Shown here in pieces: positions 1 through 64,000 of a DNA stretch of 64,000 nucleotides. The notes beneath the pieces were generated by a model, which was given only the letters and a program-made list of their open reading frames with translations, did no database searches and was not told where the DNA came from. The stretch covers positions 54,772-118,771 of the forward strand of contig CACXMA010000002.1 in NCBI GenBank assembly GCA_902768665.1, written 5' to 3'. Source of the DNA: an uncultured Bacteroidia bacterium (GTDB lineage Bacteria > Bacteroidota > Bacteroidia > Bacteroidales > UBA932). The position numbers and the translations under genes were made by a program. Within the stretch, counting starts at the first letter, position 1; each line of letters begins with the position of its first letter.

Positions 1-584
1 GACAGACGCCCCATGCTGAGCACGGCGCCGAGGGCCACCAGGATCAGGGCATAACGCAGTCCGGCGACATCCAGCGAAGAGCCGATGCCGTAGAGACGGT
101 CCAGTTCGTGGAGCAGGGTCTGGTCCTGCGCGACATAGCTGTCCACGAAACGCTGGAAGGCCGGATCGTAGGAAATCCACATCGTCACGGCGCATTGGCA
201 TATGGCAACGGCCGCCAGGTAGTGGACGATCAGTACGACGTCAATGCGCCCGTGGACGGCCTTTATACAGCTGCAGACGGTAAAGGCGGCACAGAACCAC
301 GTCAGGAATGAAACGATATAGGTGACGTAGGTGTCGTCCGGCGTATGGTGGATCGTCTGGGAGAAATACGCGACGATGGACACGCAGCCGGCGATCAGCA
401 CCAGGATAAGCATATCCCGTGAAATCGAGAAGGCCCGCCGCCGGGCAAAGGAGAGGCCCATCAGGCCCAGTCCCACGACGGCCAGGAGCATCTTCGTGTT
501 GATTCCGGGAAGGAAAGTGAACTCGAAGGGAAAATAGAACAGGCTCATCAGGATGCCCGTCACAATGATTTGCACAGCCCGCAT
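1..584 (-). CDS. Polytopic membrane protein, O-antigen polymerase/ligase-like (partial)
   Basis: An open frame starts at the ATG at 584 and runs off the left edge, giving about 194 visible residues. The translation is a series of hydrophobic segments (early motif LYFPFEF-like, then a helix near residues 30-45, 55-75, 85-105, 115-135) with short polar loops, as in Wzy/O-antigen ligase proteins. The ATG overlaps the TGA of the upstream GT2 gene by one base, so the two are translationally coupled. Family assignment rests on topology and glycan-gene context only; the C-terminal half, where diagnostic loops would lie, is outside the window. It could also be another EpsG- or Wzx-like protein. Confidence 0.6.
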   Translation of the reverse strand, partial: MRAVQIIVTGILMSLFYFPFEFTFLPGINTKMLLAVVGLGLMGLSFARRRAFSISRDMLILVLIAGCVSIVAYFSQTIHHTPDDTYVTYIVSFLTWFCAAFTVCSCIKAVHGRIDVVLIVHYLAAVAICQCAVTMWISYDPAFQRFVDSYVAQDQTLLHELDRLYGIGSSLDVAGLRYALILVALGAVLSMGRL

Positions 585-1564
585 CATCCCTTTCTGAATC
601 CGATCCGATAAAACAGGCCGACAAGCCGGACATAGGCCCGCACCCGGCCGAAACGGCCCCGGGAAGCCCACAACATGACCCTCCGCGTCCGGGCCGGAAG
701 ATACTGGTTATCCGGGATGCTCCGGTCCGCCTCCGGCCACCAGGCCGGCCACTGGCGCATCAAGGCGGCATCGCCGGAAAACAGCAGCGGTAGCTTGAGG
801 CTCAGCTTGAAGAAATCGAGGAAGCGGCCGATGTCCGAAAGGCCGGACGACGCCACGGCATCCATCGTCTCCGCGGCGTTGAAACGGATATCTTCCTGCT
901 GGCGCGGGGAAAGCGTATTGGACATGGCTCCGGCGTTGAGCTTGACATAGTGATAGAGTGCCTCGGGCACATGGACGCAGGTCCGGGCATGGAGGCACAG
1001 CCGGATGACGGTCATGTCCTCCCCCATCGCATGCCCCTGAGGGAAACGGATTCCGCTCCGGAGGTAGAGATCCCTGAGGATCAGCTTGTTCCAGACATTG
1101 AATTTGCAGCGGCCGGACAGGAAGCCCTCTTTGAGAAGGTCTTCCGCGCGCGTGAAATCCGGATTCGTCATATACCGCTCGCCGCTCTCGAACGAGAGGT
1201 AGAAGTCGGAATAGGCGATATCCGCACGCGCCGCCTCGGCAGCCCGAAAGAGCTTCTCAAGCATATCCGGCTCGGGATAGTCGTCGGAGTCGATATGGCA
1301 GATGTATCTGCCGGTCGCGGCGTCCAAGCCGGTATTGCGGGCGGCCGGGAGGCCCCGGTTGACCGGATGGGTCAGGATCTGGGCGTTGCGGCCGGGATGG
1401 GCGGCAAGGATTTCCTCCAGTATCCGGCGGCTGTCGTCGGGCGAGGCGTCATCGACGAAGAGGAACTCCACGTCGGAAAGCGTCTGCGCCATAAGGGCCT
1501 CGGCACACCTTCCGATGAAGGGAGCCACCTTGTAAAACGGCACTATGACGGATACCTCAGGCAT
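584..1564 (-). CDS. Family 2 glycosyltransferase
   Basis: 326 residues. The N-terminus has the GT-A fold start VSVIVPFYKV, then LFVDDASPDDS (nucleotide-binding Asp) and a DXD-type metal site in CHIDSDDYPEPDML near residues 90-100. The C-terminal third is basic and helical (RTRRVMLWASRGRFGR), as is common in capsule and O-antigen GT2 enzymes. The likely role is transfer of one sugar from a nucleotide donor to a lipid-linked glycan at the cytoplasmic face. It overlaps the start of the polymerase-like gene by one base and the end of the upstream GT8 gene by 8 bases, so it sits inside one minus-strand operon. Donor and acceptor cannot be told from sequence. Confidence 0.9.
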   Translation of the reverse strand: MPEVSVIVPFYKVAPFIGRCAEALMAQTLSDVEFLFVDDASPDDSRRILEEILAAHPGRNAQILTHPVNRGLPAARNTGLDAATGRYICHIDSDDYPEPDMLEKLFRAAEAARADIAYSDFYLSFESGERYMTNPDFTRAEDLLKEGFLSGRCKFNVWNKLILRDLYLRSGIRFPQGHAMGEDMTVIRLCLHARTCVHVPEALYHYVKLNAGAMSNTLSPRQQEDIRFNAAETMDAVASSGLSDIGRFLDFFKLSLKLPLLFSGDAALMRQWPAWWPEADRSIPDNQYLPARTRRVMLWASRGRFGRVRAYVRLVGLFYRIGFRKG

Positions 1565-2447
1565 TCTTCCGGTCCAGGGGATAACGAAGCACCATCTTGA
1601 TCCGTTTCATCAGCCCCAGGCGCTCGAGACGGTGATGCTGTCCGTCCCAGAAGTCCCGGCAGAACGCCTCGTCGAAGAAGATGGAGCGGCGGTAGCAGTC
1701 CCACCAGATGTCCATATTGAGGCAGATCCCCTTCCAGGGCTTCTCGCCGTTGTAGTGGACGATGCCGCTGGAAAGGGCATGGTCGACTTCGGCAGCGCCG
1801 TAGACGGATTCCATGTCAGCGCGGCGCCCGACCAGAAGCTCGTAGAGCTGGCAGGTCATGCAGAACGCCGGCCCCATCTCCCGGAAACGGCCGTTGCAGG
1901 CGATGTTGATGATGTCCATATCCTGCTGCTTGAAGGCCTTCGTACCCAGCGCACGGAAGCGCTCCAGCAGGCCGTCGCGCCGGATGGCGGCGGAGTTGAT
2001 CAGCAGATTGCCGGAGTAGTAATACCCCTTCTGCCAGTCCAGCCCGAGCGACTGCGTGACATATTTCCGGACATCGGGACGGAACCGTCCGCAGTTGTCC
2101 ACGGCGCCGAAATAAGCGTCGCCGAGGTCGATGGCATAATACGGGGCAAGATCCTCCCGGATGATCACGTCGACATCCGAATAGAGGATCTTGTCATACT
2201 CCGGAATGATTTCCGGCGCCAGCAGGCGATAGTAGGCCGTCTCGGGGATGCCCCGGATCTCGTAGGCGCCTACAAACTCGCCCTCGACCTTGCGGAAGGT
2301 CAGGCGGCAGTTCGGATAGCGCTCCGGGAGCCGGGAAAGGGCCGACCCGGAGAAATCGCACCCCGGGGCGTGGAGGATGAAAATATCGTAGAACGTGTCC
2401 GCTGCAGCGCTTTCGAGCAGAGAGGTCAGTGCCACGCCGGCCGGCAT
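1557..2447 (-). CDS. Family 8 glycosyltransferase (LPS glucosyl/galactosyltransferase-like)
   Basis: 296 residues from the first ATG. The GT8 signature is clear: RGIPETAYYRLLAPEIIP, then YDKILYSDVDVII with the DxD metal site, and a later YYYSGNLLINSAAIR. GT8 enzymes build LPS outer core or capsule chains. Odd point: the frame stays open upstream of 2447 and encodes VPILFTFDEGLA, which matches the first beta strand of the family, but no ATG, GTG or TTG precedes it in frame before the OmpA gene. The real start may be a rare codon (ATT or CTG around 2470-2480), or the protein has lost its first strand. It lies 47 bp after the OmpA stop and overlaps the next GT by 8 bases. Confidence 0.85.
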   Translation of the reverse strand: MPAGVALTSLLESAAADTFYDIFILHAPGCDFSGSALSRLPERYPNCRLTFRKVEGEFVGAYEIRGIPETAYYRLLAPEIIPEYDKILYSDVDVIIREDLAPYYAIDLGDAYFGAVDNCGRFRPDVRKYVTQSLGLDWQKGYYYSGNLLINSAAIRRDGLLERFRALGTKAFKQQDMDIINIACNGRFREMGPAFCMTCQLYELLVGRRADMESVYGAAEVDHALSSGIVHYNGEKPWKGICLNMDIWWDCYRRSIFFDEAFCRDFWDGQHHRLERLGLMKRIKMVLRYPLDRKNA

Positions 2448-2494
2448 GGCAAGCCCCTCATCGAAGGTGAACAGAATCGGAACAACGTTACGCG

Positions 2495-3934
2495 TTACTT
2501 TTCCCGGTTGATGATGACGGCGCGGCGGTTGAGCGCGCGTCCGCCCTCGTTGTCATTGCTTGCGGCAGGTTCGTCGGCCCCGACACCCTGCGTCGCGATC
2601 CGTCCGGCGCCGATGCCCTTCCCGACAAGGTACTCCTTGACGGCCTCGGCCCTTTCGAGGGATAGGCGCGCGTTGTACTCCTCGCTGCCCTTGCTGTCGG
2701 TATGGCCGACGACAAGGACATTCAGCGCAGGCTCCGCCTTCATCTCGGCTACCAGCTCATCGAGGATGCCGGAAGCCAGGTCACTGATGTCATACAGGTC
2801 GAAGTCGAAGTACACGACTCTCAGGCGAGACTGCACCGGGGCGGCTTCCGTCTTCGGGGATTCCTCCTTCACGGTCATCACCGGAGTACCCTGCGAAGGC
2901 GTCACCGGAATCTGCTTGAAGGAAGTCTGGCCACCCAGGGCGTTCGGATCGATAATCGGATCGCCCGTTTCCTGCTTCTTGGCGGAAGCCGGCGAACCCT
3001 GCGGATAATAGAGGCCCACCTCCGGCGGCATGAATTCGTTCATGAGGGTGTTCGAGGCGGAATTGTTGACGCCCGAAGCGGACTGGATCGGCACGGCCGT
3101 GGTCTCGGTCCGGACCGGCTCGACAGCGCTTTCCACAGCCTGTTTCTCACGCTCCGGCTTAGGTTCCTCCTTCTCCTTCTTCTCTTTCTTCTGCTTGGCC
3201 GGTTTTTCCTTCTTCGGCTTCTCGGGACGGGCTTTCACCGTTTCCTCCTGGCCCTGGAGCATCGCAAACTCCTCATCCGCGGAGACCGGCTTGCGGCGCC
3301 AGACCGTGCCGCCGATGGTTTCGACGGACTCCCAGTGCTCCGGATCGTGGTGCTTGCGTTCGGCACCCAGGCTGACATAGACGCCGAGCGTGGCGGAGGT
3401 GCTCAGACCCACGCTGCCGGTGCCGTTGTTGAAGGCGCGGCTGCTCAGGGCGGCGACGCTGACATCGGGAATGACGGCCACGCGCTGGGAAAGATGGATC
3501 GGGAACATCAGGCCGACACCGCCGGCGAGAGATCCCTTGTTGATGTGGGCATAGCCGGCATGGAGATACGGGATGAAACCGTTACCGGACTTGAAGAGCA
3601 CATCGCCGTGGAAGTAGAGGTTCTTATACTTTCCGAAGTTGGTATACTGGTCGGAAATGGTGATGCCCCGGATTCCGGCGCGGAAACCCAGATTCTCGAA
3701 GAGCCAGTAGCCGGCATAGGCGTCAATCGCCGCACCGGCACCGGAGTGAGACACCTCACGGCTCTGGAATTTTTCTCCGTCAAACCCTACATTGAGTCCC
3801 AGACCGCCGCCGACAAACCACGTATCCTCGTGGAAGGCACCTTCAGTATATGAAGAATTCGCAGGCTGAGCAGCGGCCGCAAAAGCGGCGGCAAGCAGCA
3901 GTGAGACAACAATTCCTTTCTTCTTAATATTCAT
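2495..3934 (-). CDS. OmpA-family outer-membrane protein with lysine-rich linker
   Basis: 479 residues in three parts. First is a signal peptide (KKKGIVVSLLLAAAFAAAAQ) followed by an eight-strand-type beta-barrel region to about residue 215. Next is a long charged linker rich in Lys/Glu/Pro (residues ~225-270). Last is a C-terminal OmpA/MotB peptidoglycan-binding domain (~370-479) with VVYFDFDLYDI, VVGHTDSKGS and the NRRAVI ending. The role is a structural link between outer membrane and cell wall. It follows a second barrel gene by 8 bp and precedes glycosyltransferases; all are probably read from the promoter at 4749-4756. Similar proteins flank fimbrial and capsule genes in Bacteroidales. 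Confidence 0.92.
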   Translation of the reverse strand: MNIKKKGIVVSLLLAAAFAAAAQPANSSYTEGAFHEDTWFVGGGLGLNVGFDGEKFQSREVSHSGAGAAIDAYAGYWLFENLGFRAGIRGITISDQYTNFGKYKNLYFHGDVLFKSGNGFIPYLHAGYAHINKGSLAGGVGLMFPIHLSQRVAVIPDVSVAALSSRAFNNGTGSVGLSTSATLGVYVSLGAERKHHDPEHWESVETIGGTVWRRKPVSADEEFAMLQGQEETVKARPEKPKKEKPAKQKKEKKEKEEPKPEREKQAVESAVEPVRTETTAVPIQSASGVNNSASNTLMNEFMPPEVGLYYPQGSPASAKKQETGDPIIDPNALGGQTSFKQIPVTPSQGTPVMTVKEESPKTEAAPVQSRLRVVYFDFDLYDISDLASGILDELVAEMKAEPALNVLVVGHTDSKGSEEYNARLSLERAEAVKEYLVGKGIGAGRIATQGVGADEPAASNDNEGGRALNRRAVIINREK

Positions 3935-3942
3935 CTTTTTAA

Positions 3943-4647
3943 CTATTTAAATCGATAGGTAACACCAAAAGACACCATGGCGCGAAGGTCCATCGGGAAG
4001 CCGGCATATCCTTCCTCGTAAAGATCCTGGTCCGCTTCTGTCGGACGAAGGCCGTTGTACAGATCCGTGAAGCCTTCCGCACAGATGTCGAAATAAACGC
4101 CGAGATGCGGGCTGAAGTCGTATTCGCCGATAAAGCCCATCCGGACGCCAAAGGCGAAATTGTTCTCGGAGACGTCCTGCCAGGGGTGCATCGGATCCGA
4201 GAAATCGAAGGAGTAACCGACACCGAGACCGACATAGATCTTCGGGAAGAACACGCTGAAGCGATTGGTCGCGAAACGCTGGTTAATACCCTTCAGGACC
4301 ACATCGCCGAAGAGATTGAGGCTCCTGAACGTATAGGGATAGAATCCCCGCGCGGCCGTATTGAGGCTGTTGCAGGCTCCCGAATTCTTGCCATAGGAAA
4401 GGGAGACCCTCCCCTCGAAGACATTGCCGATACCCCGACCGGCGCTGATGGCGATGATGGGATGGAAGAGATCGGATCCCGCGGAATTGTCAAGATAGGT
4501 AAAAGCGTTTTCACCGTAGGAGAACATTTCGCCGACCTGGACCGAGACATATTCCGAATAGGGGACAAGCGTCTTATATCCGCCCTGGGCCCGGAGAGAC
4601 AGAACGGAGCATAAAAGCGCCAGAATCAAAACTGCAGATTTTCGCAT
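3943..4647 (-). CDS. Outer-membrane beta-barrel protein
   Basis: 234 residues. It has a cleavable signal (LILALLCSVLSLRAQ) followed by alternating hydrophobic/polar strands with many aromatic residues, ending in the typical outer-membrane C-terminus MVSFGVTYRFK (terminal aromatic-basic, BAM signal-like). There is no recognisable enzymatic motif. It resembles the barrel half of the adjacent OmpA protein and is first in the minus-strand operon, 8 bp ahead of it. Function is unknown; it may be a small porin-like or structural barrel. Confidence 0.8.
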   Translation of the reverse strand: MRKSAVLILALLCSVLSLRAQGGYKTLVPYSEYVSVQVGEMFSYGENAFTYLDNSAGSDLFHPIIAISAGRGIGNVFEGRVSLSYGKNSGACNSLNTAARGFYPYTFRSLNLFGDVVLKGINQRFATNRFSVFFPKIYVGLGVGYSFDFSDPMHPWQDVSENNFAFGVRMGFIGEYDFSPHLGVYFDICAEGFTDLYNGLRPTEADQDLYEEGYAGFPMDLRAMVSFGVTYRFK

Positions 4648-4748
4648 GGATTCGTTGGTTGACTAAAAAAGATGAACGGCTACGCCGCCGCCCGCACAGC
4701 GTGCAGACGGAACGGAAGCTATAGAAACGGCAAAATCCATTTCGGGCA

Positions 4749-4756
4749 CAAATTTA
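4749..4756 (-). promoter_or_regulatory. -7 element TAAATTTG
   Basis: A perfect match to the Bacteroidetes sigma-ABfr -7 consensus TAnnTTTG lies about 100 bp upstream of the beta-barrel gene at 4647. It overlaps the last codons of the acyltransferase gene. It probably drives the barrel-OmpA-GT8-GT2-polymerase operon. No clear -33 TTTG is seen. Confidence 0.55.
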
Positions 4757-5764
4757 GTGCTTTTTCCGGGGAAATAAAAAAGTTTTTAAGTATTTATACC
4801 CTTGCGTCAGCAGCAGGCAGGCCGCGGTGGAGGCTGCAAAATACAGCAGGACGTAATACCAAGGCGCGGGACAGGCGGGCTGAAAGACATGGAGCCACCA
4901 GCGGTTCAGATAGACATGGATGCAGTAGAATATCAGGGTGTTCCGCCCCACAAGGCCCAAAAAGGCGGACACGGGGCCATGCTGCGGGAGACGACTGAAG
5001 AGCTCATACACAAGGGTCATCACCGCGAAAGACCCGACCAGGCCGATCACGACCCGGAAGATGTCGTCATACAAAAGGATGGCCGGAGAATCGATGCCGC
5101 TGAAAAGGTAAACCGTCGCGTTGTAAAAGGTCTGGCGGAATGAGAAGAAATGCAGCAGCACGCAAAAGGCCGCGGTCAGCGCAGCGGCCACAAGGGGCCG
5201 GCCGGGCAGCGCCTTGTATTTCCGGTCGAGCCCCCAGCGGTTGAGGTACAATCCGGCGACAAAGCAGGGGAACATGAACTTCGACCCCGTGGAACAGGCG
5301 AAATCCGGCACGAAAAGGAATGCGGCGCAAAGGGCAAGATAGACAAGGAGCTGGAACGTATGGCTCCGGATGAACCGATCGACGGCAAGGACGGCCAGAC
5401 AGGAGAGGAAAACGGCCTGCAGGAACCACAGCGTCCGGATCAGGACGGCATAATAAGCGGCGGCCATTTCCCGGACGGGACCAGCATGACCGGCAGTGAA
5501 AAGGAAATCCAGCGTACCGATGACCAAGACAGGCAGGAGCAGTTGGAAGAACTTCCGGCTCAGGTTCTCCCGAAAGGAGTGCCGCTGGAGGGAGTACTGG
5601 AAAAAGAAGCCGCTGATGATCATGAAAAGCGGCATGTGGAAGGCATAGATGGCACGGTTGAGCAGCGATTCCTTCGCAAGGGAGGCATGCCCGAGGACAA
5701 CGAGCAGCATCGCGATGCCGCGCAAAATATCCCAATACAGGTTTCTATTGTTGTCGGACTCCAT
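4754..5764 (-). CDS. Acyltransferase family 3 (OafA-like O-acetyltransferase)
   Basis: 336 residues from the ATG at 5764. I chose this start because a TTG 33 bp upstream overlaps a promoter element, and because AAGGAAGAG sits just before this ATG. The protein opens with YWDILRGIAMLLVVLGHA (the R-G-x-A-x-x-x-V-x-x-x-H signature of acyltransferase_3) and AFHMPLFMIISGFFF, and has about ten transmembrane helices. Members transfer acetyl groups to surface sugars across the inner membrane. It is divergent from licD and lies in the glycan region, so O-acetylation of the local polysaccharide is the likely job. Confidence 0.9.
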   Translation of the reverse strand: MESDNNRNLYWDILRGIAMLLVVLGHASLAKESLLNRAIYAFHMPLFMIISGFFFQYSLQRHSFRENLSRKFFQLLLPVLVIGTLDFLFTAGHAGPVREMAAAYYAVLIRTLWFLQAVFLSCLAVLAVDRFIRSHTFQLLVYLALCAAFLFVPDFACSTGSKFMFPCFVAGLYLNRWGLDRKYKALPGRPLVAAALTAAFCVLLHFFSFRQTFYNATVYLFSGIDSPAILLYDDIFRVVIGLVGSFAVMTLVYELFSRLPQHGPVSAFLGLVGRNTLIFYCIHVYLNRWWLHVFQPACPAPWYYVLLYFAASTAACLLLTQGYKYLKTFLFPRKKH

Positions 5765-5794
5765 CTTCTCTTCCTTAATTATGTTATGGCGTGA

Positions 5795-5802
5795 CAAAGA
5801 TA
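5795..5802 (-). promoter_or_regulatory. -7 element TATCTTTG for the acyltransferase gene
   Basis: A perfect TAnnTTTG match about 30 bp upstream of the ATG at 5764. It lies back-to-back with the plus-strand promoter at 5829-5860. Confidence 0.6.
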
Positions 5803-5828
5803 CGCTTTTTTCATTACTGTCATTATCG

Positions 5829-5860
5829 TTTGCCGTTTTCGTCGCGATTGATTATTTTTG
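5829..5860 (+). promoter_or_regulatory. Promoter TTTG-N20-TATTTTTG for licD operon
   Basis: TTTG at 5829-5832 and TATTTTTG at 5853-5860 with a 20-bp spacer fit the Bacteroidetes -33/-7 pattern. It starts the plus-strand glycan operon; the licD ATG is at 5904. Confidence 0.65.
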
Positions 5861-5903
5861 CAGGACCGTCCCACAGGGCGGAACGAGCGATTCGCCGCAG
5901 GCC

Positions 5904-6701
5904 ATGGAACCGATATCCATACAAAGACTCCGCGCCATCCAGCTGGACATCCTGGATGACGTCAACCGCTTCTGTCAGGAGAAGGGGATCCGCTGGTCGC
6001 TGTGCGGCGGGACCCTGCTCGGGGCCGTCCGCCATAAGGGTTACATCCCCTGGGACGACGACATCGACCTGATGATGCCCCGGGCCGACTTCGACCGCTT
6101 TGCAGCTACCTATGACTCGGAGAAAAACGAGCTGCTGGACCTGCGGAAAGCCGATTATACCGTGGAAATCTGCCTGAAGGTCTGCCGGAAGGGGACCCGG
6201 ATGGTCGATCTCTCCCTGGGACGCGAGCTGTGGGGCATCAACATCGACATCTTCCCGATCGACGGGGTCCCGGACGACTATCCCGCTTTCTGCCGGAAGA
6301 TCCTTTCGGAGCGCAGGACCCTCGCCCATATCTGCCCCTTCTACAAGAAAGTTCCGGCCCGGAAGGCTGTCTGGTTCGCGAAATACCTCCTCAAACGGAT
6401 GTTCCACCCGTATTTCCATGACATCCTTTACCTGAAGAAAGAAATCGACCGCCTGCCGGCCCCCTATCCGCCGGAGGACAGCCGTTTCGCCGGCGTCGTC
6501 CTCGGAAGCTACGGCGAGAAGGAGGTGGTTCCCGCAAGCGTTTTCCGCGCCATGACGCAGCTGCCCTTCGAAGGGCGGATGCTGCCGGCCATCCGGGACT
6601 ACGACACCTATTTGAAAGCCATCTACGGCGATTACATGCAGCTTCCGCCCGAGTATAAGCGGGTAACGCACCATTTGTACGACGCCTACGCAGACGAATA
6701 A
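5904..6701 (+). CDS. LicD-family phosphotransferase
   Basis: 265 residues from the ATG at 5904; longer frames upstream would cover the promoter. Core motifs are WSLCGGTLLGAVRHKGYIPWDDDIDLMMPR (GG-TLLG and the catalytic DDDID, shown here as two joined signatures) at residues ~30-60, and INIDIFPIDG near 113-122. LicD/fukutin enzymes transfer phosphocholine or ribitol-phosphate from a CDP donor onto glycans. A CDP-forming IspD/TarI-like enzyme is encoded at 22482-23195, so an alditol-phosphate donor is as plausible as choline. No choline kinase or licC-like gene is seen. First gene of a tight operon. Confidence 0.9.
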   Translation: MEPISIQRLRAIQLDILDDVNRFCQEKGIRWSLCGGTLLGAVRHKGYIPWDDDIDLMMPRADFDRFAATYDSEKNELLDLRKADYTVEICLKVCRKGTRMVDLSLGRELWGINIDIFPIDGVPDDYPAFCRKILSERRTLAHICPFYKKVPARKAVWFAKYLLKRMFHPYFHDILYLKKEIDRLPAPYPPEDSRFAGVVLGSYGEKEVVPASVFRAMTQLPFEGRMLPAIRDYDTYLKAIYGDYMQLPPEYKRVTHHLYDAYADE

Positions 6702-6713
6702 GACCTGAGCATT

Positions 6714-7442
6714 ATGGCAAAAAAGAACTGGACCACGGCGCTCCTCAGCAAAATCGGGCGGGACATCTGTTCCCCGTTCGCCGGGACGGCGCGTTTCTGG
6801 AAACAGAAACTCCGCTGGCGCGGCATCGTCCGTTTTACCCGGAAGGCCCGGATCGGCGAGGGTTCCTCCTTCGAAGGCGCCAACAGCATCGGAGACCGCT
6901 CCTCCTTCACCGGGGATATGGGCTACGGGACCTACATGGTCGAAGACTGCCACATCGAAGGAAGCATCGGACGCTTCACCTCCATCGGCTCCGAGGTCCG
7001 GACCGCCGTCGGAACGCATCCCTACCAGCTCCCTTTCGCCACGACCTCTCCCCTGTTCTATTCCACGCGGCGCCAGGCCATGGAGACTTTTACAGAATCC
7101 CAGTGCTTCGAGGAGATCCGCCCCGGCGTGAGGATCGGCAATGACTGCTGGATCGGGATGCGCGTGCTGCTGAGCGGCGGCATCTGCATCGGCGACGGCG
7201 CCGTCGTCCTGAGCGGTGCGGTCGTCACCAAGGACGTTCCTCCCTTCGCCATCGTCGGCGGGATCCCCGCGCAAATCCGCGGATACCGCTATGACGAAGA
7301 AACGGTCCGTTTCCTGCTGGAAACAAAATGGTGGGACAAACCGATTCCCTGGCTCAGGGAGCACGCCGCGCTCCTTTGCGATATGGAAGCCTTAAAACAA
7401 TGCCTCAATGAAGATATCCGTCATAACCGTCAACCGGAATAA
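6714..7442 (+). CDS. Hexapeptide-repeat acetyltransferase (CatB/LbH type)
   Basis: 242 residues. Left-handed beta-helix repeats are seen in IGEGSSFEGANSIGDRSSF and again in RIGNDCWIGMRVLLSGGICIGDGAVVLSG (two segments), with the catalytic His in VGTHPYQLPFA. The architecture matches xenobiotic/serine O-acetyltransferase-like enzymes that acetylate sugars with acetyl-CoA in the cytoplasm. It lies 12 bp after licD; its last 35 bp overlap the next GT2 gene in another frame, which points to coupled translation. Confidence 0.88.
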   Translation: MAKKNWTTALLSKIGRDICSPFAGTARFWKQKLRWRGIVRFTRKARIGEGSSFEGANSIGDRSSFTGDMGYGTYMVEDCHIEGSIGRFTSIGSEVRTAVGTHPYQLPFATTSPLFYSTRRQAMETFTESQCFEEIRPGVRIGNDCWIGMRVLLSGGICIGDGAVVLSGAVVTKDVPPFAIVGGIPAQIRGYRYDEETVRFLLETKWWDKPIPWLREHAALLCDMEALKQCLNEDIRHNRQPE

Positions 7443-8256
7443 CCGGGAGGGCCTGCGAAAGACGCTGGAAAGCGTAGCGGCCCAGACGGTCCGCCCCTTC
7501 GAATGCATCGTCATCGACGGCGCTTCGACGGACGGAGGGGCGGCGCTGCTCACGGAATTCGCGCCGGTCATCAGCTGGTCCGTCAGCGAACCGGACAAGG
7601 GCATCTACAATGCCATGAACAAGGGAATCTCCCATGCCACGGGCGACTGGTGCCTCTTCATGAATTCAGGCGACTGCTTCGCTTCCGATACGGTCCTGGC
7701 CAGCCTGGAGCAGCTGGGGCCCACCGCTGATATCATTGCCGGGGACACCCTCGTCCTTACGGACCCGCCCCATCAGAAAACCGCGCCGGAGCAGGTCAGC
7801 CTGCGTTTTCTTTTCAATGAGAGCCTCTGTCACCAGAGCGTGCTGATCCGGACCGCGCTCCTGCGGAAATACCCCTATGACGAGGACCTGACAATCGTTT
7901 CCGACCGGAAGTTCTTCCTCCAGTCCCTGGTGTTCGACAACGCCTCCTATCAGGCCGTACCGATCGAGATTGCCGCCTATGACGTCAGCGGCTACAGCGC
8001 GCAGAACCGCTTCGCTTCCGAACAGGAGTGGCAGGGTGCCCTGGAGAAGATGATTCCGGAGCGCATCCTGACGGATTACGGGAGGGAATCCAAGGGCGCG
8101 CTGTACGGGACCTCCGCCTATGAGAAGCTGTTCCTGGAAATCGGCCGTCGCCGCTACCGGGACCCCGTTTACAGACTGGTCCGCCGCCTGCTGCGGTTAT
8201 GCAGCCTTTTCGCCAAATCGGCCGCATTCGTCAAATCATTCCCCAGGAATCCATGA
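7408..8256 (+). CDS. Family 2 glycosyltransferase (WcaA/PGL-like)
   Basis: 282 residues. It starts MKISVITVNRNNREGLRKTL and contains CIVIDGASTDGG (UDP-sugar-binding Asp), PDKGIYNAMNKGI and WCLFMNSGDCF in place of a strict DXD, a form typical of colanic-acid/EPS GT2 enzymes. Its start overlaps the preceding acetyltransferase gene by 35 bp and its TGA shares ATGA with the flippase start, so it is embedded in the operon. It probably adds one sugar to the lipid-linked repeat unit. Confidence 0.9.
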   Translation: MKISVITVNRNNREGLRKTLESVAAQTVRPFECIVIDGASTDGGAALLTEFAPVISWSVSEPDKGIYNAMNKGISHATGDWCLFMNSGDCFASDTVLASLEQLGPTADIIAGDTLVLTDPPHQKTAPEQVSLRFLFNESLCHQSVLIRTALLRKYPYDEDLTIVSDRKFFLQSLVFDNASYQAVPIEIAAYDVSGYSAQNRFASEQEWQGALEKMIPERILTDYGRESKGALYGTSAYEKLFLEIGRRRYRDPVYRLVRRLLRLCSLFAKSAAFVKSFPRNP

Positions 8257-9719
8257 CACAGGAGCCGAAAAGTTTGCGCCGAAAGACAACGGACGGCATG
8301 GTCTGGAACAGCCTCGAACGGCTGTTTTCCAAGGGCGTACAGTTTGTTTTCAGCGTACTCATCGCCCGGCTGCTGCTTCCGGAGGACTACGGCATCATCG
8401 CCATCGCCAACTTCTTCATTTCCATCTCCGACATCTTTGTTGACAGCGGCTTCTCCCGCGCGCTCATCCGCAAAAAGGAGCGGGACGAGACAGACTACAA
8501 TTCCGTCTTCTATTTCAACGTCGGCATCGCGGCGCTCCTGTATCTGCTGCTGTGGTTCCTGGCGCCGGTCATTGCCGGCTATTACGCCAGTCCTTCCCTG
8601 ACCGCGGTCATCCGCGTCATTACATCCGTTTTGATAATCAACGCCTTGGGTGCCATACAGGCACTGATGATGAACGTCGCGCTCAACTTCCGGCCCATCG
8701 CCGTTTCGGCCGTCGTCTCCATGCTCGTTTCCGGCCTCGCCGCCTGGCTGCTGGCCTGGCGCGGCTGGGGGGTATGGGCGCTGGTCGCCCAGACGGTCAT
8801 CATGGCCGTCGTCAGGACGGGCATGCTCTGGATGCTCGTCCGCTGGCACCCCGCCCTGCTGTTCTCCTGGAAGAAGCTGAAGGAATTGTTCTCCTTCGGC
8901 TCCAAACTGCTGGCCAGCGACCTGCTGGAAAGGCTTTACAACGGCATATTCACCCTGGGCATCGGCAAGGCATTCTCCACCAACACACTGGGCTTTTACG
9001 GGAAGGCCGACGCCTTCTCGTCGCTGCCGTCGAACCTCGTCTCCGGGCCGGTCAAGACCGTTACCTATCCGGCCATGAACGGCATCCAGGACGACAAGGC
9101 GCGCCTGGGAGAGAGCCTCTGCCAGATGGTCGGGCTCCTGTCTTTTGTCATCCTGCCGCTGATGGCGGGACTTGCCGCCGTCGCAAAGCCGCTCATCGCC
9201 GTCCTGCTGACGGAAAAATGGCTGGAAATGGTCCCGCTGATGCAGATTCTCTGCGCCTCCTACCTGTTTGTCACGCTGACGGCGCTGTTCCAGAACGTCC
9301 TTCTGATCCGCGGGCGGTCCGATACCTACTTTTGGATCCAGCTGCTCTCGAGAGCGCTGGGCCTGGCCTTCCTTTTCGTTGCCATCCGGCACTCGGTCCT
9401 CTGGGTCTGCACCGGCATTTCCGCCGTCTCCGCCCTGCTGCTCATCGCTTATGCGGCAGCCGTCGTCAGAGAACTGGGCTGCGGCATTTCCCCGCTCCTC
9501 AAGAGCCTGTTCCCGTCTCTGGTGCTCACAGCCCTGATGGTCGCGGCCATCCTCGCCGTCATGCAACCGATCGCCTCCCCTCTCCTTCGGCTCGCGGCAG
9601 GCATTCCGGCCGGCATCGCCGTTTACATCGGCCTCGCCATCCTGACGGGCGCCCAGCCCTATAAACTGATGCTTTCCCTTGCCCGCCCATATTGGAAGGG
9701 GCTGGCCCGTAAGAAATAA
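8253..9719 (+). CDS. Lipopolysaccharide/polysaccharide flippase, Wzx (MOP superfamily)
   Basis: 488 residues from the ATG at 8253, which overlaps the GT2 stop as ATGA; an upstream in-frame start lies inside GT2 and is not favoured. The N-terminal motif KTTDGMVWNSLERLFSKG and the ARLLLPEDYGIIAIANFF segment are characteristic of the WzxC/polysaccharide_synt branch, and 12-14 hydrophobic helices can be counted. It moves undecaprenyl-linked oligosaccharide to the periplasm. With the sugar transferase at 12190 and the polymerase-like gene at 1-584 it gives a Wzx/Wzy-type pathway. Confidence 0.93.
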   Translation: MTQEPKSLRRKTTDGMVWNSLERLFSKGVQFVFSVLIARLLLPEDYGIIAIANFFISISDIFVDSGFSRALIRKKERDETDYNSVFYFNVGIAALLYLLLWFLAPVIAGYYASPSLTAVIRVITSVLIINALGAIQALMMNVALNFRPIAVSAVVSMLVSGLAAWLLAWRGWGVWALVAQTVIMAVVRTGMLWMLVRWHPALLFSWKKLKELFSFGSKLLASDLLERLYNGIFTLGIGKAFSTNTLGFYGKADAFSSLPSNLVSGPVKTVTYPAMNGIQDDKARLGESLCQMVGLLSFVILPLMAGLAAVAKPLIAVLLTEKWLEMVPLMQILCASYLFVTLTALFQNVLLIRGRSDTYFWIQLLSRALGLAFLFVAIRHSVLWVCTGISAVSALLLIAYAAAVVRELGCGISPLLKSLFPSLVLTALMVAAILAVMQPIASPLLRLAAGIPAGIAVYIGLAILTGAQPYKLMLSLARPYWKGLARKK

Positions 9720-9727
9720 TACCGCCT

Positions 9728-10759
9728 ATGGACCCTGCATCCCGCCCTGTTTTCCCACCCAGATACAATTTCTTCCAGAAGGTCGCGCACCGCTTGACGG
9801 CGGAAGCGAGGGGTCTGTATGAAAAGACCCATCCGAACTGCATGCCGACCGTCGAACGGACCGTGGATCCCGAGGTGGCCGCGGGGTATGTGTACGACTG
9901 TCTCAGTCCCGGAAAGTCGGCGATGATCGCCCGTTTCGGCGGGTGCGAACTCTATACGCTGGCCAACTATCTCGGCGTAAAAAAGGGCTTCCGGGGCAGT
10001 TGGGACTTCATCCGGGCCCGGCAGGACCAGTGGTGGTGGATGAAAAGCCGCATGGACGCCATCGTCACGTATTCGGGCTTTTTTCCGGAAGAGGAATGGG
10101 CCATCGTCAAGTACAGCGAGCTCCTTCTGGACGACATGAAGTATCTCGACGTGCTGGCCAGTTTCAACAGCCGCGAGTACCTGTTCGAGCAGTATCTCAA
10201 GGACATCCCGAAACTGTACCTGCTGCTGCTCGAGCCCTGGTTTGCCAAAGAGCCCTGGACCCGGCTCCTGGAAGGGAAAAAGGTCCTGGTCGTCCATCCG
10301 TTTGCCGAGCTGATCGAGTCACAGTATCATAACAAGCGCGAGCAGCTGTTCCCCGGGACACAGATCCTTCCCGAATTTGAACTCCGCACGGTAAAGGCCG
10401 TCCAGAGCCTTGGCGGCGTCGCGAACGGTTTCGCCTCCTGGTTCGACGCGCTGGAGTGGATGGAAAAGGAAATGGACAAGGCCGACTACGACATCGCGCT
10501 CATCGGATGCGGCGCCTACGGTTTTCATCTGGCGGCGCATGCCAAACGGACAGGGCATCAGGGTGTCCATCTCGGCGGGGTGCTGCAAATGCTGTTCGGT
10601 ATCAAAGGGAACCGGTGGGAGGACCCGGAATACGGCGTACCGGAAATCGGCATTCCCAGGGGCTGGTATCAGCGCCTGTTCAATGACGCCTGGGTAAAAC
10701 CCGGCCGGCAGGACCGCCCGGCGAACGCAGACGAGGTGGAAGGCGCCTGCTACTGGTAA
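9728..10759 (+). CDS. Putative GT-D-fold (DUF1792-like) glycosyltransferase
   Basis: 343 residues, last in the plus-strand glycan operon (8-bp gap after wzx). Visible motifs are SAMIARFGGCEL near residue 65, VLVVHPFAELIESQY near 190, and IALIGCGAYGFHLAAHAKR near 255 followed by HLGGVLQMLFGIKG. This layout (acidic residue after an RFG loop, then a Rossmann-like GCGAYG and a late GG loop) resembles GT-D/DUF1792 enzymes, but I do not see their exact DxE, so the call is tentative. The 3' end overlaps the convergent membrane-protein gene by 10 bp. Confidence 0.5.
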   Translation: MDPASRPVFPPRYNFFQKVAHRLTAEARGLYEKTHPNCMPTVERTVDPEVAAGYVYDCLSPGKSAMIARFGGCELYTLANYLGVKKGFRGSWDFIRARQDQWWWMKSRMDAIVTYSGFFPEEEWAIVKYSELLLDDMKYLDVLASFNSREYLFEQYLKDIPKLYLLLLEPWFAKEPWTRLLEGKKVLVVHPFAELIESQYHNKREQLFPGTQILPEFELRTVKAVQSLGGVANGFASWFDALEWMEKEMDKADYDIALIGCGAYGFHLAAHAKRTGHQGVHLGGVLQMLFGIKGNRWEDPEYGVPEIGIPRGWYQRLFNDAWVKPGRQDRPANADEVEGACYW

Positions 10760-11373
10760 GAAGCGGCGGGCTTTCCGAGCAGCAGCTTTCCGGCCACCCA
10801 GATGAGCCCCAGCGTAATCGGCGCAGTGATGAGATTGCTGTAATAGCAGCGCTCATCCAAAAACAGCGCCAACGAAAGGAAGGGAATGGGCAACGTGCCC
10901 ATCGCCTCCAGCAGGAACAGGATGCCCAGTGTCCGCAGGCGTCCTTCGAACCAGACGATCAGCAGGATCCCGGCCATGATGCAGCTGAAAAAGATCAGAA
11001 CGCCCGCTACGGACCTTTCCATCCGGGCCGCAGCGTGATTCGGAAGGTCCATGTAGCCAAGCAGGCAGAGGAAAGTGCTGATGATGAGCACCCACCACAG
11101 GATCGTCAATGAATGGGGGAGCGTTTTCATCCCGCGCAGAAGCAGCCAAAAGAGGATAATATGACCGACGGTCTGCACAAAGGCATAAGGGACTCCGTGC
11201 GCATAATCCTGGAAATCCAGGAGGGTGGTCCATTCCGTCAGAGCGGCCAACGCGGCCAGGACGATACCGGTCCAGATAATCCAGGCCGGCACACGGGCAT
11301 CCAAGTGCTGTACCCGGACGATTCTTTTTTCGCCATAGTTCTGGCGCAAGGTCTTGAGGTCTGTCTTATTCAT
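10750..11373 (-). CDS. Hypothetical polytopic membrane protein
   Basis: 207 residues with about six hydrophobic segments after a basic, soluble N-terminus of ~28 residues. No catalytic motif is recognised. It is coupled to the AraC-type regulator (8-bp overlap), so the pair may form a regulator plus membrane partner or sensor. The family is not recognised. Confidence 0.65.
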   Translation of the reverse strand: MNKTDLKTLRQNYGEKRIVRVQHLDARVPAWIIWTGIVLAALAALTEWTTLLDFQDYAHGVPYAFVQTVGHIILFWLLLRGMKTLPHSLTILWWVLIISTFLCLLGYMDLPNHAAARMERSVAGVLIFFSCIMAGILLIVWFEGRLRTLGILFLLEAMGTLPIPFLSLALFLDERCYYSNLITAPITLGLIWVAGKLLLGKPAASYQ

Positions 11374-12019
11374 GGGGAGATGATTTGCTGAGTCTGTATT
11401 GGCTGGGAGTCATCCCGAACTTGTCCTTGAAACGGGTCTGGAAGGTCTTTCTGCTGGAGAACCCGGCATCTTTCGCCACCGCTTCGATGGTATAGTTGTT
11501 CTTGCTCTTGAGAAGCTGGCAGGATTCGGACAGGCGGAGATTCGCGACAAAATCGGAGAAAAAACCCAGCGGACGGCCCGCTCCGAACAACGTCTTGAGC
11601 CTTTCCTGCGTGATTCCCAGATTCATCGCAGCCTCTTTCATGGTGAGATTCGGATTCGTATGAAACTTCTTCTGCCGAAAACTGTCTTCCACATAGACCT
11701 GCAGCTGCGCATCCGTCATTTCAGCGAGCTGCCGGTGCACTTTCAGCCGTTCTCCGGCCTCTTCCATCATGTTCTGCATATCCCGCGTGTGGTTGTTGCC
11801 AAGGATACTGTCCACCTGCCGGAGCAGGAAAACATTATCGCGGCGCAAACGGACCACGATGTGAATCAGGATGAACAAGGCGATGACGGCGACAATGACG
11901 AGGATCGTCATCAGCACCAGCACGAGCGTATTCCTGAAAGCAGCGTCAATCATTAACACAAAGATAACTATTATTCCCGGGATTGCAACAAACGCGACGG
12001 CCAAAAACAAGGTGGCCAT
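11366..12019 (-). CDS. Membrane-anchored AraC-family transcription regulator
   Basis: 217 residues. Two hydrophobic helices at the N-terminus (residues ~3-22 and 30-56) are followed by a charged linker and a C-terminal AraC double helix-turn-helix (~125-217). The linker and domain show MKEAAMNLGITQERLKTLF, the second helix-turn-helix VAKDAGFSSRKTFQTRFKDKFG and the typical MTPSQYR ending. The membrane anchor replaces the usual sugar-binding cupin. It is coupled to the downstream membrane-protein gene. A direct repeat that could be its operator lies 26-56 bp upstream of its ATG, between it and the fimbrial operon. Confidence 0.88.
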   Translation of the reverse strand: MATLFLAVAFVAIPGIIVIFVLMIDAAFRNTLVLVLMTILVIVAVIALFILIHIVVRLRRDNVFLLRQVDSILGNNHTRDMQNMMEEAGERLKVHRQLAEMTDAQLQVYVEDSFRQKKFHTNPNLTMKEAAMNLGITQERLKTLFGAGRPLGFFSDFVANLRLSESCQLLKSKNNYTIEAVAKDAGFSSRKTFQTRFKDKFGMTPSQYRLSKSSPHE

Positions 12020-12044
12020 TTTATGAACTCTTCCATCATTTAGA

Positions 12045-12075
12045 TAATTTGGCCATCAAAAATCTAATTTGGCCA
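12045..12075. promoter_or_regulatory. Direct repeat TAATTTGGCCA, 20-bp period (candidate AraC operator)
   Basis: TAATTTGGCCA occurs at 12045-12055 and again, identically, at 12065-12075, exactly 20 bp apart (two helical turns), the spacing AraC-type proteins favour. The repeats overlap the probable promoter of the AraC-like gene and lie 45-75 bp upstream of the fimbrial-operon -7 box. Confidence 0.5.
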
Positions 12076-12086
12076 ACCATGTACAA
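12057..12086 (-). promoter_or_regulatory. Candidate promoter TTG-N19-GATTTTTG for the araC-like gene
   Basis: Read on the minus strand, TTG (12086-12084), a 19-bp spacer and GATTTTTG (12064-12057) approximate the Bacteroidetes promoter with one -7 mismatch. One operator repeat sits in the spacer, the other near the transcription start, which would fit autorepression. Confidence 0.4.
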
Positions 12087-12119
12087 TCCCATTTATTAAA
12101 TTTTTTATTTCACTTTTTG

Positions 12120-12127
12120 TAACTTTG
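12120..12127 (+). promoter_or_regulatory. -7 element TAACTTTG of the sugar transferase/upxY/fimbrial operon
   Basis: A perfect TAnnTTTG match 63 bp upstream of the ATG at 12190 in a very A+T-rich stretch. No good -33 TTTG is present, which suits an activator-dependent promoter. Confidence 0.6.
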
Positions 12128-12153
12128 CAACTCATTTGATCCGTACTTGAATG

Positions 12154-12172
12154 TTCTACTCATAGAGTAGAA
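12154..12172 (+). promoter_or_regulatory. Leader hairpin in the 5' UTR
   Basis: TTCTACTC-ATA-GAGTAGAA is a perfect 8-bp stem with a 3-nt loop between the promoter and the first ATG, followed by seven A. UpxY-type antiterminators act through 5' leader structures, so this is a candidate recruitment or pause site; that link is inference. Confidence 0.4.
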
Positions 12173-12189
12173 AAAAAGGTTGTTAAATA

Positions 12190-13518
12190 ATGCAGCGTAG
12201 TAGGATAAATTGCAATTATGGCATAACCGCCCAGAATCTCCTTCTGTCGGTGGTTGCGTCATTGGCTTCTATCCTTCTCATCCGATGGTGGTCGGAACCC
12301 ATCCCGGGATTCACATCTTTCGTAGCCAAGTGGCTGGCTGCGGCATTGGTTCTCACCTGCGCAGGCATCTGGCTATCCGGCCTCAACCGTTATACGCGCC
12401 GCGTCACCACGCTGGCTTCCATGGCACGGGTGGTGCTGATGGTATCCATCAAGGACTTCGGCATGGCGGCACTGTTCCCTCTGGGTATTATTCGCTTCGA
12501 AACGGTTTCGATGAACATCCTCTCCCTCTTCCTGGATGCCGCATTGACGGCCGTCCTGTTCGCCATCGTCCACTTCTACACCCTGGCCGTGACACGGAAC
12601 GCCACAGCCCGGGTCTATGAAGCCGCTTCCCGCAGGAACGCCGTCGTCTGGGGAACAGGCGAAGCTTCGATCACCCTGGCACGATCCATTCTCAGCGAGG
12701 ACCGCTACAACCTGGCCGGCTTCCTGTCGGACAACAAGTCCCTTTCCGGAATGGTCATCGAAGACAGGATGGTTTACTACTGCCCCGACCGTAACGATCT
12801 CAGCGCAATCGATTGGCGCATCGGCGGCATCGACTGCATATTCTTCCCTCCGACCCCTCCCTGCAAAGAGAATGCGGAAGAGAGTGCGGCGTGGACGGGC
12901 GAAAACATCCCGGAATCGGACGGCATGTCCCTTGTCGGGAAAGCCTTCAAACGCGGCTTTGACATCCTGTTCTCGCTGATTCTGATTGTCGTCTTCGCCC
13001 CGCTGGCGCTCGTCATCGCCATCGCCATCAAATGGGAGGACGGCGGTCCGGTCTTTTATAGACAGGAGCGCATCGGCCTGAACGGCCGGACATTCAACAT
13101 CCTGAAATTCCGCTCTATGGGAGTGGATGCAGAGTCCGACGGCGCCCGGCTCTATCAGGGCAAAGGCGATCCGCGTCTTACCCGCGTCGGCGCCTTCCTC
13201 CGCAACCACCACCTCGACGAGCTTCCGCAGCTGATCAATGTGTTCAAAGGCGACATGTCCTTCATCGGATACCGTCCGGAGAGACAGGTCTACATCGACC
13301 AGATCATGGCTGCGAATCCGCGCTACCGCTATCTCTACCAGATCCGCCCCGGGGTCACATCCTATGCGACTCTCTACAACGGATATACGGATACGCTGGA
13401 GAAAATGATGAACCGTCTGGACCTCGATCTTTATTACCTGAGGAACCATTCGGTCGGTTTTGATATTTACGTCCTCGGGATGACCTTCCTAAAAATTGTC
13501 TCCGGGAAAGAGTTTTAA
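12190..13518 (+). CDS. Undecaprenyl-phosphate sugar-1-phosphate transferase (WbaP/WcaJ-like priming enzyme)
   Basis: 442 residues. There are four hydrophobic helices to about residue 130, a Rossmann-like CoA-binding-type middle ([17 protein letters not shown] near 152), and the bacterial sugar transferase domain from ~255. That domain has [19 protein letters not shown] (re-entrant membrane helix), [22 protein letters not shown] and [23 protein letters not shown] (two adjoining motifs). It attaches the first sugar-phosphate to the lipid carrier, starting glycan assembly. It is the first gene after the promoter at 12120 and lies 5 bp before upxY. Confidence 0.93.
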
Positions 13519-13523
13519 CAGGA

Positions 13524-14039
13524 ATGACGCCGATGCAGTATACGACGGATATGCGCTGGTTTGTAGCGCGGACGGGATACGGGAGGGAACTCCGTGTCCG
13601 GGACCGTCTTGCCGCCCTCGGTGTCGAGTATTTCATCCCGACCGGTACGCGCAAGAACTACCGCGGGAAGGAGACCGAGCATGCCTTGATCCCGAACTTC
13701 GTCTTCATTCGGGCCACGAAAAAGCAGGCCTGCGACCTGAAAGTCTCCTGCGGCCTGCCGGTAAACTACATCTTCGACTATGCGACGCACACGATGATGA
13801 CGGTCCGGGACAGCCAGCTGGAAGATTTCCGCAAGGTGCTCGCCGCCTCGATCGAAGAGGGCGGGCTGATCGACACGGAAGTGAGGCTCGGAGACCGCGT
13901 CCGCGTGACGGAAGGTCCGCTTACCGGCGTGGAAGGGTATGTAGTGGAAATCCAGGGCAAGTTCTACCTCGTCGTAGAGCTCTGCCTCAATATATTTGCC
14001 AAAGCCCGCATACCGAGGGCCTGGCTTGAATTGGTATAG
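13524..14039 (+). CDS. UpxY-family transcription antiterminator (NusG-like)
   Basis: 171 residues. The NGN domain is at ~10-110 (MRWFVARTGYGRELRVRDRL, then EYFIPTGT and HALIPNFVFIRAT), followed by a KOW-like segment at ~120-150 (GDRVRVTEGPLTGVEGYV). UpxY proteins bind RNA polymerase and prevent early termination of the long surface-polysaccharide operon they head. Here the gene is followed by fimbrial rather than capsule genes. An alternative start at 13533 has AGGA nine bases upstream and may be the true one. No UpxZ-type partner gene follows. Confidence 0.9.
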   Translation: MTPMQYTTDMRWFVARTGYGRELRVRDRLAALGVEYFIPTGTRKNYRGKETEHALIPNFVFIRATKKQACDLKVSCGLPVNYIFDYATHTMMTVRDSQLEDFRKVLAASIEEGGLIDTEVRLGDRVRVTEGPLTGVEGYVVEIQGKFYLVVELCLNIFAKARIPRAWLELV

Positions 14040-14059
14040 TATTAAACAAGATAAAGGAA

Positions 14060-14251
14060 ATGCAAGTCAAGAAATCCTTGTTCGAGTCGCCCGCCATCGT
14101 GAAGGTGGTGCATGTCGCCTATGAGAATGACATCCTGACCGGATCCGTCGTGAAGACAAGCGAAACGGAAGTCAAGACCAACGGCCAGGAGGTAAAGAGT
14201 TATGACTTTTCGGGCACCTCCTTCAATCAGGATTGGGAAACCGGTATTTAG
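14060..14251 (+). CDS. Small protein between upxY and the fimbrillin genes
   Basis: 63 residues, acidic to neutral, no signal peptide and no membrane segment. It has the look of a small beta-rich protein (PAIVKVVHVAYENDILTGS). AAAGGA directly precedes the ATG, a good ribosome site. It lies 20 bp after upxY and 8 bp before the first fimbrial gene, in the same direction. I do not recognise a characterised family. It may be a regulatory partner of UpxY or a conserved leader gene of fimbrial operons. Confidence 0.7.
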   Translation: MQVKKSLFESPAIVKVVHVAYENDILTGSVVKTSETEVKTNGQEVKSYDFSGTSFNQDWETGI

Positions 14252-14259
14252 TCAGCAGT

Positions 14260-15300
14260 ATGATGAAAGGAAAAGAACTATTGTGCATTTCCCTGGCAGC
14301 GGTTTGTCTGGCAGGGACGGTGTCCTGTTCAAAAGACTACACAGGAAGGTACATCCGCATCCAGGGGTCGACGCAACCCCATGCAGGTGCGACCAAGACC
14401 GCCTATAGCGATGTTACCTATACCGAGTCCGCTGCGACCTACGAGCGCATCGACTGGGTCAGCGGCGACAAGATCCTGCTCGCCATGAAAAACGACGGCG
14501 GTACCGAGCAGCTCGCCTACTCGATCACTGGCATCAAGTCCAGCAGCAACCGCTACAGCAAGGCGACCCTCGTTCCGGACGGCGTAGCCAGCGGCCTGCA
14601 GTGGGGTGACGGAACCCATTATTTCTGGTCCGCCTATCCTTCCACGGCTACCGTGGGCAACGACATGACCGTCCGCGGCAGCTATCCTGCCACGCAGACG
14701 CTTACGTACAGGACAGAGGCCGACAACGTCAAGTATTTCGACCCGGACATGAACATGGCCTACATGGTCGCTTCCCTCTCCACGCCGCCGCAGGATTACA
14801 TTTCCCTGGACTACTACCCGGCGATGACCACCTTCGACTTCGAGGTCGGGGCCAATGACAACATCGTCATCACGGGATTTGAGATGGAAACGGAGACCTC
14901 CGGACTCACCTCCGACGTCGACCTGACCGGCACCTTCGTCGCGACCTTCGACCCGGCCTCCAGTATGGCCTGGACCTTCACGACGGACGGAGCGACCGGC
15001 AAGAAGATCACGGCTTCCTTCCCGCAGAACATCTCCGTCTCCCAGACGAAGAAGGCCCGCTTCAAACTGTTTGCCCTGCCGAAGGACATTACGGGCGTAC
15101 GGATCAAGTTCACCCTCAGCACGGGCGTGACGAAATCCCTCAACCTCAAACAGAACGACAGCTGGATTACCTTCCCGGCCTGCATCAAGGCCAACATTTC
15201 CGGCCTGCTGATTCCGGATGCCGTCTGGCATATCACCTTCAGCGGACCGCGCGAAGAGCAGTGGATTGTCAACAGCGACATCGAAATCGGCGTAGAATAA
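14260..15300 (+). CDS. Fimbrillin-family lipoprotein 1
   Basis: 346 residues from ATGATG at 14260. A lipobox is seen in CLAGTVSCSKD near residue 24. The rest is Thr/Ser/Tyr-rich beta sandwich sequence with the fimbrillin-like start ATKTAYSD...RIDWVSGDKI and the central YFWSAYPST. FimA/Mfa-type subunits are lipidated, exported and polymerised by donor-strand exchange after Arg/Lys-specific proteolysis. It resembles the Mfa-like family more than enzymes. First of four consecutive fimbrial genes with gaps of 4-12 bp. Confidence 0.82.
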   Translation: MMKGKELLCISLAAVCLAGTVSCSKDYTGRYIRIQGSTQPHAGATKTAYSDVTYTESAATYERIDWVSGDKILLAMKNDGGTEQLAYSITGIKSSSNRYSKATLVPDGVASGLQWGDGTHYFWSAYPSTATVGNDMTVRGSYPATQTLTYRTEADNVKYFDPDMNMAYMVASLSTPPQDYISLDYYPAMTTFDFEVGANDNIVITGFEMETETSGLTSDVDLTGTFVATFDPASSMAWTFTTDGATGKKITASFPQNISVSQTKKARFKLFALPKDITGVRIKFTLSTGVTKSLNLKQNDSWITFPACIKANISGLLIPDAVWHITFSGPREEQWIVNSDIEIGVE

Positions 15301-15304
15301 GCGT

Positions 15305-16729
15305 ATGAACATGAAAATCAAACATATTTACTTCGGATTAGCCCTGATCCTGCTGACCGCCTCCTGCAACAAGACGGAAGATGCGGCCGCGCCCGTTGGC
15401 GGAATCCGCTTTGCCGGTCCGGTCGAGACGAAAGCGACCGATGCGGCCGATCACTCCGACATCTTCCAGGTCCGCGACTGGTACAACAACAGCTCCTATC
15501 TGATCGAGAACACGCTGGAGTACAAGAACAACACCTGGGACTACGGCACCAGCAACACCTATGAATGGAAAAACGGCACGCACAAATTCTTCGGATGGCT
15601 CCAGAAGGACGGTTCCTACACGACCTCGTCCCTTTTCGGCTCAGGTTTCAACCTGACAGGCACGACGCTCAACATCCCGAAACTGACCATGAACAACCAG
15701 GTCCGCCAGTACGACTTCCTTTACTCCAATGTCGTCGAGCGCTCGACCTACGACAACGACTACAGCGACGTCCCGCTCGTTTTCAACCATCTGTTCGCGC
15801 AGGTTGCCATTTCCTTCAAGATTTCCCCGACCACCGCAGATAGCGAGCGCCCGATCACCCTGTATCAGGTTTATATCAACGACAACCTGAAAAACTCCAA
15901 ATCCGCCAGCATCGACTTCTCGGCAGCCGGAAAGCCGGCCGTCACCTACGACAACGTGTCGTCCGACGGCCTTTTCGCCACGCCGGCTGATTTCTCCACG
16001 CTCGGGGATTATGACAAGACCTCCATTCCGATCGACGTCCTCGGACAGATCCAGATTGCGAACAAGGCCTTCTATTATGTCTGGCCGACCGATGAAGCCG
16101 ATCTGCAGAACGTCATTACCGTCGTGTACAAAATCGATGGCGATTCCTACACCCGCACATCCGTCATGTCCTTCCCGGCCGGTACGAAGTGGGAAGCCGG
16201 AAACAAGTACCAGTACACCATTACTTATATGGGCGGCATCCTCAAGATCGTGGACAGCGTCCTTCCCTGGGACTATGTCGAGGAAGTCACTTCCGTCGAA
16301 GAGCAATCCGTGATGGCACAGTGGATGGGCTGGGACGCCTCGACCTGCGTGGTCAACGATACGGACATCACCTTCACGACTTACCCCGCCGGAGACCCCA
16401 AAGCAGGCAAGCTCAAGAAGATTCACGGTATGTTCAAGATTTATTCGCCGACCCAGTGCACCTACCACATCAACATGACCCAGAACGCGGACAAATATAC
16501 GATTGAGAACGGAACCGGAACGATCGGCCCTGCCGCCGGCGACTTCACTCCCGGTACGACGATTGATTTCTATATTACCGCCGATGACGACGACCGTCCC
16601 GCGGCGGGTCAGCCCAACATCATCTCCGGCCTGTCCTTCTCCGTAACGGCTTCCGGCGGCCGAGACTACTCGCTCGACTCCGAACTCCAGATCGACGGTC
16701 CGTTCAACATCATAATCCCCAGCATGTAG
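15305..16729 (+). CDS. Fimbrillin-family lipoprotein 2
   Basis: 474 residues. Signal and lipobox are seen in ALILLTASCNKTED. The next ~40 residues include GGIRFAGPVETKATD, the processing-region signature of fimbrillin family lipoproteins. The remainder is beta-rich and contains DVPLVFNHLFAQVAISF and TYMGGILKIVDSVLPWDYVEEV, typical of FimA/Mfa1 major subunits (late VxPW motif). It is probably the major shaft or an accessory subunit. Follows the previous gene by 4 bp. Confidence 0.85.
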   Translation: MNMKIKHIYFGLALILLTASCNKTEDAAAPVGGIRFAGPVETKATDAADHSDIFQVRDWYNNSSYLIENTLEYKNNTWDYGTSNTYEWKNGTHKFFGWLQKDGSYTTSSLFGSGFNLTGTTLNIPKLTMNNQVRQYDFLYSNVVERSTYDNDYSDVPLVFNHLFAQVAISFKISPTTADSERPITLYQVYINDNLKNSKSASIDFSAAGKPAVTYDNVSSDGLFATPADFSTLGDYDKTSIPIDVLGQIQIANKAFYYVWPTDEADLQNVITVVYKIDGDSYTRTSVMSFPAGTKWEAGNKYQYTITYMGGILKIVDSVLPWDYVEEVTSVEEQSVMAQWMGWDASTCVVNDTDITFTTYPAGDPKAGKLKKIHGMFKIYSPTQCTYHINMTQNADKYTIENGTGTIGPAAGDFTPGTTIDFYITADDDDRPAAGQPNIISGLSFSVTASGGRDYSLDSELQIDGPFNIIIPSM

Positions 16730-16733
16730 CGAT

Positions 16734-18968
16734 ATGAGCAAGAAGATATTCATCAGCAGCATCTGCGCGCTTGTGGCCCTGGCGGCCTGCGAACGCGTCG
16801 CTCCGGAAAACATTGAGGCAGAGGGCGAAGGTCTTCGCATCACGGTTGACTGCAACGAGCTCGTCACCAAGGCGACCCGGGACGGGGTAGGCAACGAGAA
16901 CCGCATCCGGACAATCGACTATTTCCTCTTCAGCCCGGACTTCGATACCTATCGCTACAAAGGGCGCATCACACCGGACGCAAATTCCAACTTTACGTTC
17001 TATGTCCAGTCCGCCCTCCTCAACGAATCGACCTACACCGTATTCACGATCGTCAACTATCCGGGGGCGGAGAGCGACCTCGGTGTTAACGGCACCAGCA
17101 ACGTAGATTCCGAGAAACGCACGATGGCCCAGCTGCGCGCCCTCCTGCTCGACGAATCGACGGTCCGGACCTTCTCCACGGTCGGCCGCACACCGGCCGA
17201 AGACAAGGACCTCTCCCTCGTGATGACCGGCTCGGCCGACGTCACCATCCATGCCACCGGCACTTCCGCCCTGGTGGGAACGGCCGACATCTCCCTCAAG
17301 AGACTGGCCGCGAAGGTGACGATGGACTTCTACATCGCCGACTCCGTAGAAAGGACGATCGGTAGTGTCACCGAGACCTGGGAGCCCCTGACGGACGGCA
17401 ACAACATCCGTGTCTATCTGTGCAACGGTACCGAGAGCGTCTATCTCGGCGGTACCTCCCCGGCCAGCTATGACCTGTTCGACTATCTGCCCAACATGGA
17501 CAACACGCCCATTCCCGGCAAGGCCGGCTATGAGACCGCCTTTTCCAGCGCCACCTTCTACACCTACCCCGAGACCTGGACCTACGGAAGCACGGAAGAG
17601 CCCTACCTCAAACTGATCCTTCCCTGGAAACTCACCCGAAGCACCGGCTCCATCACGAGCAATTCCCAGAAAGAGTTCTACTACAAGGTGATGCTTCCGA
17701 CCAACAAGTTTGAAAGCAACTACTGGTACAACCTCGTCCTCGACGTGACCCAGCTCGGCAGCGCGAACGAAGACGACGCCGTCAACATCAAGTGCGGCTA
17801 TCAGGTCGCCGACTGGGGTACCCAGCAGATCGTCGTGTCCACCCTCGCCCAGGGATATTACCTGGATGTCAACGAGTCCCACCTCATCAACAAGTTCTAC
17901 AGCAACGACCTCGACGTCCCCTTCTTCGCAAGCGGAAGCGTGACGCTGCAGAACGTCACCATCCAGAAGACCGACTTCACGACCAGTGCGGTCACGCCTG
18001 TCACCAACAGCGGATACGTCGCGCTCGGTGACGATTATGTCGCGATCCGCCACCCTCTGGACACCGACTACAGCGGCACGACCTACGATGTATCGCCGTA
18101 TGTCTTCACCTTCACGCTGCACCTCGACGCTGCAGGGACCGACACTTCCTATGACAAGACCGTCACGGTGACCCAGTACCCGCCGCTGTATATCGCCCAG
18201 GTGCTGTCGGACGGATACGTGAGCATCAACAGCTATTCCTACGCGGTCAATGGACAGAACCGGCTCTTTGACAATACCGCCAGTGTCGGCGCCACCGTTA
18301 ACACGAGTCTGATACCGCACTACATCGGAAGCATTACAAACCCCAGCAATGTCGATGGCTCCGCCGACAACACGAACCAGTACATCTTTGAAATCGAGGC
18401 AACGATCATCGATATGGAGATGGAGATTGACGGAACGCCGACAAAAGTCGTCATCGGCGATCCCCGCTCCAAGACGCCGACGGACTTTGACGGGGACTTC
18501 AGCGGCCTCACTTCGGCCACCTATTATCCCACGGCAGAAGACACCAAGAATGTCATTTCCCCGCGATTCCGGATTGCCTCTTCCTATGGAAAGACCTTCT
18601 CCATGAGCTACGAAGGTGCCCGACGCCGCTGCGCTGCCTATCAGGAGAACGGATATCCGGCCGGACGATGGAGACTCCCTACCATGGCAGAGATCGAGTT
18701 CCTCATCAAACTCTCCGACAACGGAAAGATCAAGACGCTCTTCGGAGCGAGCACGACAAATGCCTATTGGGCCGGTGGTGCAGAAGCGCGCTTCTCGAAC
18801 CAGTTCCTCGACCTGTCCGGTTCTACCGCTTCCGTCAGCTCCAACACCGTTACCGTTGACGGATACGGTGTCTTTACCCGCTGCGTCTACGACACCTGGT
18901 ACTGGGGAACCGACCAGCACGCCGACTATACCAGCCAGCAATGGCTGGGGTTCAAGACTTCCCTCTAA
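16734..18968 (+). CDS. Large fimbrial/tip lipoprotein with C-terminal lectin-like domain
   Basis: 744 residues. A lipobox is seen in ALVALAACERVAPEN. The early segment EGLRITVDCNELVTKATRDG and RIRTIDYFLFSPD match FimB/Mfa2 and DUF4906-type anchor or tip proteins. The C-terminal ~140 residues (YEGARRRCAAYQENGYPAGRWRLPTMAEI is the core, given here as one joined region) have the W-R-L-P-T and ENGYPAGRW motifs of FISUMP/C-type-lectin-like folds seen in fimbrial tip adhesins. This suggests a tip subunit that binds a ligand. Confidence 0.8.
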   Translation: MSKKIFISSICALVALAACERVAPENIEAEGEGLRITVDCNELVTKATRDGVGNENRIRTIDYFLFSPDFDTYRYKGRITPDANSNFTFYVQSALLNESTYTVFTIVNYPGAESDLGVNGTSNVDSEKRTMAQLRALLLDESTVRTFSTVGRTPAEDKDLSLVMTGSADVTIHATGTSALVGTADISLKRLAAKVTMDFYIADSVERTIGSVTETWEPLTDGNNIRVYLCNGTESVYLGGTSPASYDLFDYLPNMDNTPIPGKAGYETAFSSATFYTYPETWTYGSTEEPYLKLILPWKLTRSTGSITSNSQKEFYYKVMLPTNKFESNYWYNLVLDVTQLGSANEDDAVNIKCGYQVADWGTQQIVVSTLAQGYYLDVNESHLINKFYSNDLDVPFFASGSVTLQNVTIQKTDFTTSAVTPVTNSGYVALGDDYVAIRHPLDTDYSGTTYDVSPYVFTFTLHLDAAGTDTSYDKTVTVTQYPPLYIAQVLSDGYVSINSYSYAVNGQNRLFDNTASVGATVNTSLIPHYIGSITNPSNVDGSADNTNQYIFEIEATIIDMEMEIDGTPTKVVIGDPRSKTPTDFDGDFSGLTSATYYPTAEDTKNVISPRFRIASSYGKTFSMSYEGARRRCAAYQENGYPAGRWRLPTMAEIEFLIKLSDNGKIKTLFGASTTNAYWAGGAEARFSNQFLDLSGSTASVSSNTVTVDGYGVFTRCVYDTWYWGTDQHADYTSQQWLGFKTSL

Positions 18969-18980
18969 TCCTGTCCAACA

Positions 18981-21900
18981 ATGAAGAAACTGCACTATAT
19001 TTTTTTATTCTTGTCCGCTTTCCTTCTCGCGAGCGTTTCCTGCACCCGGGAGACAAGCGACCCGGTCGATGTTGAACCGGCAGGCGAACCGACCGTCCCG
19101 ATTATCATCTCCCTTGACGAGCCGGTTACGCTGCAGGCCGAGACCAAGGCTGACACCGGAATGGAAATGGGGGTCACACCGGCAATCAAGAACATCTACG
19201 TGGCCGTCTTCGGCTCGAGCGGCTACCTCAAGGATTACACCAGCGCAACGCCTTGCGACGCTTCCGGCAATCCGATCGCCGACTTCGCATCGACCAACGC
19301 GACGACCAACTACTTCCTCTGCCGCCTGCCGGTATCCACGAGCTCGCGTATCGTCCATATCATCGCCAACGGTCCCTCTTCGCTTTCGTTCAACGCCTAC
19401 GAGAACGACATCATGCAAAACCTGAGCGTAACCGACGGCAACGGCGCCTATTGGCAGCGCCTGGTACTGAGCAGCGGCATCAACGTCAAGACGGTCATGA
19501 ACAGCGAGGGACAGGTCGTCTATGAGCAAGACGCCCACGGCGAACTCATCCCGACAGACGAGACCGTCGCAGCTTTTTCCGATATCAAGCTCGTAAGGAA
19601 CTTCACCAGCATCAGCGTCGATGTGGACCCCGGCGTCAGCAACTTCCAGCTGGTTTCCTACACGCTGTGCAACATGGCCAAGTCCGGTACCTACGCCATC
19701 TACAGCAACAACCACGGCAACTGGGTCTCGGACTATATGAGCCATGCGATGGACGGACTGACCGGCATCATCAGCTATGACGGACATACCTATAGCGGCT
19801 TCCCGACGGATCCGGAACTGAACACGACGATTCCTGCGACCGCGGACGAATTCAACGCGGCCGGCGTTTCCGTCGGTCCCGGCGAGCCCATGTACGTTTA
19901 CGAGCGCGCCATCACCGGCGAGAATCCGCCCTTTATCCTGATGGCCGGACGCTGGGTGGAAAGCGGCGATCCCTCCTCCGCACCGATCAAATACTACCGC
20001 CTCGACATCACCAAGAACGACGAATACATTCCCCTTTACAGGAACTATTCCTACAAGATCACCCTGACGGGCGTTTCGGTAGAGGGTTATGACACCCCGG
20101 AGACTGCCGCCAAGCACAACAGCGGCGACAACTTCTCCGTGTCGCTCGATACCCAGACGCTCGAAGACGTCTCCAACGGTACCATCCGCATCTATGTCCA
20201 GCACTCCGCATTCGACCTGCTGTACACGGACGCCGAGCAGGACTTCTGGTATCAGCTGGTGAAAATCGAGGACGGCTCGTTCCTCAACGGAAACGTCACC
20301 GTGACGGAGAAGAGCGGCGGAAACGCCCTTTCCTCCTTCTCGGTTGACGGCTCCGACATCAGCGACCAGCGCCATGTCAGATTCAGGCTGAACGAGCCGG
20401 GCGGGACCTCCACGCTTTCCTCGACGCTCAAACTGATCGGCACCTATACGGATGCCCACGCCGTCGTTTCCCGCCTGAGCCGCGAGGTGACCATCCGCGT
20501 GTTCAACACCAAGAACATCACGCCGACCCTGACTCCGGACACCGTTGCGCCGGAGGAGGACCAGACGACGACCCTCGGCATCCCGCTTCCCTGGGACCTC
20601 CAGAAATCGATGTTCCCGATGGAACTGCTGATCGAAGATACGGCAAAGGCCCTGAATCCTGCCGCAAAGGAGGACATGCCCGTCCGCACCAACATCTTAT
20701 CCCTGACGGACAACCAGACCCCGTCCTACTGCTTCGTCAGGACGCTGAACTGGTCCGAATACGAGGCCCTGAAAGAAGATGCCGAACTTTCCGGCAACAG
20801 CCTCCTGCTGCTCAACTGCGAGTTCGACACGATCAAGGAATTCACGTCCACGACCGTTTACGTCTATAACAACTACATTACCGTCGATTCGAACGGCGTG
20901 AGCACCGCCAAGGTCACCCTGAACACCGATGCCGACAACATGATCACCCCGAGCAAGCAGACCGTCAGCGGCACGAACGCAAGCGTGACCGTCAAGTCCG
21001 CCGGCCAGTGGTCCCTGATCATCTCCCTCGCCAACGGCGAAACGGCGACCGGCACGAGCATCACCCCGAACTACGGCCTGGCAACGACCGGCACCCTTGC
21101 CAACATTACCCTGCCCGAAAACGACAGTGAAAACGCCATCAGCTACAAACTGACGCTTGTCAATACGACCTCCAACATTACGCGTAACGCCATGCTCACG
21201 CAGTCGGGCGTTTCGATGTCGATGTCCTGCGCGACGACAAACGTCCCCGCTGCCGGCGAGAATGTCTCGGTCTCCGTCAATTCCGGCGTCCAGTATGTGC
21301 TGGAGGTCATGGACGGGAACGGCAACGTACTCTCCACCTCCGCCACCTACGACGCGACGATCTCGACGACGGTCCGTTCCGTCAACATCCCGGCCAACAA
21401 CACCCTCGCCGACCGGACCGTGAAAATCCGCCTGCGGAACCTTTCCGGCACCATCCACCGCGACGCCTCGCTAACCCAGGCCGCCGGCTCGGCGACACTC
21501 ACCGCACCGGCCGATATACTGATGAGCGCCACCTCCGCGACGATCAACGTCGCCGCCAGTTTCGACACCGTACTGAGCGTTTACGACGAGTCCGACACGC
21601 AGGTGTTTACCAGCGACGTCGCAACCAACATGGGCGGCACGAATGTCAACGTTACGCTGAGCGCCAACACGAGCGGCTCCGACCGGACATTCACCGTCAA
21701 ACTCAGCAACACCTCCGGCACGGTTCTCCGCACGGGTACCATTATCCAGAGAGGTACGCCGTCGATCGCACTGACCGCAGGCAGCCCCTCCGTCGCAGGC
21801 AACACGACCTCAACGACCCTGACGCTCAGCTCCGACGTTGACTGGACGCTGTCCGTCAGCGGCGGCAGCGGCTCCCCGAGCCTCTCCGTGACCAGCGGCA

Positions 21901-22418
21901 GCAGTACGGCCGGAACGACCGTTACGCTGAGCGGCATGCCGGTCAACTACTCGACGAGCGCTGAGGTAACCTACACCGTTACCGCTACGAGCTCCGACGC
22001 CAGCATCGTCCGCACCGCCACCGTTACCCAGCGTGTCGCCACGCTGCGCCCCGGCCGGACGGTAACCTTCGCTACGACTACCGGAAACGGCTATTCGGGA
22101 TCCGACCTCACGGAAACGAAGAGCGGCATCACCGGCACCTTCAGCGCGATCAGCAATGTGAGCGCATCCTATATAACCATAGCTACCGGAACTACACTGG
22201 CCTTGAGTAAAGATGCGACAGTACATGCCATTACGGGTGTGAGCTTCACCTATCCCAGCCGCGCGCCGGAAAGTGTTACGGCGACAACCGGCACCATGAA
22301 CGGGACCGGCTCCTGGTCGGGATCGGCCGATGCGGTCACATTTAAGTTCACTCGAAGCGGACAAAGCCCGCGAATGAGCCAGTTCGTAGTCACCTATACC
22401 GATTATATCTGGAACTAA
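18981..22418 (+). CDS. Giant surface adhesin lipoprotein (DUF4906-like head plus BACON-type repeats)
   Basis: 1145 residues. A lipobox is seen in LLASVSCTRETSD. An N-terminal fimbrial-type head (~1-380) shows TPAIKNIYVAVFGSSGY and FILMAGRWVE. From ~640 onward there are at least four repeated beta modules of about 80-90 residues ending in T-x-T-Q-R/A (LTQSGVSM, LTQAAGSA, IIQRGTPS, VTQRVATL), as in BACON or related stalk repeats. A C-terminal sandwich ends VVTYTDYIWN. Repeats likely extend the head from the cell surface. Last gene of the fimbrial operon; a hairpin follows at 22429. Confidence 0.8.
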   Translation: MKKLHYIFLFLSAFLLASVSCTRETSDPVDVEPAGEPTVPIIISLDEPVTLQAETKADTGMEMGVTPAIKNIYVAVFGSSGYLKDYTSATPCDASGNPIADFASTNATTNYFLCRLPVSTSSRIVHIIANGPSSLSFNAYENDIMQNLSVTDGNGAYWQRLVLSSGINVKTVMNSEGQVVYEQDAHGELIPTDETVAAFSDIKLVRNFTSISVDVDPGVSNFQLVSYTLCNMAKSGTYAIYSNNHGNWVSDYMSHAMDGLTGIISYDGHTYSGFPTDPELNTTIPATADEFNAAGVSVGPGEPMYVYERAITGENPPFILMAGRWVESGDPSSAPIKYYRLDITKNDEYIPLYRNYSYKITLTGVSVEGYDTPETAAKHNSGDNFSVSLDTQTLEDVSNGTIRIYVQHSAFDLLYTDAEQDFWYQLVKIEDGSFLNGNVTVTEKSGGNALSSFSVDGSDISDQRHVRFRLNEPGGTSTLSSTLKLIGTYTDAHAVVSRLSREVTIRVFNTKNITPTLTPDTVAPEEDQTTTLGIPLPWDLQKSMFPMELLIEDTAKALNPAAKEDMPVRTNILSLTDNQTPSYCFVRTLNWSEYEALKEDAELSGNSLLLLNCEFDTIKEFTSTTVYVYNNYITVDSNGVSTAKVTLNTDADNMITPSKQTVSGTNASVTVKSAGQWSLIISLANGETATGTSITPNYGLATTGTLANITLPENDSENAISYKLTLVNTTSNITRNAMLTQSGVSMSMSCATTNVPAAGENVSVSVNSGVQYVLEVMDGNGNVLSTSATYDATISTTVRSVNIPANNTLADRTVKIRLRNLSGTIHRDASLTQAAGSATLTAPADILMSATSATINVAASFDTVLSVYDESDTQVFTSDVATNMGGTNVNVTLSANTSGSDRTFTVKLSNTSGTVLRTGTIIQRGTPSIALTAGSPSVAGNTTSTTLTLSSDVDWTLSVSGGSGSPSLSVTSGSSTAGTTVTLSGMPVNYSTSAEVTYTVTATSSDASIVRTATVTQRVATLRPGRTVTFATTTGNGYSGSDLTETKSGITGTFSAISNVSASYITIATGTTLALSKDATVHAITGVSFTYPSRAPESVTATTGTMNGTGSWSGSADAVTFKFTRSGQSPRMSQFVVTYTDYIWN

Positions 22419-22428
22419 GCATCCGTCA

Positions 22429-22452
22429 CGCCCGCAGCTGAGGTTGCGGGCG
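22429..22452 (+). terminator. Hairpin after the fimbrial operon
   Basis: CGCCCGCA...TGCGGGCG is a perfect 8-bp GC-rich stem with an 8-nt loop, followed by TTTCGG. The U-run is short, so it may be a weak or attenuating terminator rather than a full stop before the cytidylyltransferase gene. Confidence 0.65.
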
Positions 22453-22481
22453 TTTCGGTTCCGGGAATCAAAGAAAAGACA

Positions 22482-23195
22482 ATGACCGTTGCCATCATCA
22501 TAGCCGGAGGATCCGGCGTACGTATGGGATACGAAATCCCGAAACAGTTCATTCCGGTCGAGGGGAAGCCCGTCGTCATGCATACGCTCGATAACTTCGA
22601 GCACCATGCGGAGATCGACGCCATCGAAATCGTCTGCCTCGAAAGCTGGCAGGAGGAGATGCAGCGCCTCGTCAGGCAATACGGCATCAGCAAGGTGCGG
22701 TGGATTGTCCCCGGCGGCTCGTCCGCGCAGGAATCCATCCGCAACGGCGTATTCCACCTCGACGGCATCTGCAGCCCCGACGATATCGTCATCATCCACG
22801 ACGGCATCCGCCCGCTGATCGAGCCCTTCGTCCTGACGGATGTGATCGCCAAATGCCGGGAATTCGGCAACGGCGTGACGTCCATGCCTTACAACGAGCA
22901 GATTTTCCTCGTGGACAAGGAGCAGCCTGCGACTTCGACGGCCTATATCCCCCGCGAGACCCTCCGCCGGGTCGCGACGCCCCAGGCTTATACCTTCAAG
23001 ACCCTCCTGTGGGCCTACCGCAAGGCCTTCGAGGAGAAAATCGGCATCTACGGCTCCTCCTACACCAATACGATGATGGTCGAGCTCGGCGTACGGCTCT
23101 ACTTCTCCTCCGGCTCCGACAAAAACATCAAACTGACGACACCGGGCGACCTCGAGCTGTTCAAGGCCTACCGAAAAATGAAAGCCGATGAGTAA
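22482..23195 (+). CDS. IspD/TarI-like cytidylyltransferase (CDP-alditol or CDP-sugar synthesis)
   Basis: 237 residues. The N-terminal nucleotide-binding loop IIAGGSGVRMGYEIPKQFIP and the IIHDGIRPLIEPFV motif place it in the IspD/TarI/CRPPA family. It is a second member: the housekeeping IspD is at 56525-57241, so this copy is probably dedicated to a surface glycan (for example CDP-ribitol-5-P to CDP-ribitol). It overlaps the next gene by 8 bp, showing they act together. It shows ENAME-like divergence from IspD at the C-terminus (KNIKLTTPGDLELFKAYRK). The exact substrate is unknown. Confidence 0.85.
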   Translation: MTVAIIIAGGSGVRMGYEIPKQFIPVEGKPVVMHTLDNFEHHAEIDAIEIVCLESWQEEMQRLVRQYGISKVRWIVPGGSSAQESIRNGVFHLDGICSPDDIVIIHDGIRPLIEPFVLTDVIAKCREFGNGVTSMPYNEQIFLVDKEQPATSTAYIPRETLRRVATPQAYTFKTLLWAYRKAFEEKIGIYGSSYTNTMMVELGVRLYFSSGSDKNIKLTTPGDLELFKAYRKMKADE

Positions 23196-24222
23196 TCCCG
23201 CCGGACATCCCCTTTATCAGGAAGACCTTCGCCGCATCCTGAAGGCGGACCTCCCCTGGGAGGCCCTGGACGGGTGCAGCCTGCTCATTTCGGGAGCGAC
23301 CGGCCTGATCGGCAGCTGCCTGGTCGATGCCCTGATGACCCGGGGCGGTAGCCGCGTCATTGCCCTCGGACGCAGCCGGGAGAAGGCCCGTGGCCGCTTT
23401 GCCGGCTGGTGGGACAACGGGGATTTCCAATTCCTCCAGCACGATATCACCGCACCCCTTTCCCTTCCCAATCCGGTTGATTACGTGATCCATCTGGCGA
23501 GCGCGACGCATCCCCTCGCCTATGCGACGGATCCGATCGGCACGATCGAAGCCAATGTCGCCGGGACCCGCAACCTGCTGGAATGCGCCGTCGGCGCCCG
23601 CCGCTTCCTTTTCGCCTCGTCCAACGAGATTTACGGCGAGAACCGCGGCGATGTCGAGCTCTTCGACGAGAGTTATATGGGCCATATCGACTGCAACGCC
23701 CTTCGCGCCGGCTATCCGGAGAGCAAACGCTGCGGCGAGGCCCTGTGCCAGGCCTATATCCGGCAGAAAGGGGTCGACGCCGTCATCGCCCGGCTGACCC
23801 GCAGCTACGGACCGACGCTCCTGCGCTCGGACACGAAAGCCCTCTCCCAGTTCCTGTGGAAAGGTCTTGCGGGAGAGGACATCGTTCTCAAGAGCGACGG
23901 CAGCCAGCTCTACTCCTACACCTATGCCGCCGATGCCGTGGCAGGCCTGCTGACGGTCCTGCTGAAAGGCGAAAGCGGAGCCGCCTACAATGTCTCCGAA
24001 GAGTCGTTCGACATTCCCCTGCGGGAAATGGCGAAGCTCGTCGCCGACGCCGCAGGGACTCATGTCGTCTTTGACCTGCCGGAGCGCACAGAGGCCGCCG
24101 GCTTCAGCAAAGTGACGAAAGCGCGCCTGGACGGCTCCCGGCTCAGAGCCCTCGGCTGGAAGGCCGCCGTCGCCCCGGAAGAAGGCATCCGGCGCACCCT
24201 CGCGATCCTCAAATCCCTCTAA
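23188..24222 (+). CDS. NAD-dependent epimerase/dehydratase (extended SDR)
   Basis: 344 residues. The Rossmann glycine motif is in LLISGATGLIGSCLVDALM (GxxGxxG), followed by VIHLASATHPL, the catalytic SSNEIYGEN and YPESKR (YxxxK) at ~172-177. The C-terminal part has YTYAADAVAGLLTVLLKG and YNVSEE as in nucleotide-sugar epimerases and dehydratases. Its frame overlaps the cytidylyltransferase by 8 bp, so its substrate may be the CDP-linked product or the precursor phosphate. It replaces the alcohol dehydrogenase TarJ that usually partners TarI. The specific reaction cannot be read from sequence. Confidence 0.88.
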   Translation: MSNPAGHPLYQEDLRRILKADLPWEALDGCSLLISGATGLIGSCLVDALMTRGGSRVIALGRSREKARGRFAGWWDNGDFQFLQHDITAPLSLPNPVDYVIHLASATHPLAYATDPIGTIEANVAGTRNLLECAVGARRFLFASSNEIYGENRGDVELFDESYMGHIDCNALRAGYPESKRCGEALCQAYIRQKGVDAVIARLTRSYGPTLLRSDTKALSQFLWKGLAGEDIVLKSDGSQLYSYTYAADAVAGLLTVLLKGESGAAYNVSEESFDIPLREMAKLVADAAGTHVVFDLPERTEAAGFSKVTKARLDGSRLRALGWKAAVAPEEGIRRTLAILKSL

Positions 24223-24242
24223 CTCCCCGGCCCTGGGGCATG

Positions 24243-24272
24243 AAAAAAGGCAACCCCGGAGGGCTGCCTTTC
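24243..24272 (-). terminator. Rho-independent terminator of the rplM-rpsI-rpsB-tsf operon
   Basis: On the minus strand AAAGGCAGCCC-TCC-GGGGTTGCCTTTTTT forms a strong hairpin followed by a U-run, 34 bp after tsf. Because the flanking epimerase gene converges on it, it may serve both strands. Confidence 0.8.
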
Positions 24273-24305
24273 GGACCGTTTATTGCCAGCGGAATGCGGG
24301 CAATC

Positions 24306-25298
24306 TTAGTCGCTGAGGGAGAAGCGCTTGAAAGCGAGGATCTTGGCGTCCTTGTCGGCGGCGGCGAGAGCGGCCTTGACGGTCAGCTTGTCGTCGCTGA
24401 GCTGGTACTCCTGCTCCTCGAGAGTATTCTCCTTGAGGAACTTCTGGATACGGCCGTTGACGATGCCCATGATCATCTGCTCGGGGAGGGAGGCAGCCTT
24501 GGCGGCGCCGACCTCGGCGATGATCTGACGGGCCTGCTGGGCCTGCTCCGGAGTCAGCCAACCCTTTGCGGTGTTGGACTCGATATGATCTTCGCTGTCC
24601 ACGTGGGCGGGGTTGATACCGGCCTTCTTGAGGGCGGCGTCAACAGCCTTCTGGACCTGCTCGTCCTTGGTCTTCTGGATGGCGACGGTCTTCTCGGACT
24701 CGAGCACTTCGGCGGGCACGGAGGCGGCGTCGACAGCGACCGGGTTCATGGAAGCGACCTGCATCGCGATACCGCGGGCGATCTCAGCGGGGACAACCTT
24801 ATTGAAGGCGACGATAGCACCGAGCTTGCCGTTGAAGTGGACATACTCGCTCACGAACGGGGCCTCGAGGGCGCCGTAGTAAGCAAGGATGTGCTTCTCA
24901 CCGGTCTTGCCAGCCTGGTTCGTGATGTTCTCGTCGAGCGTGTAGCCGTCTGCGGCCTTGAGGGCCTTCAGACCGTCGAGGTCGGCCGGGAACGCGGCGA
25001 TGGCCTCGTCAGCGATGCTGGCGGCCAGGGCCTTGAAGTCGGGCGTAGCGGCAACGAAGTCGGTCTCGCAACCGAGGCAGACGAGGATGGCCTTGCCACC
25101 AGCCACGCGGCTGAGGACGGCACCCTGGGTCGTTTCGTTGTCACCTCTCTTGGCGAGGGTGGATTTACCCTTCTCGCGGAGGATCTCGATGGCGCGCTTG
25201 AAGTCGCCTTCGGCCTCGGTAAGGGCGTTCTTGCAATCCATCATGCCCGCGCTGGTCATTTCGCGGAGCTTCTTGATATCTGCTAAGGAGATAGCCAT
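24306..25298 (-). CDS. tsf: Elongation factor Ts
   Basis: 330 residues. The N-terminal UBA-like domain is in LADIKKLREMTSAGMMDCKNAL (split here at TSAGMMD, the EF-Ts signature) and the core motif is VCLGCETDFVA near residue 75. EF-Ts regenerates EF-Tu-GTP during translation. The length suits Bacteroidales EF-Ts, which has an enlarged coiled-coil/C-terminal part. Last gene of the ribosomal operon, 26 bp after rpsB, followed by a terminator. Confidence 0.97.
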   Translation of the reverse strand: MAISLADIKKLREMTSAGMMDCKNALTEAEGDFKRAIEILREKGKSTLAKRGDNETTQGAVLSRVAGGKAILVCLGCETDFVAATPDFKALAASIADEAIAAFPADLDGLKALKAADGYTLDENITNQAGKTGEKHILAYYGALEAPFVSEYVHFNGKLGAIVAFNKVVPAEIARGIAMQVASMNPVAVDAASVPAEVLESEKTVAIQKTKDEQVQKAVDAALKKAGINPAHVDSEDHIESNTAKGWLTPEQAQQARQIIAEVGAAKAASLPEQMIMGIVNGRIQKFLKENTLEEQEYQLSDDKLTVKAALAAADKDAKILAFKRFSLSD

Positions 25299-25324
25299 AG
25301 TTGTCTTTGTATTAAACGGTTAAA

Positions 25325-26197
25325 TTATTCGGCCTTGGGGGCTTCCTCGACAGGGGCGGCCTCGACGGGAGCCTCAGCCTTGGGGGCCTCGACGGCCTCG
25401 GCGGCGGCTTCCTCAGTCTTGGGGGCGCGGCGGCTGCGGAGCTTCTTGCCGGCGGCAGCGGGGGCTGCCTCAGCGGCGGGAGCCTCGGCGTCAGCCTTCT
25501 CCTTCTCGAGCTTCCTTTCGTTGAGTCCTTCTTCGATGGCGGCGCACAGGACGTTGAGCACAAGCTCAATCGACTTCGTGGCGTCATCGTTCGCCGGAAT
25601 CACATAATCAATGGGGGTGGGATCGCAACATGTGTCAACCATTGCGATAACCGGGATATTCAGACGGGCGGCTTCCTTGACGGCGTTGGCCTCTTTCTGG
25701 ATATCGACCACGAAAAGGGCGCTGGGGAGACGGCTCATGTCCTTGACGGAACCGAGGTTCTTCTCGAGCTTGGCGCGGAGGCGGTCGACCTGGAGGCGCT
25801 CACGCTTGGCGAGCTTCTCGAAGGTACCGTCTTCCTTCATCTTGTCGATGGTGTTCATTTTCTTGACAGCCTTGCGGATGGTCGGGAAGTTGGTAAGCAT
25901 ACCACCGGGCCATCTTTCGGTAACTGCCGGCATATTGACGGACAGAGCTTTTTCAGCTACGACCTCTTTTGCCTGTTTCTTCGTCGCGACGAAGAGGACC
26001 TTGCGGCCGCTGCGGGCGAGTTCTTTCATGACCTCGGCGGCTTCGTCGATCTTGGCGACGGTCTTGTGCAGGTCGATGATGTGGATGCCGTTCTTCTGGT
26101 CGAAGATATACGGAGCCATCTTAGGGTTCCACTTGCGGGCGAGATGTCCGAAGTGTGCACCTGCATCAAGCAGTTCTTGGAAATTTGTTCTAGACAT
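25325..26197 (-). CDS. rpsB: 30S ribosomal protein S2
   Basis: 290 residues. The S2 core spans ~1-230: TNFQELLDAGAHFGHLARKW, then NGIHIIDLHKT, ERWPGGMLTNF and VDTCCDPTPIDYVIPANDDA (two joined motifs). A further ~60 residues form an Ala/Glu/Pro/Lys-rich low-complexity tail that is not part of the fold. S2 binds the 30S head/body junction and S1. Precedes tsf by 26 bp, as in most bacteria. Confidence 0.97.
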   Translation of the reverse strand: MSRTNFQELLDAGAHFGHLARKWNPKMAPYIFDQKNGIHIIDLHKTVAKIDEAAEVMKELARSGRKVLFVATKKQAKEVVAEKALSVNMPAVTERWPGGMLTNFPTIRKAVKKMNTIDKMKEDGTFEKLAKRERLQVDRLRAKLEKNLGSVKDMSRLPSALFVVDIQKEANAVKEAARLNIPVIAMVDTCCDPTPIDYVIPANDDATKSIELVLNVLCAAIEEGLNERKLEKEKADAEAPAAEAAPAAAGKKLRSRRAPKTEEAAAEAVEAPKAEAPVEAAPVEEAPKAE

Positions 26198-26382
26198 TGT
26201 TTTAAGTTTTCTTTTTGTTTTCTCTTTTCATCAATCCGGGAGTAGCGTACTCTTGTTCCGGTCTCCAGGATTTTCCGCGGCAGCGGCAATCCGTTTTGTA
26301 GGGGGACGGGCTCTCGCCTTATCCGCGATCGCAGGATTTGCGACCTCTGCCGTACATCATGTAAATCAGCGCGATAAGAGGA

Positions 26383-26772
26383 TTAACGCTTGCTGAACTG
26401 GAAGCGGCGGCGTGCACCAGGCTGACCAGGTTTCTTACGCTCGACCTCGCGGGCATCGCGAGTCAGGAAGCCGGCGGCCTTCAGGGTAGAGCGGTAGGCC
26501 TCTTTGTCGACCTCGCAAAGTGCGCGGGCGATGCCGAGACGAACGGCCTCTGCCTGACCTTTGGTACCGCCTCCGACGAGGGTAACCTTGATGTCAAACT
26601 GGCCTGCTGTACCGGTGAGCTCGAGAGGCTGATTGACGATGTACTGAAGAGTTTCCTCCTTGAAGTAATCGGTCATCTCACGGCCATTGATAACGATGTT
26701 ACCTTTACCGGCGACAACATAAACACGAGCGACTGCTGATTTACGTCTTCCAAGGGCGTGTTTCTGTTCCAT
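26383..26772 (-). CDS. rpsI: 30S ribosomal protein S9
   Basis: 129 residues. It has [15 protein letters not shown] at the N-terminus and the canonical basic tail [21 protein letters not shown] (last residues FSKR), which reaches the decoding site. Follows rplM by 9 bp. A 185-bp gap then separates it from rpsB; that gap has no convincing promoter or ORF, only a short hairpin (GAGTA-GCG-TACTC) near its rpsB side. Confidence 0.97.
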
Positions 26773-26781
26773 GTGCTCTGT

Positions 26782-27234
26782 TTAGATTTCGTTTAACTTA
26801 ATGGTTTTGGGCTGCTGGGCCTGGTGCGGGTGCTCGGGACCTGCATAAACGTACAGGTTATTGATGAGCTTGTCACCAAGGCGGGTCTTAGGGAGCATTC
26901 CCTTCACTGATCTGCGGATCAGCTCGGCAGGTCTCTTGGCGAGGATTTCCTTCGGCGTCGTGAAACGCTGGCCACCCGGGTAACCCGTGTAGCGCGTGTA
27001 GACGCGGTCGGTCATCTTCTTGCCACCCAGGGAAACCTTCTCGGCGTTGATGACGATGACGTTGTCACCGCAGTCAACGTGAGGAGTGAAGCCCGGCTTG
27101 GTCTTGCCACGAAGGACAAGCGCCACGCGGGAAGCGAGACGACCAAGTGCGAGATCCGTCGCGTCAATGACCACCCATTCTTTCTTCACAGTGTTCGCGT
27201 TGAGCGAGACTGTTTTGTAGCTAAGTGTGTCCAC
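26782..27234 (-). CDS. rplM: 50S ribosomal protein L13
   Basis: 150 residues from a GTG at 27234 (VDTLSYKTVSLNANTVKKEW), the usual Bacteroidetes L13 start. A longer ATG frame to 27297 would run through the promoter and leader hairpin and is rejected. Motifs are WVVIDATDLALGRLAS, DRVYTRYTGYPGG and VKGMLPKTRLGDKL. L13 is an early-assembly 50S protein. First gene of rplM-rpsI-rpsB-tsf. Confidence 0.95.
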   Translation of the reverse strand: MDTLSYKTVSLNANTVKKEWVVIDATDLALGRLASRVALVLRGKTKPGFTPHVDCGDNVIVINAEKVSLGGKKMTDRVYTRYTGYPGGQRFTTPKEILAKRPAELIRRSVKGMLPKTRLGDKLINNLYVYAGPEHPHQAQQPKTIKLNEI

Positions 27235-27264
27235 TGTCTTGATCTTTAATGGTTTAACATAAAA

Positions 27265-27295
27265 AATTGCGATCCCCCGCATTTTGGGGGACCGC
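27265..27295 (-). promoter_or_regulatory. Hairpin in the rplM 5' leader
   Basis: Immediately after the promoter the minus strand reads GCGGTCCCCC-AAAATG-CGGGGGATCGC, a GC-rich imperfect stem with single-base bulges on both sides. Position suggests an autoregulatory L13/S9 leader or an mRNA-stabilising 5' structure; function is inferred. Confidence 0.45.
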
Positions 27296-27326
27296 AAAGG
27301 TAAGAATTATTTGGCAGAATACCAAA
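27295..27326 (-). promoter_or_regulatory. Promoter TTTG-N20-TACCTTTG of rplM operon
   Basis: Minus-strand TTTG (27326-27323), a 20-bp spacer and the perfect -7 box TACCTTTG (27302-27295) lie ~60 bp upstream of the GTG start. The -33 side overlaps a small palindrome ATTTGG-N7-CCAAAT (27309-27327). Confidence 0.75.
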
Positions 27327-27333
27327 TCGAGTG

Positions 27334-29313
27334 TTAATTAGCCATCTTGACGCAACGGACGGAAGCGCCACGGGCGGCGGAGGTGCTGCCTGCCTTGTGG
27401 TAGTCTTCCTTATCCTCACGGATATTGAGGTGATAAGGATTGCCACTGCTCAGATAGGCGGCATAGACCGCGGCACGCTTGCCGGGATACTCGATATAAG
27501 GAACCGTCTTGACGTCGCAGTCATCGATGTAACCGGCGAGCGGGAAGACAACCTTGTTACCAGAGCCGTCGGTGATGCTGAACCAGTGACCGTCCAGGCT
27601 GGAAGCCCAGGTCAGGCCAGCATCCGTGGCAGCCGTAGCGATATTGGTCGTATTCCAAAGGACGGAGGAAGACTCCCTCTTCATTACCATGTAACCGGCC
27701 GGGCACGGGTCATAGACGGTCTTGCCCTCGCGGGTCCAGCGGTCGGCATTGGCGTTCTCATCCCAGTCGCCGCCGCCGTAGTTACCGAACACGGTCGGGT
27801 TCTGGGTGGCTTCAGCCTGGGTCATGGAACCCTTCACGGTATCGCCGGAAACATATTCCTCCTTGCTCTGATCCTTCAGGGAGAAGGCGGTACCGGCAAC
27901 CTTGGCCAGCGTAGAGCTGTCGACGCGCTTGGCTCCCGGGAACGGATCCTTGCGGCCCCACTGATACATGAGACCGAAGGACTCGACGGTAGCAACGGTG
28001 CCTTCGCCGGACTCCGTAACGCGGAGAGCGCCGAGATTACGGTCCATCACGATGGCGTTGCAGATATTGGAACCATCCACGTCCGCGATGGCCGTTTCCG
28101 GGATCCAGATATGCCAGCTCCAGAGAATCACACCCTTTGCATCCTTGGCGGCGACAAGGGCATTACCGGGCAGTAGCGCATCCGGGGTCTTGAAGTAGAC
28201 ATTGTCGTTGTCGAAGTCAACTTCAGCGATGAGGCTGTTGGCGACGACATCGGTCTCGTTGTTATAGGTCTCCCAGACGAGTTCCGCATCGAAGACGTTT
28301 CCGACGGGATCGGTGGAATTACCGATGAGTGCGGGAATCTTATATGCACCGGGGGCCGTGATCACATAGCAATTGGCCGGAGCCTGCTTGTTGGAAGAAA
28401 GATCCGTTGCCGCAGCAGCCCACTCGGCAGGTTTGTGGTCGCTCTGTGTCGGCTCGACATAAGTCTCAAGCTTGTCGGTAATGTTGCCGAGATAGAGAAT
28501 CTGGCTCGGGCCGACGTTGACCGCCGTCTCCGTCTTGGCCACCTTCATCAGGTCGACACCGTCATAGAAATTGAAGGTGAAACCTCCGGTGAACTTGGCG
28601 CCGGCCGGAAGGAAGACATAGTTGACCGTCGTTCCGTCCGGGACTACGGAAGCAGAGAATTTCTTCATAGGGACCGGGTCGCCGGAGCCGTTGCCGGGCT
28701 TATTGTAGTTGACGACCATTCCGCTTTCGTCGTTGCGGACGCGGACCTGATAGACTGTGTTGTAACCGACAACTTCTCCGTTGTTGCCCTGGAATTCAAA
28801 CTTGTCGAATTCGCCCTCCACCGTAAAAGCGATGACACCGCAGACGTTGTAGAAAACGAAGTTGTCATCCACATCGCAGGCGGCCATCAGGAAGTCGTTC
28901 GTGGCGGTAAAGCGGCACTCATAGTAGAGGTTGCCTTCCGGGACAAGGGAAGCCGGATACTGTGCGTAGAACTTACTCACGACACCGGCGTCCGTACGGT
29001 CGTAAGGGTCCATCTCGAAAGTAATGGTGGCCTTCTTGCCATCCGCGCTGATATCATCGGCGGTAAGAGTGACTTTCTGGCGGGCGGCACCGTTGTCACC
29101 GCCGTGGATCATAATCTCATCGCCCACTTCCCAGGTGGTCTTACCTTCATTGGTAACACCGAGTTTGGTATCGGGCTGAGCAAAGGTGAGCGTAAAGGTA
29201 TGACGTTCAGGCTGCTGGGCGGCCTCGTCTTTAACGGACATTTCCTTTTCGCAGGAAACGGTCATGGCCGTTGCCAGGAGGGCAAGGGCAGAAAGTTTAA
29301 AAATTGATTTCAT
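27334..29313 (-). CDS. Surface lipoprotein with C-terminal FISUMP-like domain
   Basis: 659 residues from the ATG at 29313 (KSIFKLSALALLATAMTVSC gives signal plus lipobox Cys); an upstream ATG lies in the preceding gene. The N-terminal half is fimbrillin-like (TFTLTFAQPDTKLGVTNEGK, TWEVGDEIMIHGG). The C-terminal half has the FISUMP/major-paralogue pattern: SWHIWIPE, NAIVMDRNLGAL, GLMYQWGRKDPFPGA, YDPCPAGYMV and the final GASVRCVK. It is last in a three-gene lipoprotein operon; its stop lies next to the rplM promoter. The binding target is unknown. Confidence 0.8.
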   Translation of the reverse strand: MKSIFKLSALALLATAMTVSCEKEMSVKDEAAQQPERHTFTLTFAQPDTKLGVTNEGKTTWEVGDEIMIHGGDNGAARQKVTLTADDISADGKKATITFEMDPYDRTDAGVVSKFYAQYPASLVPEGNLYYECRFTATNDFLMAACDVDDNFVFYNVCGVIAFTVEGEFDKFEFQGNNGEVVGYNTVYQVRVRNDESGMVVNYNKPGNGSGDPVPMKKFSASVVPDGTTVNYVFLPAGAKFTGGFTFNFYDGVDLMKVAKTETAVNVGPSQILYLGNITDKLETYVEPTQSDHKPAEWAAAATDLSSNKQAPANCYVITAPGAYKIPALIGNSTDPVGNVFDAELVWETYNNETDVVANSLIAEVDFDNDNVYFKTPDALLPGNALVAAKDAKGVILWSWHIWIPETAIADVDGSNICNAIVMDRNLGALRVTESGEGTVATVESFGLMYQWGRKDPFPGAKRVDSSTLAKVAGTAFSLKDQSKEEYVSGDTVKGSMTQAEATQNPTVFGNYGGGDWDENANADRWTREGKTVYDPCPAGYMVMKRESSSVLWNTTNIATAATDAGLTWASSLDGHWFSITDGSGNKVVFPLAGYIDDCDVKTVPYIEYPGKRAAVYAAYLSSGNPYHLNIREDKEDYHKAGSTSAARGASVRCVKMAN

Positions 29314-29333
29314 ACTTGTTTCCTCCTTTTTGA

Positions 29334-31739
29334 TTACCATTCAAAGCCTGTAACGGGATCATAGTCCGGAACGCCGGAGCCGCCCTCCTCAGAAGAAGCA
29401 GGATCGGTCTCAGAGAAGAGGATCTTGTAGAAGCGCAGGCCGTTGCCGGCAGGATAGACCGTCACCTTCCCGGCCTTGACCGTGTAAACAAGGGAAACCG
29501 GAGCCGTCGAAGCGGAACCGCCGATCTGGGATTCGGCCGCACCGTCATTGAAGACAGTGACCAGACGCGTCTCATCCGCAGTCTCTCCCGTATTGGAAGC
29601 GACCACCAGCACATATCCGTCCTTGGGAGCGGTAAAGGTAAAGTAGCGGTCCATCGGAATGTTGTCGGTCACATTGACCTTGCCGCCCATCTGGAAACAG
29701 TTCGTCTGATACTTGGACTTGTCAACGACAGAGACGATCTGCATCCCGTCATGGACAATGTTCCAGCCCGTGATGTCGGCACCGGCTTCTCCATATCCGG
29801 CAAACAGGGCCTGCCACTCGGCAGAGCCGAAATCCCAATTATAAGAAGGAGTAGCGGCGGCGGCCGGCGTACCGGTTTCCCAGGTAATCTCGACCGAGTC
29901 AAGATACTGGGCGCTCTTGCGGGAACGGACGCCCACATAGGCATATTCTCCGCTGACGGTAAGTTCGGCGGAATTCGCTTCAGCGCTGGCATATGTCAGC
30001 ACGCCGAGAAGCGTTCCCCGCTTGGCCAAGTCGTAAAGGTCGGCCGTCGCCGTGTAGGCGGTATTGCTGCCATACACTTCAATATAACGGGTCGCCGACG
30101 TCTTTGTATTCCACGTAACCTTCACCTTTTTCACAAGGCCTCCGGTCGTGGTGGAAACGAAGCCTGAGTACAGCCCGTTCTTGACGTCGGAGCGAAGCTG
30201 GATCGTAGAAGCATCACCGGCGGAATCACCGGTATAGGTGGCGCCGGTTTCAAAGGTTTCCGTCGTCCAGTCCTTATAGGTTGTCGAGGTCTCATTAATC
30301 GTATTGGCGTTGGTGAGCACATCGACATTCTTCGGCTCCGGAGGCGTGACTTCCCCGGCCTTGAAGAGCAGGAGCTCGGCAAGGTTGACGCACTTCTTGT
30401 AACCATCGAAGTTCAAGTTACCGGTAAGGGAGCCTTCGTCGGTATTGGCAGAATCCGTGATACCGAAGCGGAGATACTTGTATGCGGCATCCGCATGGAC
30501 GTCAGGCAGGGCGACGCGGGCACCGGCAACAGCATTCAGCATCTCATCAGTAGCCAGTTCAGCGACTTTGGTCCAATTCTCACCGTCGTTGCTGACACCC
30601 AGAACGATCGCGGTAGGACGTGCATTGGCGTTGGCGTCGCGGACCACATACTCAAAGCGGAAGTCTTTCAGAGCCTCCTCGAGAGTAATGTCGAAGAAGA
30701 TACCGTAGACGCTGTCATTGCCGGTCACGGCATAATACCAGTTGGAATGCCAGTAGGTGGAGTAGTCGAAGTCCACAAGAGCGTTAATGCCGCCACCGTC
30801 GTGCGAGCAGACATCAGCAGCCTTGATGTTCTTGGACTTGATCCAGACCTGGTTCTCTTCGAGCGCAGGGCTGTAAGCTTCGATCTCGACAGGAGCAACG
30901 TTGGTTACGCGGTTGCGGACAACCTCCACGGCCGTCTTGACCTCGAAGGACTTGATCGCCGCCCAGCTGCTGTTGCAGAGCTCGAACTTGGTACCGACAG
31001 GAAGGGTTCCTTCCGGGACGAAGAAGTAATAGTCCATCGTCTGGTTATAGTCGGTAGGGGCGTTCCAGTTGTAGCGGTCTTCCCAAGGCTCGATGGCCGT
31101 TGCCATGGTAGGGAGGCCCTCGTCATTGAGCGAATACCAGCCGTTGAGGTTGTACTGCTCCTTGGTCTCGGAGGGGACTGCCAGATAGGCATAATAGGTC
31201 TCGAGAGGGACGTTCTTGACCGTGAACTTCAGGATACCGGTAGCGGTCTTGAAGCTGTAGTAACCCTCAGCGTCCTTCTTCGCGATAAGCGGAGTGGAAG
31301 CGAGCGGGTTCTCCAGATCGGGCTTGATGGAGCCCCAGAGCCGCCAGCCGTATTCCTCACCGTTGGACTTGTCCCATGCAAAGTCGTTGCGGGCATAGCC
31401 TTCGGTAACTCCGGTGAAAGGATAGGAAGCGTATTCGGCGACCGTCCAGCCTTCCTCGACCTCACCCTCGAACTCGGTAACGGCACCGGCGGACTTGGCG
31501 GTGAAGGTCACCTGCTTGAGCTCGCCTTCCTTCTGCACCATGACACCGATCTTGTCCCCTGCTACCCATGAGAACTTGCCGGCCGCATCATAGGCGGTCT
31601 TTGTTTCGTCGGCAAAGCCGGCTTTGATCGTAACTTTATAGGTAGCCGGAGTGGCTTTCTCCACAGGGGCTTCAACCTCTTTCTCGCAGGCTGCGAAAGT
31701 AAGCAGGGCTGCAGCGAAATACAGTAATTTTTTCATCAT
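29334..31739 (-). CDS. Surface lipoprotein with discoidin-like (F5/8 C) domain
   Basis: 801 residues. A lipobox is seen in LLTFAACEKEVE. A fimbrillin-like N-terminal region (~1-290, including DETKTAYDAAGKFSWVAGDK) is followed by a discoidin/F5_8-type module (~300-470) with ALVDFDYSTYWHSNWYY and VLGVSNDGENWTKVA. Two further beta sandwiches follow; the last (from ~650) begins YNWDFGSAEWQALF. No catalytic motif is visible. Likely a cell-surface glycan- or host-ligand-binding protein. Ends 20 bp before the FISUMP gene. Confidence 0.78.
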   Translation of the reverse strand: MMKKLLYFAAALLTFAACEKEVEAPVEKATPATYKVTIKAGFADETKTAYDAAGKFSWVAGDKIGVMVQKEGELKQVTFTAKSAGAVTEFEGEVEEGWTVAEYASYPFTGVTEGYARNDFAWDKSNGEEYGWRLWGSIKPDLENPLASTPLIAKKDAEGYYSFKTATGILKFTVKNVPLETYYAYLAVPSETKEQYNLNGWYSLNDEGLPTMATAIEPWEDRYNWNAPTDYNQTMDYYFFVPEGTLPVGTKFELCNSSWAAIKSFEVKTAVEVVRNRVTNVAPVEIEAYSPALEENQVWIKSKNIKAADVCSHDGGGINALVDFDYSTYWHSNWYYAVTGNDSVYGIFFDITLEEALKDFRFEYVVRDANANARPTAIVLGVSNDGENWTKVAELATDEMLNAVAGARVALPDVHADAAYKYLRFGITDSANTDEGSLTGNLNFDGYKKCVNLAELLLFKAGEVTPPEPKNVDVLTNANTINETSTTYKDWTTETFETGATYTGDSAGDASTIQLRSDVKNGLYSGFVSTTTGGLVKKVKVTWNTKTSATRYIEVYGSNTAYTATADLYDLAKRGTLLGVLTYASAEANSAELTVSGEYAYVGVRSRKSAQYLDSVEITWETGTPAAAATPSYNWDFGSAEWQALFAGYGEAGADITGWNIVHDGMQIVSVVDKSKYQTNCFQMGGKVNVTDNIPMDRYFTFTAPKDGYVLVVASNTGETADETRLVTVFNDGAAESQIGGSASTAPVSLVYTVKAGKVTVYPAGNGLRFYKILFSETDPASSEEGGSGVPDYDPVTGFEW

Positions 31740-31761
31740 TCTTTCGTATTAAGAGGTTACA

Positions 31762-34716
31762 TTATTTCCAAGGATCGACATCGGTCGGATCATCAAGGTC
31801 CTCACCGGAGTTGCCGACGGGCGTTTTCTTGGTGAACCAGGCGTTGTCCCAGAGATAAACCTGCTTGTTGGCATTGTAGTAACCCGGGATGGTAACGAGA
31901 TCACCCGTGTCACCCTCGGTAAGCGTGAGACCGCCATTTTTAATCTGCGCATACACGGCAACCGTGCTGCCGGAACCCTCGGCGATGGCGCCGTTGCGGT
32001 CACCGTCGGCGATACCGTCGGTGACGACGACATCCTTGAGCACAATCAGACGGAGAAGGTTGGCGTCATAGTTGTCCAGAAGCTGGGCGATGGTGATTTC
32101 CTTCGGGGCCGGAGCGTCGCCATGGGCGATTTCGCAGGCGTCGCCAAGGACAACGACCGTCTCGGGAATACCGTTGTACCAGTAGGCCTTGATCGCGATC
32201 TTGCCCTTGATGGTGTCGCCGGCGACAAGGCCGTGATCCGTCGCATAGAGCAGGATGGCGCCGGTCTCGTCCTGGATGTAGGCGTTCTTGCCGTTCACAT
32301 AGGAAACGACGGCCGGACTGGTGAGGTTGGCCTCGAACTCGACGGCCGTGCTGCTGCCGGTAGCCTCGGCAGGGATGTTCTTGATGATCTCGGCGATGGT
32401 GGCGGGAGCCTGCGGCTCGGCACCGACCTCGACGAGGGTGATGTCCTTGATGAAGATCTTCGCACCGGCAGGGTTGCCGCCGAAGTCATAGATGAGCGTG
32501 ATGTTGTCGGCTGCGACACCGGTGAATTCGTGCTCGATCACAACGGACTCTGTGGCCTTCAGATTCATAGCGCCCCACTCATGGATAGGGGTACCTTCGC
32601 GCTTGGCGTTGTTGGCGTCATACGTCTTGAGATTGGCGAAGGCGTACATATCAGCATTCGCGGCGAGCGTGAAGGATATCTTGTAGGTCTTCTCTGCCTG
32701 GAGGGCGACGAAGTGGCCTTCACCCGGGAAGATGAAGAACTGGTTCTGCCAAGGATTGGCGGTCGCCTCTTCGTAGGTCAGCTCATAGGTGGACTGGGTC
32801 TTGGTCATGAAAGGAACCTCGGCGGCGATGGTGTCGGTGCCGTTCCAGTCAGCGCCCGTGCAGTGATAGTAGTAGTACATCTCATTGCCGTCAGCGACCT
32901 TCCAGAGGTTGGTAGAAGCCGTGAAAGCATCGCTCGGGGTGTAGTCCCAATCCATCGGCTGAGGAGGCGTAACGGCGTCACCTTCGGTCAGGACGATATC
33001 CTTGATGAAGACCTTGGTGTTGGCAGGCATGCCGCCGAAGTCGATCAGGAGGCTCTGGGAAGAGATAAGCGGGGTGAAATCCTCGACCTTGAACTCGGTG
33101 ATCACGCCCTTGGCAAGGCGCGTACGGGCGATTTCGAAGCTCCTGGAGCCGTCCTCACCTCTATGATACATCTTGAAGAAGACAGGCGTCTCTTCCGTAG
33201 CGTAGACCTTGCAGGAGAAGTTGTACTTCTTTTCCGCATTGAGAATCAGGTCGCTGGCCGGTTCGAGCCAGAGCTGGGCCTGCCAGTCACCGGTCGTGTT
33301 GATCTTGTTCCAGAAGGAATAGGTGGACTCCTTGAAGGTCACCTCAGGACCGGCCAGCTCGGCCTTCCATTCGGGATTGTAGTACCAGGAGATGTTCATG
33401 GTCGGATCGATCGCCTTCCAGATGTTGTTGTCTGCGGTATACTCGGCGCTCGGGGTGTAGTCCCAGTCGACCTGCGGCTCGGGATACTCGAAAGGATAGG
33501 AAACCGTTACCTTGTCCAGATCCTTGTTGCCCCAGGAGGTAACCGCAAACTTCTCGGGAAGTGCCGGGATGTCGGAACGAGGGATGCTGTACTCGAGGTA
33601 GGCACCGTTCTCATCCACCTTACCGCTCACCTTGACGTTGTCGATCGTGTAGGAAGAAGGAGCGCAGTCACCTGCTGCGGTAATCTCGATCACAGGATTT
33701 TCAGGATCGCCGCCGAAGCAGTAAATGAAGCCGACAAAATCGTAAGGGCCATTGCCGTTGAGTTTCTCACCGGTGGCCGGGTCACCGTCCAGTTCGAATC
33801 CGAAATAGACATAACCCTTGGCCTCGCCCCAAAGATCGGCGAAACGGCCTTCACGGGTTCTCCAGGTGTAGAAGTAGACATAATTGTCGTCGAGAGCGAT
33901 CTTGAACATTCCATGGCAGCCTTTGCTCAGACCCTGGATGCCGTCCCAGTCGGCGAATTCACCGTCGATCTTGATGATTCCTTCCGGTTCCGGCTCGGAG
34001 AAATCGGGAATCTCGGGGAGGGTAGCGTCCTTCGCCACATAGACGATGGCTTCCTTCTCGGCGAAGTAGTAGAGGTCATAGATACCGGCCTCGGGGATGA
34101 TGATGTTGCCACCGTTCGGAACGGCCTTGGCCGGCGTAGCGACGGCAAGCTCAGCAGCCTTGTTGGGCTCGTTGATACCACGGTTCTCCGTCCAGTCCTT
34201 GTCCTTGCGGAACTTGATCTGGTCGTCCTTGGCGAGACGGACGTTCTTCAGGACGAACGCACCGTTCTCTTCAGCGCAGACATAGTCACCATGGGCACCG
34301 CCGGTCCAGTCGGACTCCAGCAGCGTACCGACGACGGACCATGCGGAATTGCCCTCGACGGGGCCCGTATAGTCGTCCTTGGCGGTAACCTTCACAGTAC
34401 AAGTGGCCGTGAATTTCTCCACGGTGGCGGTGATGGTCGCCTCACCGGCAGCCAGCGCGGTCACCTTGCCTTCCGAAACGGAAGCGACGCTCTCGTTGGA
34501 GGACGTCCAGGTAGCGGCCGGCTTGTTGGTCGCATTCTCAGGGGTGTACTTCACCGTAAGGGTGCTCTCATCCCCGACGAACAGATCGAGAGACGGGCTG
34601 CTGAGGGAGATAGCCTTCAGGTCAACGGTCGTCTCATCATCTTCCTTGTCCGAACAGGACACCGCGGCGGCCAGCGCCAGGGCTGCCACCGCAAAGATGC
34701 TCAAGAATTTTTTCAT
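31762..34716 (-). CDS. Large surface lipoprotein: Ig-like, CBM-like repeats and OB-like C-terminus
   Basis: 984 residues from the ATG at 34716. It has a lipobox (ALAAAVSCSDKED) and a Big_2-type Ig domain at ~30-110 (SLSSPSLDLFVGDESTLTV, WTSSNESVASVSEGKVTAL). A SusE/F-like segment ends near 230, and a CBM9/DOMON-like module runs from ~240 (IIKIDGEFADWDGI). Two tandem jelly-roll modules each start WDYTPS (~435 and ~620), with LLIDFGGMPANTKVFIKDI repeated as LIYDFGGNPAGAKIFIKDI. A DUF5689/OB-like end starts near 830. First gene of the lipoprotein operon. No SusC/SusD pair is nearby. Confidence 0.78.
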   Translation of the reverse strand: MKKFLSIFAVAALALAAAVSCSDKEDDETTVDLKAISLSSPSLDLFVGDESTLTVKYTPENATNKPAATWTSSNESVASVSEGKVTALAAGEATITATVEKFTATCTVKVTAKDDYTGPVEGNSAWSVVGTLLESDWTGGAHGDYVCAEENGAFVLKNVRLAKDDQIKFRKDKDWTENRGINEPNKAAELAVATPAKAVPNGGNIIIPEAGIYDLYYFAEKEAIVYVAKDATLPEIPDFSEPEPEGIIKIDGEFADWDGIQGLSKGCHGMFKIALDDNYVYFYTWRTREGRFADLWGEAKGYVYFGFELDGDPATGEKLNGNGPYDFVGFIYCFGGDPENPVIEITAAGDCAPSSYTIDNVKVSGKVDENGAYLEYSIPRSDIPALPEKFAVTSWGNKDLDKVTVSYPFEYPEPQVDWDYTPSAEYTADNNIWKAIDPTMNISWYYNPEWKAELAGPEVTFKESTYSFWNKINTTGDWQAQLWLEPASDLILNAEKKYNFSCKVYATEETPVFFKMYHRGEDGSRSFEIARTRLAKGVITEFKVEDFTPLISSQSLLIDFGGMPANTKVFIKDIVLTEGDAVTPPQPMDWDYTPSDAFTASTNLWKVADGNEMYYYYHCTGADWNGTDTIAAEVPFMTKTQSTYELTYEEATANPWQNQFFIFPGEGHFVALQAEKTYKISFTLAANADMYAFANLKTYDANNAKREGTPIHEWGAMNLKATESVVIEHEFTGVAADNITLIYDFGGNPAGAKIFIKDITLVEVGAEPQAPATIAEIIKNIPAEATGSSTAVEFEANLTSPAVVSYVNGKNAYIQDETGAILLYATDHGLVAGDTIKGKIAIKAYWYNGIPETVVVLGDACEIAHGDAPAPKEITIAQLLDNYDANLLRLIVLKDVVVTDGIADGDRNGAIAEGSGSTVAVYAQIKNGGLTLTEGDTGDLVTIPGYYNANKQVYLWDNAWFTKKTPVGNSGEDLDDPTDVDPWK

Positions 34717-34766
34717 ATATAACAAAATTGGTTATTGTTGTCGCGTTTTCAATAGGTCGACATCCG

Positions 34767-34774
34767 CAAATATA
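34767..34774 (-). promoter_or_regulatory. -7 element TATATTTG of the three-lipoprotein operon
   Basis: Perfect TAnnTTTG match 50 bp upstream of the ATG at 34716 in an A+T-rich stretch. Confidence 0.6.
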
Positions 34775-34807
34775 AATAATATTTGTCAAAAATATGCATG
34801 AGGGACC

Positions 34808-34829
34808 AAAAAAAGCGACCGGGGTCACT
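34808..34829 (-). terminator. Terminator of the pyrH-frr-DAHPS/CM operon
   Basis: Minus strand AGTGACCCCGGTCGCT plus TTTTTT: a compact GC stem followed by a U-run. It overlaps the TGA of the DAHP synthase gene. Confidence 0.65.
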
Positions 34830-35841
34830 TCCCCTGCCGCCTGACGGATTCTTCATGAATGGTTTCAAACAGTTTACGGACAAAATCCTCCGGGAGCCCG
34901 CGCCGCCTCCCCTCGGCCAAAACACGCTCTAGCAGAAGCTCCCACCGCCCCGGCTGGAGGATGGTGATGCCATGATCCTTTTTGTACCCGCCGATCTCCC
35001 GGCTGATGTCCATCCGGGCGGCGAGAAGGGCCAGCAGCTGCTCGTCGACGGCATCGATGCGGGCGCGAAGCGCTTCGATCCCCTCCCGGTAATCCGGCGC
35101 ATCGGTATCCGCCGCCCGTTCCTGCAAAGCGCCGAGGAGGCTGCGGAATCCCTCCGGAGAAAGCTGCTGGGCCGCATCGGAAAGCGCCGAATCCGGGTGG
35201 GCATGGACCTCCACCATCAGCCCGTCCAGACCGAGGTCGAGCGCCTTCTGGCTGATTTCCTCCACCAGGCCGCGCTGCCCGGCGATATGGGACGGGTCCA
35301 CGAGAAGCGGCAGACCCGGGAAACGCGTGCGCATCCCCACGGCCAGCGGCCAGAGCGGCGCATTGCGGTAAGGCCCGCTCTCCGGCGTCGTGAAGCCGCG
35401 GAGGACCAGGCCGATCCGGCGGACACCGGCGCGCTGAAGCCGCTCGACGGCTCCGGCCCACAGCTCCGGGTCGGGTTGGACGGGATTCTTGATGTACACG
35501 GGGATATCCGTCCCGGACAGCGCCTCGGCGATTTCCTGCACGAGGAAGGGGCTTGTTGTCGTCCGGGCGCCGATCCAGAGCGCGTCGAGACCGGCCGCCA
35601 GGCAGGCCTCAACATGCTTTGCACCAGCCACTTCCGTCGCCACGGCGAGACCGGTTTCCTCGCGGACCGCCACGAGCCACGGCAGGCCTTCCGCCCCCAC
35701 ACCCTCGAAAGAGCCCGGGTGCGTCCGCGGCTTCCACAGCCCGGCACGGAAAACGGAAACCCCGCAGCCGGTCAGGCCGCGGGCGGTTTCCATCAGTTGC
35801 TGAGGCGATTCTGCGCTGCAGGGCCCGGCGATCAGAAGCAT
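34825..35841 (-). CDS. Bifunctional 3-deoxy-7-phosphoheptulonate synthase / chorismate mutase
   Basis: 338 residues. The DAHP synthase (KDO8P-like, type I-beta) domain spans ~1-235, with LLIAGPCSAESPQQL, FRAGLWKPRTHPGSFEGVG (two joined motifs), EVAGAKHVE and PLLVDPSHIAGQR. The AroQ-type chorismate mutase spans ~250-338, with IEALRARIDAVDEQLLALLA and RMDISREIGGYKK. It condenses PEP with erythrose-4-phosphate, and the fused mutase makes prephenate or senses feedback. It starts about 12 residues shorter than I expect for homologues. It sits 4 bp after frr, away from other aromatic genes. Confidence 0.93.
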   Translation of the reverse strand: MLLIAGPCSAESPQQLMETARGLTGCGVSVFRAGLWKPRTHPGSFEGVGAEGLPWLVAVREETGLAVATEVAGAKHVEACLAAGLDALWIGARTTTSPFLVQEIAEALSGTDIPVYIKNPVQPDPELWAGAVERLQRAGVRRIGLVLRGFTTPESGPYRNAPLWPLAVGMRTRFPGLPLLVDPSHIAGQRGLVEEISQKALDLGLDGLMVEVHAHPDSALSDAAQQLSPEGFRSLLGALQERAADTDAPDYREGIEALRARIDAVDEQLLALLAARMDISREIGGYKKDHGITILQPGRWELLLERVLAEGRRRGLPEDFVRKLFETIHEESVRRQGK

Positions 35842-35845
35842 GGCG

Positions 35846-36412
35846 CTACACCGTCAGGATTTCCTTTTCCTTGGCGTCGATCAGGGCGTCGATCTCCTTG
35901 ACCCGCTTGTCGGTCACTTTCTGGAGCTCGTCCTCGCCCTCCTTCTCACCGTCTTCGGAGAGGCCGTCGTTCTTCTGGGCCTTCTTGAGGAGGTCGATGC
36001 CGTCGCGGCGGGCGTTGCGGATGCCGACCTTGGAGGTCTCACCGGCGGCGCGGGCCTTCTTGATGAGCTCGCGGCGGCGTTCCTCCGTCAGGGCGGGCAC
36101 CATGCAGCGGATGATCTCGCCGTTGTTGGACGGGGTCAGGCCGAGGTTCGCGTCGATGATGGCTTTTTCAATCTTGCTGATGAGGGTGCGCTCCCAGGGC
36201 TGGATGGCGAGGGTCTTCGCATCCGGCGTGGTGATGGAGGCGACCTGGTTCAGCGGAGTAGGGCTGCCGTAATAGTCAACGACAACACCGTTGAAGATGG
36301 ACGGATTGGCCTTGCCGACACGGTAGGTCTTGAGGTCTTCTTCGAGATAGGCGACGACGTCCTGCATCTTGGCATCGGCCGCGTCTACGATTTCTTTGGC
36401 TTTCGGTAGCAT
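35846..36412 (-). CDS. frr: Ribosome recycling factor
   Basis: 188 residues, the standard RRF length. Motifs are LKTYRVGKANPSIFNGVVVDYYG (split: RVGKANPSIF and VVVDYYGSPTPLNQVAS), IQPWERTLISKIEKAI and LTEERRRELIKKARA. With EF-G it splits post-termination ribosomes. Follows pyrH by 23 bp, the conserved bacterial order. Confidence 0.97.
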   Translation of the reverse strand: MLPKAKEIVDAADAKMQDVVAYLEEDLKTYRVGKANPSIFNGVVVDYYGSPTPLNQVASITTPDAKTLAIQPWERTLISKIEKAIIDANLGLTPSNNGEIIRCMVPALTEERRRELIKKARAAGETSKVGIRNARRDGIDLLKKAQKNDGLSEDGEKEGEDELQKVTDKRVKEIDALIDAKEKEILTV

Positions 36413-36435
36413 ATGATATTGTTTTTAGATTTCTT

Positions 36436-37140
36436 CTATTTGTGCACCACCGTACCGACAGTCTCGCCGCCGAGGATACGGGTGAGGTTCCCGGGGCGGG
36501 TCATGTCGAAAACGAGGATCGGCATGTTGCCTTCCGAGCAGAGGGCGAAGGCCGTCTGGTCCATCACTTTGAGGTGCTTGGAGATGGCCTCGTCGAAAGT
36601 AAGCTCGTCATAGCGGACGGCGGTCGGATCCTTCTCGGGGTCGGCGGTATAGACGCCGTCCACGCGGGTGCCCTTCAGCAGGGCGTCGGCCTTGATTTCC
36701 AGGGCCCGGAGCGCCGCGCCGGAGTCGGTCGTGAAAAAGGGATTGCCCGTGCCGCCGGCGATCAGGGCCACACCGCCGCGCTCCAGGACCTCGACGGCCT
36801 TGTCGCGCATGTAATACTCGGCCATCGGCTCCATCGGCGTGGACGTAAAGACCTTCGCCTCGACGCCCTGCTCCTTGATGAACATCGACAGGGCGAGGGA
36901 GTTGATCACCGTCGCGAGCATGCCCATCTTGTCGCCGTCGACGCGGTCGAAGCCCTTTCCGGTGCCCTGCAGGCCGCGGAAGATGTTGCCGCCGCCGTTG
37001 ACGATGGCAATCTGCAGCCCGGCCTTCGCAGCCGCTGCGACTTCCTGCGCCGTCTTGCGGAGGCTGTCCGTATCGAGTCCCTTTCCGGCCGGTCCGCCGA
37101 GGGATTCGCCGCTGAGTTTGAGTAATACCCTTTTATACAT
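36436..37140 (-). CDS. pyrH: UMP kinase
   Basis: 234 residues. The amino-acid kinase fold shows KRVLLKLSGESLGG, AIVNGGGNIFRG, MGMLATVINSLAL and IAGGTGNPFFTTDSGAALRA (two motifs joined at the boundary). It phosphorylates UMP to UDP and is hexameric. First gene of pyrH-frr-DAHPS/CM. Confidence 0.97.
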   Translation of the reverse strand: MYKRVLLKLSGESLGGPAGKGLDTDSLRKTAQEVAAAAKAGLQIAIVNGGGNIFRGLQGTGKGFDRVDGDKMGMLATVINSLALSMFIKEQGVEAKVFTSTPMEPMAEYYMRDKAVEVLERGGVALIAGGTGNPFFTTDSGAALRALEIKADALLKGTRVDGVYTADPEKDPTAVRYDELTFDEAISKHLKVMDQTAFALCSEGNMPILVFDMTRPGNLTRILGGETVGTVVHK

Positions 37141-37170
37141 GGTGTTCTTTTATTTGTTCTGCTTGGGTTA

Positions 37171-37178
37171 CAAATGTA
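37171..37178 (-). promoter_or_regulatory. -7 element TACATTTG of pyrH operon
   Basis: Perfect TAnnTTTG 30 bp upstream of the pyrH ATG; divergent from the sdhC promoter. Confidence 0.65.
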
Positions 37179-37221
37179 AGGATTTTTCGCGGAAAAATTT
37201 TCATTCTTGGCAGAAAGAATC

Positions 37222-37229
37222 TATCTTTG
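37222..37229 (+). promoter_or_regulatory. -7 element TATCTTTG of sdhC
   Basis: Perfect TAnnTTTG 40 bp upstream of the sdhC ATG at 37270; an upstream in-frame ATG at 37207 precedes this promoter and is excluded. Confidence 0.65.
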
Positions 37230-37269
37230 CATGTTAATCAATGGCAAAACAGGTAAATTTTATACGATA

Positions 37270-38031
37270 ATGGCAAGCTTCCTCAAATCCTCCATCGGCA
37301 AGAAGTTCATCCAGAGCGTCAGCGGCGCTTTCCTTGTCCTCTTCCTGATTCTCCACGGAACGATCAACTTCTTCTCCGTCGTCGACTCCCTCAAAGGCCA
37401 GTTCGGCAACGTCGCCATCGACGAAGAACTCTATTCCACCGGTGACGGATACTTCAAGCTCGGCTGCGACTTCATGTCCACCTCCTTCGTCGACATCATC
37501 GTTCCCGTCCTGGCGCTGGGTTTTGTCCTGCACATCTGCTACGGCATCATCCTCAGCATCGAGAACTACCGCAAGCGCGGCGGCCTGAAGCGCTATGAGG
37601 TCGCTTCCAAGGCAAAGACCGACTCCTGGTCCGCCAAGAACATGTTCGTCCTCGGCATTGTCATCCTCGGTTTCCTGTGCTTCCACCTCACCCACTTCTG
37701 GGCGAAGATGCAGCTGCAGGATTTCATCGGAAGCAGCGCCGAAGAGAACCCTTACCTGCTGCTGATGCAGACCTTCGGCAACCCGTGGATCCTCGGCCTC
37801 TACATCATCTGGTTCGTCGCCATCTGGCTGCACCTCAACCACGGTTTCTGGAGTATGTTCCAGTCTATCGGCTGGACGAACAAGATCTGGCTCAAGCGCC
37901 TCAAAGTGATCGGTATCGCCGTCAGCACGATCATCGTCCTGCTGTTCCTCGCCACCGCTGTCAACGCCTATATGGAGGCCCACAGCGAGGCCGGACAGGC
38001 TATCCTCGAAGCTGCGAAGCTGGCTCAGTAA
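37270..38031 (+). CDS. sdhC: Succinate dehydrogenase/fumarate reductase cytochrome b subunit
   Basis: 253 residues with five membrane helices and conserved histidines (LILHGTINFFSVVDSL, VLHICYGIILSIENYRKRGG, LCFHLTHFW, WLHLNHGFWSMFQSIGW). The pattern matches the b558-type diheme subunit of Bacteroidetes SQR/QFR that anchors the flavoprotein and iron-sulfur subunits and passes electrons to or from menaquinone. In this order the gene normally heads an sdhCAB/frdCAB operon. Here a terminator follows at once and then hemW, so the catalytic subunits must be elsewhere or missing. Confidence 0.92.
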   Translation: MASFLKSSIGKKFIQSVSGAFLVLFLILHGTINFFSVVDSLKGQFGNVAIDEELYSTGDGYFKLGCDFMSTSFVDIIVPVLALGFVLHICYGIILSIENYRKRGGLKRYEVASKAKTDSWSAKNMFVLGIVILGFLCFHLTHFWAKMQLQDFIGSSAEENPYLLLMQTFGNPWILGLYIIWFVAIWLHLNHGFWSMFQSIGWTNKIWLKRLKVIGIAVSTIIVLLFLATAVNAYMEAHSEAGQAILEAAKLAQ

Positions 38032-38047
38032 ACCCTTACAACCCCAT

Positions 38048-38076
38048 AGCCCGACACCCCGTGCCGGGCTTTTTTT
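38048..38076 (+). terminator. Terminator of sdhC
   Basis: AGCCCGACAC-CCC-GTGCCGGGCT stem (one mismatch) followed by T7, between sdhC and hemW. It shows that sdhC is transcribed alone. Confidence 0.85.
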
Positions 38077-38082
38077 ATTCCT

Positions 38083-39177
38083 ATGATCTACGTCCACGTC
38101 CCCTTCTGCAAGAAATTCTGCACCTACTGCGACTTCTATTCGGAAATCGCCGGCAACAAGGCGCTGCTCGGCCGCTATGCCGACGCCGTCGTCGATGAGA
38201 TCCGGCGCCGCCGCAGCGAGTTCGCAGACCCGTCCACCTTCGTCACCGACACGCTCTATTTCGGCGGCGGCACCCCTTCCGTCCTGCCGAACGAGGCCCT
38301 GACCCGCATCCTGATGGCCCTCCAGGGCACAGGACACGGCGCTCCCTACGAGGAGTTCACGATGGAAGTCAATCCCGACGACATCGTCGAACGGGGCCCG
38401 GAATACCTGCGCAACCTCCGCATTCTCGGGGTGGACCGTCTCAGCATCGGCATCCAGTCCTTCGACGAGAGCATGCTCCGCTGGATGAACCGCCGCCACG
38501 ATGCCGCCGGTGCCGAAAAAGCCTTCCGCATGGCCCGGGAAGCGGGGTTTGACAACATCTCCATCGACCTGATCTTCGGCCTGTCGAACCTCCCGGACGA
38601 GGTCTGGGCCGCCACGGTCGACAAAGCCATCGCCCTTCGTCCCGAGCACATCTCCTGCTACCAGTTGATGGTCGAGGGGGAAAGCGCCCTGGCCGCCATG
38701 GTCGCGGAAGGGAAATACAAAGAAGCGGACGAAGAGCAGTGCCGGCGCCAGTACGATCTCCTCTGCGCCAGGCTCCGCGAGGCCGGCTACCGCCATTACG
38801 AGATATCCAACTTCGCCCTGCCCGGCTACGAGGCACGGCACAACAGCGGCTACTGGCGCCGGGAGGCCTACATCGGCCTCGGCCCCTCCGCCCATTCCTT
38901 CCGCGGCGACACCCGCTACTGGAACGCCTCCCGCCTCGACGATTACACGGTCACGGAGGAGCGGCTCAGCGAGGACGCCGTCCGCATCGAGACCATCATG
39001 CTGTCGCTCCGCACCGCCGAGGGCATCGACCGGGCCTGGCTCGAAGCCAACTGCGAGGCCGATGTGCTTGCATCCCTGCTCGAAAAGGGCGCGCTGGCCG
39101 TTTCGGAGCAGGGACGCATCCGGATCCCGGAGGACCGGTTCTTCGTCTCGGAAGAAATTATCCGCGAACTTATCTAA
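38083..39177 (+). CDS. hemW: HemW, radical SAM heme chaperone
   Basis: 364 residues. It starts MIYVHVPFCKKFCTYCDFYS with the radical-SAM cysteines at 9, 13 and 16 and Phe, not Cys, after CD, the mark of HemW rather than true HemN. Other motifs are YFGGGTPSVLP, TMEVNPDD, LSIGIQSFDE and ISIDLIFGLSNL. HemW delivers heme to respiratory enzymes; it is not a coproporphyrinogen oxidase. Proximity to the heme-containing sdhC is suggestive but a terminator separates them. Its 3' end overlaps the convergent gene by 8 bp. Confidence 0.93.
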   Translation: MIYVHVPFCKKFCTYCDFYSEIAGNKALLGRYADAVVDEIRRRRSEFADPSTFVTDTLYFGGGTPSVLPNEALTRILMALQGTGHGAPYEEFTMEVNPDDIVERGPEYLRNLRILGVDRLSIGIQSFDESMLRWMNRRHDAAGAEKAFRMAREAGFDNISIDLIFGLSNLPDEVWAATVDKAIALRPEHISCYQLMVEGESALAAMVAEGKYKEADEEQCRRQYDLLCARLREAGYRHYEISNFALPGYEARHNSGYWRREAYIGLGPSAHSFRGDTRYWNASRLDDYTVTEERLSEDAVRIETIMLSLRTAEGIDRAWLEANCEADVLASLLEKGALAVSEQGRIRIPEDRFFVSEEIIRELI

Positions 39178-40102
39178 GCGAGAAGGACGTCGTGCCGAGC
39201 AGGCCGGCGTCGGTATAGACCTCCACGCGGTAGATACCTTTGATGTATTCCTCTATGTCGTTGACGTAAATCGTCACCTGGAGGTCGTCTCCGGCGTATT
39301 CGACGCGGCGGAAGGCCGTCGCGGACATCGGCTCGCCGCCGGCCTCGAAGCCCGTGCTCGCGGAATTCACGAGGAGGATGTCCTCCGGATCGAACACGCG
39401 GACATACGTCGAAATCTCGCCGCGCTGGGCCAGGTCGTTGGCGGCCAGCGTGAAGGAAACGACGATGCGCTCGACGTCACGTGCCTTTTCGGTCTTCTTG
39501 CCGTTGCGGCGCTCGGCCTGGGCCTCGATGCCGCGGGCCTTGAGCTTCTCGCCGACGGACACCTGCGAGGACAGCTCCTCGACGCGGCGGGTCAGGTCTT
39601 CATTCTTCTTTTCGGACTCGCGGAGTTTGCCGCGGGTCTCCTTGTTCTCGGCGATGAGCTTCTGGTTCATCGTATTGAGCGAGTCGAGCTGCGTGACGTA
39701 TCCGCGCATGATGGTGCGGAGGGTCGCGAGCTCTTTCTTGTAGCTCTCAAGCTGCTGGCGGGAGGATACTTCCTGCTTCTGGAGGCGCTCCAGGAGGGCA
39801 TCCACCTGCATCTTCGCAATGTCGAGGGAATCGCTCAGGACATCGTTCTGGAGGTTCAGTTCGTTGGCGCGGGTGATGTTGTCGTCCAGCTCAGTGCGGA
39901 GCATCAGCAGCTCGTTCTGCACATTGGCCTTCTCGTTGCGCACGTCGGCGCCGTTGTATTTGTTCCAGACATAGTACAGCGCACCGCAGAGGCCCAGGGC
40001 GATGACGCCGAGGACGACAGCGGCGACCGTAAGGTTGCGGGTCTTCGTTTCTTTCGCTTCGCGGGCTCTCCGCTCGAGGATCGGGTCAAATTCTTCTTCC
40101 AT
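39170..40102 (-). CDS. Membrane-anchored coiled-coil protein, unknown function
   Basis: 310 residues. A charged cytoplasmic N-terminus (~20 residues) precedes one membrane helix (VAAVVLGVIALGLCGALYYV). A long heptad-rich coiled coil runs from ~55 to ~190, followed by a folded beta-type C-terminal domain (RIVVSFTLAANDLAQRGE, VRVFDPEDILL, IYRVEVYTDAGLLGTTSF). The layout suggests a periplasmic or envelope scaffold. I recognise no named family; similar genes are conserved in Bacteroidales. Monocistronic with its own promoter. Confidence 0.75.
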   Translation of the reverse strand: MEEEFDPILERRAREAKETKTRNLTVAAVVLGVIALGLCGALYYVWNKYNGADVRNEKANVQNELLMLRTELDDNITRANELNLQNDVLSDSLDIAKMQVDALLERLQKQEVSSRQQLESYKKELATLRTIMRGYVTQLDSLNTMNQKLIAENKETRGKLRESEKKNEDLTRRVEELSSQVSVGEKLKARGIEAQAERRNGKKTEKARDVERIVVSFTLAANDLAQRGEISTYVRVFDPEDILLVNSASTGFEAGGEPMSATAFRRVEYAGDDLQVTIYVNDIEEYIKGIYRVEVYTDAGLLGTTSFSLR

Positions 40103-40126
40103 AGTGCTTGCGATTAAATGAGCTTA

Positions 40127-40134
40127 CAAATATA
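40127..40134 (-). promoter_or_regulatory. -7 element TATATTTG for the coiled-coil gene
   Basis: Perfect TAnnTTTG, 25 bp upstream of the ATG at 40102; divergent from the promoter at 40149. Confidence 0.6.
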
Positions 40135-40148
40135 AGGAAAAAATCAGT

Positions 40149-40156
40149 ATCTTTGC
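40149..40156 (+). promoter_or_regulatory. -7 element TATCTTTG for the 40178 gene
   Basis: Perfect TAnnTTTG, 21 bp upstream of the ATG at 40178. Confidence 0.6.
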
Positions 40157-40177
40157 GGATAACTTGATCCAAGCGCT

Positions 40178-40648
40178 ATGAGATACACAATCCGTGCCGT
40201 AAAATATTTCCTTTCGATGGCCGTCATCGTCTCGCTGATTCTCCTCGGCCTGACCTATTACGCCACCGGCGGGTTCGACATCTCCCAGTCCCTCGAAAGC
40301 GGCTGGACGTCAGCTATTTACATCGCCCTGATCCTCGCCGTTTTCTCCGCCGTCTACCCGAAGTTCGGCTACCGCGAGCGCCCGCTGGACATCCGTGGCG
40401 AACGGGAAGACATCGCCCGGGTCATCCGGGAGTACATGGACGGCCGCGGCTACCGGATTGAGACGGACACGGACGGCCTCCTTACCTTCCGGAACGGCTC
40501 TCCCCTGGTGCGCTTTTTCCGCGTCTGGGAGGACCGCATCACCTTCACGCCCACCCGCAGCGGCTATACCATCGAGGGCCTCAACCGAGACATCGTCCGC
40601 ATGATCAGCGGCATCGAATACAAATACCAAAACCGGGATATCCTATAA
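40178..40648 (+). CDS. Small membrane protein, unknown function
   Basis: 156 residues. Two membrane helices (KYFLSMAVIVSLILLGLTYY and IYIALILAVFSAVYP) are followed by a basic cytoplasmic domain (~70-156) with DITRGERED-like charged stretches and YTIEGLNRDIVRMISGIEY. No catalytic motif. It is paired with the DUF2007 gene 1 bp downstream. Confidence 0.7.
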   Translation: MRYTIRAVKYFLSMAVIVSLILLGLTYYATGGFDISQSLESGWTSAIYIALILAVFSAVYPKFGYRERPLDIRGEREDIARVIREYMDGRGYRIETDTDGLLTFRNGSPLVRFFRVWEDRITFTPTRSGYTIEGLNRDIVRMISGIEYKYQNRDIL

Positions 40649-40649
40649 T

Positions 40650-40871
40650 ATGGCAGCACAGCAGTTCATCACCGTCGCGACCTTCATCGACAAGGTCAGC
40701 GCCGACATCGTGGCCGAGCGCCTGATCGCCGCGGGCATTCCCGCCGCCGTCCTCGGCGCCAGTTCCCAGCTTCCCTCCCTCGGCTATTACGCGCCGATCG
40801 AGGTCAAAGTCAACGTGGAAGATTACGAGCGGGCCAAGAGCCTGCTCGCAGCGGACGAAAGCGCCGAGTAA
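40650..40871 (+). CDS. DUF2007-family putative signal-transducing protein
   Basis: 73 residues. The pattern VATFIDKVSADIVAERLIAAG, then GIPAAVLG and IEVKVNVEDYERAKSLL, is typical of DUF2007 (a small ferredoxin-like fold of unknown role). One base separates it from the preceding membrane-protein gene, so they are co-translated. Its 3' end overlaps the convergent DUF3109 gene by 49 bp. Confidence 0.8.
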   Translation: MAAQQFITVATFIDKVSADIVAERLIAAGIPAAVLGASSQLPSLGYYAPIEVKVNVEDYERAKSLLAADESAE

Positions 40872-41428
40872 AAGTCTTCTCCAAACCGCCTGATGAGGGG
40901 TTCGCGCAGGAATTCATAGACGCGGATCCCTTCTTTTTTGCCCTTTTCGAAGGCATCGCGGCAGATCGCCCAGCGGTGGAGGTTGAGGGCGATGCGGCCC
41001 GGAGCCAGCTCGCTGACACGGATCGGATAGAGGCTGCAGGAGACCGGCTTACGGAAACGGCAGCCGCCGGAGAGATGGGTCATCTCGATGGCGCAGAGGC
41101 AGTTCCCGTCCTTTTCGATGCGGGCATAGGCGCAGGCCCCGGAGCCCTCGACGCAGGGCGTGACGAGGTCCCCGTCGCGGTCGATGTCGAAAAAGCCCGT
41201 CCGGGCGATGGCAGCCTTCCCCTCCTCGCTCATCAGCGGGGAATAGGCCGGATAGCCGTCCTCGAGGGGCTGGAGCTCGTCCTCGGCGAGCGGGGCGCCG
41301 CTGTCGCCGATGATGCAGCAACAGCCTTTGCACCGCGCGTAGTCGCAGGCGAAGTATTCGGTGATGACATCGCCGCTGACAAGGATATCCCCGATTTCGA
41401 TGATCGTGTCGTAGTTTCTCTGTCCCAT
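40823..41428 (-). CDS. DUF3109 cysteine-rich protein
   Basis: 201 residues from the ATG at 41428, one base after the TAG of the M16-like gene. Many conserved cysteines (FACDYARCKGCCCIIGD, TPCVEGSGACAY, CLCAIE, CRFRKPVSCSLYPIRV) point to a metal- or Fe-S-binding protein of the DUF3109/YkgJ-like group. Function unknown. Coupled to the M16-like gene. Confidence 0.85.
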   Translation of the reverse strand: MGQRNYDTIIEIGDILVSGDVITEYFACDYARCKGCCCIIGDSGAPLAEDELQPLEDGYPAYSPLMSEEGKAAIARTGFFDIDRDGDLVTPCVEGSGACAYARIEKDGNCLCAIEMTHLSGGCRFRKPVSCSLYPIRVSELAPGRIALNLHRWAICRDAFEKGKKEGIRVYEFLREPLIRRFGEDFYSALSSAASRLLARS

Positions 41429-41429
41429 A

Positions 41430-43967
41430 CTATTTAACCACATATTCGATGCGGGCCCCCTCATGCATGGCCTGCAGGATGGCCGTAAGGTCTTCCGCCG
41501 TGACTTCGCCGAGGCGCTGCTGATAACTCGTGAGCAGGTCCTTCCCCTCCCCGTAACGCTTGAGGATCAGGTCCAGGAGGCTCTCCTCCGTCCGGATGGT
41601 ATCGTCAAGCTCGGCCTTGAGCCGCTCCTTGTAGGCCTTCAGTACCCCCTGCGGCACCGGTTCGGCGGCAGCGCGGCGAAGCGCGCGGCGAAGGGGATGG
41701 ACCGCATCCATCGGGTCGGTGGAGGCGACCCCGACAGGGAGGGCGGACTGCTCGGCGGGCGTCGCGTGGATGATTACATGCACCATGCCCTGGGGGTAGG
41801 ACGTGAAACTGGCATCCATCGTGAAACGGAGGCCATCGGCGGTCAGTTCCGCGTTCAGGCAGTCCTTGAGGTAATAGTAGGCGAGGTTCAGCGCATAGAC
41901 GTTCTTGGCGCTGTACAGCAACGGAATCCGCAGCAGCAGGTGGCAGCCCGGCACGCCTTCCCTGCGGAGAACGGTCAGGACGCCGGAACGGGGCTGGGTG
42001 TCGATGCGGGCCGGCTGGGTCCGCTGGGTCGACACGGGCATGGCACCGAGCCAGCGGCTCAGCAGCTTTTTCGTCTTCTCGGGTTGAAGGTCGCCGACGA
42101 GCACCAGCACGCCGTCGTTGCAGCGGGAAAAGCGAGCGGCAAAGTACTGCTCGGCCTTCTGCGGCAGGGCGTCCGTCAGGTTGCCGATGCTCTTCCAGGA
42201 GGTATAGCGGTCCGCCGGCCACATCAGTTCCCACATCCCGGCTTCGGTCCTGTCGGCCTCGGTCAGCGCCAGGGCCTGGTTCGCCCGGTAGGTGGCGAAG
42301 GCATTGGGATCCGGCTTGCGGTGATGGGCCAGTTCGAGGAGGGAACGGATCAGGAGTTCCAGTCTCGAGGCGGGGGCATGGCCCGTCAGACGCAGGTCCT
42401 GCATGCCCACGGAAGGCTCCATCTCGATGCCGCTCGCGCGGAGCATGTTGTAGAAATCCAGGCCCGTCAGCGGCCCGACGAAGCCCAGCCGGAGCATGTC
42501 CCCGACAAAGGCCCCTTCCCCGTCCGCGAGGTCCGGCACCAGCGGATAGCCGCCGCGCAGAAGCCAGCCGAAGTGGAAGTAGCCGGGGTCGCCGGAAGTC
42601 TGCTTGAAGACCACCTCCATCCCGTTGGCGAAGCGCCACAGCTGACCGCCGGAGACCGGTTCCGGCAGTTCCTTTTTCAGTTTGACCTTCACCGGCGCAA
42701 CGCCGAGATTGAGCGTATCGGCCTTGTTGTTCACATAGGTATAGACGTATCCGTTTCGACTTCCCCAGGCCTCGCGGAAACGCTGGAGCGGACTGGGGTC
42801 GCGGCTGCCTTTCACCGTCAGGCAGAGATTGGCGGCACTGTCGAGCAGGGCGGCGGCATAGCCGGACATCAGCCGGCTTTCCTCCTCCTTGCGGAGGCTG
42901 CGGCTGGTGAGGAATTTCGCGACTTCCACCTCGGAGGCGAGATCGCAGCCGTAGAGGCTGGCGGCGATGAGCTTGTCCATCAGGACGCGGTTCGTCATCC
43001 GTTTGCCGAAGCGCAGGGCCCGGTGGTACATCTGCCGCGTCTCGTCGGCGTATTCTTCCGTCAGGACGCCGTCCCGGTCGATGACCGAGAGGGTCCGGGC
43101 CACGATTTCGACCATGCGGTCCACCCGCGAAGTGTCTGTCGTGACGCGGAGGCTGAATTGCTCGTCACCCGGAGAATCGGCGCTGCCGCGGTAGCTCGTC
43201 TCGATGGTTCCGTAAGGGATGTGCTCGGCCAGGCAGGCCGTGCGGATGCGGCGGTAGAGGATGTTGCCGAGGGCATGGCTGTAGGCCCAGGAAAGGTAAG
43301 GGACGACCGTGTTGAGTCGCTCGCGGGGCGTCCGCGGCATCCGGTAGACCAGCTCGATGGACGCGACGGCACCGTCGGCCGGGCCGCGGCGGAACTTCGT
43401 TTCCGGGGTCGGTTTCCATTCATACCGGTCATGGAAGGACTGGGCCGGGGTCGCCGGAAGGAGCATGGAGAGGTGTTCCAGGACGGTTTTGGTGGAAGTC
43501 GGGTCGATGTCGCCGGAAGCGAGGATGGTGTGGTTCCCCCCGGGCGTCTCGAGGATGAGGTCGGTCAGCAGCAGGAGCACCGAGTCGCGGACCAGGGCAT
43601 CGCTTACCCGCAGGTCGCTGAAACGAAAGACCGTCACCCCGCCGGCGCGGCTGATGAAACCGTCCGGGCCAAGGCCGGCGCCGTGGTCCGTCAGGAAACG
43701 CCAGCTGCGCTCACCCGGGAAGTGCGGGAGGTCGCCGAGCAGCGCCCGGGCGTCCGGGGCCGCATCGGTGTCGACGAGCAGGGCGAAATCCGCCAGTCCC
43801 TTCTCGGCTTCGCTGAGCGCGAGCGTATAGGGAACGCCGCTGCGGAGCGTGCCGGCATGGTAACGTCCGTGACGCTTCAGGGCCGGCAGCTGCTGCGCTG
43901 GCACTGTTGTTGCAAATACCAGTGCCGCAGCCAGCGCGGAAAGGATATGTCGAGGCGAAAAATGCAT
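41430..43967 (-). CDS. M16-peptidase-like protein lacking the zinc motif
   Basis: 845 residues. A signal peptide (ILSALAAALVFATTVPAQQ) precedes tandem M16-type halves of ~400 residues. The peptidase_M16_C-like parts are visible as YLSWAYSHALGNILYRRIR and AYYYLKDCLNAELTADGLRF, and GVLVLVGDLQPEKTKKLLSR is the classic inter-domain strand. I find neither HxxEH nor the inverted HxxDH in either half, so it is probably a non-catalytic partner or a degenerate protease in the periplasm. It is followed by DUF3109. Confidence 0.8.
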   Translation of the reverse strand: MHFSPRHILSALAAALVFATTVPAQQLPALKRHGRYHAGTLRSGVPYTLALSEAEKGLADFALLVDTDAAPDARALLGDLPHFPGERSWRFLTDHGAGLGPDGFISRAGGVTVFRFSDLRVSDALVRDSVLLLLTDLILETPGGNHTILASGDIDPTSTKTVLEHLSMLLPATPAQSFHDRYEWKPTPETKFRRGPADGAVASIELVYRMPRTPRERLNTVVPYLSWAYSHALGNILYRRIRTACLAEHIPYGTIETSYRGSADSPGDEQFSLRVTTDTSRVDRMVEIVARTLSVIDRDGVLTEEYADETRQMYHRALRFGKRMTNRVLMDKLIAASLYGCDLASEVEVAKFLTSRSLRKEEESRLMSGYAAALLDSAANLCLTVKGSRDPSPLQRFREAWGSRNGYVYTYVNNKADTLNLGVAPVKVKLKKELPEPVSGGQLWRFANGMEVVFKQTSGDPGYFHFGWLLRGGYPLVPDLADGEGAFVGDMLRLGFVGPLTGLDFYNMLRASGIEMEPSVGMQDLRLTGHAPASRLELLIRSLLELAHHRKPDPNAFATYRANQALALTEADRTEAGMWELMWPADRYTSWKSIGNLTDALPQKAEQYFAARFSRCNDGVLVLVGDLQPEKTKKLLSRWLGAMPVSTQRTQPARIDTQPRSGVLTVLRREGVPGCHLLLRIPLLYSAKNVYALNLAYYYLKDCLNAELTADGLRFTMDASFTSYPQGMVHVIIHATPAEQSALPVGVASTDPMDAVHPLRRALRRAAAEPVPQGVLKAYKERLKAELDDTIRTEESLLDLILKRYGEGKDLLTSYQQRLGEVTAEDLTAILQAMHEGARIEYVVK

Positions 43968-43987
43968 GCTCTTTCCCGAAAAATCTG

Positions 43988-43995
43988 CAAAAGTA
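43988..43995 (-). promoter_or_regulatory. -7 element TACTTTTG for the M16-like gene
   Basis: Perfect TAnnTTTG 21 bp upstream of the ATG at 43967; divergent from 44010. Confidence 0.6.
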
Positions 43996-44009
43996 AAACA
44001 ATTATTTGC

Positions 44010-44017
44010 TATTTTTG
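44010..44017 (+). promoter_or_regulatory. -7 element TATTTTTG for the TPR-like gene
   Basis: Perfect TAnnTTTG 41 bp upstream of the ATG at 44059. Confidence 0.6.
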
Positions 44018-44058
44018 CAATTCGTTTGTGAGAAAATAATAATTAATTGAATACGAAA

Positions 44059-44928
44059 ATGAAAAAACTTGTTCTTATTCTTGCTGCAGCCCTGACGAGT
44101 GCTGCCATGGCTTTCGCCCAGGACTACAATGAGGTGGTGGATTCGTACAACAAGGCCGCGGAGACGCTCGAGAGCGGCGACCTTGAGGCCGCGCTCGCCT
44201 GCTTCCAGGAGACCTACAAGCTGGCCCAGGGCGTAGAGGAAGAAGGTGTTGACGAGATTCTCGGTGTCTGCAAGACCCAGATCCCCGTCCTCGCTTACAA
44301 CCTCGCCATCCGCGAGTACAATGGCGGCGACTTCAAGGCTTGCGCCGAGAAGGCCCTCGCCGCTGCCGAGCTCGCCGCCCAGTTCGAGAACGCCGAGAAG
44401 GAGGCTGAGGCCATTACCCTCGCCGCCGATGCGAAGTATTACTTTGCCAAGGGCCTGGAAGACACCGATCTCGAGGCCGCCAAGGCAGAGCTGAAGGTCC
44501 TGCACGAGGCCGGAGAGGCCCGCGCCACGGGACGTCTCGGCTATCTCCTCTCCAAGGAGGCCACCGAGCTCCAGAAAGAGGCCACGGCCCTGACGGACGC
44601 TGCCGCCAAGAAGGAGGCCTTCAAGAAGGTCTACGAGGTTGCCAAGGAGGCCATCGGTTATGAGGATTCCGCCGCTGCGGAGAAGACCCTCGCCACCGCC
44701 GCCCGCAACATCGACAAGTGGGATGAGGCCATCGCCGGTTACGAGAAGTACCTCGAGCTGAAACCGGATGCCAAGGATCTTCTCTCGATCACCAACAACC
44801 TCGCCATGTGCTACGAGAAGGTGAACAACAAGGCCAAGGCCCTCGAGCTCTACAAGGTCGTCGCCGCCGGTGACAACGAGAAGCTCAAAGCCAGCGCCCT
44901 CAAGAAGATCGAGAAGCTCACCAAGTAA
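44059..44928 (+). CDS. Secreted tetratricopeptide-like repeat protein
   Basis: 289 residues from the ATG at 44059. A signal peptide (KKLVLILAAALTSAAMAFAQ) precedes alanine-rich helical pairs with TPR spacing (YNKAAETLESGDLEAALACF, YNLAIREYNGGDFKACAEKA, WDEAIAGYEKYLELKPDAKD, LAMCYEKVNNKAKALELYK). A periplasmic scaffold is likely. Codon use is strongly biased (GCC, GAG, AAG), suggesting high expression. Followed 11 bp later by the U32 gene. Confidence 0.85.
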   Translation: MKKLVLILAAALTSAAMAFAQDYNEVVDSYNKAAETLESGDLEAALACFQETYKLAQGVEEEGVDEILGVCKTQIPVLAYNLAIREYNGGDFKACAEKALAAAELAAQFENAEKEAEAITLAADAKYYFAKGLEDTDLEAAKAELKVLHEAGEARATGRLGYLLSKEATELQKEATALTDAAAKKEAFKKVYEVAKEAIGYEDSAAAEKTLATAARNIDKWDEAIAGYEKYLELKPDAKDLLSITNNLAMCYEKVNNKAKALELYKVVAAGDNEKLKASALKKIEKLTK

Positions 44929-44939
44929 TTCCCTCCCGC

Positions 44940-46958
44940 ATGCAGCACACGCTCGAACTGCTTGCGCCTGCAAGAAACCTTTCCATCGGCATCGCAGCCA
45001 TCGACTGCGGTGCCGATGCGGTGTATATCGCAGGCCCGGCGTTCGGGGCCCGGCAGGCCGCCGGGAACAGCGTGGAGGATATCCGGGCGCTGTGCACCTA
45101 TGCCCACCGCTACGGCGCGCGCATCTTCGTCACGGTCAATACCATCCTCTATGACAGTGAGCTGGAGGAGGCCCGGGAGCTGGTGCATGAGCTGGCCGCG
45201 GCGGGCGTCGACGCCCTGATTGTCCAGGATTTCGCCCTGCTGGAGCTGTGCAAGGACCTTTCGTTGCCGCTGCACGCCTCGACACAGTGCGCCATCCGGA
45301 CACCGGAGCGGGCCGCCTTCCTCGAAGGCCTTGGCTTCTCCCGCGTCGTTCCCGAGAGGCAGCTGTCGCTGGCGGAAATCCGCGCCATCCGGGGGGCCGT
45401 CGGCTGCGAGATCGAATGCTTCGTCCACGGCGCCCTCTGCGTCTGCTACAGCGGAAACTGCTATCTGTCCGAATACATCGACGGCCGCAGCGCCAACCGC
45501 GGCGCCTGCATCCAGGCCTGCCGCTCCCGCTATGACCTAGTGGACGCGGCCGGCAAGGTCCTCGTCCGGGACAAGGCCCTGCTGTCGCTGCGGGATTTCA
45601 ACCTCCTCCACCGGCTGGAGGACCTCGCCGAGGCCGGCGTCTGCTCGTTCAAGATCGAGGGCCGGCTCAAGAGCCTTTCCTATGTCCGGAATGCCGTTCG
45701 GGCCTACTCCATGGCCCTGGACGGGCTTGTCGCCCGCCATCCGGACCGTTATCGCCGGGCCTCCTTCGGCCGCGTGACCGAGGGCTTCCGGCCCGACCTC
45801 AACAAGACCTTCCAGCGCGGCTACACGGAGCTGTATCTCGACGGCCGTCGCGAGCGGAACTGGTCCAGCGCCGACGCTCCGAAATCCATCGGAGAGCCCG
45901 TCGGCAGCGTCCGGATCGTCCGGGGAGCACAGGTAGAACTGGACCTTCTGCCCGGAATCCGGCTTCGCAACGGCGACGGATTCGCCTTCCTCGCCGGCGG
46001 AGAGGTCATCGGCTTCCGCGGCGATGTCTGCGAAGGCCGCCTTATCCGCTGCAACCGCCCCGTGGAGGGGCTCCGGGCCGGCATGCGCCTGTTCCGCAAC
46101 ATCAGTGCGGAATTCGAGAAGGAGATGGACTCGCAGCCCTGCCGTCGCATGCTGTCCGTGCAGCTGGATGTGCTCATTTCGAGCGACCTTCCTCCTGTCA
46201 TTTCGAGCGAAGTCGAGAAATCTGTTATGCGTGTCACGGCCCATTCCGAGGACGGCCGCATTGCCGAAGCGGACTTCCCCACCGCCGGCTTCCCCATCGC
46301 TGACAATCAGCAGCGTATGCAGGAGATACTCCTCGGCCAGCTCTCCAAAACCAGCGGGCATTATTCTTTCACGGTAAAGGAGCCGTCATTCCGCGGCTTG
46401 GATCCGTCATTCCACGGCCTGGATCCGTCATTCCACGGCCTGGATCCGTCATTCCACGGCTTGGATCCGTCATTCCACGGCCTGTCCGTGGAATCTAAGC
46501 GTCTGCCGCTCCTCAAAGCCGCCTTCCTCAACGACATCCGCCGCCGCATGGCCGAACTGCTCGATGCGCAGCCCTGCGGCCGCCTGCCGTTGTATCAGAT
46601 TTCTCCACTCCCTTCGGTCGGTCGAAATGACAGAACTGCCACTCCGAGCGCCCCCTCTCCTGTCATTTCGAGCGAAGTCGAGAAATCTGTTACCTATAAA
46701 GAGAACGTAGCCAATGCCCTGAGCCGGACTACCTATAAGCGCCTCGGCGCCGCATCCGTCGAACCCGCCTACGAGCTCTCCCACAAGGCCGGCGCGGAAC
46801 TCATGCGCAGCCGCTACTGCATCCGCTACGAGCTCGGCCTCTGCCCGCGCCACCAGGGCGCCCGCGACACCGGCCCCCTCTTCCTCCTCAACAACGGCCG
46901 CCGCCTCGCTCTCCACTTCCACTGCGCCACCTGCGAAATGACTGTCGACGAGGCGTAA
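44940..46958 (+). CDS. U32-family protein (RlhA/YegQ-like) with in-frame repeat insertions
   Basis: 672 residues. The U32 core (~1-330) shows LELLAPARNLSIGIAAIDCG, ALIVQDFALLEL, HASTQCAIRT, VVPERQLSLAEI, the signature ECFVHGALCVCYSGNCYLS and IEGRLKSLSYV. U32 proteins such as RlhA and TrhP carry out prephenate-dependent hydroxylation of rRNA or tRNA; proteolytic activity is doubtful. The C-terminal part (~400-672) is interrupted by repeat-derived segments: VISSEVEKSV at ~419 and ~578, and five GLDPSFH-type heptads at ~482-515. The conserved tail resumes at KRLGAASVEPAYELSHKAG. All insertions keep the frame. Confidence 0.88.
   Translation: MQHTLELLAPARNLSIGIAAIDCGADAVYIAGPAFGARQAAGNSVEDIRALCTYAHRYGARIFVTVNTILYDSELEEARELVHELAAAGVDALIVQDFALLELCKDLSLPLHASTQCAIRTPERAAFLEGLGFSRVVPERQLSLAEIRAIRGAVGCEIECFVHGALCVCYSGNCYLSEYIDGRSANRGACIQACRSRYDLVDAAGKVLVRDKALLSLRDFNLLHRLEDLAEAGVCSFKIEGRLKSLSYVRNAVRAYSMALDGLVARHPDRYRRASFGRVTEGFRPDLNKTFQRGYTELYLDGRRERNWSSADAPKSIGEPVGSVRIVRGAQVELDLLPGIRLRNGDGFAFLAGGEVIGFRGDVCEGRLIRCNRPVEGLRAGMRLFRNISAEFEKEMDSQPCRRMLSVQLDVLISSDLPPVISSEVEKSVMRVTAHSEDGRIAEADFPTAGFPIADNQQRMQEILLGQLSKTSGHYSFTVKEPSFRGLDPSFHGLDPSFHGLDPSFHGLDPSFHGLSVESKRLPLLKAAFLNDIRRRMAELLDAQPCGRLPLYQISPLPSVGRNDRTATPSAPSPVISSEVEKSVTYKENVANALSRTTYKRLGAASVEPAYELSHKAGAELMRSRYCIRYELGLCPRHQGARDTGPLFLLNNGRRLALHFHCATCEMTVDEA
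46195..46224 (+). repeat. Dispersed repeat copy A1 inside the U32 gene
   Basis: CTGTCATTTCGAGCGAAGTC then GAGAAATCTG; identical to the right arm of the copy at 46597-46689. A partial copy (TCATTTCGAGCGA) lies just upstream at 46174. Confidence 0.8.
46383..46494 (-). repeat. Five 21-bp tandem units plus a palindrome inside the U32 gene
   Basis: Units of 21 bp (CCGTCATTCCACGGCCTGGA plus T) start at 46383, 46404, 46425, 46446 and 46467. The last one ends in the palindrome ATTCCACGG-CCTGT-CCGTGGAAT (46472-46494). On the minus strand this is the same element found between genes at 47403, 47734 and 49097. It encodes GLDPSFH heptads in the U32 frame. Confidence 0.9.
46597..46689. repeat. Inverted-repeat element A2 inside the U32 gene
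   Basis: Left arm AGATTTCTCCACTCCCTTCG...GAAATGACAG (46597-46633) and right arm CTGTCATTTCGAGCG...GAGAAATCTG (46660-46689) are imperfect reverse complements around a ~26-nt centre. The right arm equals copy A1. Confidence 0.8.
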
Positions 46959-47010
46959 GGCCCTCTGGTATTAGATTTCTCGCTTCGCGCGGGAAGCACC
47001 TCCGCCTCGC

Positions 47011-47160
47011 ACCTTCCAGTCTCCGCCGCGCAACAATCTCATACTCAAACACTTACAAAATTGCAGCTGGAAGGTCCCCCGAAAAAACAGGCCACCTTCC
47101 AATCCATATTTTACAAGCGGCTGACATTCAATCATTTCCAAAATGCAGGCTGGAAGGTGG
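47011..47160. repeat. Two nested ACCTTCCA/TGGAAGGT inverted-repeat pairs
   Basis: ACCTTCCAG (47011-47019) pairs with CTGGAAGGT (47067-47075); CCACCTTCCA (47092-47101) pairs with TGGAAGGTGG (47151-47160). Confidence 0.6.
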
Positions 47161-47237
47161 CACGTGTCGTCCCTCCATCTTCCTACGTGAACGCTTGTTG
47201 TTTCCGAAGCATGGCTCCGGCAAGCAGGTCTGCTGTA

Positions 47238-47396
47238 CGAGGGGGCAACAATCACGGCTTTGTAACATGCTAATTATCAGCTCATTCCCCCTTAACGACT
47301 GTTATCCCCCTGCTATTTTATTAGGGGGTTAACAACTCCATCAGATGAAGTACGTGATTGTCAATCATTTCCAAGCAGCCCATTGTTACCCCCTCG
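47238..47396. repeat. 15-bp inverted repeat CGAGGGGGYAACAAT
   Basis: CGAGGGGGCAACAAT at 47238-47252 and its near-perfect reverse complement at 47382-47396 (one mismatch) enclose a hairpin CCCCCT...AGGGGG (47306-47328). Confidence 0.6.
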
Positions 47397-47402
47397 GGAA
47401 GC

Positions 47403-47474
47403 AGATTCCACGGACGGAGCCGTGGAATGACGGGAATACTGCTGCAGGCGCTGGACGGGGCCGTGGAATGACGG
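47403..47474. repeat. REP-like palindromes, one full and one half copy
   Basis: Full copy 47403-47433: AGATTCCACGGACGGAGCCG then TGGAATGACGG, with stem ATTCCACGG/CCGTGGAAT. The half copy at 47453-47474 carries only the right side (GGACGGGGCCGTGGAATGAC). Confidence 0.85.
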
Positions 47475-47506
47475 AGAAAGACTGGCCGCAGGGGCGGAGG
47501 GAGCTC

Positions 47507-47707
47507 GTTGCTGCTGCGGTGCGGGCTCGAAAGTGCGGAAACGGAAATGTGCGGGGGCCACGTGCAGGGGGCGGTGACGCGTAGCGGCATGACGAGCATT
47601 GTCCGCCGACGTTACGAGCCGCACGGCTCGTAAAAGGAGAAGTTGGCTCGTCAAGCCCCCGGTGCCGCTCCGTTCCCGCACTTTCGAGCCTGCACCGCAG
47701 TAGCAAC
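47507..47707. repeat. 38-bp inverted repeat enclosing a perfect hairpin
   Basis: Arms 47507-47544 and 47670-47707 are reverse complements with three to four mismatches (core GGCTCGAAAGTGCGG). Between them lies a perfect 9-bp hairpin TACGAGCCG-CA-CGGCTCGTA (47613-47632). REP-like palindromes flank the structure on both sides. Confidence 0.75.
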
Positions 47708-47733
47708 AACGGACTTCCGGAGCACCGGAGAAC

Positions 47734-47850
47734 AGATTCCACGGACGGGGCCGTGGAATGACGGTTCAACTGCCGCGGGCGCTGGACAGGCCGTGGAATG
47801 ACGGTTCAATTGCCGCGGGCGCTGGACAAGCCGTGGAATGACGGTTCAGC
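47734..47850. repeat. REP-like palindrome followed by 40-bp tandem units
   Basis: A full palindrome at 47734-47764 is followed by two near-identical 40-bp units (47771-47810, 47811-47850). Each unit starts TGCCGCGGGCGCTGGACA and ends CCGTGGAATGACGGTTCA; they differ mainly at one loop base. Confidence 0.85.
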
Positions 47851-47852
47851 GA

Positions 47853-49067
47853 TTACTCGAAGGCGAAGGAGATTTCGACATCGCCGAAGCGGGAGCGCTG
47901 GCCGCTGTATTTGGTAAGGTAGTAGTTGCTGAGCTGACCGCGCCAGACGATGTCGTCGTAGCGGCGGAAGGGAAGATCCAGCTCGATGCCGTAGCTCTTG
48001 GAATTGAACTTTACCATGGCGGAGCATTTCCAGCTGGTCATGCTGCCGCCGTCGTCCTCGACGACCATGAATGCGATCTTGTCCAGCTGATCGGTCCATT
48101 CGGAGACAAGCACCGTGTTGACGTTGATGATCTGTCCGCGCCAGCGGCGGCGGCACACGAGCATGAAATCGGTGATGGCCGGATTGTAGAGCTTGAGCTC
48201 GGCTTCCGTCGAGGCATGGAAATCCTCCACCTTGCCGGCCTTGATGAAGAACTCCGACGCCCCGGCGAACCAGCAGTCGTAATTGTTGATCATCTTGAAC
48301 TCCTTGATAAAGAGCGTCCTGGTGCTGCCGACGGCGTCCCCCTCGCTCCGCACCGTCACCGAGCCGCCCTGTCCCCAGTCGGGGTCGTTCTTCCGCAGCA
48401 CCTGGAGGGTGGTATAGGCCGCGTCGTCGTTGCGGTTGATGACCCATACGGGCGTCTCCATCGCGAACGCCTCGTTGACGTCGACCTTCTCGACATGGCG
48501 GTCCGCCCCCTCCCCGACGAGGCGGTAGCCGATGTTGTTGGAAGTATTATCCCCCGGATCGAAGGTAATGACAGGCAGCACATCGCCTTCCCAGTTTTCG
48601 AAATAGGGCCAGTAGATCTGTGCATCCGAATCCTGCAGGGCCCGGAGATAGGCATCGGCGTCCATCGGCTCCTCCCCCGAAGCCCTGGTCCTCGCCGCGC
48701 GCTGCCGGACCGTCTGCTCCAGCAGGTCCCGCATCGGCACGGAATAGCTCCTGACCGGGGATTTGGTCTCCAGCTTGTCCTCCCCGACGCCCGTTCCCGG
48801 GGCGGCGAAAAGATTCCGGAGCGTATATTCCTCATCATAACCGTTGTCGGCCGAGGCCAGCACCGCCTGGTAGACCTCCTCCATCTGCTGCGTCCCGAAC
48901 GGCACCTCGGCAAACAGCTCCGCCAGCTCGTCGAGGGAGACGCTGGCCGGCTCGCGGCTCTCTCCGGCATCCGGGAAATCTTCGATTTTGTCGTCCAGCT
49001 TCTCGCAGCCGGCGCACAGCAGCGCCGGAATCATCAGCCGCACTGCCCATAAAAAAACTCTTTTCAT
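47853..49067 (-). CDS. Lipoprotein of unknown function
   Basis: 404 residues. Signal and lipobox are seen in LMIPALLCAGCEKLDDKIED. An Asp/Glu-rich N-terminal region with SLDELAELFAEVPFG is followed by a beta-rich C-terminal half (ITDFMLVCRRRWRGQIINVN, KIAFMVVEDDGGSMTSWKC). No known catalytic motif; family not recognised. The stop codon lies next to the last REP-like unit. No neighbour is in close operon spacing. It is likely an outer-membrane lipoprotein. Confidence 0.75.
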   Translation of the reverse strand: MKRVFLWAVRLMIPALLCAGCEKLDDKIEDFPDAGESREPASVSLDELAELFAEVPFGTQQMEEVYQAVLASADNGYDEEYTLRNLFAAPGTGVGEDKLETKSPVRSYSVPMRDLLEQTVRQRAARTRASGEEPMDADAYLRALQDSDAQIYWPYFENWEGDVLPVITFDPGDNTSNNIGYRLVGEGADRHVEKVDVNEAFAMETPVWVINRNDDAAYTTLQVLRKNDPDWGQGGSVTVRSEGDAVGSTRTLFIKEFKMINNYDCWFAGASEFFIKAGKVEDFHASTEAELKLYNPAITDFMLVCRRRWRGQIINVNTVLVSEWTDQLDKIAFMVVEDDGGSMTSWKCSAMVKFNSKSYGIELDLPFRRYDDIVWRGQLSNYYLTKYSGQRSRFGDVEISFAFE

Positions 49068-49096
49068 CGCTTTGCATTTTTATTTTGGTTCATAAT

Positions 49097-49160
49097 AGAT
49101 TCCATGGACAAGCCATGGAATGACGGAATAAGATTCTATGGACAAGCCATGGAATGACGA
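49097..49160. repeat. Two REP-like palindromes with changed stems
   Basis: Copies at 49097-49126 (AGATTCCATGGACAAGCCAT then GGAATGACGG) and 49131-49160. The stem here is CCATGG/CCATGG where other copies have CCACGG/CCGTGG, so both sides changed together. Confidence 0.85.
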
Positions 49161-49249
49161 AATCCTTATGCAAAGGACAAGAAAAATATCCGTGTACCGA
49201 AAAAGTACACGGATAAAATTCAAAATCGTATTCCCACAGCCGTAGAAGG

Positions 49250-50155
49250 CTATTTTTCAAAGATAATGAAACGGTTTTTTTCGTAAAAATCCTTGACAAC
49301 TTCCGTCAATGGATAACCCGCCTCGCGGAAAAGTGCCTCCGTTTCCTTGCCGAGCAGCTCGTTGATCTCGACGATTCCCTTTCCCTGGGGGGCGAGACAG
49401 CGCCGGGCGATGGCGGCGATGGCGCGGTAATACAGGAGCGGATCCTCGTCCGGCACGAAGAGGGCGTCGGCCGGCTCGTAGTCCTTGACGTTCTTTCGCA
49501 GCATTCCCTTCTCCTTCTCCATGATATAAGGCGGGTTGGAGAGAATCAGGTCGTAGGTGCCCAGTCCGGCATAATCCGTGGCGTCATCAAGGATGTCATA
49601 ATGCATGAACTTCGGCACGACGGCGCCGATTTCCTTGGCCTGCTCCGCGAAGGGCTGGCCCGTCGCCACGGCCAGTGCGGCGTCGGAAACGTCGACGGCC
49701 GTCACATGGACCCCGGGAACGGACAGGGCGAGCGTCCAGGCGATATTGCCCGAGCCCGTGCAGAGGTCGAGCACCCGCACCGGCTCCGCCTGCTTGCCGT
49801 AAGGGATGCGCATGCGTTGGATACGCGCGGCGGTCTTGATGGCGTTGCGGCAGAGGAGCTCCGTTTCCGGACGGGGAATCAGCACGCTGGGGTTGACCTT
49901 GAAGGAGAATCCGCAGAACTCAGCCCGGCCGATGACATACTGAATCGGTTCCCCGCCGCTCAGACGCTCCATGTCGGCCTTCAGGCCCGGAAGCGCCTTG
50001 CTGTTGATCTTGTATTCCGGCTCGACGATATGGGTATAATTCTTCGTCCCGATGCGGGCCTCGCAGAGCATCAGCACGATGCTGCGGGCCTCCACCGTCG
50101 GGTAGAGGTGTTCGAGGGAGGCCGTGCTTTCCCGAATGAATTCCGTCAGCAGCAT
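49250..50155 (-). CDS. prmC: Release factor glutamine methyltransferase
   Basis: 301 residues. An N-terminal helical domain (~1-85, GEPIQYVIGRAEFCG) is followed by PRPETELL, the SAM site VLDLCTGSGNIAWTLAL and the catalytic LILSNPPYIM (NPPY). It methylates the Gln of the GGQ motif in RF1 and RF2. The ATG overlaps the ddl stop (TGATG). Confidence 0.95.
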   Translation of the reverse strand: MLLTEFIRESTASLEHLYPTVEARSIVLMLCEARIGTKNYTHIVEPEYKINSKALPGLKADMERLSGGEPIQYVIGRAEFCGFSFKVNPSVLIPRPETELLCRNAIKTAARIQRMRIPYGKQAEPVRVLDLCTGSGNIAWTLALSVPGVHVTAVDVSDAALAVATGQPFAEQAKEIGAVVPKFMHYDILDDATDYAGLGTYDLILSNPPYIMEKEKGMLRKNVKDYEPADALFVPDEDPLLYYRAIAAIARRCLAPQGKGIVEINELLGKETEALFREAGYPLTEVVKDFYEKNRFIIFEK

Positions 50156-51174
50156 CAGGCGTTCTCGATAATGGTCGTCAGGAAAGCGGTCATGTCCAGG
50201 CCGGCGGCGCGGACCATCTTCGGCACCAGCGAAGCGTTGGTCATGCCGGGGATGATGTTGACCTCGAGGAAATAAATGCCGTCAGCCGCGGAGATATAGT
50301 CCATGCGGACGAGACCCTTGCAGCCGAGGTGGCGATATAATCTGCAAGAGATGTCCTGGACCTCTCTGGTCAGCGCGTCGGGGATTTCCGCCGGGCAGAC
50401 CTCGCGGCTGAGGCCGTTGTATTTGGCGTCATAGTCAAACCATCCCGTCTCGGAGATGATCTCGATGACCGGCAGGGCCTTGACGCCCTCCGCGTCGGTA
50501 TAGACGGCGCAGGTGAGTTCGTGTTCGGGGGTGATACCCTTCTCGACGATGACCGTGCTGCCCTCGCTGAAGGCGAAGCGGATCGCCGTCGGCAGGTCTT
50601 CGGCCTTGGTCACCTTGGAGATGCCGAAGGAGGAACCGCCGTCCGTCGGCTTGACGAAAAGCGGCAATCCAAGCTTCTCCACGGTCTTTTTCGAGAAAGC
50701 CTCGATGTCGTCGCCGCGGCGGATGAAGGCATCCGGGGCGAGCTTTACATAGTCCACGTCCCGCAGGTAGCTCTTGCAGGAGTACTTGTCGAAAGCCACG
50801 GCCGTGACGAAGGCGCTGCAGGTCGAGAACGGGATGCGGAGCATCTCGAAGTAGCCCTGGAGCAGGCCCGTCTCACCGGGGGCGCCGTGCTGGATGATGT
50901 AGACGAAATCGAAGGTCACCTTCTCGCCGAGGACCATCACGGAGAAATCCGTCTTGTCCACCTCCGGGCGGGCACCCTCGGGGAAGGGGGTGCGCATCGC
51001 ACCGGCCTTTCGCATTGCCACGAGGTTCCACTGCCCGAAACGGGCGAAAATCTCGTAGACGTCATAGCGGTTCTCGTCAATGCGGGAAGCCGTATATTCG
51101 CCGCTCCGGCAGGAAATCTCCCATTCGGAGGAGTCGCTGCCGTAGATGACGGCGATGGATTTGTACTTTGCCAT
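50155..51174 (-). CDS. ddl: D-alanine-D-alanine ligase
   Basis: 339 residues with an ATP-grasp fold. Motifs are DFVYIIQHGAPGETGLLQGY (the EG/HG loop), PLFVKPTDGGSSFGISKV, EHELTCAVY and the Mg-binding FLEVNIIPGMTNASLVPKM. It makes the D-Ala-D-Ala dipeptide for peptidoglycan. It lies 3 bp after the PBP1A gene and overlaps prmC by one base, so cell-wall genes form one operon. Confidence 0.96.
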   Translation of the reverse strand: MAKYKSIAVIYGSDSSEWEISCRSGEYTASRIDENRYDVYEIFARFGQWNLVAMRKAGAMRTPFPEGARPEVDKTDFSVMVLGEKVTFDFVYIIQHGAPGETGLLQGYFEMLRIPFSTCSAFVTAVAFDKYSCKSYLRDVDYVKLAPDAFIRRGDDIEAFSKKTVEKLGLPLFVKPTDGGSSFGISKVTKAEDLPTAIRFAFSEGSTVIVEKGITPEHELTCAVYTDAEGVKALPVIEIISETGWFDYDAKYNGLSREVCPAEIPDALTREVQDISCRLYRHLGCKGLVRMDYISAADGIYFLEVNIIPGMTNASLVPKMVRAAGLDMTAFLTTIIENA

Positions 51175-51177
51175 ATG

Positions 51178-53589
51178 CTAATCGAAAAAGTCTTCTTCTT
51201 CCATGTCCGTTCCGCCCTGCGAGGCCGTAGCGTCGCTCTCGCCGCCGGTGCAGTTCATCTCGCCGAGGCGGGCGCCGCTGAGCTGGAACACGTCGTTTTC
51301 GGTCACGCCCAGGCGGCCGTCCCTGAGCACCTTCTGCATCCAGATACCCCAGATCGGAAGGGCGGAGTGGGCGCCCTGGCCGAGGTTCATGGACGGATGC
51401 ACGTGCTTGTCCTCGCCGCCGACCCAGACGCCGGCGGTGATGGTCGGGGTATAGCCGATGAACCAGCCGTCGGTGTTGTTGTTGGTCGTACCGGTCTTGC
51501 CGGCGATCTGCCCCTTGAGGTTGTAGTAGGCCGAGCTGCGCAGGCGCATGGCCGTACCGCCGTTCACGACGCCCTGCATCAGGTTGACCATCAGCGAAGC
51601 GGTTTCCGCGTCGATGACTTCCTTGCTGGACTCGTTGAATACGGCCAGGACATTGCCCTCATTGTCCTCGATGCGGGTTACCATCACCGGGTCCGGCCGG
51701 CGGCCCATGGACGGGAAGGTGTTGTAAGCCGCCACCATCTCGAAGACGGAAAGGTCCGCCGGACCGACACAGAGGGCCGGCACCGGGTCGAGGTGGGAAC
51801 TGATGCCCATCTTGTGCATCATCTTGACCATGGCCTCGGGGCCGAACTGCTTCATCAGATAGGCGGAGATATTGTTCGAGGAATTCGTCAGGCCCCACTT
51901 CAGCGTCACCGTCTTGCCGATGGTCTCGGACTTGTCGGTGCTTCGCGGCGTCCAGGTGTTGTTGCCGATGATGAAGGTCTGCGGGACGTTGACGACCTCC
52001 GTGCACGGGGTCAGGCCGTTCTGCATGGCCAGCGTATAGAGGAAGGGCTTGATCGTCGAACCGACCTGGCGGGCGCCCTGGCGGACGTTGTCATACTCGA
52101 AGTAACCGAAATCCGGCCCGCCGACATAGGCCTTGATGTGGCCGGTGCGCGGCTCGATGGCCATGAACGCGGCGCGGAGGATGCCGTTGATGTAGCGGAT
52201 GGAGTCCATCGGGGTCATGACGGTGTCGACCACCACGCCGCCCCATTTTTTCGTCTTCGGGTCCTGCCGCCACTGGAAGACCGACATCTCGGCGGGCTGT
52301 GCGAAGGTGACGTCGATGACGGCTTCGCTGGCGCCGGAACGCTTCATGGACTGGTAGCGGGCGCTCTGGCGTTTGGCGCGGTTCAGGGAGTACTCGATGC
52401 CCTTGGCGTCGACCTCGGCGCCATAGGGAGGGTGGCGCAGAGATTTCATCTCCTTCTCGAAAGCCGGCTGGAGATAGCCGCCGAGATGCTCCGCAACCGC
52501 CTCCTCGGCGTAGCGCTGCATGCGGGAATCAATGGTCGTATAGATGCGGAGGCCGTCGTTGTAGATGTCGTACTTGCGGCCGTCCGGTTTGAGGTTCTTG
52601 TTGAGCCAACCGTAGAAGTCGTCCGTCGCCCAGCGGAGGGAATCCCGCTGATACTCCTCATAATAGGTATAGTCGCCCGGCTTCGGCTCCGTCGCGTTCA
52701 TGGTCACGAAGAGCGTCTGACGGAAGTAGGGGGCCATCTGCGTCTTGGTGTTGATGACGCGGAACTTGTCGAGGTTGATCGGCGTGGCCTTCAGGGAATC
52801 CGCCAGGGCCGCGTCCAGCTTGCCGGCTTCGACCATGCGGCCGAGCACGAGATTGCGGCGGGCGCGGGCGGCCTCGGGATGTACTTTCGGATTGTAAGTG
52901 GTGTTGGCGCTGAGCATGCCGACCAGCACGGCGCTCTCCTGCGGCTCGAGGTCCGCCGGCTGCTTGCCGAAGAAGGTCTCCGCGGCGTTCTTGATGCCGA
53001 AGGTGTTGCTGCCGAACTCCACCTTGTTGAGATACATGACGATGATCTCTTCCTTGGTGTACATGCGCTCGAGCTTCACGGCGATGATCCATTCCTTGAG
53101 CTTGTCGAAGATGATGTTCGAAGCCGTGCGCTTGTAGAGCTTCTTGGCGAGCTGCTGGGTAATGGTGGAACCGCCGCCCTGGCCTTTGTCCATCAGCAGG
53201 AGGGTCTTGAAACCGACGCGGGCAAGTGCCTGGAAATCAATGCCGGAATGCTTATAGAAACGGGCGTCTTCCGTCGCCACCAGGGCGTCGATCAGGTTCT
53301 GTGGAAGCTCGTCGTAGCCGACATAGGAGCGGTTGCCCTCGTCGCCCTTGTTGAGCCGGAAGAAGGATGTAAGCACCTGTCCGTCAGCCGAAAAGACCTG
53401 CGTCGAATAGGTAATCTTCGGGGACTCCAGCTCGGCGAGATCCGGGATCTGGGCGTTGTTCCATACATAGAGGAAGAGGCCGAGAACGAGCAGAATCGCT
53501 CCGCCGAACAGGGACCAAAAACAGATGACAATGGTCTTTTTGGTCTCCGGGGAAAGGGGTTTCCGGGTCTTTTTCTTCTGCTTGTCCAT
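51178..53589 (-). CDS. mrcA: Penicillin-binding protein 1A (class A, bifunctional)
   Basis: 803 residues. One N-terminal membrane anchor (IVICFWSLFGGAILLVLGLF) precedes a GT51 glycosyltransferase domain (ALVATEDARFYKHSGIDFQA, then GGGSTITQQLAKKLYKR). The transpeptidase domain has SxxK in GSTIKPFLYTLAMQNG, SxN in LTNSSNNISAYLM and KTG in IAGKTGTTNNNTDGWF. It polymerises and crosslinks peptidoglycan. The C-terminal tail after ~750 is acidic. A possible degenerate -7 (TATCTTTC) lies near 53620-53627. Confidence 0.96.
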   Translation of the reverse strand: MDKQKKKTRKPLSPETKKTIVICFWSLFGGAILLVLGLFLYVWNNAQIPDLAELESPKITYSTQVFSADGQVLTSFFRLNKGDEGNRSYVGYDELPQNLIDALVATEDARFYKHSGIDFQALARVGFKTLLLMDKGQGGGSTITQQLAKKLYKRTASNIIFDKLKEWIIAVKLERMYTKEEIIVMYLNKVEFGSNTFGIKNAAETFFGKQPADLEPQESAVLVGMLSANTTYNPKVHPEAARARRNLVLGRMVEAGKLDAALADSLKATPINLDKFRVINTKTQMAPYFRQTLFVTMNATEPKPGDYTYYEEYQRDSLRWATDDFYGWLNKNLKPDGRKYDIYNDGLRIYTTIDSRMQRYAEEAVAEHLGGYLQPAFEKEMKSLRHPPYGAEVDAKGIEYSLNRAKRQSARYQSMKRSGASEAVIDVTFAQPAEMSVFQWRQDPKTKKWGGVVVDTVMTPMDSIRYINGILRAAFMAIEPRTGHIKAYVGGPDFGYFEYDNVRQGARQVGSTIKPFLYTLAMQNGLTPCTEVVNVPQTFIIGNNTWTPRSTDKSETIGKTVTLKWGLTNSSNNISAYLMKQFGPEAMVKMMHKMGISSHLDPVPALCVGPADLSVFEMVAAYNTFPSMGRRPDPVMVTRIEDNEGNVLAVFNESSKEVIDAETASLMVNLMQGVVNGGTAMRLRSSAYYNLKGQIAGKTGTTNNNTDGWFIGYTPTITAGVWVGGEDKHVHPSMNLGQGAHSALPIWGIWMQKVLRDGRLGVTENDVFQLSGARLGEMNCTGGESDATASQGGTDMEEEDFFD

Positions 53590-53680
53590 AGTGCCTTTCG
53601 CAATTTTTTTCTTTATTTCCGAAAGATAAATCTTTCGTATAAATAAAGGGTTGAAATCAGTTTACAAAATTAACGAAAAA

Positions 53681-53713
53681 TTTGGAATTTTTCCCGGATT
53701 GTGCGTTACTTTG
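53681..53713 (+). promoter_or_regulatory. Promoter TTTG-N21-TTACTTTG of topA
   Basis: TTTG at 53681-53684 and TTACTTTG at 53706-53713 (one mismatch to TAnnTTTG), 18 bp upstream of the topA ATG. Confidence 0.5.
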
Positions 53714-53730
53714 CAGAAAAATTGTGTGCT

Positions 53731-56058
53731 ATGGCGGAAAATTTAGTGATTGTGGAGTCACCGGCCAAGGCCGATACAATCCGAAAATTCCTTGGGGAAG
53801 GATACACGGTCAAATCCAGTTACGGGCACATCCGTGACCTGCAGGACAACAAACTCGGCGTCGACATCGCCAACGGTTTCAAGCCGGAATACGTCATTCC
53901 GGCCGGCAAGAAGCGCATCGTGTCCGAGCTGAAGAAACTGGCCGCCGGCGCCAAGACCGTCTGGCTGGCTTCCGATGAGGACCGCGAGGGAGAGGCCATC
54001 TCCTGGCATCTTTACGACGTGCTCGGCCTCCGGCCCGAGGCCACCCACCGCATCGTTTTCCATGAAATCACCAAAGACGCCATCCTGAAGGCCGTCGAGA
54101 ACCCCCGCAGCATCGACATGAACATGGTCGACGCCCAGCAGGCCCGCCGCGTGCTGGACCGCCTCGTCGGTTTCGAACTCTCCCCGATCCTGTGGCGAAA
54201 GATCCAGCCGAAGCTCTCGGCCGGCCGCGTCCAGAGCGTCGCCCTCCGCCTCGTGGTGGACCGCGAAAAGGAGATCATGGCCTTCCGGAACACGCCCTTT
54301 TACCGCATCGAGGCCGTTTTCCATCCGGCAGGTTCCCCCGCTGACACCAAGGTCAAGGCCGTGGTGGAGCGCCATATGGGCAGTCTCGACGAAGCCCGGC
54401 AGTTCCTCGCGGACTCCATCGGCGCCTCCTACCGGATCGCCTCCATTGAAAAGAAGGAAGGCATCCGCGTACCGGCCGCCCCGTTCACGACCTCCACGCT
54501 CCAGCAGGAGGCCTCCCGCAAGCTGCGTTTCCCCGTTTCGACGACGATGCGCATCGCCCAGGGACTCTACGAAAGGGGTCTGATCACCTACATGCGTACC
54601 GACTCGACGAACCTCTCGTCGCTGGCCATCAACACCGCCAAGCGCTTCATCTGCGACAACTTCGGCGAGGAGTACTCCCGCGTCCGCCAGTACCGCACCC
54701 GCGCAAAAGGCGCCCAGGAGGCCCACGAGGCCATCCGCCCTACCTATATAGACAATGTCTCCATCGAGGGCACGGCCCAGGAACAGAAGCTCTACAAGCT
54801 CATCTGGATGCGGACCGTCGCCTCCCAGATGGCCGACATGAAGGTCCTCGGAACGACCATCTCCATCGCTTCCGACCGCCGCACCGAGCGTTTCACCGCC
54901 CAGGCGCAGGAGATCCTCTTCGACGGTTTCTACCGGCTCTATGCCGAAGGCCGTGACGACGAGGAGACCCCCGACTGGCTCGGCCAGGTGCTCCCGCCCA
55001 TGGCCGAAGGCGACACCCTCGAGGAAAAGGGCATCAGCGCCCTGTGCAAATTCACCGCAGCCCCGCCGCGCTACTCCGAGGCGACCCTCGTCAAGAAGCT
55101 CGAGGAGCTCGGAATCGGCCGCCCGTCGACCTACAGCTCCATCATCTCGACCCTCACCACGGGCCGCGGCTACATCGTCAAGGGCGACAAGGAGGGCAAG
55201 GCCGTCACCGTCGAGAACCTGACCCTCAAGGGCGGCACCATCACCTCCTCCGCCAAGACCGAAATCATCGGCGCGGAGAAGGGCAAGCTCCTCCCGCAGG
55301 AAATCGGCATCATCGTCACCGACTACCTCGTGGACCATTTCGCCGACATCCTCGACTATGACTTCACGGCCAACGTCGAAAAGGACTTCGACGAAATCGC
55401 CGAGGGCGAAAAGGCCTGGAACAGCGTCATCGCCGAGTTCTACTCGCCCTTCCACCAGAAGGTCGAGGAAAGCCTCGAGGACAAGCAGTACTCCCGCGTG
55501 TCCCGCGTCATCGGCACCGATCCCGACAGCGGCGAGACCCTCACGGCGAAATACGGCCAGTTCGGCGCCTATGTCCAGAAAGGCGAAGGCGAGAACCGCC
55601 AGTTCGCCAGCCTCTCCAAGGGCCAGCTCATCGAGAACATCACCCTCGAGGAAGCGCTGAAGCTCTTCCAACTGCCCCGCACGGTCGGCCAGATCGACGG
55701 GGTGGACGTCATCGTCACCAAGGGCCGTTTCGGTCCGTACATCAAATTCGGCGAGCGGAACGTGTCCCTGCCGCGCGGCACCGACCCCATGAAGGTCGAC
55801 CTCGAGGCCTGCCGGAAGATCATCGAGAGCGATGGCGGAAAGGCCGGCAACAGCATCATGGCCACTTTCGGCGACATCGAGCTCGTCAACGGTCGCTACG
55901 GTCCCTACCTCCGCCGCGACGGCAACAACTACAAGATCCCGCGCGGCACCGACCCCGCCACGCTGACTCAGGAGGCCTGCGAGGCCATCATCGAGGGCGA
56001 AGAACCGACAAGCGCCAAACCCCGCCGCCACTTCCCCTTCCGCAGGAAAAAATCATAA
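53731..56058 (+). CDS. topA: DNA topoisomerase I
   Basis: 775 residues from the ATG at 53731 (AENLVIVESPAKADTIRKFL); an earlier in-frame start would overlap the promoter. The TOPRIM domain has SPAKA and LASDEDREGEAISWHL (acidic DxDxE-type triad), and the active-site Tyr lies in GLITYMRTDSTNLS. The C-terminal part has repeated GRFGPYIKFG and GRYGPYLRRDG modules without zinc-binding cysteines. It relaxes negative supercoils. Lrp-like gene follows 12 bp later. Confidence 0.97.
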   Translation: MAENLVIVESPAKADTIRKFLGEGYTVKSSYGHIRDLQDNKLGVDIANGFKPEYVIPAGKKRIVSELKKLAAGAKTVWLASDEDREGEAISWHLYDVLGLRPEATHRIVFHEITKDAILKAVENPRSIDMNMVDAQQARRVLDRLVGFELSPILWRKIQPKLSAGRVQSVALRLVVDREKEIMAFRNTPFYRIEAVFHPAGSPADTKVKAVVERHMGSLDEARQFLADSIGASYRIASIEKKEGIRVPAAPFTTSTLQQEASRKLRFPVSTTMRIAQGLYERGLITYMRTDSTNLSSLAINTAKRFICDNFGEEYSRVRQYRTRAKGAQEAHEAIRPTYIDNVSIEGTAQEQKLYKLIWMRTVASQMADMKVLGTTISIASDRRTERFTAQAQEILFDGFYRLYAEGRDDEETPDWLGQVLPPMAEGDTLEEKGISALCKFTAAPPRYSEATLVKKLEELGIGRPSTYSSIISTLTTGRGYIVKGDKEGKAVTVENLTLKGGTITSSAKTEIIGAEKGKLLPQEIGIIVTDYLVDHFADILDYDFTANVEKDFDEIAEGEKAWNSVIAEFYSPFHQKVEESLEDKQYSRVSRVIGTDPDSGETLTAKYGQFGAYVQKGEGENRQFASLSKGQLIENITLEEALKLFQLPRTVGQIDGVDVIVTKGRFGPYIKFGERNVSLPRGTDPMKVDLEACRKIIESDGGKAGNSIMATFGDIELVNGRYGPYLRRDGNNYKIPRGTDPATLTQEACEAIIEGEEPTSAKPRRHFPFRRKKS

Positions 56059-56070
56059 TCCCCAAGCAAT

Positions 56071-56574
56071 ATGGCTACTTATCACATCGACCAGATTGAC
56101 CAGAAGATTCTCTCGTTCCTGGTTAAGAACGCCCGGATGCCGTTCCTGGAGATTGCCCGCGAGTGCGGTGTCTCCGGCGCCGCCATCCACCAGAGAGTCA
56201 AGCGGTTGGAAGCCAACGGCGTCATCACCGGCTCCCGCCTTCTCGTCAAGCCCCAGGCCATCGGTCTGAATGTCTGCGCCTTCATCAGCATCTCCCTCTC
56301 CGAGGCCAACAAGTACCCCGAAGTCATCTCCTATCTCAAGAAGATTCCGGAGATCGTCGAATGCCACTTCGTCACCGGCAAGTACGGCATCCTCGCGAAG
56401 GTCTACTGCTTCGACAACGACCACCTGATGGAGATTCTCCTGAACACGATCCAGAAGATTCCGTACATCCAGTCGACGGAGACGATGATCTCCCTCGACG
56501 AGGCCATCGAGCGCCAGGTGTGGGTCAAGGATTACAAGAATACGAGCTTTTCAGGATCGCTTCCGCAAGGATGA
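56071..56574 (+). CDS. Lrp/AsnC-family transcription regulator
   Basis: 167 residues. The N-terminal winged helix-turn-helix (IDQIDQKILSFLVKNARMPF, CGVSGAAIHQRVKRLEANGV) is followed by the RAM ligand domain (GLNVCAFISISL, VECHFVTGKYGILAKVYC). Such proteins sense amino acids and control metabolism. Co-transcribed with topA. Its last 50 bp overlap the convergent ispD gene. Confidence 0.93.
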   Translation: MATYHIDQIDQKILSFLVKNARMPFLEIARECGVSGAAIHQRVKRLEANGVITGSRLLVKPQAIGLNVCAFISISLSEANKYPEVISYLKKIPEIVECHFVTGKYGILAKVYCFDNDHLMEILLNTIQKIPYIQSTETMISLDEAIERQVWVKDYKNTSFSGSLPQG

Positions 56575-57241
56575 GATCCTCGGGGCAGGTAATCTTGAGG
56601 TTGAAACGCTCCCCCTCCGTCCAGGACAGGGGGACGCCTGCTTTGGCGACAACGCTGGCATCGTCCGTAAAGGACGTGTCGAAAGCCTGCGCATAGGCGG
56701 CGATAATATCCTCAGAATGAAAGATTTGCGGAGTCTGCGCTCCGTACAGGAAAGAGCGGTCCGGCGACGGGCCGCCTTTTGTTTTCAAAGAGCCGTCCTC
56801 CGCCCTTTCCAGCAGTTTCAACGTGTCGGTGACGGGGGTCACGGGGATGAGGGCGCGGACGCTGTCCATCCTCTCGAACATCTCCCGGATCAGCCGGACG
56901 GAAACGAGCGGGCGGACCCCGTCATGGACGGCCACGAGCGCACCCTGCGGGATCTCCGACAGGGCATTTTTCACGGAATGGAAACGGGTGATGCCGCCGG
57001 CGACAAGCCGCTGCGGCGAGGTGAAACTGAAGCGGATGCACAGCTCCTTCCAGTAGGCGATATGGTCCTTCGGCAGGACGGTGATGAGGCGGATGCCCGG
57101 GACGGCCTCGACAAAGCGTTCGAGGGTCCGCAGGAGGATCGGACGGCCGTCCAGCGGGAGAAACTGCTTCGGGGTCGCGGACCCCATCCGGGTCCCGCTG
57201 CCGCCGGCCACGACGATCAGGTATTTCGGCTTGTTATCCAT
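56525..57241 (-). CDS. ispD: 2-C-methyl-D-erythritol 4-phosphate cytidylyltransferase
   Basis: 238 residues from the ATG at 57241 (MDNKPKYLIVVAGGSGTRMG); the longer frame to 57262 would include the promoter. Motifs are GGSGTRMGSATPKQFLPLDG, VAVHDGVRPLVS and IPVTPVTDTLK. It is the housekeeping third step of the MEP isoprenoid pathway and distinct from the paralogue at 22482. Its -7 box lies only 9 bp before the ATG, so the mRNA may be nearly leaderless. Confidence 0.92.
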   Translation of the reverse strand: MDNKPKYLIVVAGGSGTRMGSATPKQFLPLDGRPILLRTLERFVEAVPGIRLITVLPKDHIAYWKELCIRFSFTSPQRLVAGGITRFHSVKNALSEIPQGALVAVHDGVRPLVSVRLIREMFERMDSVRALIPVTPVTDTLKLLERAEDGSLKTKGGPSPDRSFLYGAQTPQIFHSEDIIAAYAQAFDTSFTDDASVVAKAGVPLSWTEGERFNLKITCPEDLILAEAILKSSYSCNP

Positions 57242-57249
57242 ATCTACGA

Positions 57250-57257
57250 CAAAGTTA
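57250..57257 (-). promoter_or_regulatory. -7 element TAACTTTG of ispD
   Basis: Perfect TAnnTTTG nine bases upstream of the ispD ATG, implying a very short 5' UTR. Confidence 0.55.
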
Positions 57258-57277
57258 ATCAATTTCCATTGATTGTT

Positions 57278-57308
57278 TTTGAAATTGCCGGATTTCTTCG
57301 TAATTTTA
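57278..57308 (+). promoter_or_regulatory. Promoter TTTG-N19-TAATTTTA of the mreB operon
   Basis: TTTG 57278-57281, 19-bp spacer, TAATTTTA 57301-57308 (last base differs from consensus), 38 bp upstream of mreB. Confidence 0.55.
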
Positions 57309-57346
57309 CACCCTATTTAAATTCCGGTAAAAGACTTTAATCAGAT

Positions 57347-58369
57347 ATGGCTTTTTCTTTTCTGACACAGGAACTGGCTATCGACCTCGGAACGGCCAAC
57401 ACCGTCATCTTCCAGAACGACCAGATCGTTCTCGACGAGCCGTCGATCGTGGCCATCGACAACAATACGGGCAAGTGCATCGCCCTCGGCCAGAAGGCCA
57501 AGCTCATGCATGAGCGCGTGAACCCGGGCATCAAGACCGTGCGCCCGCTGCGGGACGGCGTCATCGCCGACTTCAACGCCGCCGAGATGATGATCCGCGG
57601 TTTCATCAAGCAGGTCAACGGCCGTCGCCGCCACATCCTGCAGCCGAACCTCAAGATCGTGGTCGGCATCCCTTCCGGCTCGACGGAAGTCGAGATCCGT
57701 GCCGTCCGTGACTCCACGGAGCACGCCGGCGGCCGCGACGTCTTCCTGATTTTCGAGCCGATGGCAGCGGCCCTCGGTATCGGTCTCGACGTCGAGGCGC
57801 CGAAGGGCAACATGGTCGTCGACATCGGCGGCGGTACGACCGAGATCGCCGTCATCTCCCTCGGCGGCATCGTCCAGCAGGACTCCATCCGCGTCGCGGG
57901 TGACGTCTTCACGGCCGACATCCAGAACTACCTCCGCCAGCAGCACAACATCAAGGTCGGTGAAATCACCGCCGAGAAAATCAAGCTCGCCGTCGGCGCG
58001 GTCATTCCCGAGCTCGACGAGGAGCCCGAGCCGTTCACGGCCCGCGGACCGAACCTCATGACGGCCCACCCGGTGGACGCCACGGTCAACTACCAGGAGA
58101 TCGCCCACTGCCTCGACAAATCCGTCGCCCGCATCGAAGCGGCCATCCTCCATGTCCTCGAGCAGACTCCCCCGGAGCTCTACTCCGACATCGTCGAGAA
58201 CGGCATCTTCCTCAGCGGTGGCGGCGCCTTGCTGCGCGGCCTCGACAAGCGCCTCACCGAGAAGGTCAACATCCCGTTCCACGTCGCCGAGGACCCGCTC
58301 CGCGCCGTGGCCCGCGGTACCTGCATCGCCCTGAAGAACACGGATAACTATTCCTTCCTCATGCGCTGA
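57347..58369 (+). CDS. mreB: Rod-shape determining actin homologue MreB
   Basis: 340 residues. Actin-type phosphate loops are in LAIDLGTANTVIFQNDQIV and MVVDIGGGTTEIAVISLGGI, with GIPSGSTEVEIRAVRDS and the adenosine loop GIFLSGGGALLRGLDKRL. It polymerises under the inner membrane and guides the elongation complex. Its TGA overlaps the mreC ATG (TGATG). Confidence 0.97.
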   Translation: MAFSFLTQELAIDLGTANTVIFQNDQIVLDEPSIVAIDNNTGKCIALGQKAKLMHERVNPGIKTVRPLRDGVIADFNAAEMMIRGFIKQVNGRRRHILQPNLKIVVGIPSGSTEVEIRAVRDSTEHAGGRDVFLIFEPMAAALGIGLDVEAPKGNMVVDIGGGTTEIAVISLGGIVQQDSIRVAGDVFTADIQNYLRQQHNIKVGEITAEKIKLAVGAVIPELDEEPEPFTARGPNLMTAHPVDATVNYQEIAHCLDKSVARIEAAILHVLEQTPPELYSDIVENGIFLSGGGALLRGLDKRLTEKVNIPFHVAEDPLRAVARGTCIALKNTDNYSFLMR

Positions 58370-59217
58370 TGCCAAGACAGAAAAGGAGCATATTCCGGAT
58401 CCTATTCGCGACAGCAATCTTCATCCTGATGGAGGTTGCTGCGCTGCATTTTCTATCCGGCAGCGGCTCCATGCAGCGCATCTGGATCGCCCGCGTCTCC
58501 CACGGCGTCCAGCGCAACGTCTGGGGATGGACGGAAAGCGTCCGCTACTATTTCTCGCTGGACGGGCAGAACCGCACGCTCGCCGAGGAGAACCTCCGGC
58601 TGCGGGATGCGCTGAACCGCTATACCGACCTCGACAGCGAGGCCGGCCTCGACGCCGTCCTGTCGCAGCTGCCCCCGTCGGGCTTCGATTACGTCTGCGC
58701 CAAGGTCGTGAAGATGAGCGGCAACAAGCAGCACAACTACCTGATCATCGACAAAGGCTCCGAGGACGGCGTCGCCCCGCAGGACGGCATCGTCACGAGC
58801 CGCGGGGTGATCGGCATCGTGGAAGCCGTCGGGGACCATTACGCCTACGCCATCTCCCTGCGGAACAAGGATATGAGCATCAGCGCCCGGCTCGGCCTGA
58901 GCGGCGCCTCCGGCCCGATGAGCTGGGACGGCCGCAGCGCCAACGGCGCCATCCTCCGCGAGATTCCGCTGCAGTACCGCTTCGAGGCCGGGGACACGGT
59001 CTACACCAGCGGCCACTCCTCCATTTTCCCGCCGGACATCCCGCTGGGGACCACCGGAGAGGCGAAAATCGTCAACGGAGCGACCTGGGAGATCGAGGTC
59101 GACATGTTCCAGGATTTCTCCACGCTGAAGTACGTCGCCGTCGTCCGCAACACGGGCGAGGCTGAAATCCGCGCCCTCGAGGAGAGGGTCGCCGCCGAAG
59201 GAGGGGCGAAACGATGA
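58369..59217 (+). CDS. mreC: Rod-shape determining protein MreC
   Basis: 282 residues. A membrane helix (FRILFATAIFILMEVAALHF) is followed by a coiled coil (~60-95) and the two-barrel periplasmic domain (VVKMSGNKQHNYLIIDKGSE, GVIGIVEAVGDHYAYAI, GDTVYTSGHSSIFPPDIPLG). It scaffolds PBP2 and RodA. Overlaps mreD by 4 bp. Confidence 0.95.
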   Translation: MPRQKRSIFRILFATAIFILMEVAALHFLSGSGSMQRIWIARVSHGVQRNVWGWTESVRYYFSLDGQNRTLAEENLRLRDALNRYTDLDSEAGLDAVLSQLPPSGFDYVCAKVVKMSGNKQHNYLIIDKGSEDGVAPQDGIVTSRGVIGIVEAVGDHYAYAISLRNKDMSISARLGLSGASGPMSWDGRSANGAILREIPLQYRFEAGDTVYTSGHSSIFPPDIPLGTTGEAKIVNGATWEIEVDMFQDFSTLKYVAVVRNTGEAEIRALEERVAAEGGAKR

Positions 59218-59735
59218 AACCGACCCGCATCAGTTTCTTCTGGATGTTCGTCATCCTGACCTTCGCACAGATGCTCATCACCAACTACCTGCATCTGAGC
59301 TACTACATCACGCTGAGCATCCTGCCGACGCTGATTCTCTTCCTCCCGATCCGCATCGGGACCGTCGGCGCCATGATCATCGCCTTCCTGACCGGCTTTG
59401 CCGTCGACTTTTTCGCCGAGGGGCTCATCGGCCTCAACATGCTGGCCCTCGTTCCCGTCGCCTTTGTCCGCCGGCAGCTGCTGACGCTCGTCTTCGGCGG
59501 GGAAATCTTTGCCCGCCAGGAGGATCCCTCCGCCAGTAAAAGCGGCTTCGGTGCCGTCCTGCTGGCCATTCTGCTGGCCCAGGCGCTCTTCCTCGGCATC
59601 TATATCTGGGCCGACGGCGCAGGCATGCGCCCGATGTGGTTCAACCTCCTGCGCTTCGCCTGCTCGCTCGGCGCCGGGACCGCCCTGTCGCTGTTCGCCG
59701 CTGACCTGCTCTCCGGGGACGACCGAAAAAACTGA
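59214..59735 (+). CDS. mreD: Rod-shape determining protein MreD
   Basis: 173 residues, about five membrane helices (ISFFWMFVILTFAQMLITNY, ILFLPIRIGTVGAMIIAFLT, GFAVDFFAEGLIGLNMLAL). The G-x-x-x-D-F-F element is typical of the family. Position between mreC and PBP2 confirms the identity of this weakly conserved protein. Confidence 0.9.
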   Translation: MKPTRISFFWMFVILTFAQMLITNYLHLSYYITLSILPTLILFLPIRIGTVGAMIIAFLTGFAVDFFAEGLIGLNMLALVPVAFVRRQLLTLVFGGEIFARQEDPSASKSGFGAVLLAILLAQALFLGIYIWADGAGMRPMWFNLLRFACSLGAGTALSLFAADLLSGDDRKN

Positions 59736-59740
59736 CCACC

Positions 59741-61591
59741 ATGGAGCAGCCGCAGCAGAACAACCGCCATATCAAGCTGGCAATAGGCCTGCTGGTATTC
59801 GCCGCGATCCTGCTCGGCAAAATTTTCTATATCCAGGTCGTCGACAAAAGCTACCGCCAGGAAGCCATTGCGAACGCAATGGTCTATGAGAGCATCAACC
59901 CGACCCGCGGGGTCATCTACGACCGCAACCACGAGATTCTGGTCGGCAACAAGGTCGCCTACAACATCATGGTCACGCCCCGGGAGGTGCAGGAATTCGA
60001 CACCCTCGCCCTCGCCCGGGCGCTCGAGGTAGAGCCGGCCTGGATCGCCCAGAAGCTGGCGGAATATGAGCGCGACCGCCGCAGGATCGGTTTCCAGTCC
60101 GTCGTCATGATGCGGCATGTGCCCGCCGAGATCTATATCCGCTTCGAGGAGATCAAGTTCAAGTTCCCCGGCTTCAAGGGCCAGGTCAGCAGCATCCGCG
60201 ACTACCCCATCAACGCCGGCGGCAACCTCCTCGGCTATGTTTCCGAGGTCAACCAGGCCTATATCGACAAAGACCCGGAGAACTACCGCCCCGGCGACTT
60301 TGCCGGCCGCACCGGCCTCGAACTGGCCCGGGAGAAGGACCTTCGCGGCGAGAAGGGCTACCACGTCTTCCTCCGCAACGCCCGGAACCAGATTGAAGGC
60401 GCCTACAACGACGGCGCCGACGACAAGGAAGCCATCCCGGGAAAGGACATCGTGACGACGATCGACGCCTCCCTCCAGCAGTACGGGCAGGAGCTGATGG
60501 CCGGCAAGGTCGGTTCCGTCGTGGCCATCGAGCCGGGCAGCGGCGAGATCCTGGCGCTGATTTCGAGCCCGTCCATCGACGTCAACGTGCTGGCCGACTT
60601 CGGCAACAACTACAAAGCCCTGGTGAGCGACCCCTACAAGCCGCTGATGGACCGCGCCGTCCAGTCGGCCTATCCTCCCGGCTCGGTCTTCAAGCTCGTC
60701 AACGGCCTGATCGGCCTGCAGGAAGGGGTGCTGAAGCCGTCGGACCTCCACCCCTGCAACAGGGGCTATTACTACACCAAGACCCGCAAGCTCGGCTGCC
60801 ACGCCCACCGCAGCCCCATCAACCTCGAGGAAGCCGTCATGATGTCCTGCAACGCCTATTTCTGCTACGTGCTCAAGGACATCCTCGAGAACGACAAATA
60901 CGGCTCGATCCAGGAAGCCTTCGACCAGTGGAACGCCTATGTCCACAGCTTCGGTTTCGGCGAGAAGCTCGGCAGCGACTTCCCCTCGGAGCTGAGCGGG
61001 ACGATCCCTACCTCCGCCTACTATGACAAACTCTACGGCCGCCGCGGCTGGCGATTCCAGACCATCGTCTCGCTGTCCATCGGTCAGGGCGAAATCGGCG
61101 TCACACCGCTGCACATCGCCAATCTCTGCGCCACGGTGGCGAACCGCGGTTTCTACTACATCCCCCATATCGTCAAGGATTCCGAGGGGGTGGAGATTGA
61201 CCCGAAATACCACGAGAAGCACTATACCATGGTCGATCCCGAGCACTTCGAGAAGGTGATTCCGGGCATGTGGCGGGCCGTCAACGGCGGACCGAGCTCC
61301 GGCGGTACGGCCTGGCGCGCCGCCGTCCCCGGACTGGACCTCTGCGGCAAGACGGGCACCGCCCAGAATCCCCGCGGAGACGACAATTCCGTCTTTATCT
61401 GCTTCGCGCCGAAGGATGATCCGAAGATCGCCATCGCCGTCTATGTCGAGAACGGCGGTTTCGGCGCGTCGGTGGCCGCCCCCATCGCCTCGCTGATGGT
61501 GGAAAAATACCTGACCGGGCAGGTGAAACGGACGGAGATGGACAGGGAGGTCCGGCAGAAGGACCTGATGCACAAAGTCAAAAAGGATTAG
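59741..61591 (+). CDS. mrdA: Penicillin-binding protein 2 (elongation transpeptidase)
   Basis: 616 residues. One membrane helix (KLAIGLLVFAAILLGKIFYI) precedes a pedestal domain (INPTRGVIYDRNHEILVGN) and a transpeptidase domain. Motifs are SxxK in YPPGSVFKLVNGL (Ser ~315), SxN in MMSCNAYFCYVL and KTG in LCGKTGTAQNP. It crosslinks peptidoglycan made by RodA. Five bp after mreD and 2 bp before rodA. Confidence 0.96.
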   Translation: MEQPQQNNRHIKLAIGLLVFAAILLGKIFYIQVVDKSYRQEAIANAMVYESINPTRGVIYDRNHEILVGNKVAYNIMVTPREVQEFDTLALARALEVEPAWIAQKLAEYERDRRRIGFQSVVMMRHVPAEIYIRFEEIKFKFPGFKGQVSSIRDYPINAGGNLLGYVSEVNQAYIDKDPENYRPGDFAGRTGLELAREKDLRGEKGYHVFLRNARNQIEGAYNDGADDKEAIPGKDIVTTIDASLQQYGQELMAGKVGSVVAIEPGSGEILALISSPSIDVNVLADFGNNYKALVSDPYKPLMDRAVQSAYPPGSVFKLVNGLIGLQEGVLKPSDLHPCNRGYYYTKTRKLGCHAHRSPINLEEAVMMSCNAYFCYVLKDILENDKYGSIQEAFDQWNAYVHSFGFGEKLGSDFPSELSGTIPTSAYYDKLYGRRGWRFQTIVSLSIGQGEIGVTPLHIANLCATVANRGFYYIPHIVKDSEGVEIDPKYHEKHYTMVDPEHFEKVIPGMWRAVNGGPSSGGTAWRAAVPGLDLCGKTGTAQNPRGDDNSVFICFAPKDDPKIAIAVYVENGGFGASVAAPIASLMVEKYLTGQVKRTEMDREVRQKDLMHKVKKD

Positions 61592-61593
61592 CC

Positions 61594-63039
61594 ATGCTGG
61601 GAGCCAGGGAAAGAGGAATGAAACAGTCGTTCGACTGGGTGCTGGTGGGGGTTTACCTGCTGCTGGTGCTCATCGGCTGGGTCAATATCTATTCCGCCGG
61701 GCACACCGCCGAGGCGGGATCCATCGTCGACTTCGGGACCCGCGCCGGAAAGCAGTTCTTCTGGATCCTGACGGCGATCGGACTGGCCGTTTTCGTGCTG
61801 TTCGTCTTCAGTGCGCGCCTTTGGGAGGGGGTGGCCGTTCCGGTCTACCTTTTCGTGCTCCTGCTGCTGGCGGCGGTCATCTTCCTCGGCGTGGAGGTCA
61901 AGGGATCGCGGTCGTGGTTCGAATTCGGGCCCGTGCGCTTCCAGCCGGCGGAAATATCGAAAATATCGACTTCGCTCATGCTGGCGATGGTCATGGGGCG
62001 GCTCGGCTTCAAGATGGGCCGGGCCAAGGATTTCCTGACGGTCGTCGCCGTGCTCGCCGTCCCGATGATGATCATCCTGGCGGAAAAGGAGACGGGGTCG
62101 GCGCTCGTGTATCTCGGCTTCATCTTCGTGATGTACCGGGAGGGCCTGTCCGGCTGGCTGCTGACCCTGCTGGGCAGCTGCGTGCTGCTGTTTATCCTGA
62201 CGCTGACGGCATCCCCTTACGTGGCCGTGCTTGTCCTGACGGCGATCGCCGTGCTCTCGAACGCAGTCGTCAGCGGCAGATTCTGGAAATGGACGCTCTG
62301 GGGAGGGCTGTTCATTGCTGCTTTCGCCCTGCTGGCCTGGGGACTGGAAAAGGGCTACCTGCCGGCCCTGGTGGCGAAGATCGAGCCGATGTGGGTCCTT
62401 ATCGGCACGCTCGCCGTCGTTGTGACGGTCATGGCCTGGCGCTGCTTCCGCCGGCCGAACCGCTTCCTGGTCCATTCGATCCTTGGCTTCCTGGGCGGTC
62501 TCGTGCTGATCTTCTCGGTGGATTTCATCTTCGACCACGTGATGCAGGAGCACCAGCGCAAGCGCATCGAGGTGCTACTCGGCATGAAGGAGGACCCTTC
62601 GGGCGTCGGATATAACGTCCACCAGTCAATGATCGCCATCGGCTCGGGCGGGGTCGACGGGAAAGGTTACATGCAGGGCACCCAGACGGCCTTCGGCTTC
62701 GTCCCCGAGCAGTCGACCGACTTCATCTTCTGCACCGTCGGCGAGGAATGGGGCTTTGTCGGCTGTCTGATCGTCATCGCGCTGTACGTGTTCATGATCC
62801 TCCGCATCCTGCACGACGCCGAAGCGTCCCGGGAGGCCTTCACCCGCATCTACGGCTACTGCGTCGCCGCGTGCATCTTCATGCACCTGTTCATCAACAT
62901 CGGCATGACCATCGGCATCATGCCCGTCATCGGCATCCCCCTGCCGCTGCTCAGCTACGGCGGCTCCTCCCTGTGGGCCTTTACCGTGCTGATTTTCATC
63001 TTTATCGCCCTGGACCATCAGGAAAAGAAATATTTTTAG
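61594..63039 (+). CDS. mrdB: RodA, SEDS peptidoglycan glycosyltransferase
   Basis: 481 residues, about ten helices. SEDS motifs are VEVKGSRSWFEFGPVRFQPA, GSALVYLGFIFVMYREG, FVPEQSTDFIFCTVGEEWGF and GIMPVIGIPLPLLSYGGSSL. It polymerises glycan strands with PBP2. The protein is longer than E. coli RodA (~370) because of a ~90-residue extra central region (~190-300) with additional helices, common in Bacteroidetes. A second possible start is at 61618. The operon ends here; the tRNA-Leu promoter follows within a base. Confidence 0.95.
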   Translation: MLGARERGMKQSFDWVLVGVYLLLVLIGWVNIYSAGHTAEAGSIVDFGTRAGKQFFWILTAIGLAVFVLFVFSARLWEGVAVPVYLFVLLLLAAVIFLGVEVKGSRSWFEFGPVRFQPAEISKISTSLMLAMVMGRLGFKMGRAKDFLTVVAVLAVPMMIILAEKETGSALVYLGFIFVMYREGLSGWLLTLLGSCVLLFILTLTASPYVAVLVLTAIAVLSNAVVSGRFWKWTLWGGLFIAAFALLAWGLEKGYLPALVAKIEPMWVLIGTLAVVVTVMAWRCFRRPNRFLVHSILGFLGGLVLIFSVDFIFDHVMQEHQRKRIEVLLGMKEDPSGVGYNVHQSMIAIGSGGVDGKGYMQGTQTAFGFVPEQSTDFIFCTVGEEWGFVGCLIVIALYVFMILRILHDAEASREAFTRIYGYCVAACIFMHLFINIGMTIGIMPVIGIPLPLLSYGGSSLWAFTVLIFIFIALDHQEKKYF

Positions 63040-63047
63040 TACCTTTG
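63040..63047 (+). promoter_or_regulatory. -7 element TACCTTTG of tRNA-Leu
   Basis: Perfect TAnnTTTG starting one base after the rodA stop; predicted transcription start ~63054, nine bases before the tRNA 5' end. Confidence 0.7.
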
Positions 63048-63062
63048 CAACCCCAACCTCCC

Positions 63063-63372
63063 GCCTTGGTGGTGGAATGGTAGACACGAGGGACTTAAAC
63101 GTGCCAATGGCACAATTGAGTGCGCGCTCTGAAAAGAGAGACGTAGAATGTCGTAAATTCAAGGAAGCCTTAGCGGGTAATGCCGATGGTAATCTTGAGC
63201 CAAGCCTTCGAGAGAAGGAAGGTGCAGAGACTAGACACGACACACCTAAAGGGTTTAACCCCATGGTGAAGGAATAGTCCGGACCACAAACAGCGATGGT
63301 GGCGAAAGCCATAGTGGCAAGAAAATCCCTTGGCCCGAAACGGCCGTGCGGGTTCGAGTCCCGCCCGAGGCA
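63063..63372 (+). tRNA. tRNA-Leu(UAA), interrupted by a group I intron
   Basis: Exons 63063-63096 and 63322-63372 join to an 85-nt class II tRNA. Acceptor GCCTTGG pairs with CCGAGGC (one U.G), discriminator A; CCA is not encoded. The D arm is of Leu type (GGTGGAATGGTAGACAC). Anticodon stem AGGGA/TCCCT encloses loop CTTAAAA with anticodon TAA. The long variable arm is GGCC-CGAAAC-GGCC, and the T arm GCGGG-TTCGAGT-CCCGC. The intron splits the anticodon between U34 and A35, the classic site of tRNA-Leu(UAA) group I introns. UUA decoding requires splicing unless another UAA gene exists elsewhere. Confidence 0.95.
63097..63321 (+). ncRNA. Group I intron (IC3-like) in tRNA-Leu
   Basis: 225 nt, no endonuclease gene. 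P1: exon ACUU plus intron AA pairs with UUGAGU, giving the required U.G at the 5' splice site, with extension GTGCC-AAT-GGCAC. A GAAA-capped hairpin CTCT-GAAA-AGAG follows. Core elements: P (AATTCAAGGAAGCCT), Q (AATCTTGAGCCAAGCC), R (GTGCAGAGACTAGACACG) and S (AAGGAATAGTCC). P7 forms from GACTA (R) and TAGTC (S). Further GNRA hairpins are CCTTC-GAGA-GAAGG and TGGC-GAAA-GCCA. The last intron base is G (omega G). These elements closely resemble cyanobacterial and plastid tRNA-Leu introns. Confidence 0.95.
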
Positions 63373-63383
63373 CGCAAAAGCGA

Positions 63384-63414
63384 CGGAGATGTCCCCGATA
63401 AGGGGACATCTCCG
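63384..63414. repeat. Perfect 13-bp palindrome downstream of tRNA-Leu
   Basis: CGGAGATGTCCCC-GATAA-GGGGACATCTCCG. The same stem sequence recurs in the next hairpin (63434-63466), so the two are related repeat copies. Confidence 0.75.
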
Positions 63415-63433
63415 CATATAAAGGCCGATAATT

Positions 63434-63475
63434 GCGGAGATGTCCCTGTTTTTGGACCATCTCCGCAGTTTTTAA
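63434..63475 (+). terminator. Hairpin and T-run after tRNA-Leu (possibly bidirectional)
   Basis: GCGGAGATGTCC...GGACCATCTCCGC with one bulged base, followed by AGTTTTT. Ends at the stop of the convergent TfoX-domain gene. Confidence 0.6.
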
Positions 63476-63771
63476 CCACAAAGCACCGACATGGTGGCTT
63501 TAATGAGCGCCGTCAAGTAATCCCTGTCATCCACATCGCTGATATAGAAGTAGTCTTTGGCTCCTTCATACGGAGGCCGAAGGATGACTTCCTTCAGGAC
63601 GGCCCTGCCGGGCTCTGTCACTTTCACATAGAAGTTGTTGTCACAGATGAGCCCGAAGAGAACACCGTCGCAGTAGATGCAATAATCTCCCATCATCTTT
63701 TTCACGGCAATCTCACCGGCGCCGGAGCACTGGTCGATGATAAATTGGACGAAGTCTGGATTGCTAGCCAT
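63472..63771 (-). CDS. TfoX N-terminal-domain protein
   Basis: 99 residues. The pattern VQFIIDQCSGAGEIAVKKMMGDYCIYCDG (motif M-F/M-G-x-Y-x-x-Y near 25-32), VLFGLICDNNFYVKV and YFYISDVDDRDYLTALI fits the TfoX/Sxy N-terminal domain family. Stand-alone versions are widespread and need not control competence. It follows the toxin-like gene by 9 bp in the same direction. Confidence 0.85.
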   Translation of the reverse strand: MASNPDFVQFIIDQCSGAGEIAVKKMMGDYCIYCDGVLFGLICDNNFYVKVTEPGRAVLKEVILRPPYEGAKDYFYISDVDDRDYLTALIKATMSVLCG

Positions 63772-63780
63772 TTCGATTAA

Positions 63781-64000
63781 TTACAGATGCCTTTGATAAT
63801 CCATTTTCTCGTGGAGAATACGATCTACCTGGATTGAGCCCTCTTTGTGCTTCTTATAAAAGATAATGTGATGTCCGACCTTAAAACCAAAGAGCCCCGG
63901 TTTGATGACATCATATCTCTTTTCAAGGAAAACAGGCAGATTGTTCAATCCCTGAATAGCGCCATATATCTGCCGATAATAGATGACCGCCTGTTCTTCC
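63781..64000 (-). CDS. ParE/RelE-superfamily toxin-like protein (5' end outside window)
   Basis: An open frame enters from the right edge and stops at TAA 63783-63781. It gives 72 C-terminal residues, including AVIYYRQIYGAIQGLNNLPV, RYDVIKPGLFGFKVGHHIIF and YKKHKEGSIQVDRILHEKMD. The final R-I-L-H-x-x-M-D is the typical ParE/RelE ending. An antitoxin gene would be expected just outside the window. It is probably in one transcript with the TfoX-domain gene. Confidence 0.8.
   Translation of the reverse strand, partial: EEQAVIYYRQIYGAIQGLNNLPVFLEKRYDVIKPGLFGFKVGHHIIFYKKHKEGSIQVDRILHEKMDYQRHL

Follow-up and report, generated by a model that had tools for sequence, protein, structure and literature searches.

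A group I intron in the tRNA-Leu(UAA) gene of a Bacteroidales genome and its probable place in a mobile family with phage relatives

Positions 63063 to 63372 (forward strand) of the window, the 64,000-nucleotide stretch of an uncultured Bacteroidales genome analyzed here, hold a tRNA-Leu(UAA) gene with a 225-nt group I intron between U34 and A35. The intron is probably an ORF-less, nonautonomous member of a mobile (homing) family of tRNA-Leu(UAA) introns: the structure and the site recur in relatives, sibling introns carry HNH endonuclease ORFs that have been under purifying selection, the distribution is patchy, and related introns occur in phages. A sequence-only reading of this DNA had proposed a group I intron in tRNA-Leu(UAA), and that call was borne out.

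The 5′ exon (63063 to 63096, GCCTTGG...GGGACTT, ending at U34), the intron (63097 to 63321, without a full endonuclease gene, its final base the terminal G), and the 3′ exon (63322 to 63372, AAAATCCC...GAGGCA, beginning at A35, with discriminator A at 63372 and no encoded CCA) lie on the forward strand, and sequence, ARAGORN, and the spliced fold agree with the exons, insert length, and insertion site first read from the letters. Joined, the exons form an 85-mer that folds as tRNA-Leu(taa) (ARAGORN on the spliced sequence), the product that reading had expected. Intron-allowing ARAGORN placed a 225-nt insert at position 35 and the gene at 63063 to 63373, which extends the 3′ end by one base; default ARAGORN (no introns) found zero tRNA in the window. 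A proposed Rfam comparison gave a match over RF00028 model positions 1 to 253 at window 63087 to 63297 (E, 3.0e-11), at 48 bits and so below the 50-bit gathering score, a limit set by curators rather than a feature of the fold; a gathering-level scan of the window was empty. With ARAGORN blank unless introns are allowed and RF00028 2 bits under its cutoff, the tRNA and the intron would both escape default annotation, and an essential tRNA would seem to be missing from many gut genomes. Another intron copy passed the gathering score in 9 of 199 genomes of the family. A search of the window's own genome that tolerated up to three mismatches gave no uninterrupted tRNA-Leu(UAA) arm; the assembly is 88% complete, and a second copy could be missing from it. 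Two short inverted repeats based on GGAGATGTCC, terminator-like, follow the tRNA gene at 63381 to 63466.

The fold was scored as a 48-pair structure (P1, P2, P3, P4, P5, P6, P6a, P7, P8, P9, and P9.1) on an alignment of 22 introns (11 from Bacteroidales, 2 from Chitinophagia, 2 from Alphaproteobacteria, 1 from Acidobacteriota, and 6 from phages). Paired cells made up 97.9% of 1045, a percentage flattered by drawing the structure on the window row; double changes are not so flattered, and changes on both sides were seen in 30 of the 48 pairs (185 cells, against a shuffled mean of 55, with 0 of 500 shuffles as high). When the partner was slid by 1 to 3 columns, pairing fell to 28 to 41%. P1 (63093 to 63121) joins exon ACUU (63093 to 63096) to the guide GAGU (63118 to 63121) and is invariant in the alignment, with the U.G pair at the 5′ splice site in 22 of 22 introns; its loop contains a short hairpin in the window intron and is occupied by the endonuclease ORF in relatives. 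P2 (63125 to 63140, GAAA loop) has double changes in 6/6 pairs, as does P3 (63149 to 63154 with 63237 to 63242), which is 100% paired. P4/P5 (63159 to 63198; alignment helices 4 and 5) supply the P and Q elements, followed by P6 and P6a (63199 to 63223; helices 6 to 8, helix 8 paired in 75% of cells). P7, the G-binding helix with the R and S elements (63229 to 63233 with 63275 to 63279), is pseudoknotted with P3 and 100% paired, with variation in 1 of its 5 pairs. P8 (63243 to 63268), whose loop carries a further coding segment in phage relatives, and P9 with P9.1 (63284 to 63317; helices 11 and 12, GAAA loop in P9.1) complete the forward-strand structure. The intron thus has the P3-to-P9 core of a group I intron, with its P3/P7 pseudoknot and backing from covariation, and both the U.G pair and the terminal G, the latter present in all 30 introns of the genus for which loci were available. 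Every element named in the sequence-only reading (P1 with U.G, P/Q/R/S, P7, GNRA loops, and terminal G) was found. The P7-P3 spacer is GAC alone (3 nt), hence there is no P7.1/P7.2; a small P5 extension marks the Bacteroidales type and is absent from the other aligned introns. Subgroup IC3 is marked by having neither P7.1/P7.2 nor a P5abc domain, and the window fold may resemble that of the IC3 tRNA introns. The passage on P5a-d in PMC11835236 served for this comparison. Judged against the relatives, a chance origin of the intron is excluded, because site, splice junctions, and fold recur there, with covariation.

Genus and class were searched with a DNA pattern that combines the R and S elements with the 3′ exon; it fixes the UAA exon and A-U in P7 and is blind to most other tRNAs and, we assume, to the cyanobacterial form of P7. 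Across 101 genomes of the window's genus (its own included), the pattern occurred in 36, an uninterrupted arm in 41, both in 2, and neither in 26; the two with both (G631 and G664) are draft genomes in which contamination could explain the two forms. Within the family, RF00028 matched 14 of 199 genomes, or 12 of 199 in three genera once two false matches were removed (L013 and L014, 27.7 and 24.1 bits, in DNA without tRNA exons). An order-wide RF00028 search with stricter filters gave 4 of 393 genomes, one of them (G005) false, and in the class as a whole the pattern was present in 4 of 395 genomes, counting the window's own; the tRNA in one of these 4 is called tRNA-Arg. These RF00028 figures are undercounts, as the model at E 0.01 misses the phage introns L325, L326, L327, and L329. 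A slightly stricter pattern had at least 119 loci in named genomes, with Bacteroidales, Chitinophagia, many Alphaproteobacteria, Burkholderiales, and Acidobacteriota among the matches listed; ARAGORN called 84 of the 119 listed tRNA-Leu(UAA) with an intron and gave 35 another name or none. Viral contigs, some of the short ones possibly misassigned, had the pattern at 120 loci or more, with 99 of those listed called tRNA-Leu(UAA) by ARAGORN; a version of the pattern in which the P7 pair is C-G had no match in them. Plasmid matches were confined to 9 Bradyrhizobium records (71 to 77% over part of the query), and no intron match was found in Escherichia coli genomes.

A search of other Bacteroidales for the same insertion had been proposed, and the pattern occurs in the 36 genus genomes. 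A Bacteroidales host also held up, named Bacteroidales contigs matching both the upstream DNA and the tRNA plus intron (L034, L036, L055, L060, L068, and others). An assembly chimera or contamination, in which the intron-bearing contig would not be from Bacteroidales, had been named among the things that would overturn the reading; the draft state of the genome (26 contigs, 88% complete) is in its favor, but the flanks match intronless and intron-bearing relatives (e.g., L279) and the pattern recurs across the genus, which makes this explanation highly improbable.

Just upstream of the tRNA lies a gene that we take to be of rodA type (61594 to 63039, forward strand), a neighbor kept in filled and empty relatives, and this rodA-tRNA-Leu neighborhood holds alleles of both kinds. 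The distance from rodA to the tRNA varies from 61 to 3273 nt, and the locus is not always identical. The empty locus L279, of the same genus, matches the window over 62527 to 63099, 63322 to 63373, and 63782 to 63999, and the downstream flank matches three loci of the genus (L279, L291, and L319). A RodA tree was built from this one gene (181 columns; 20 rows, 13 filled and 7 empty), leaving out L266, which the pattern skipped, and L317, which duplicates the window. The tree requires 5 switches between presence and absence of the intron (bootstrap, 5 to 6), with 3 switches forced by starred, well-supported branches, a scatter close to that of shuffled labels (mean, 6.1 changes; 121 of 500 shuffles as low). 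At one starred fork, L034, which has the intron, is sister to L279, which lacks it. The occurrence of intron-bearing and intronless alleles next to the same gene, scattered over its tree, is one mark of a mobile intron.

A second mark, an endonuclease ORF within the intron, is lacking in the window copy and present in siblings. Introns were examined at 30 of the 36 genus loci, and all 30 follow GGGACTT, end in G, and are succeeded by AAAATCCC. Nine contain an HNH ORF of 183 to 206 amino acids that starts in the P1 loop and extends into the ribozyme core; three show decay (135 amino acids in a 733-nt intron, 93 amino acids in 389 nt, and none in 607 nt); and 18 introns of 210 to 263 nt, including the window's, have no ATG-started ORF of at least 60 amino acids on the intron strand. 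In another genus, L015 and L016 carry a 215-amino-acid ORF from the P1 loop to the TAG of the P7 3′ strand, with Pfam HNH_3 and HNH above cutoff. This ORF also matched PHROG 10822 (E, 4.8e-43); the HNH protein of L036 had no match among solved structures. Among 14 ORFs (91 pairs), synonymous sites were saturated in 85 pairs, and dN/dS was 0.07 to 0.18 in the 6 remaining pairs, with dS above 1 in 5 of them; these values point strongly to long-lasting purifying selection on the nuclease ORFs.

The 66-codon ORF of the window (63077 to 63277, forward strand) had been dismissed as false. It exists, and it is not simply false: it holds the tail frame of an HNH endonuclease, the 55 residues encoded at 63110 to 63274 being 78% identical to the C-terminal end of the sibling-intron enzyme. 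It is probably a relic that is not translated. Protein-level selection on this core-encoded tail was considered and dropped for want of a signal: among distinct introns (65 listed, minus 4 without a match and 7 duplicates), 9 of 14 with an ORF and 23 of 40 without keep an open frame across the core as far as the shared TAG (Fisher p, 0.76). In G670 (L294, 761 to 1231, minus strand), an HNH gene stands on its own about 100 nt upstream of a second-lineage intron-bearing tRNA-Leu and on the opposite strand; it is 71% like its intron-encoded counterpart and has no core-encoded tail.

The ORF-less window copy and the visible decay in 3 of 30 copies would also suit a once-mobile family that is now an immobile relic, its splicing-competent ORF-less copies staying because precise loss is hard and its present-day transfer negligible. 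We consider this quite unlikely, given the long HNH ORFs in 9 of 30 copies plus L015 and L016, dN far below dS, and the sister placement of filled L034 and empty L279.

An intron tree, which the sequence-only reading had suggested, was built, with modest support (144 rows, 213 columns, SH-aLRT values); it omits six long-branch rows and the cores of L326, L330, and L334, and it includes 16 of 49 Pseudomonadota rows. Bacteroidales introns stand at three places: the window's clade (55 Bacteroidales rows plus L132); a group of Prevotellaceae loci L037 and L140 with L108 and the window-genus introns L294 and L303; and L024 with L063. The Bacteroidales label needs 4 changes, all forced by starred branches, with the second and third lineages on very long branches and their exact placement unsure. 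The window's clade joins the phage introns L331/L333 at SH-aLRT 94. Over 132 nt of core, L331 and the window share 85.6% identity, and of the introns retrieved from outside Bacteroidales, the closest lie in phage tRNA-Leu(UAA) genes. In AU tests, keeping together the introns of two further genera in the family (g15 and g16) was not rejected (p, 0.098 and 0.067), so transfer between genera is suggested rather than established.

These trees bear on the choice, left open at first reading, between an old intron kept and horizontal transfer. An ancient intron, inherited vertically in Bacteroidales (perhaps since a common ancestor with cyanobacteria) and often lost, with HNH ORFs that came later and are now irrelevant, is unlikely. 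The window-type introns do form one clade of Bacteroidales rows, ORF-less copies are in the majority (18/30), genus-wise clades are not rejected by the AU tests, and losses alone could account for part of the patchiness. Such descent sits poorly, however, with the rarity of the pattern in the class (4/395 genomes sampled), the 4 forced changes on the intron tree (two lineages on very long branches), the 5 changes on the RodA tree, the strong purifying selection on the HNH ORFs, and an ORF-into-core build found in phage introns as well. Repeated gain and loss, with HNH-bearing and phage relatives, is favored, and vertical descent genus by genus is not formally rejected.

Under repeated gain and loss, the window copy would be the resident stage of a gain-decay-loss cycle. 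Group I splicing consists of two guanosine-initiated transesterifications; the ribozyme would excise itself from pre-tRNA-Leu, exon ACUU paired with GAGU, to leave a normal tRNA, and this removal would be needed because UUA is read solely by tRNA-Leu(UAA). A sibling HNH enzyme may cut intronless tRNA-Leu(UAA) alleles, with the break repaired from an intron-bearing copy (homing). Once the site is filled, the nuclease would decay and leave an ORF-less intron; in the window the nuclease domain would have gone while the ribozyme and the core-encoded tail frame were kept. Phages whose tRNA-Leu(UAA) genes contain introns built in the same way would be the likeliest vehicles from species to species.

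ARAGORN placed tRNA-Leu(UAA) introns in Agrobacterium phage Atu_ph07, LR756501 (735 kb), and LR756511 (595 kb). By eye, a group I-like intron interrupts a tRNA-Leu(UAA) of the Prevotella-assigned phage Lak-B1 at U34/A35, and the second Bacteroidales intron type resembles this intron, also by eye; RF00028 gave no match to this locus (L326) at E 0.01, and ARAGORN read the gene as tRNA-Leu(gag) with a single 649-nt insert. At about 1126 to 1869 of L326 (MK250020.1, 289679 to 293338), the tRNA-Leu appears by eye to be twice interrupted by group I-like sequence, at U34/A35 and in the D-loop after GGU (ending G before AGACACGAGG); the D-loop site would be unusual. The crAss-like cr111_1 (L324) was not counted as an intron carrier, as no group I core was found. 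It has an HNH gene directly behind tRNA-Leu, then an apparent second tRNA 3′ end, and is perhaps a tRNA-targeting insertion without an intron.

The window intron and the cyanobacterial and plastid trnL intron are small ribozymes in the same tRNA and presumably share the U34/A35 site; the window family differs in its patchiness and its HNH-bearing and phage kin. That this intron is a hallmark of cyanobacteria and plastids, as the first reading had it, is true of the literature: passages of PMC4476775 give tRNA-Leu(UAA) introns from cyanobacteria and plastids and describe the cyanobacterial one as generally believed to be of ancient origin and found in most cyanobacterial lineages. A cyanobacterial link for the window intron is neither shown nor needed, since the same site is filled in Alphaproteobacteria, Burkholderiales, Acidobacteriota, Chitinophagia, and phage contigs. 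Introns are also carried by tRNA-Ile of Azoarcus and tRNA-Arg of Agrobacterium, and proteobacterial tRNA introns are small and anticodon-placed, with a core similar to the window's. The proteobacterial tRNA-Ile and tRNA-Arg introns sit in other tRNAs; tRNA-Leu(UAA) copies also occur in Alphaproteobacteria and Burkholderiales among the matches listed. Of the other bacterial tRNA introns cited at first reading, parts of PMC8450103 document tRNA-Ile2 (Acidovorax and Burkholderia) and tRNA-fMet (cyanobacteria).

In passages of PMC6784885, the tRNA introns of Lak megaphages are called enigmatic, with one tRNA intron for B1 in Table 1 and tRNA-Tyr named in the text; no mention of group I introns or tRNA-Leu was found in those passages. 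Lak megaphages resemble the present phages in having introns within phage tRNA genes. The word "intron" is absent from a paper on huge phages (PMC7162821). According to section 11 of PMC3984707, there was little evidence for horizontal movement of bacterial introns among bacterial species, and all phage introns then known were in protein-coding genes. In the literature covered, largely outside subscription journals, no report was found of group I introns interrupting tRNA-Leu(UAA) in phages or Bacteroidota, and within the reach of these searches the mobile Bacteroidales-phage form would count as a new version of an already known type of intron. An old question, whether tRNA introns have been inherited vertically as relics or travel as homing elements carried by phages, becomes testable, with filled, decaying, and empty alleles within one genus and phage relatives as natural test material.

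In four phage loci (L330, L331, L333, and L334), a single ORF comprises an HNH domain, an in-frame core-encoded stretch, and a second segment that we read as cysteine-rich and HTH-like; Pfam had nothing above cutoff over this segment. ARAGORN found tRNA-Leu(UAA) exons around L330, L331, and L333, not L334, and L332 and L336 have the same ORF as L331. Read letter by letter, the L331 ORF begins in the P1 loop, occupies the P8 loop with its last part, and terminates in the 3′ strand of P7; PHROG 10822 covers residues 2 to 265 of its 277-amino-acid protein (E, 1e-53). The P8 domain is absent from Bacteroidales ORFs. Endonuclease ORFs overlapping a group I core are already known (PMC3984707, section 5) and likewise run into the core; here the phage ORF crosses the core to a second domain in P8, so that the core would encode a linker, an arrangement of which no description was found in the parts of the literature consulted.

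Three free-standing phage homologs were compared with the L331 protein, whose core-encoded stretch covers about residues 151 to 197. There the Atu_ph07 protein (L385) has gaps of 8 and 21 residues and aligns before and after; that of Enterococcus phage 113 (L386) has a 25-residue gap, aligns on both sides, and has more gaps beyond; and that of Salmonella phage SE_PL (L387) is free of large gaps, so that some sort of linker is possible in the absence of a ribozyme. The statement that free-standing homologs lack exactly the linker was rejected as too strong, two of three being shorter there and SE_PL not. The SE_PL gene and a homolog in Rhodococcus phage Francesca adjoin annotated tRNA-Leu genes (taa in Francesca; anticodon not given in SE_PL).

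A broader reading, which we offer tentatively, is that the anticodon loop of tRNA-Leu(UAA) may be an active homing site in Bacteroidales of the gut, in other bacteria, and in phages as large as megaphages, its carrier an HNH-HTH gene interrupted in frame by a ribozyme core. If so, one RNA would serve both as catalytic core (P2 to P8) and as translated linker from a nuclease (P1 loop) to a DNA-binding domain (P8 loop), with the shared stop codon in P7; bacterial copies would have lost the P8 domain first and the nuclease next, giving mini-introns like the window's, and the textbook site of an ancient immobile intron would be an active homing site.

Four further introns were seen in passing. A 0.5-Mb genome of the same class (G716, 93% complete) has a tRNA-Leu(UAA) with a 214-nt intron (L381, 1455 to 1756), and in G845 a tRNA called Arg(tct) by ARAGORN has a 648-nt intron fitting the same R/S pattern (L380). 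ARAGORN called Ile(tat) with a 212-nt anticodon-loop intron in another family of the order (L023 in G450; RF00028, 51.8 bits). Klebsiella phage phiKp_21 (L379, about 1110 to 1424) has a clustered tRNA-like gene with, by eye, a different group I intron seemingly inside.
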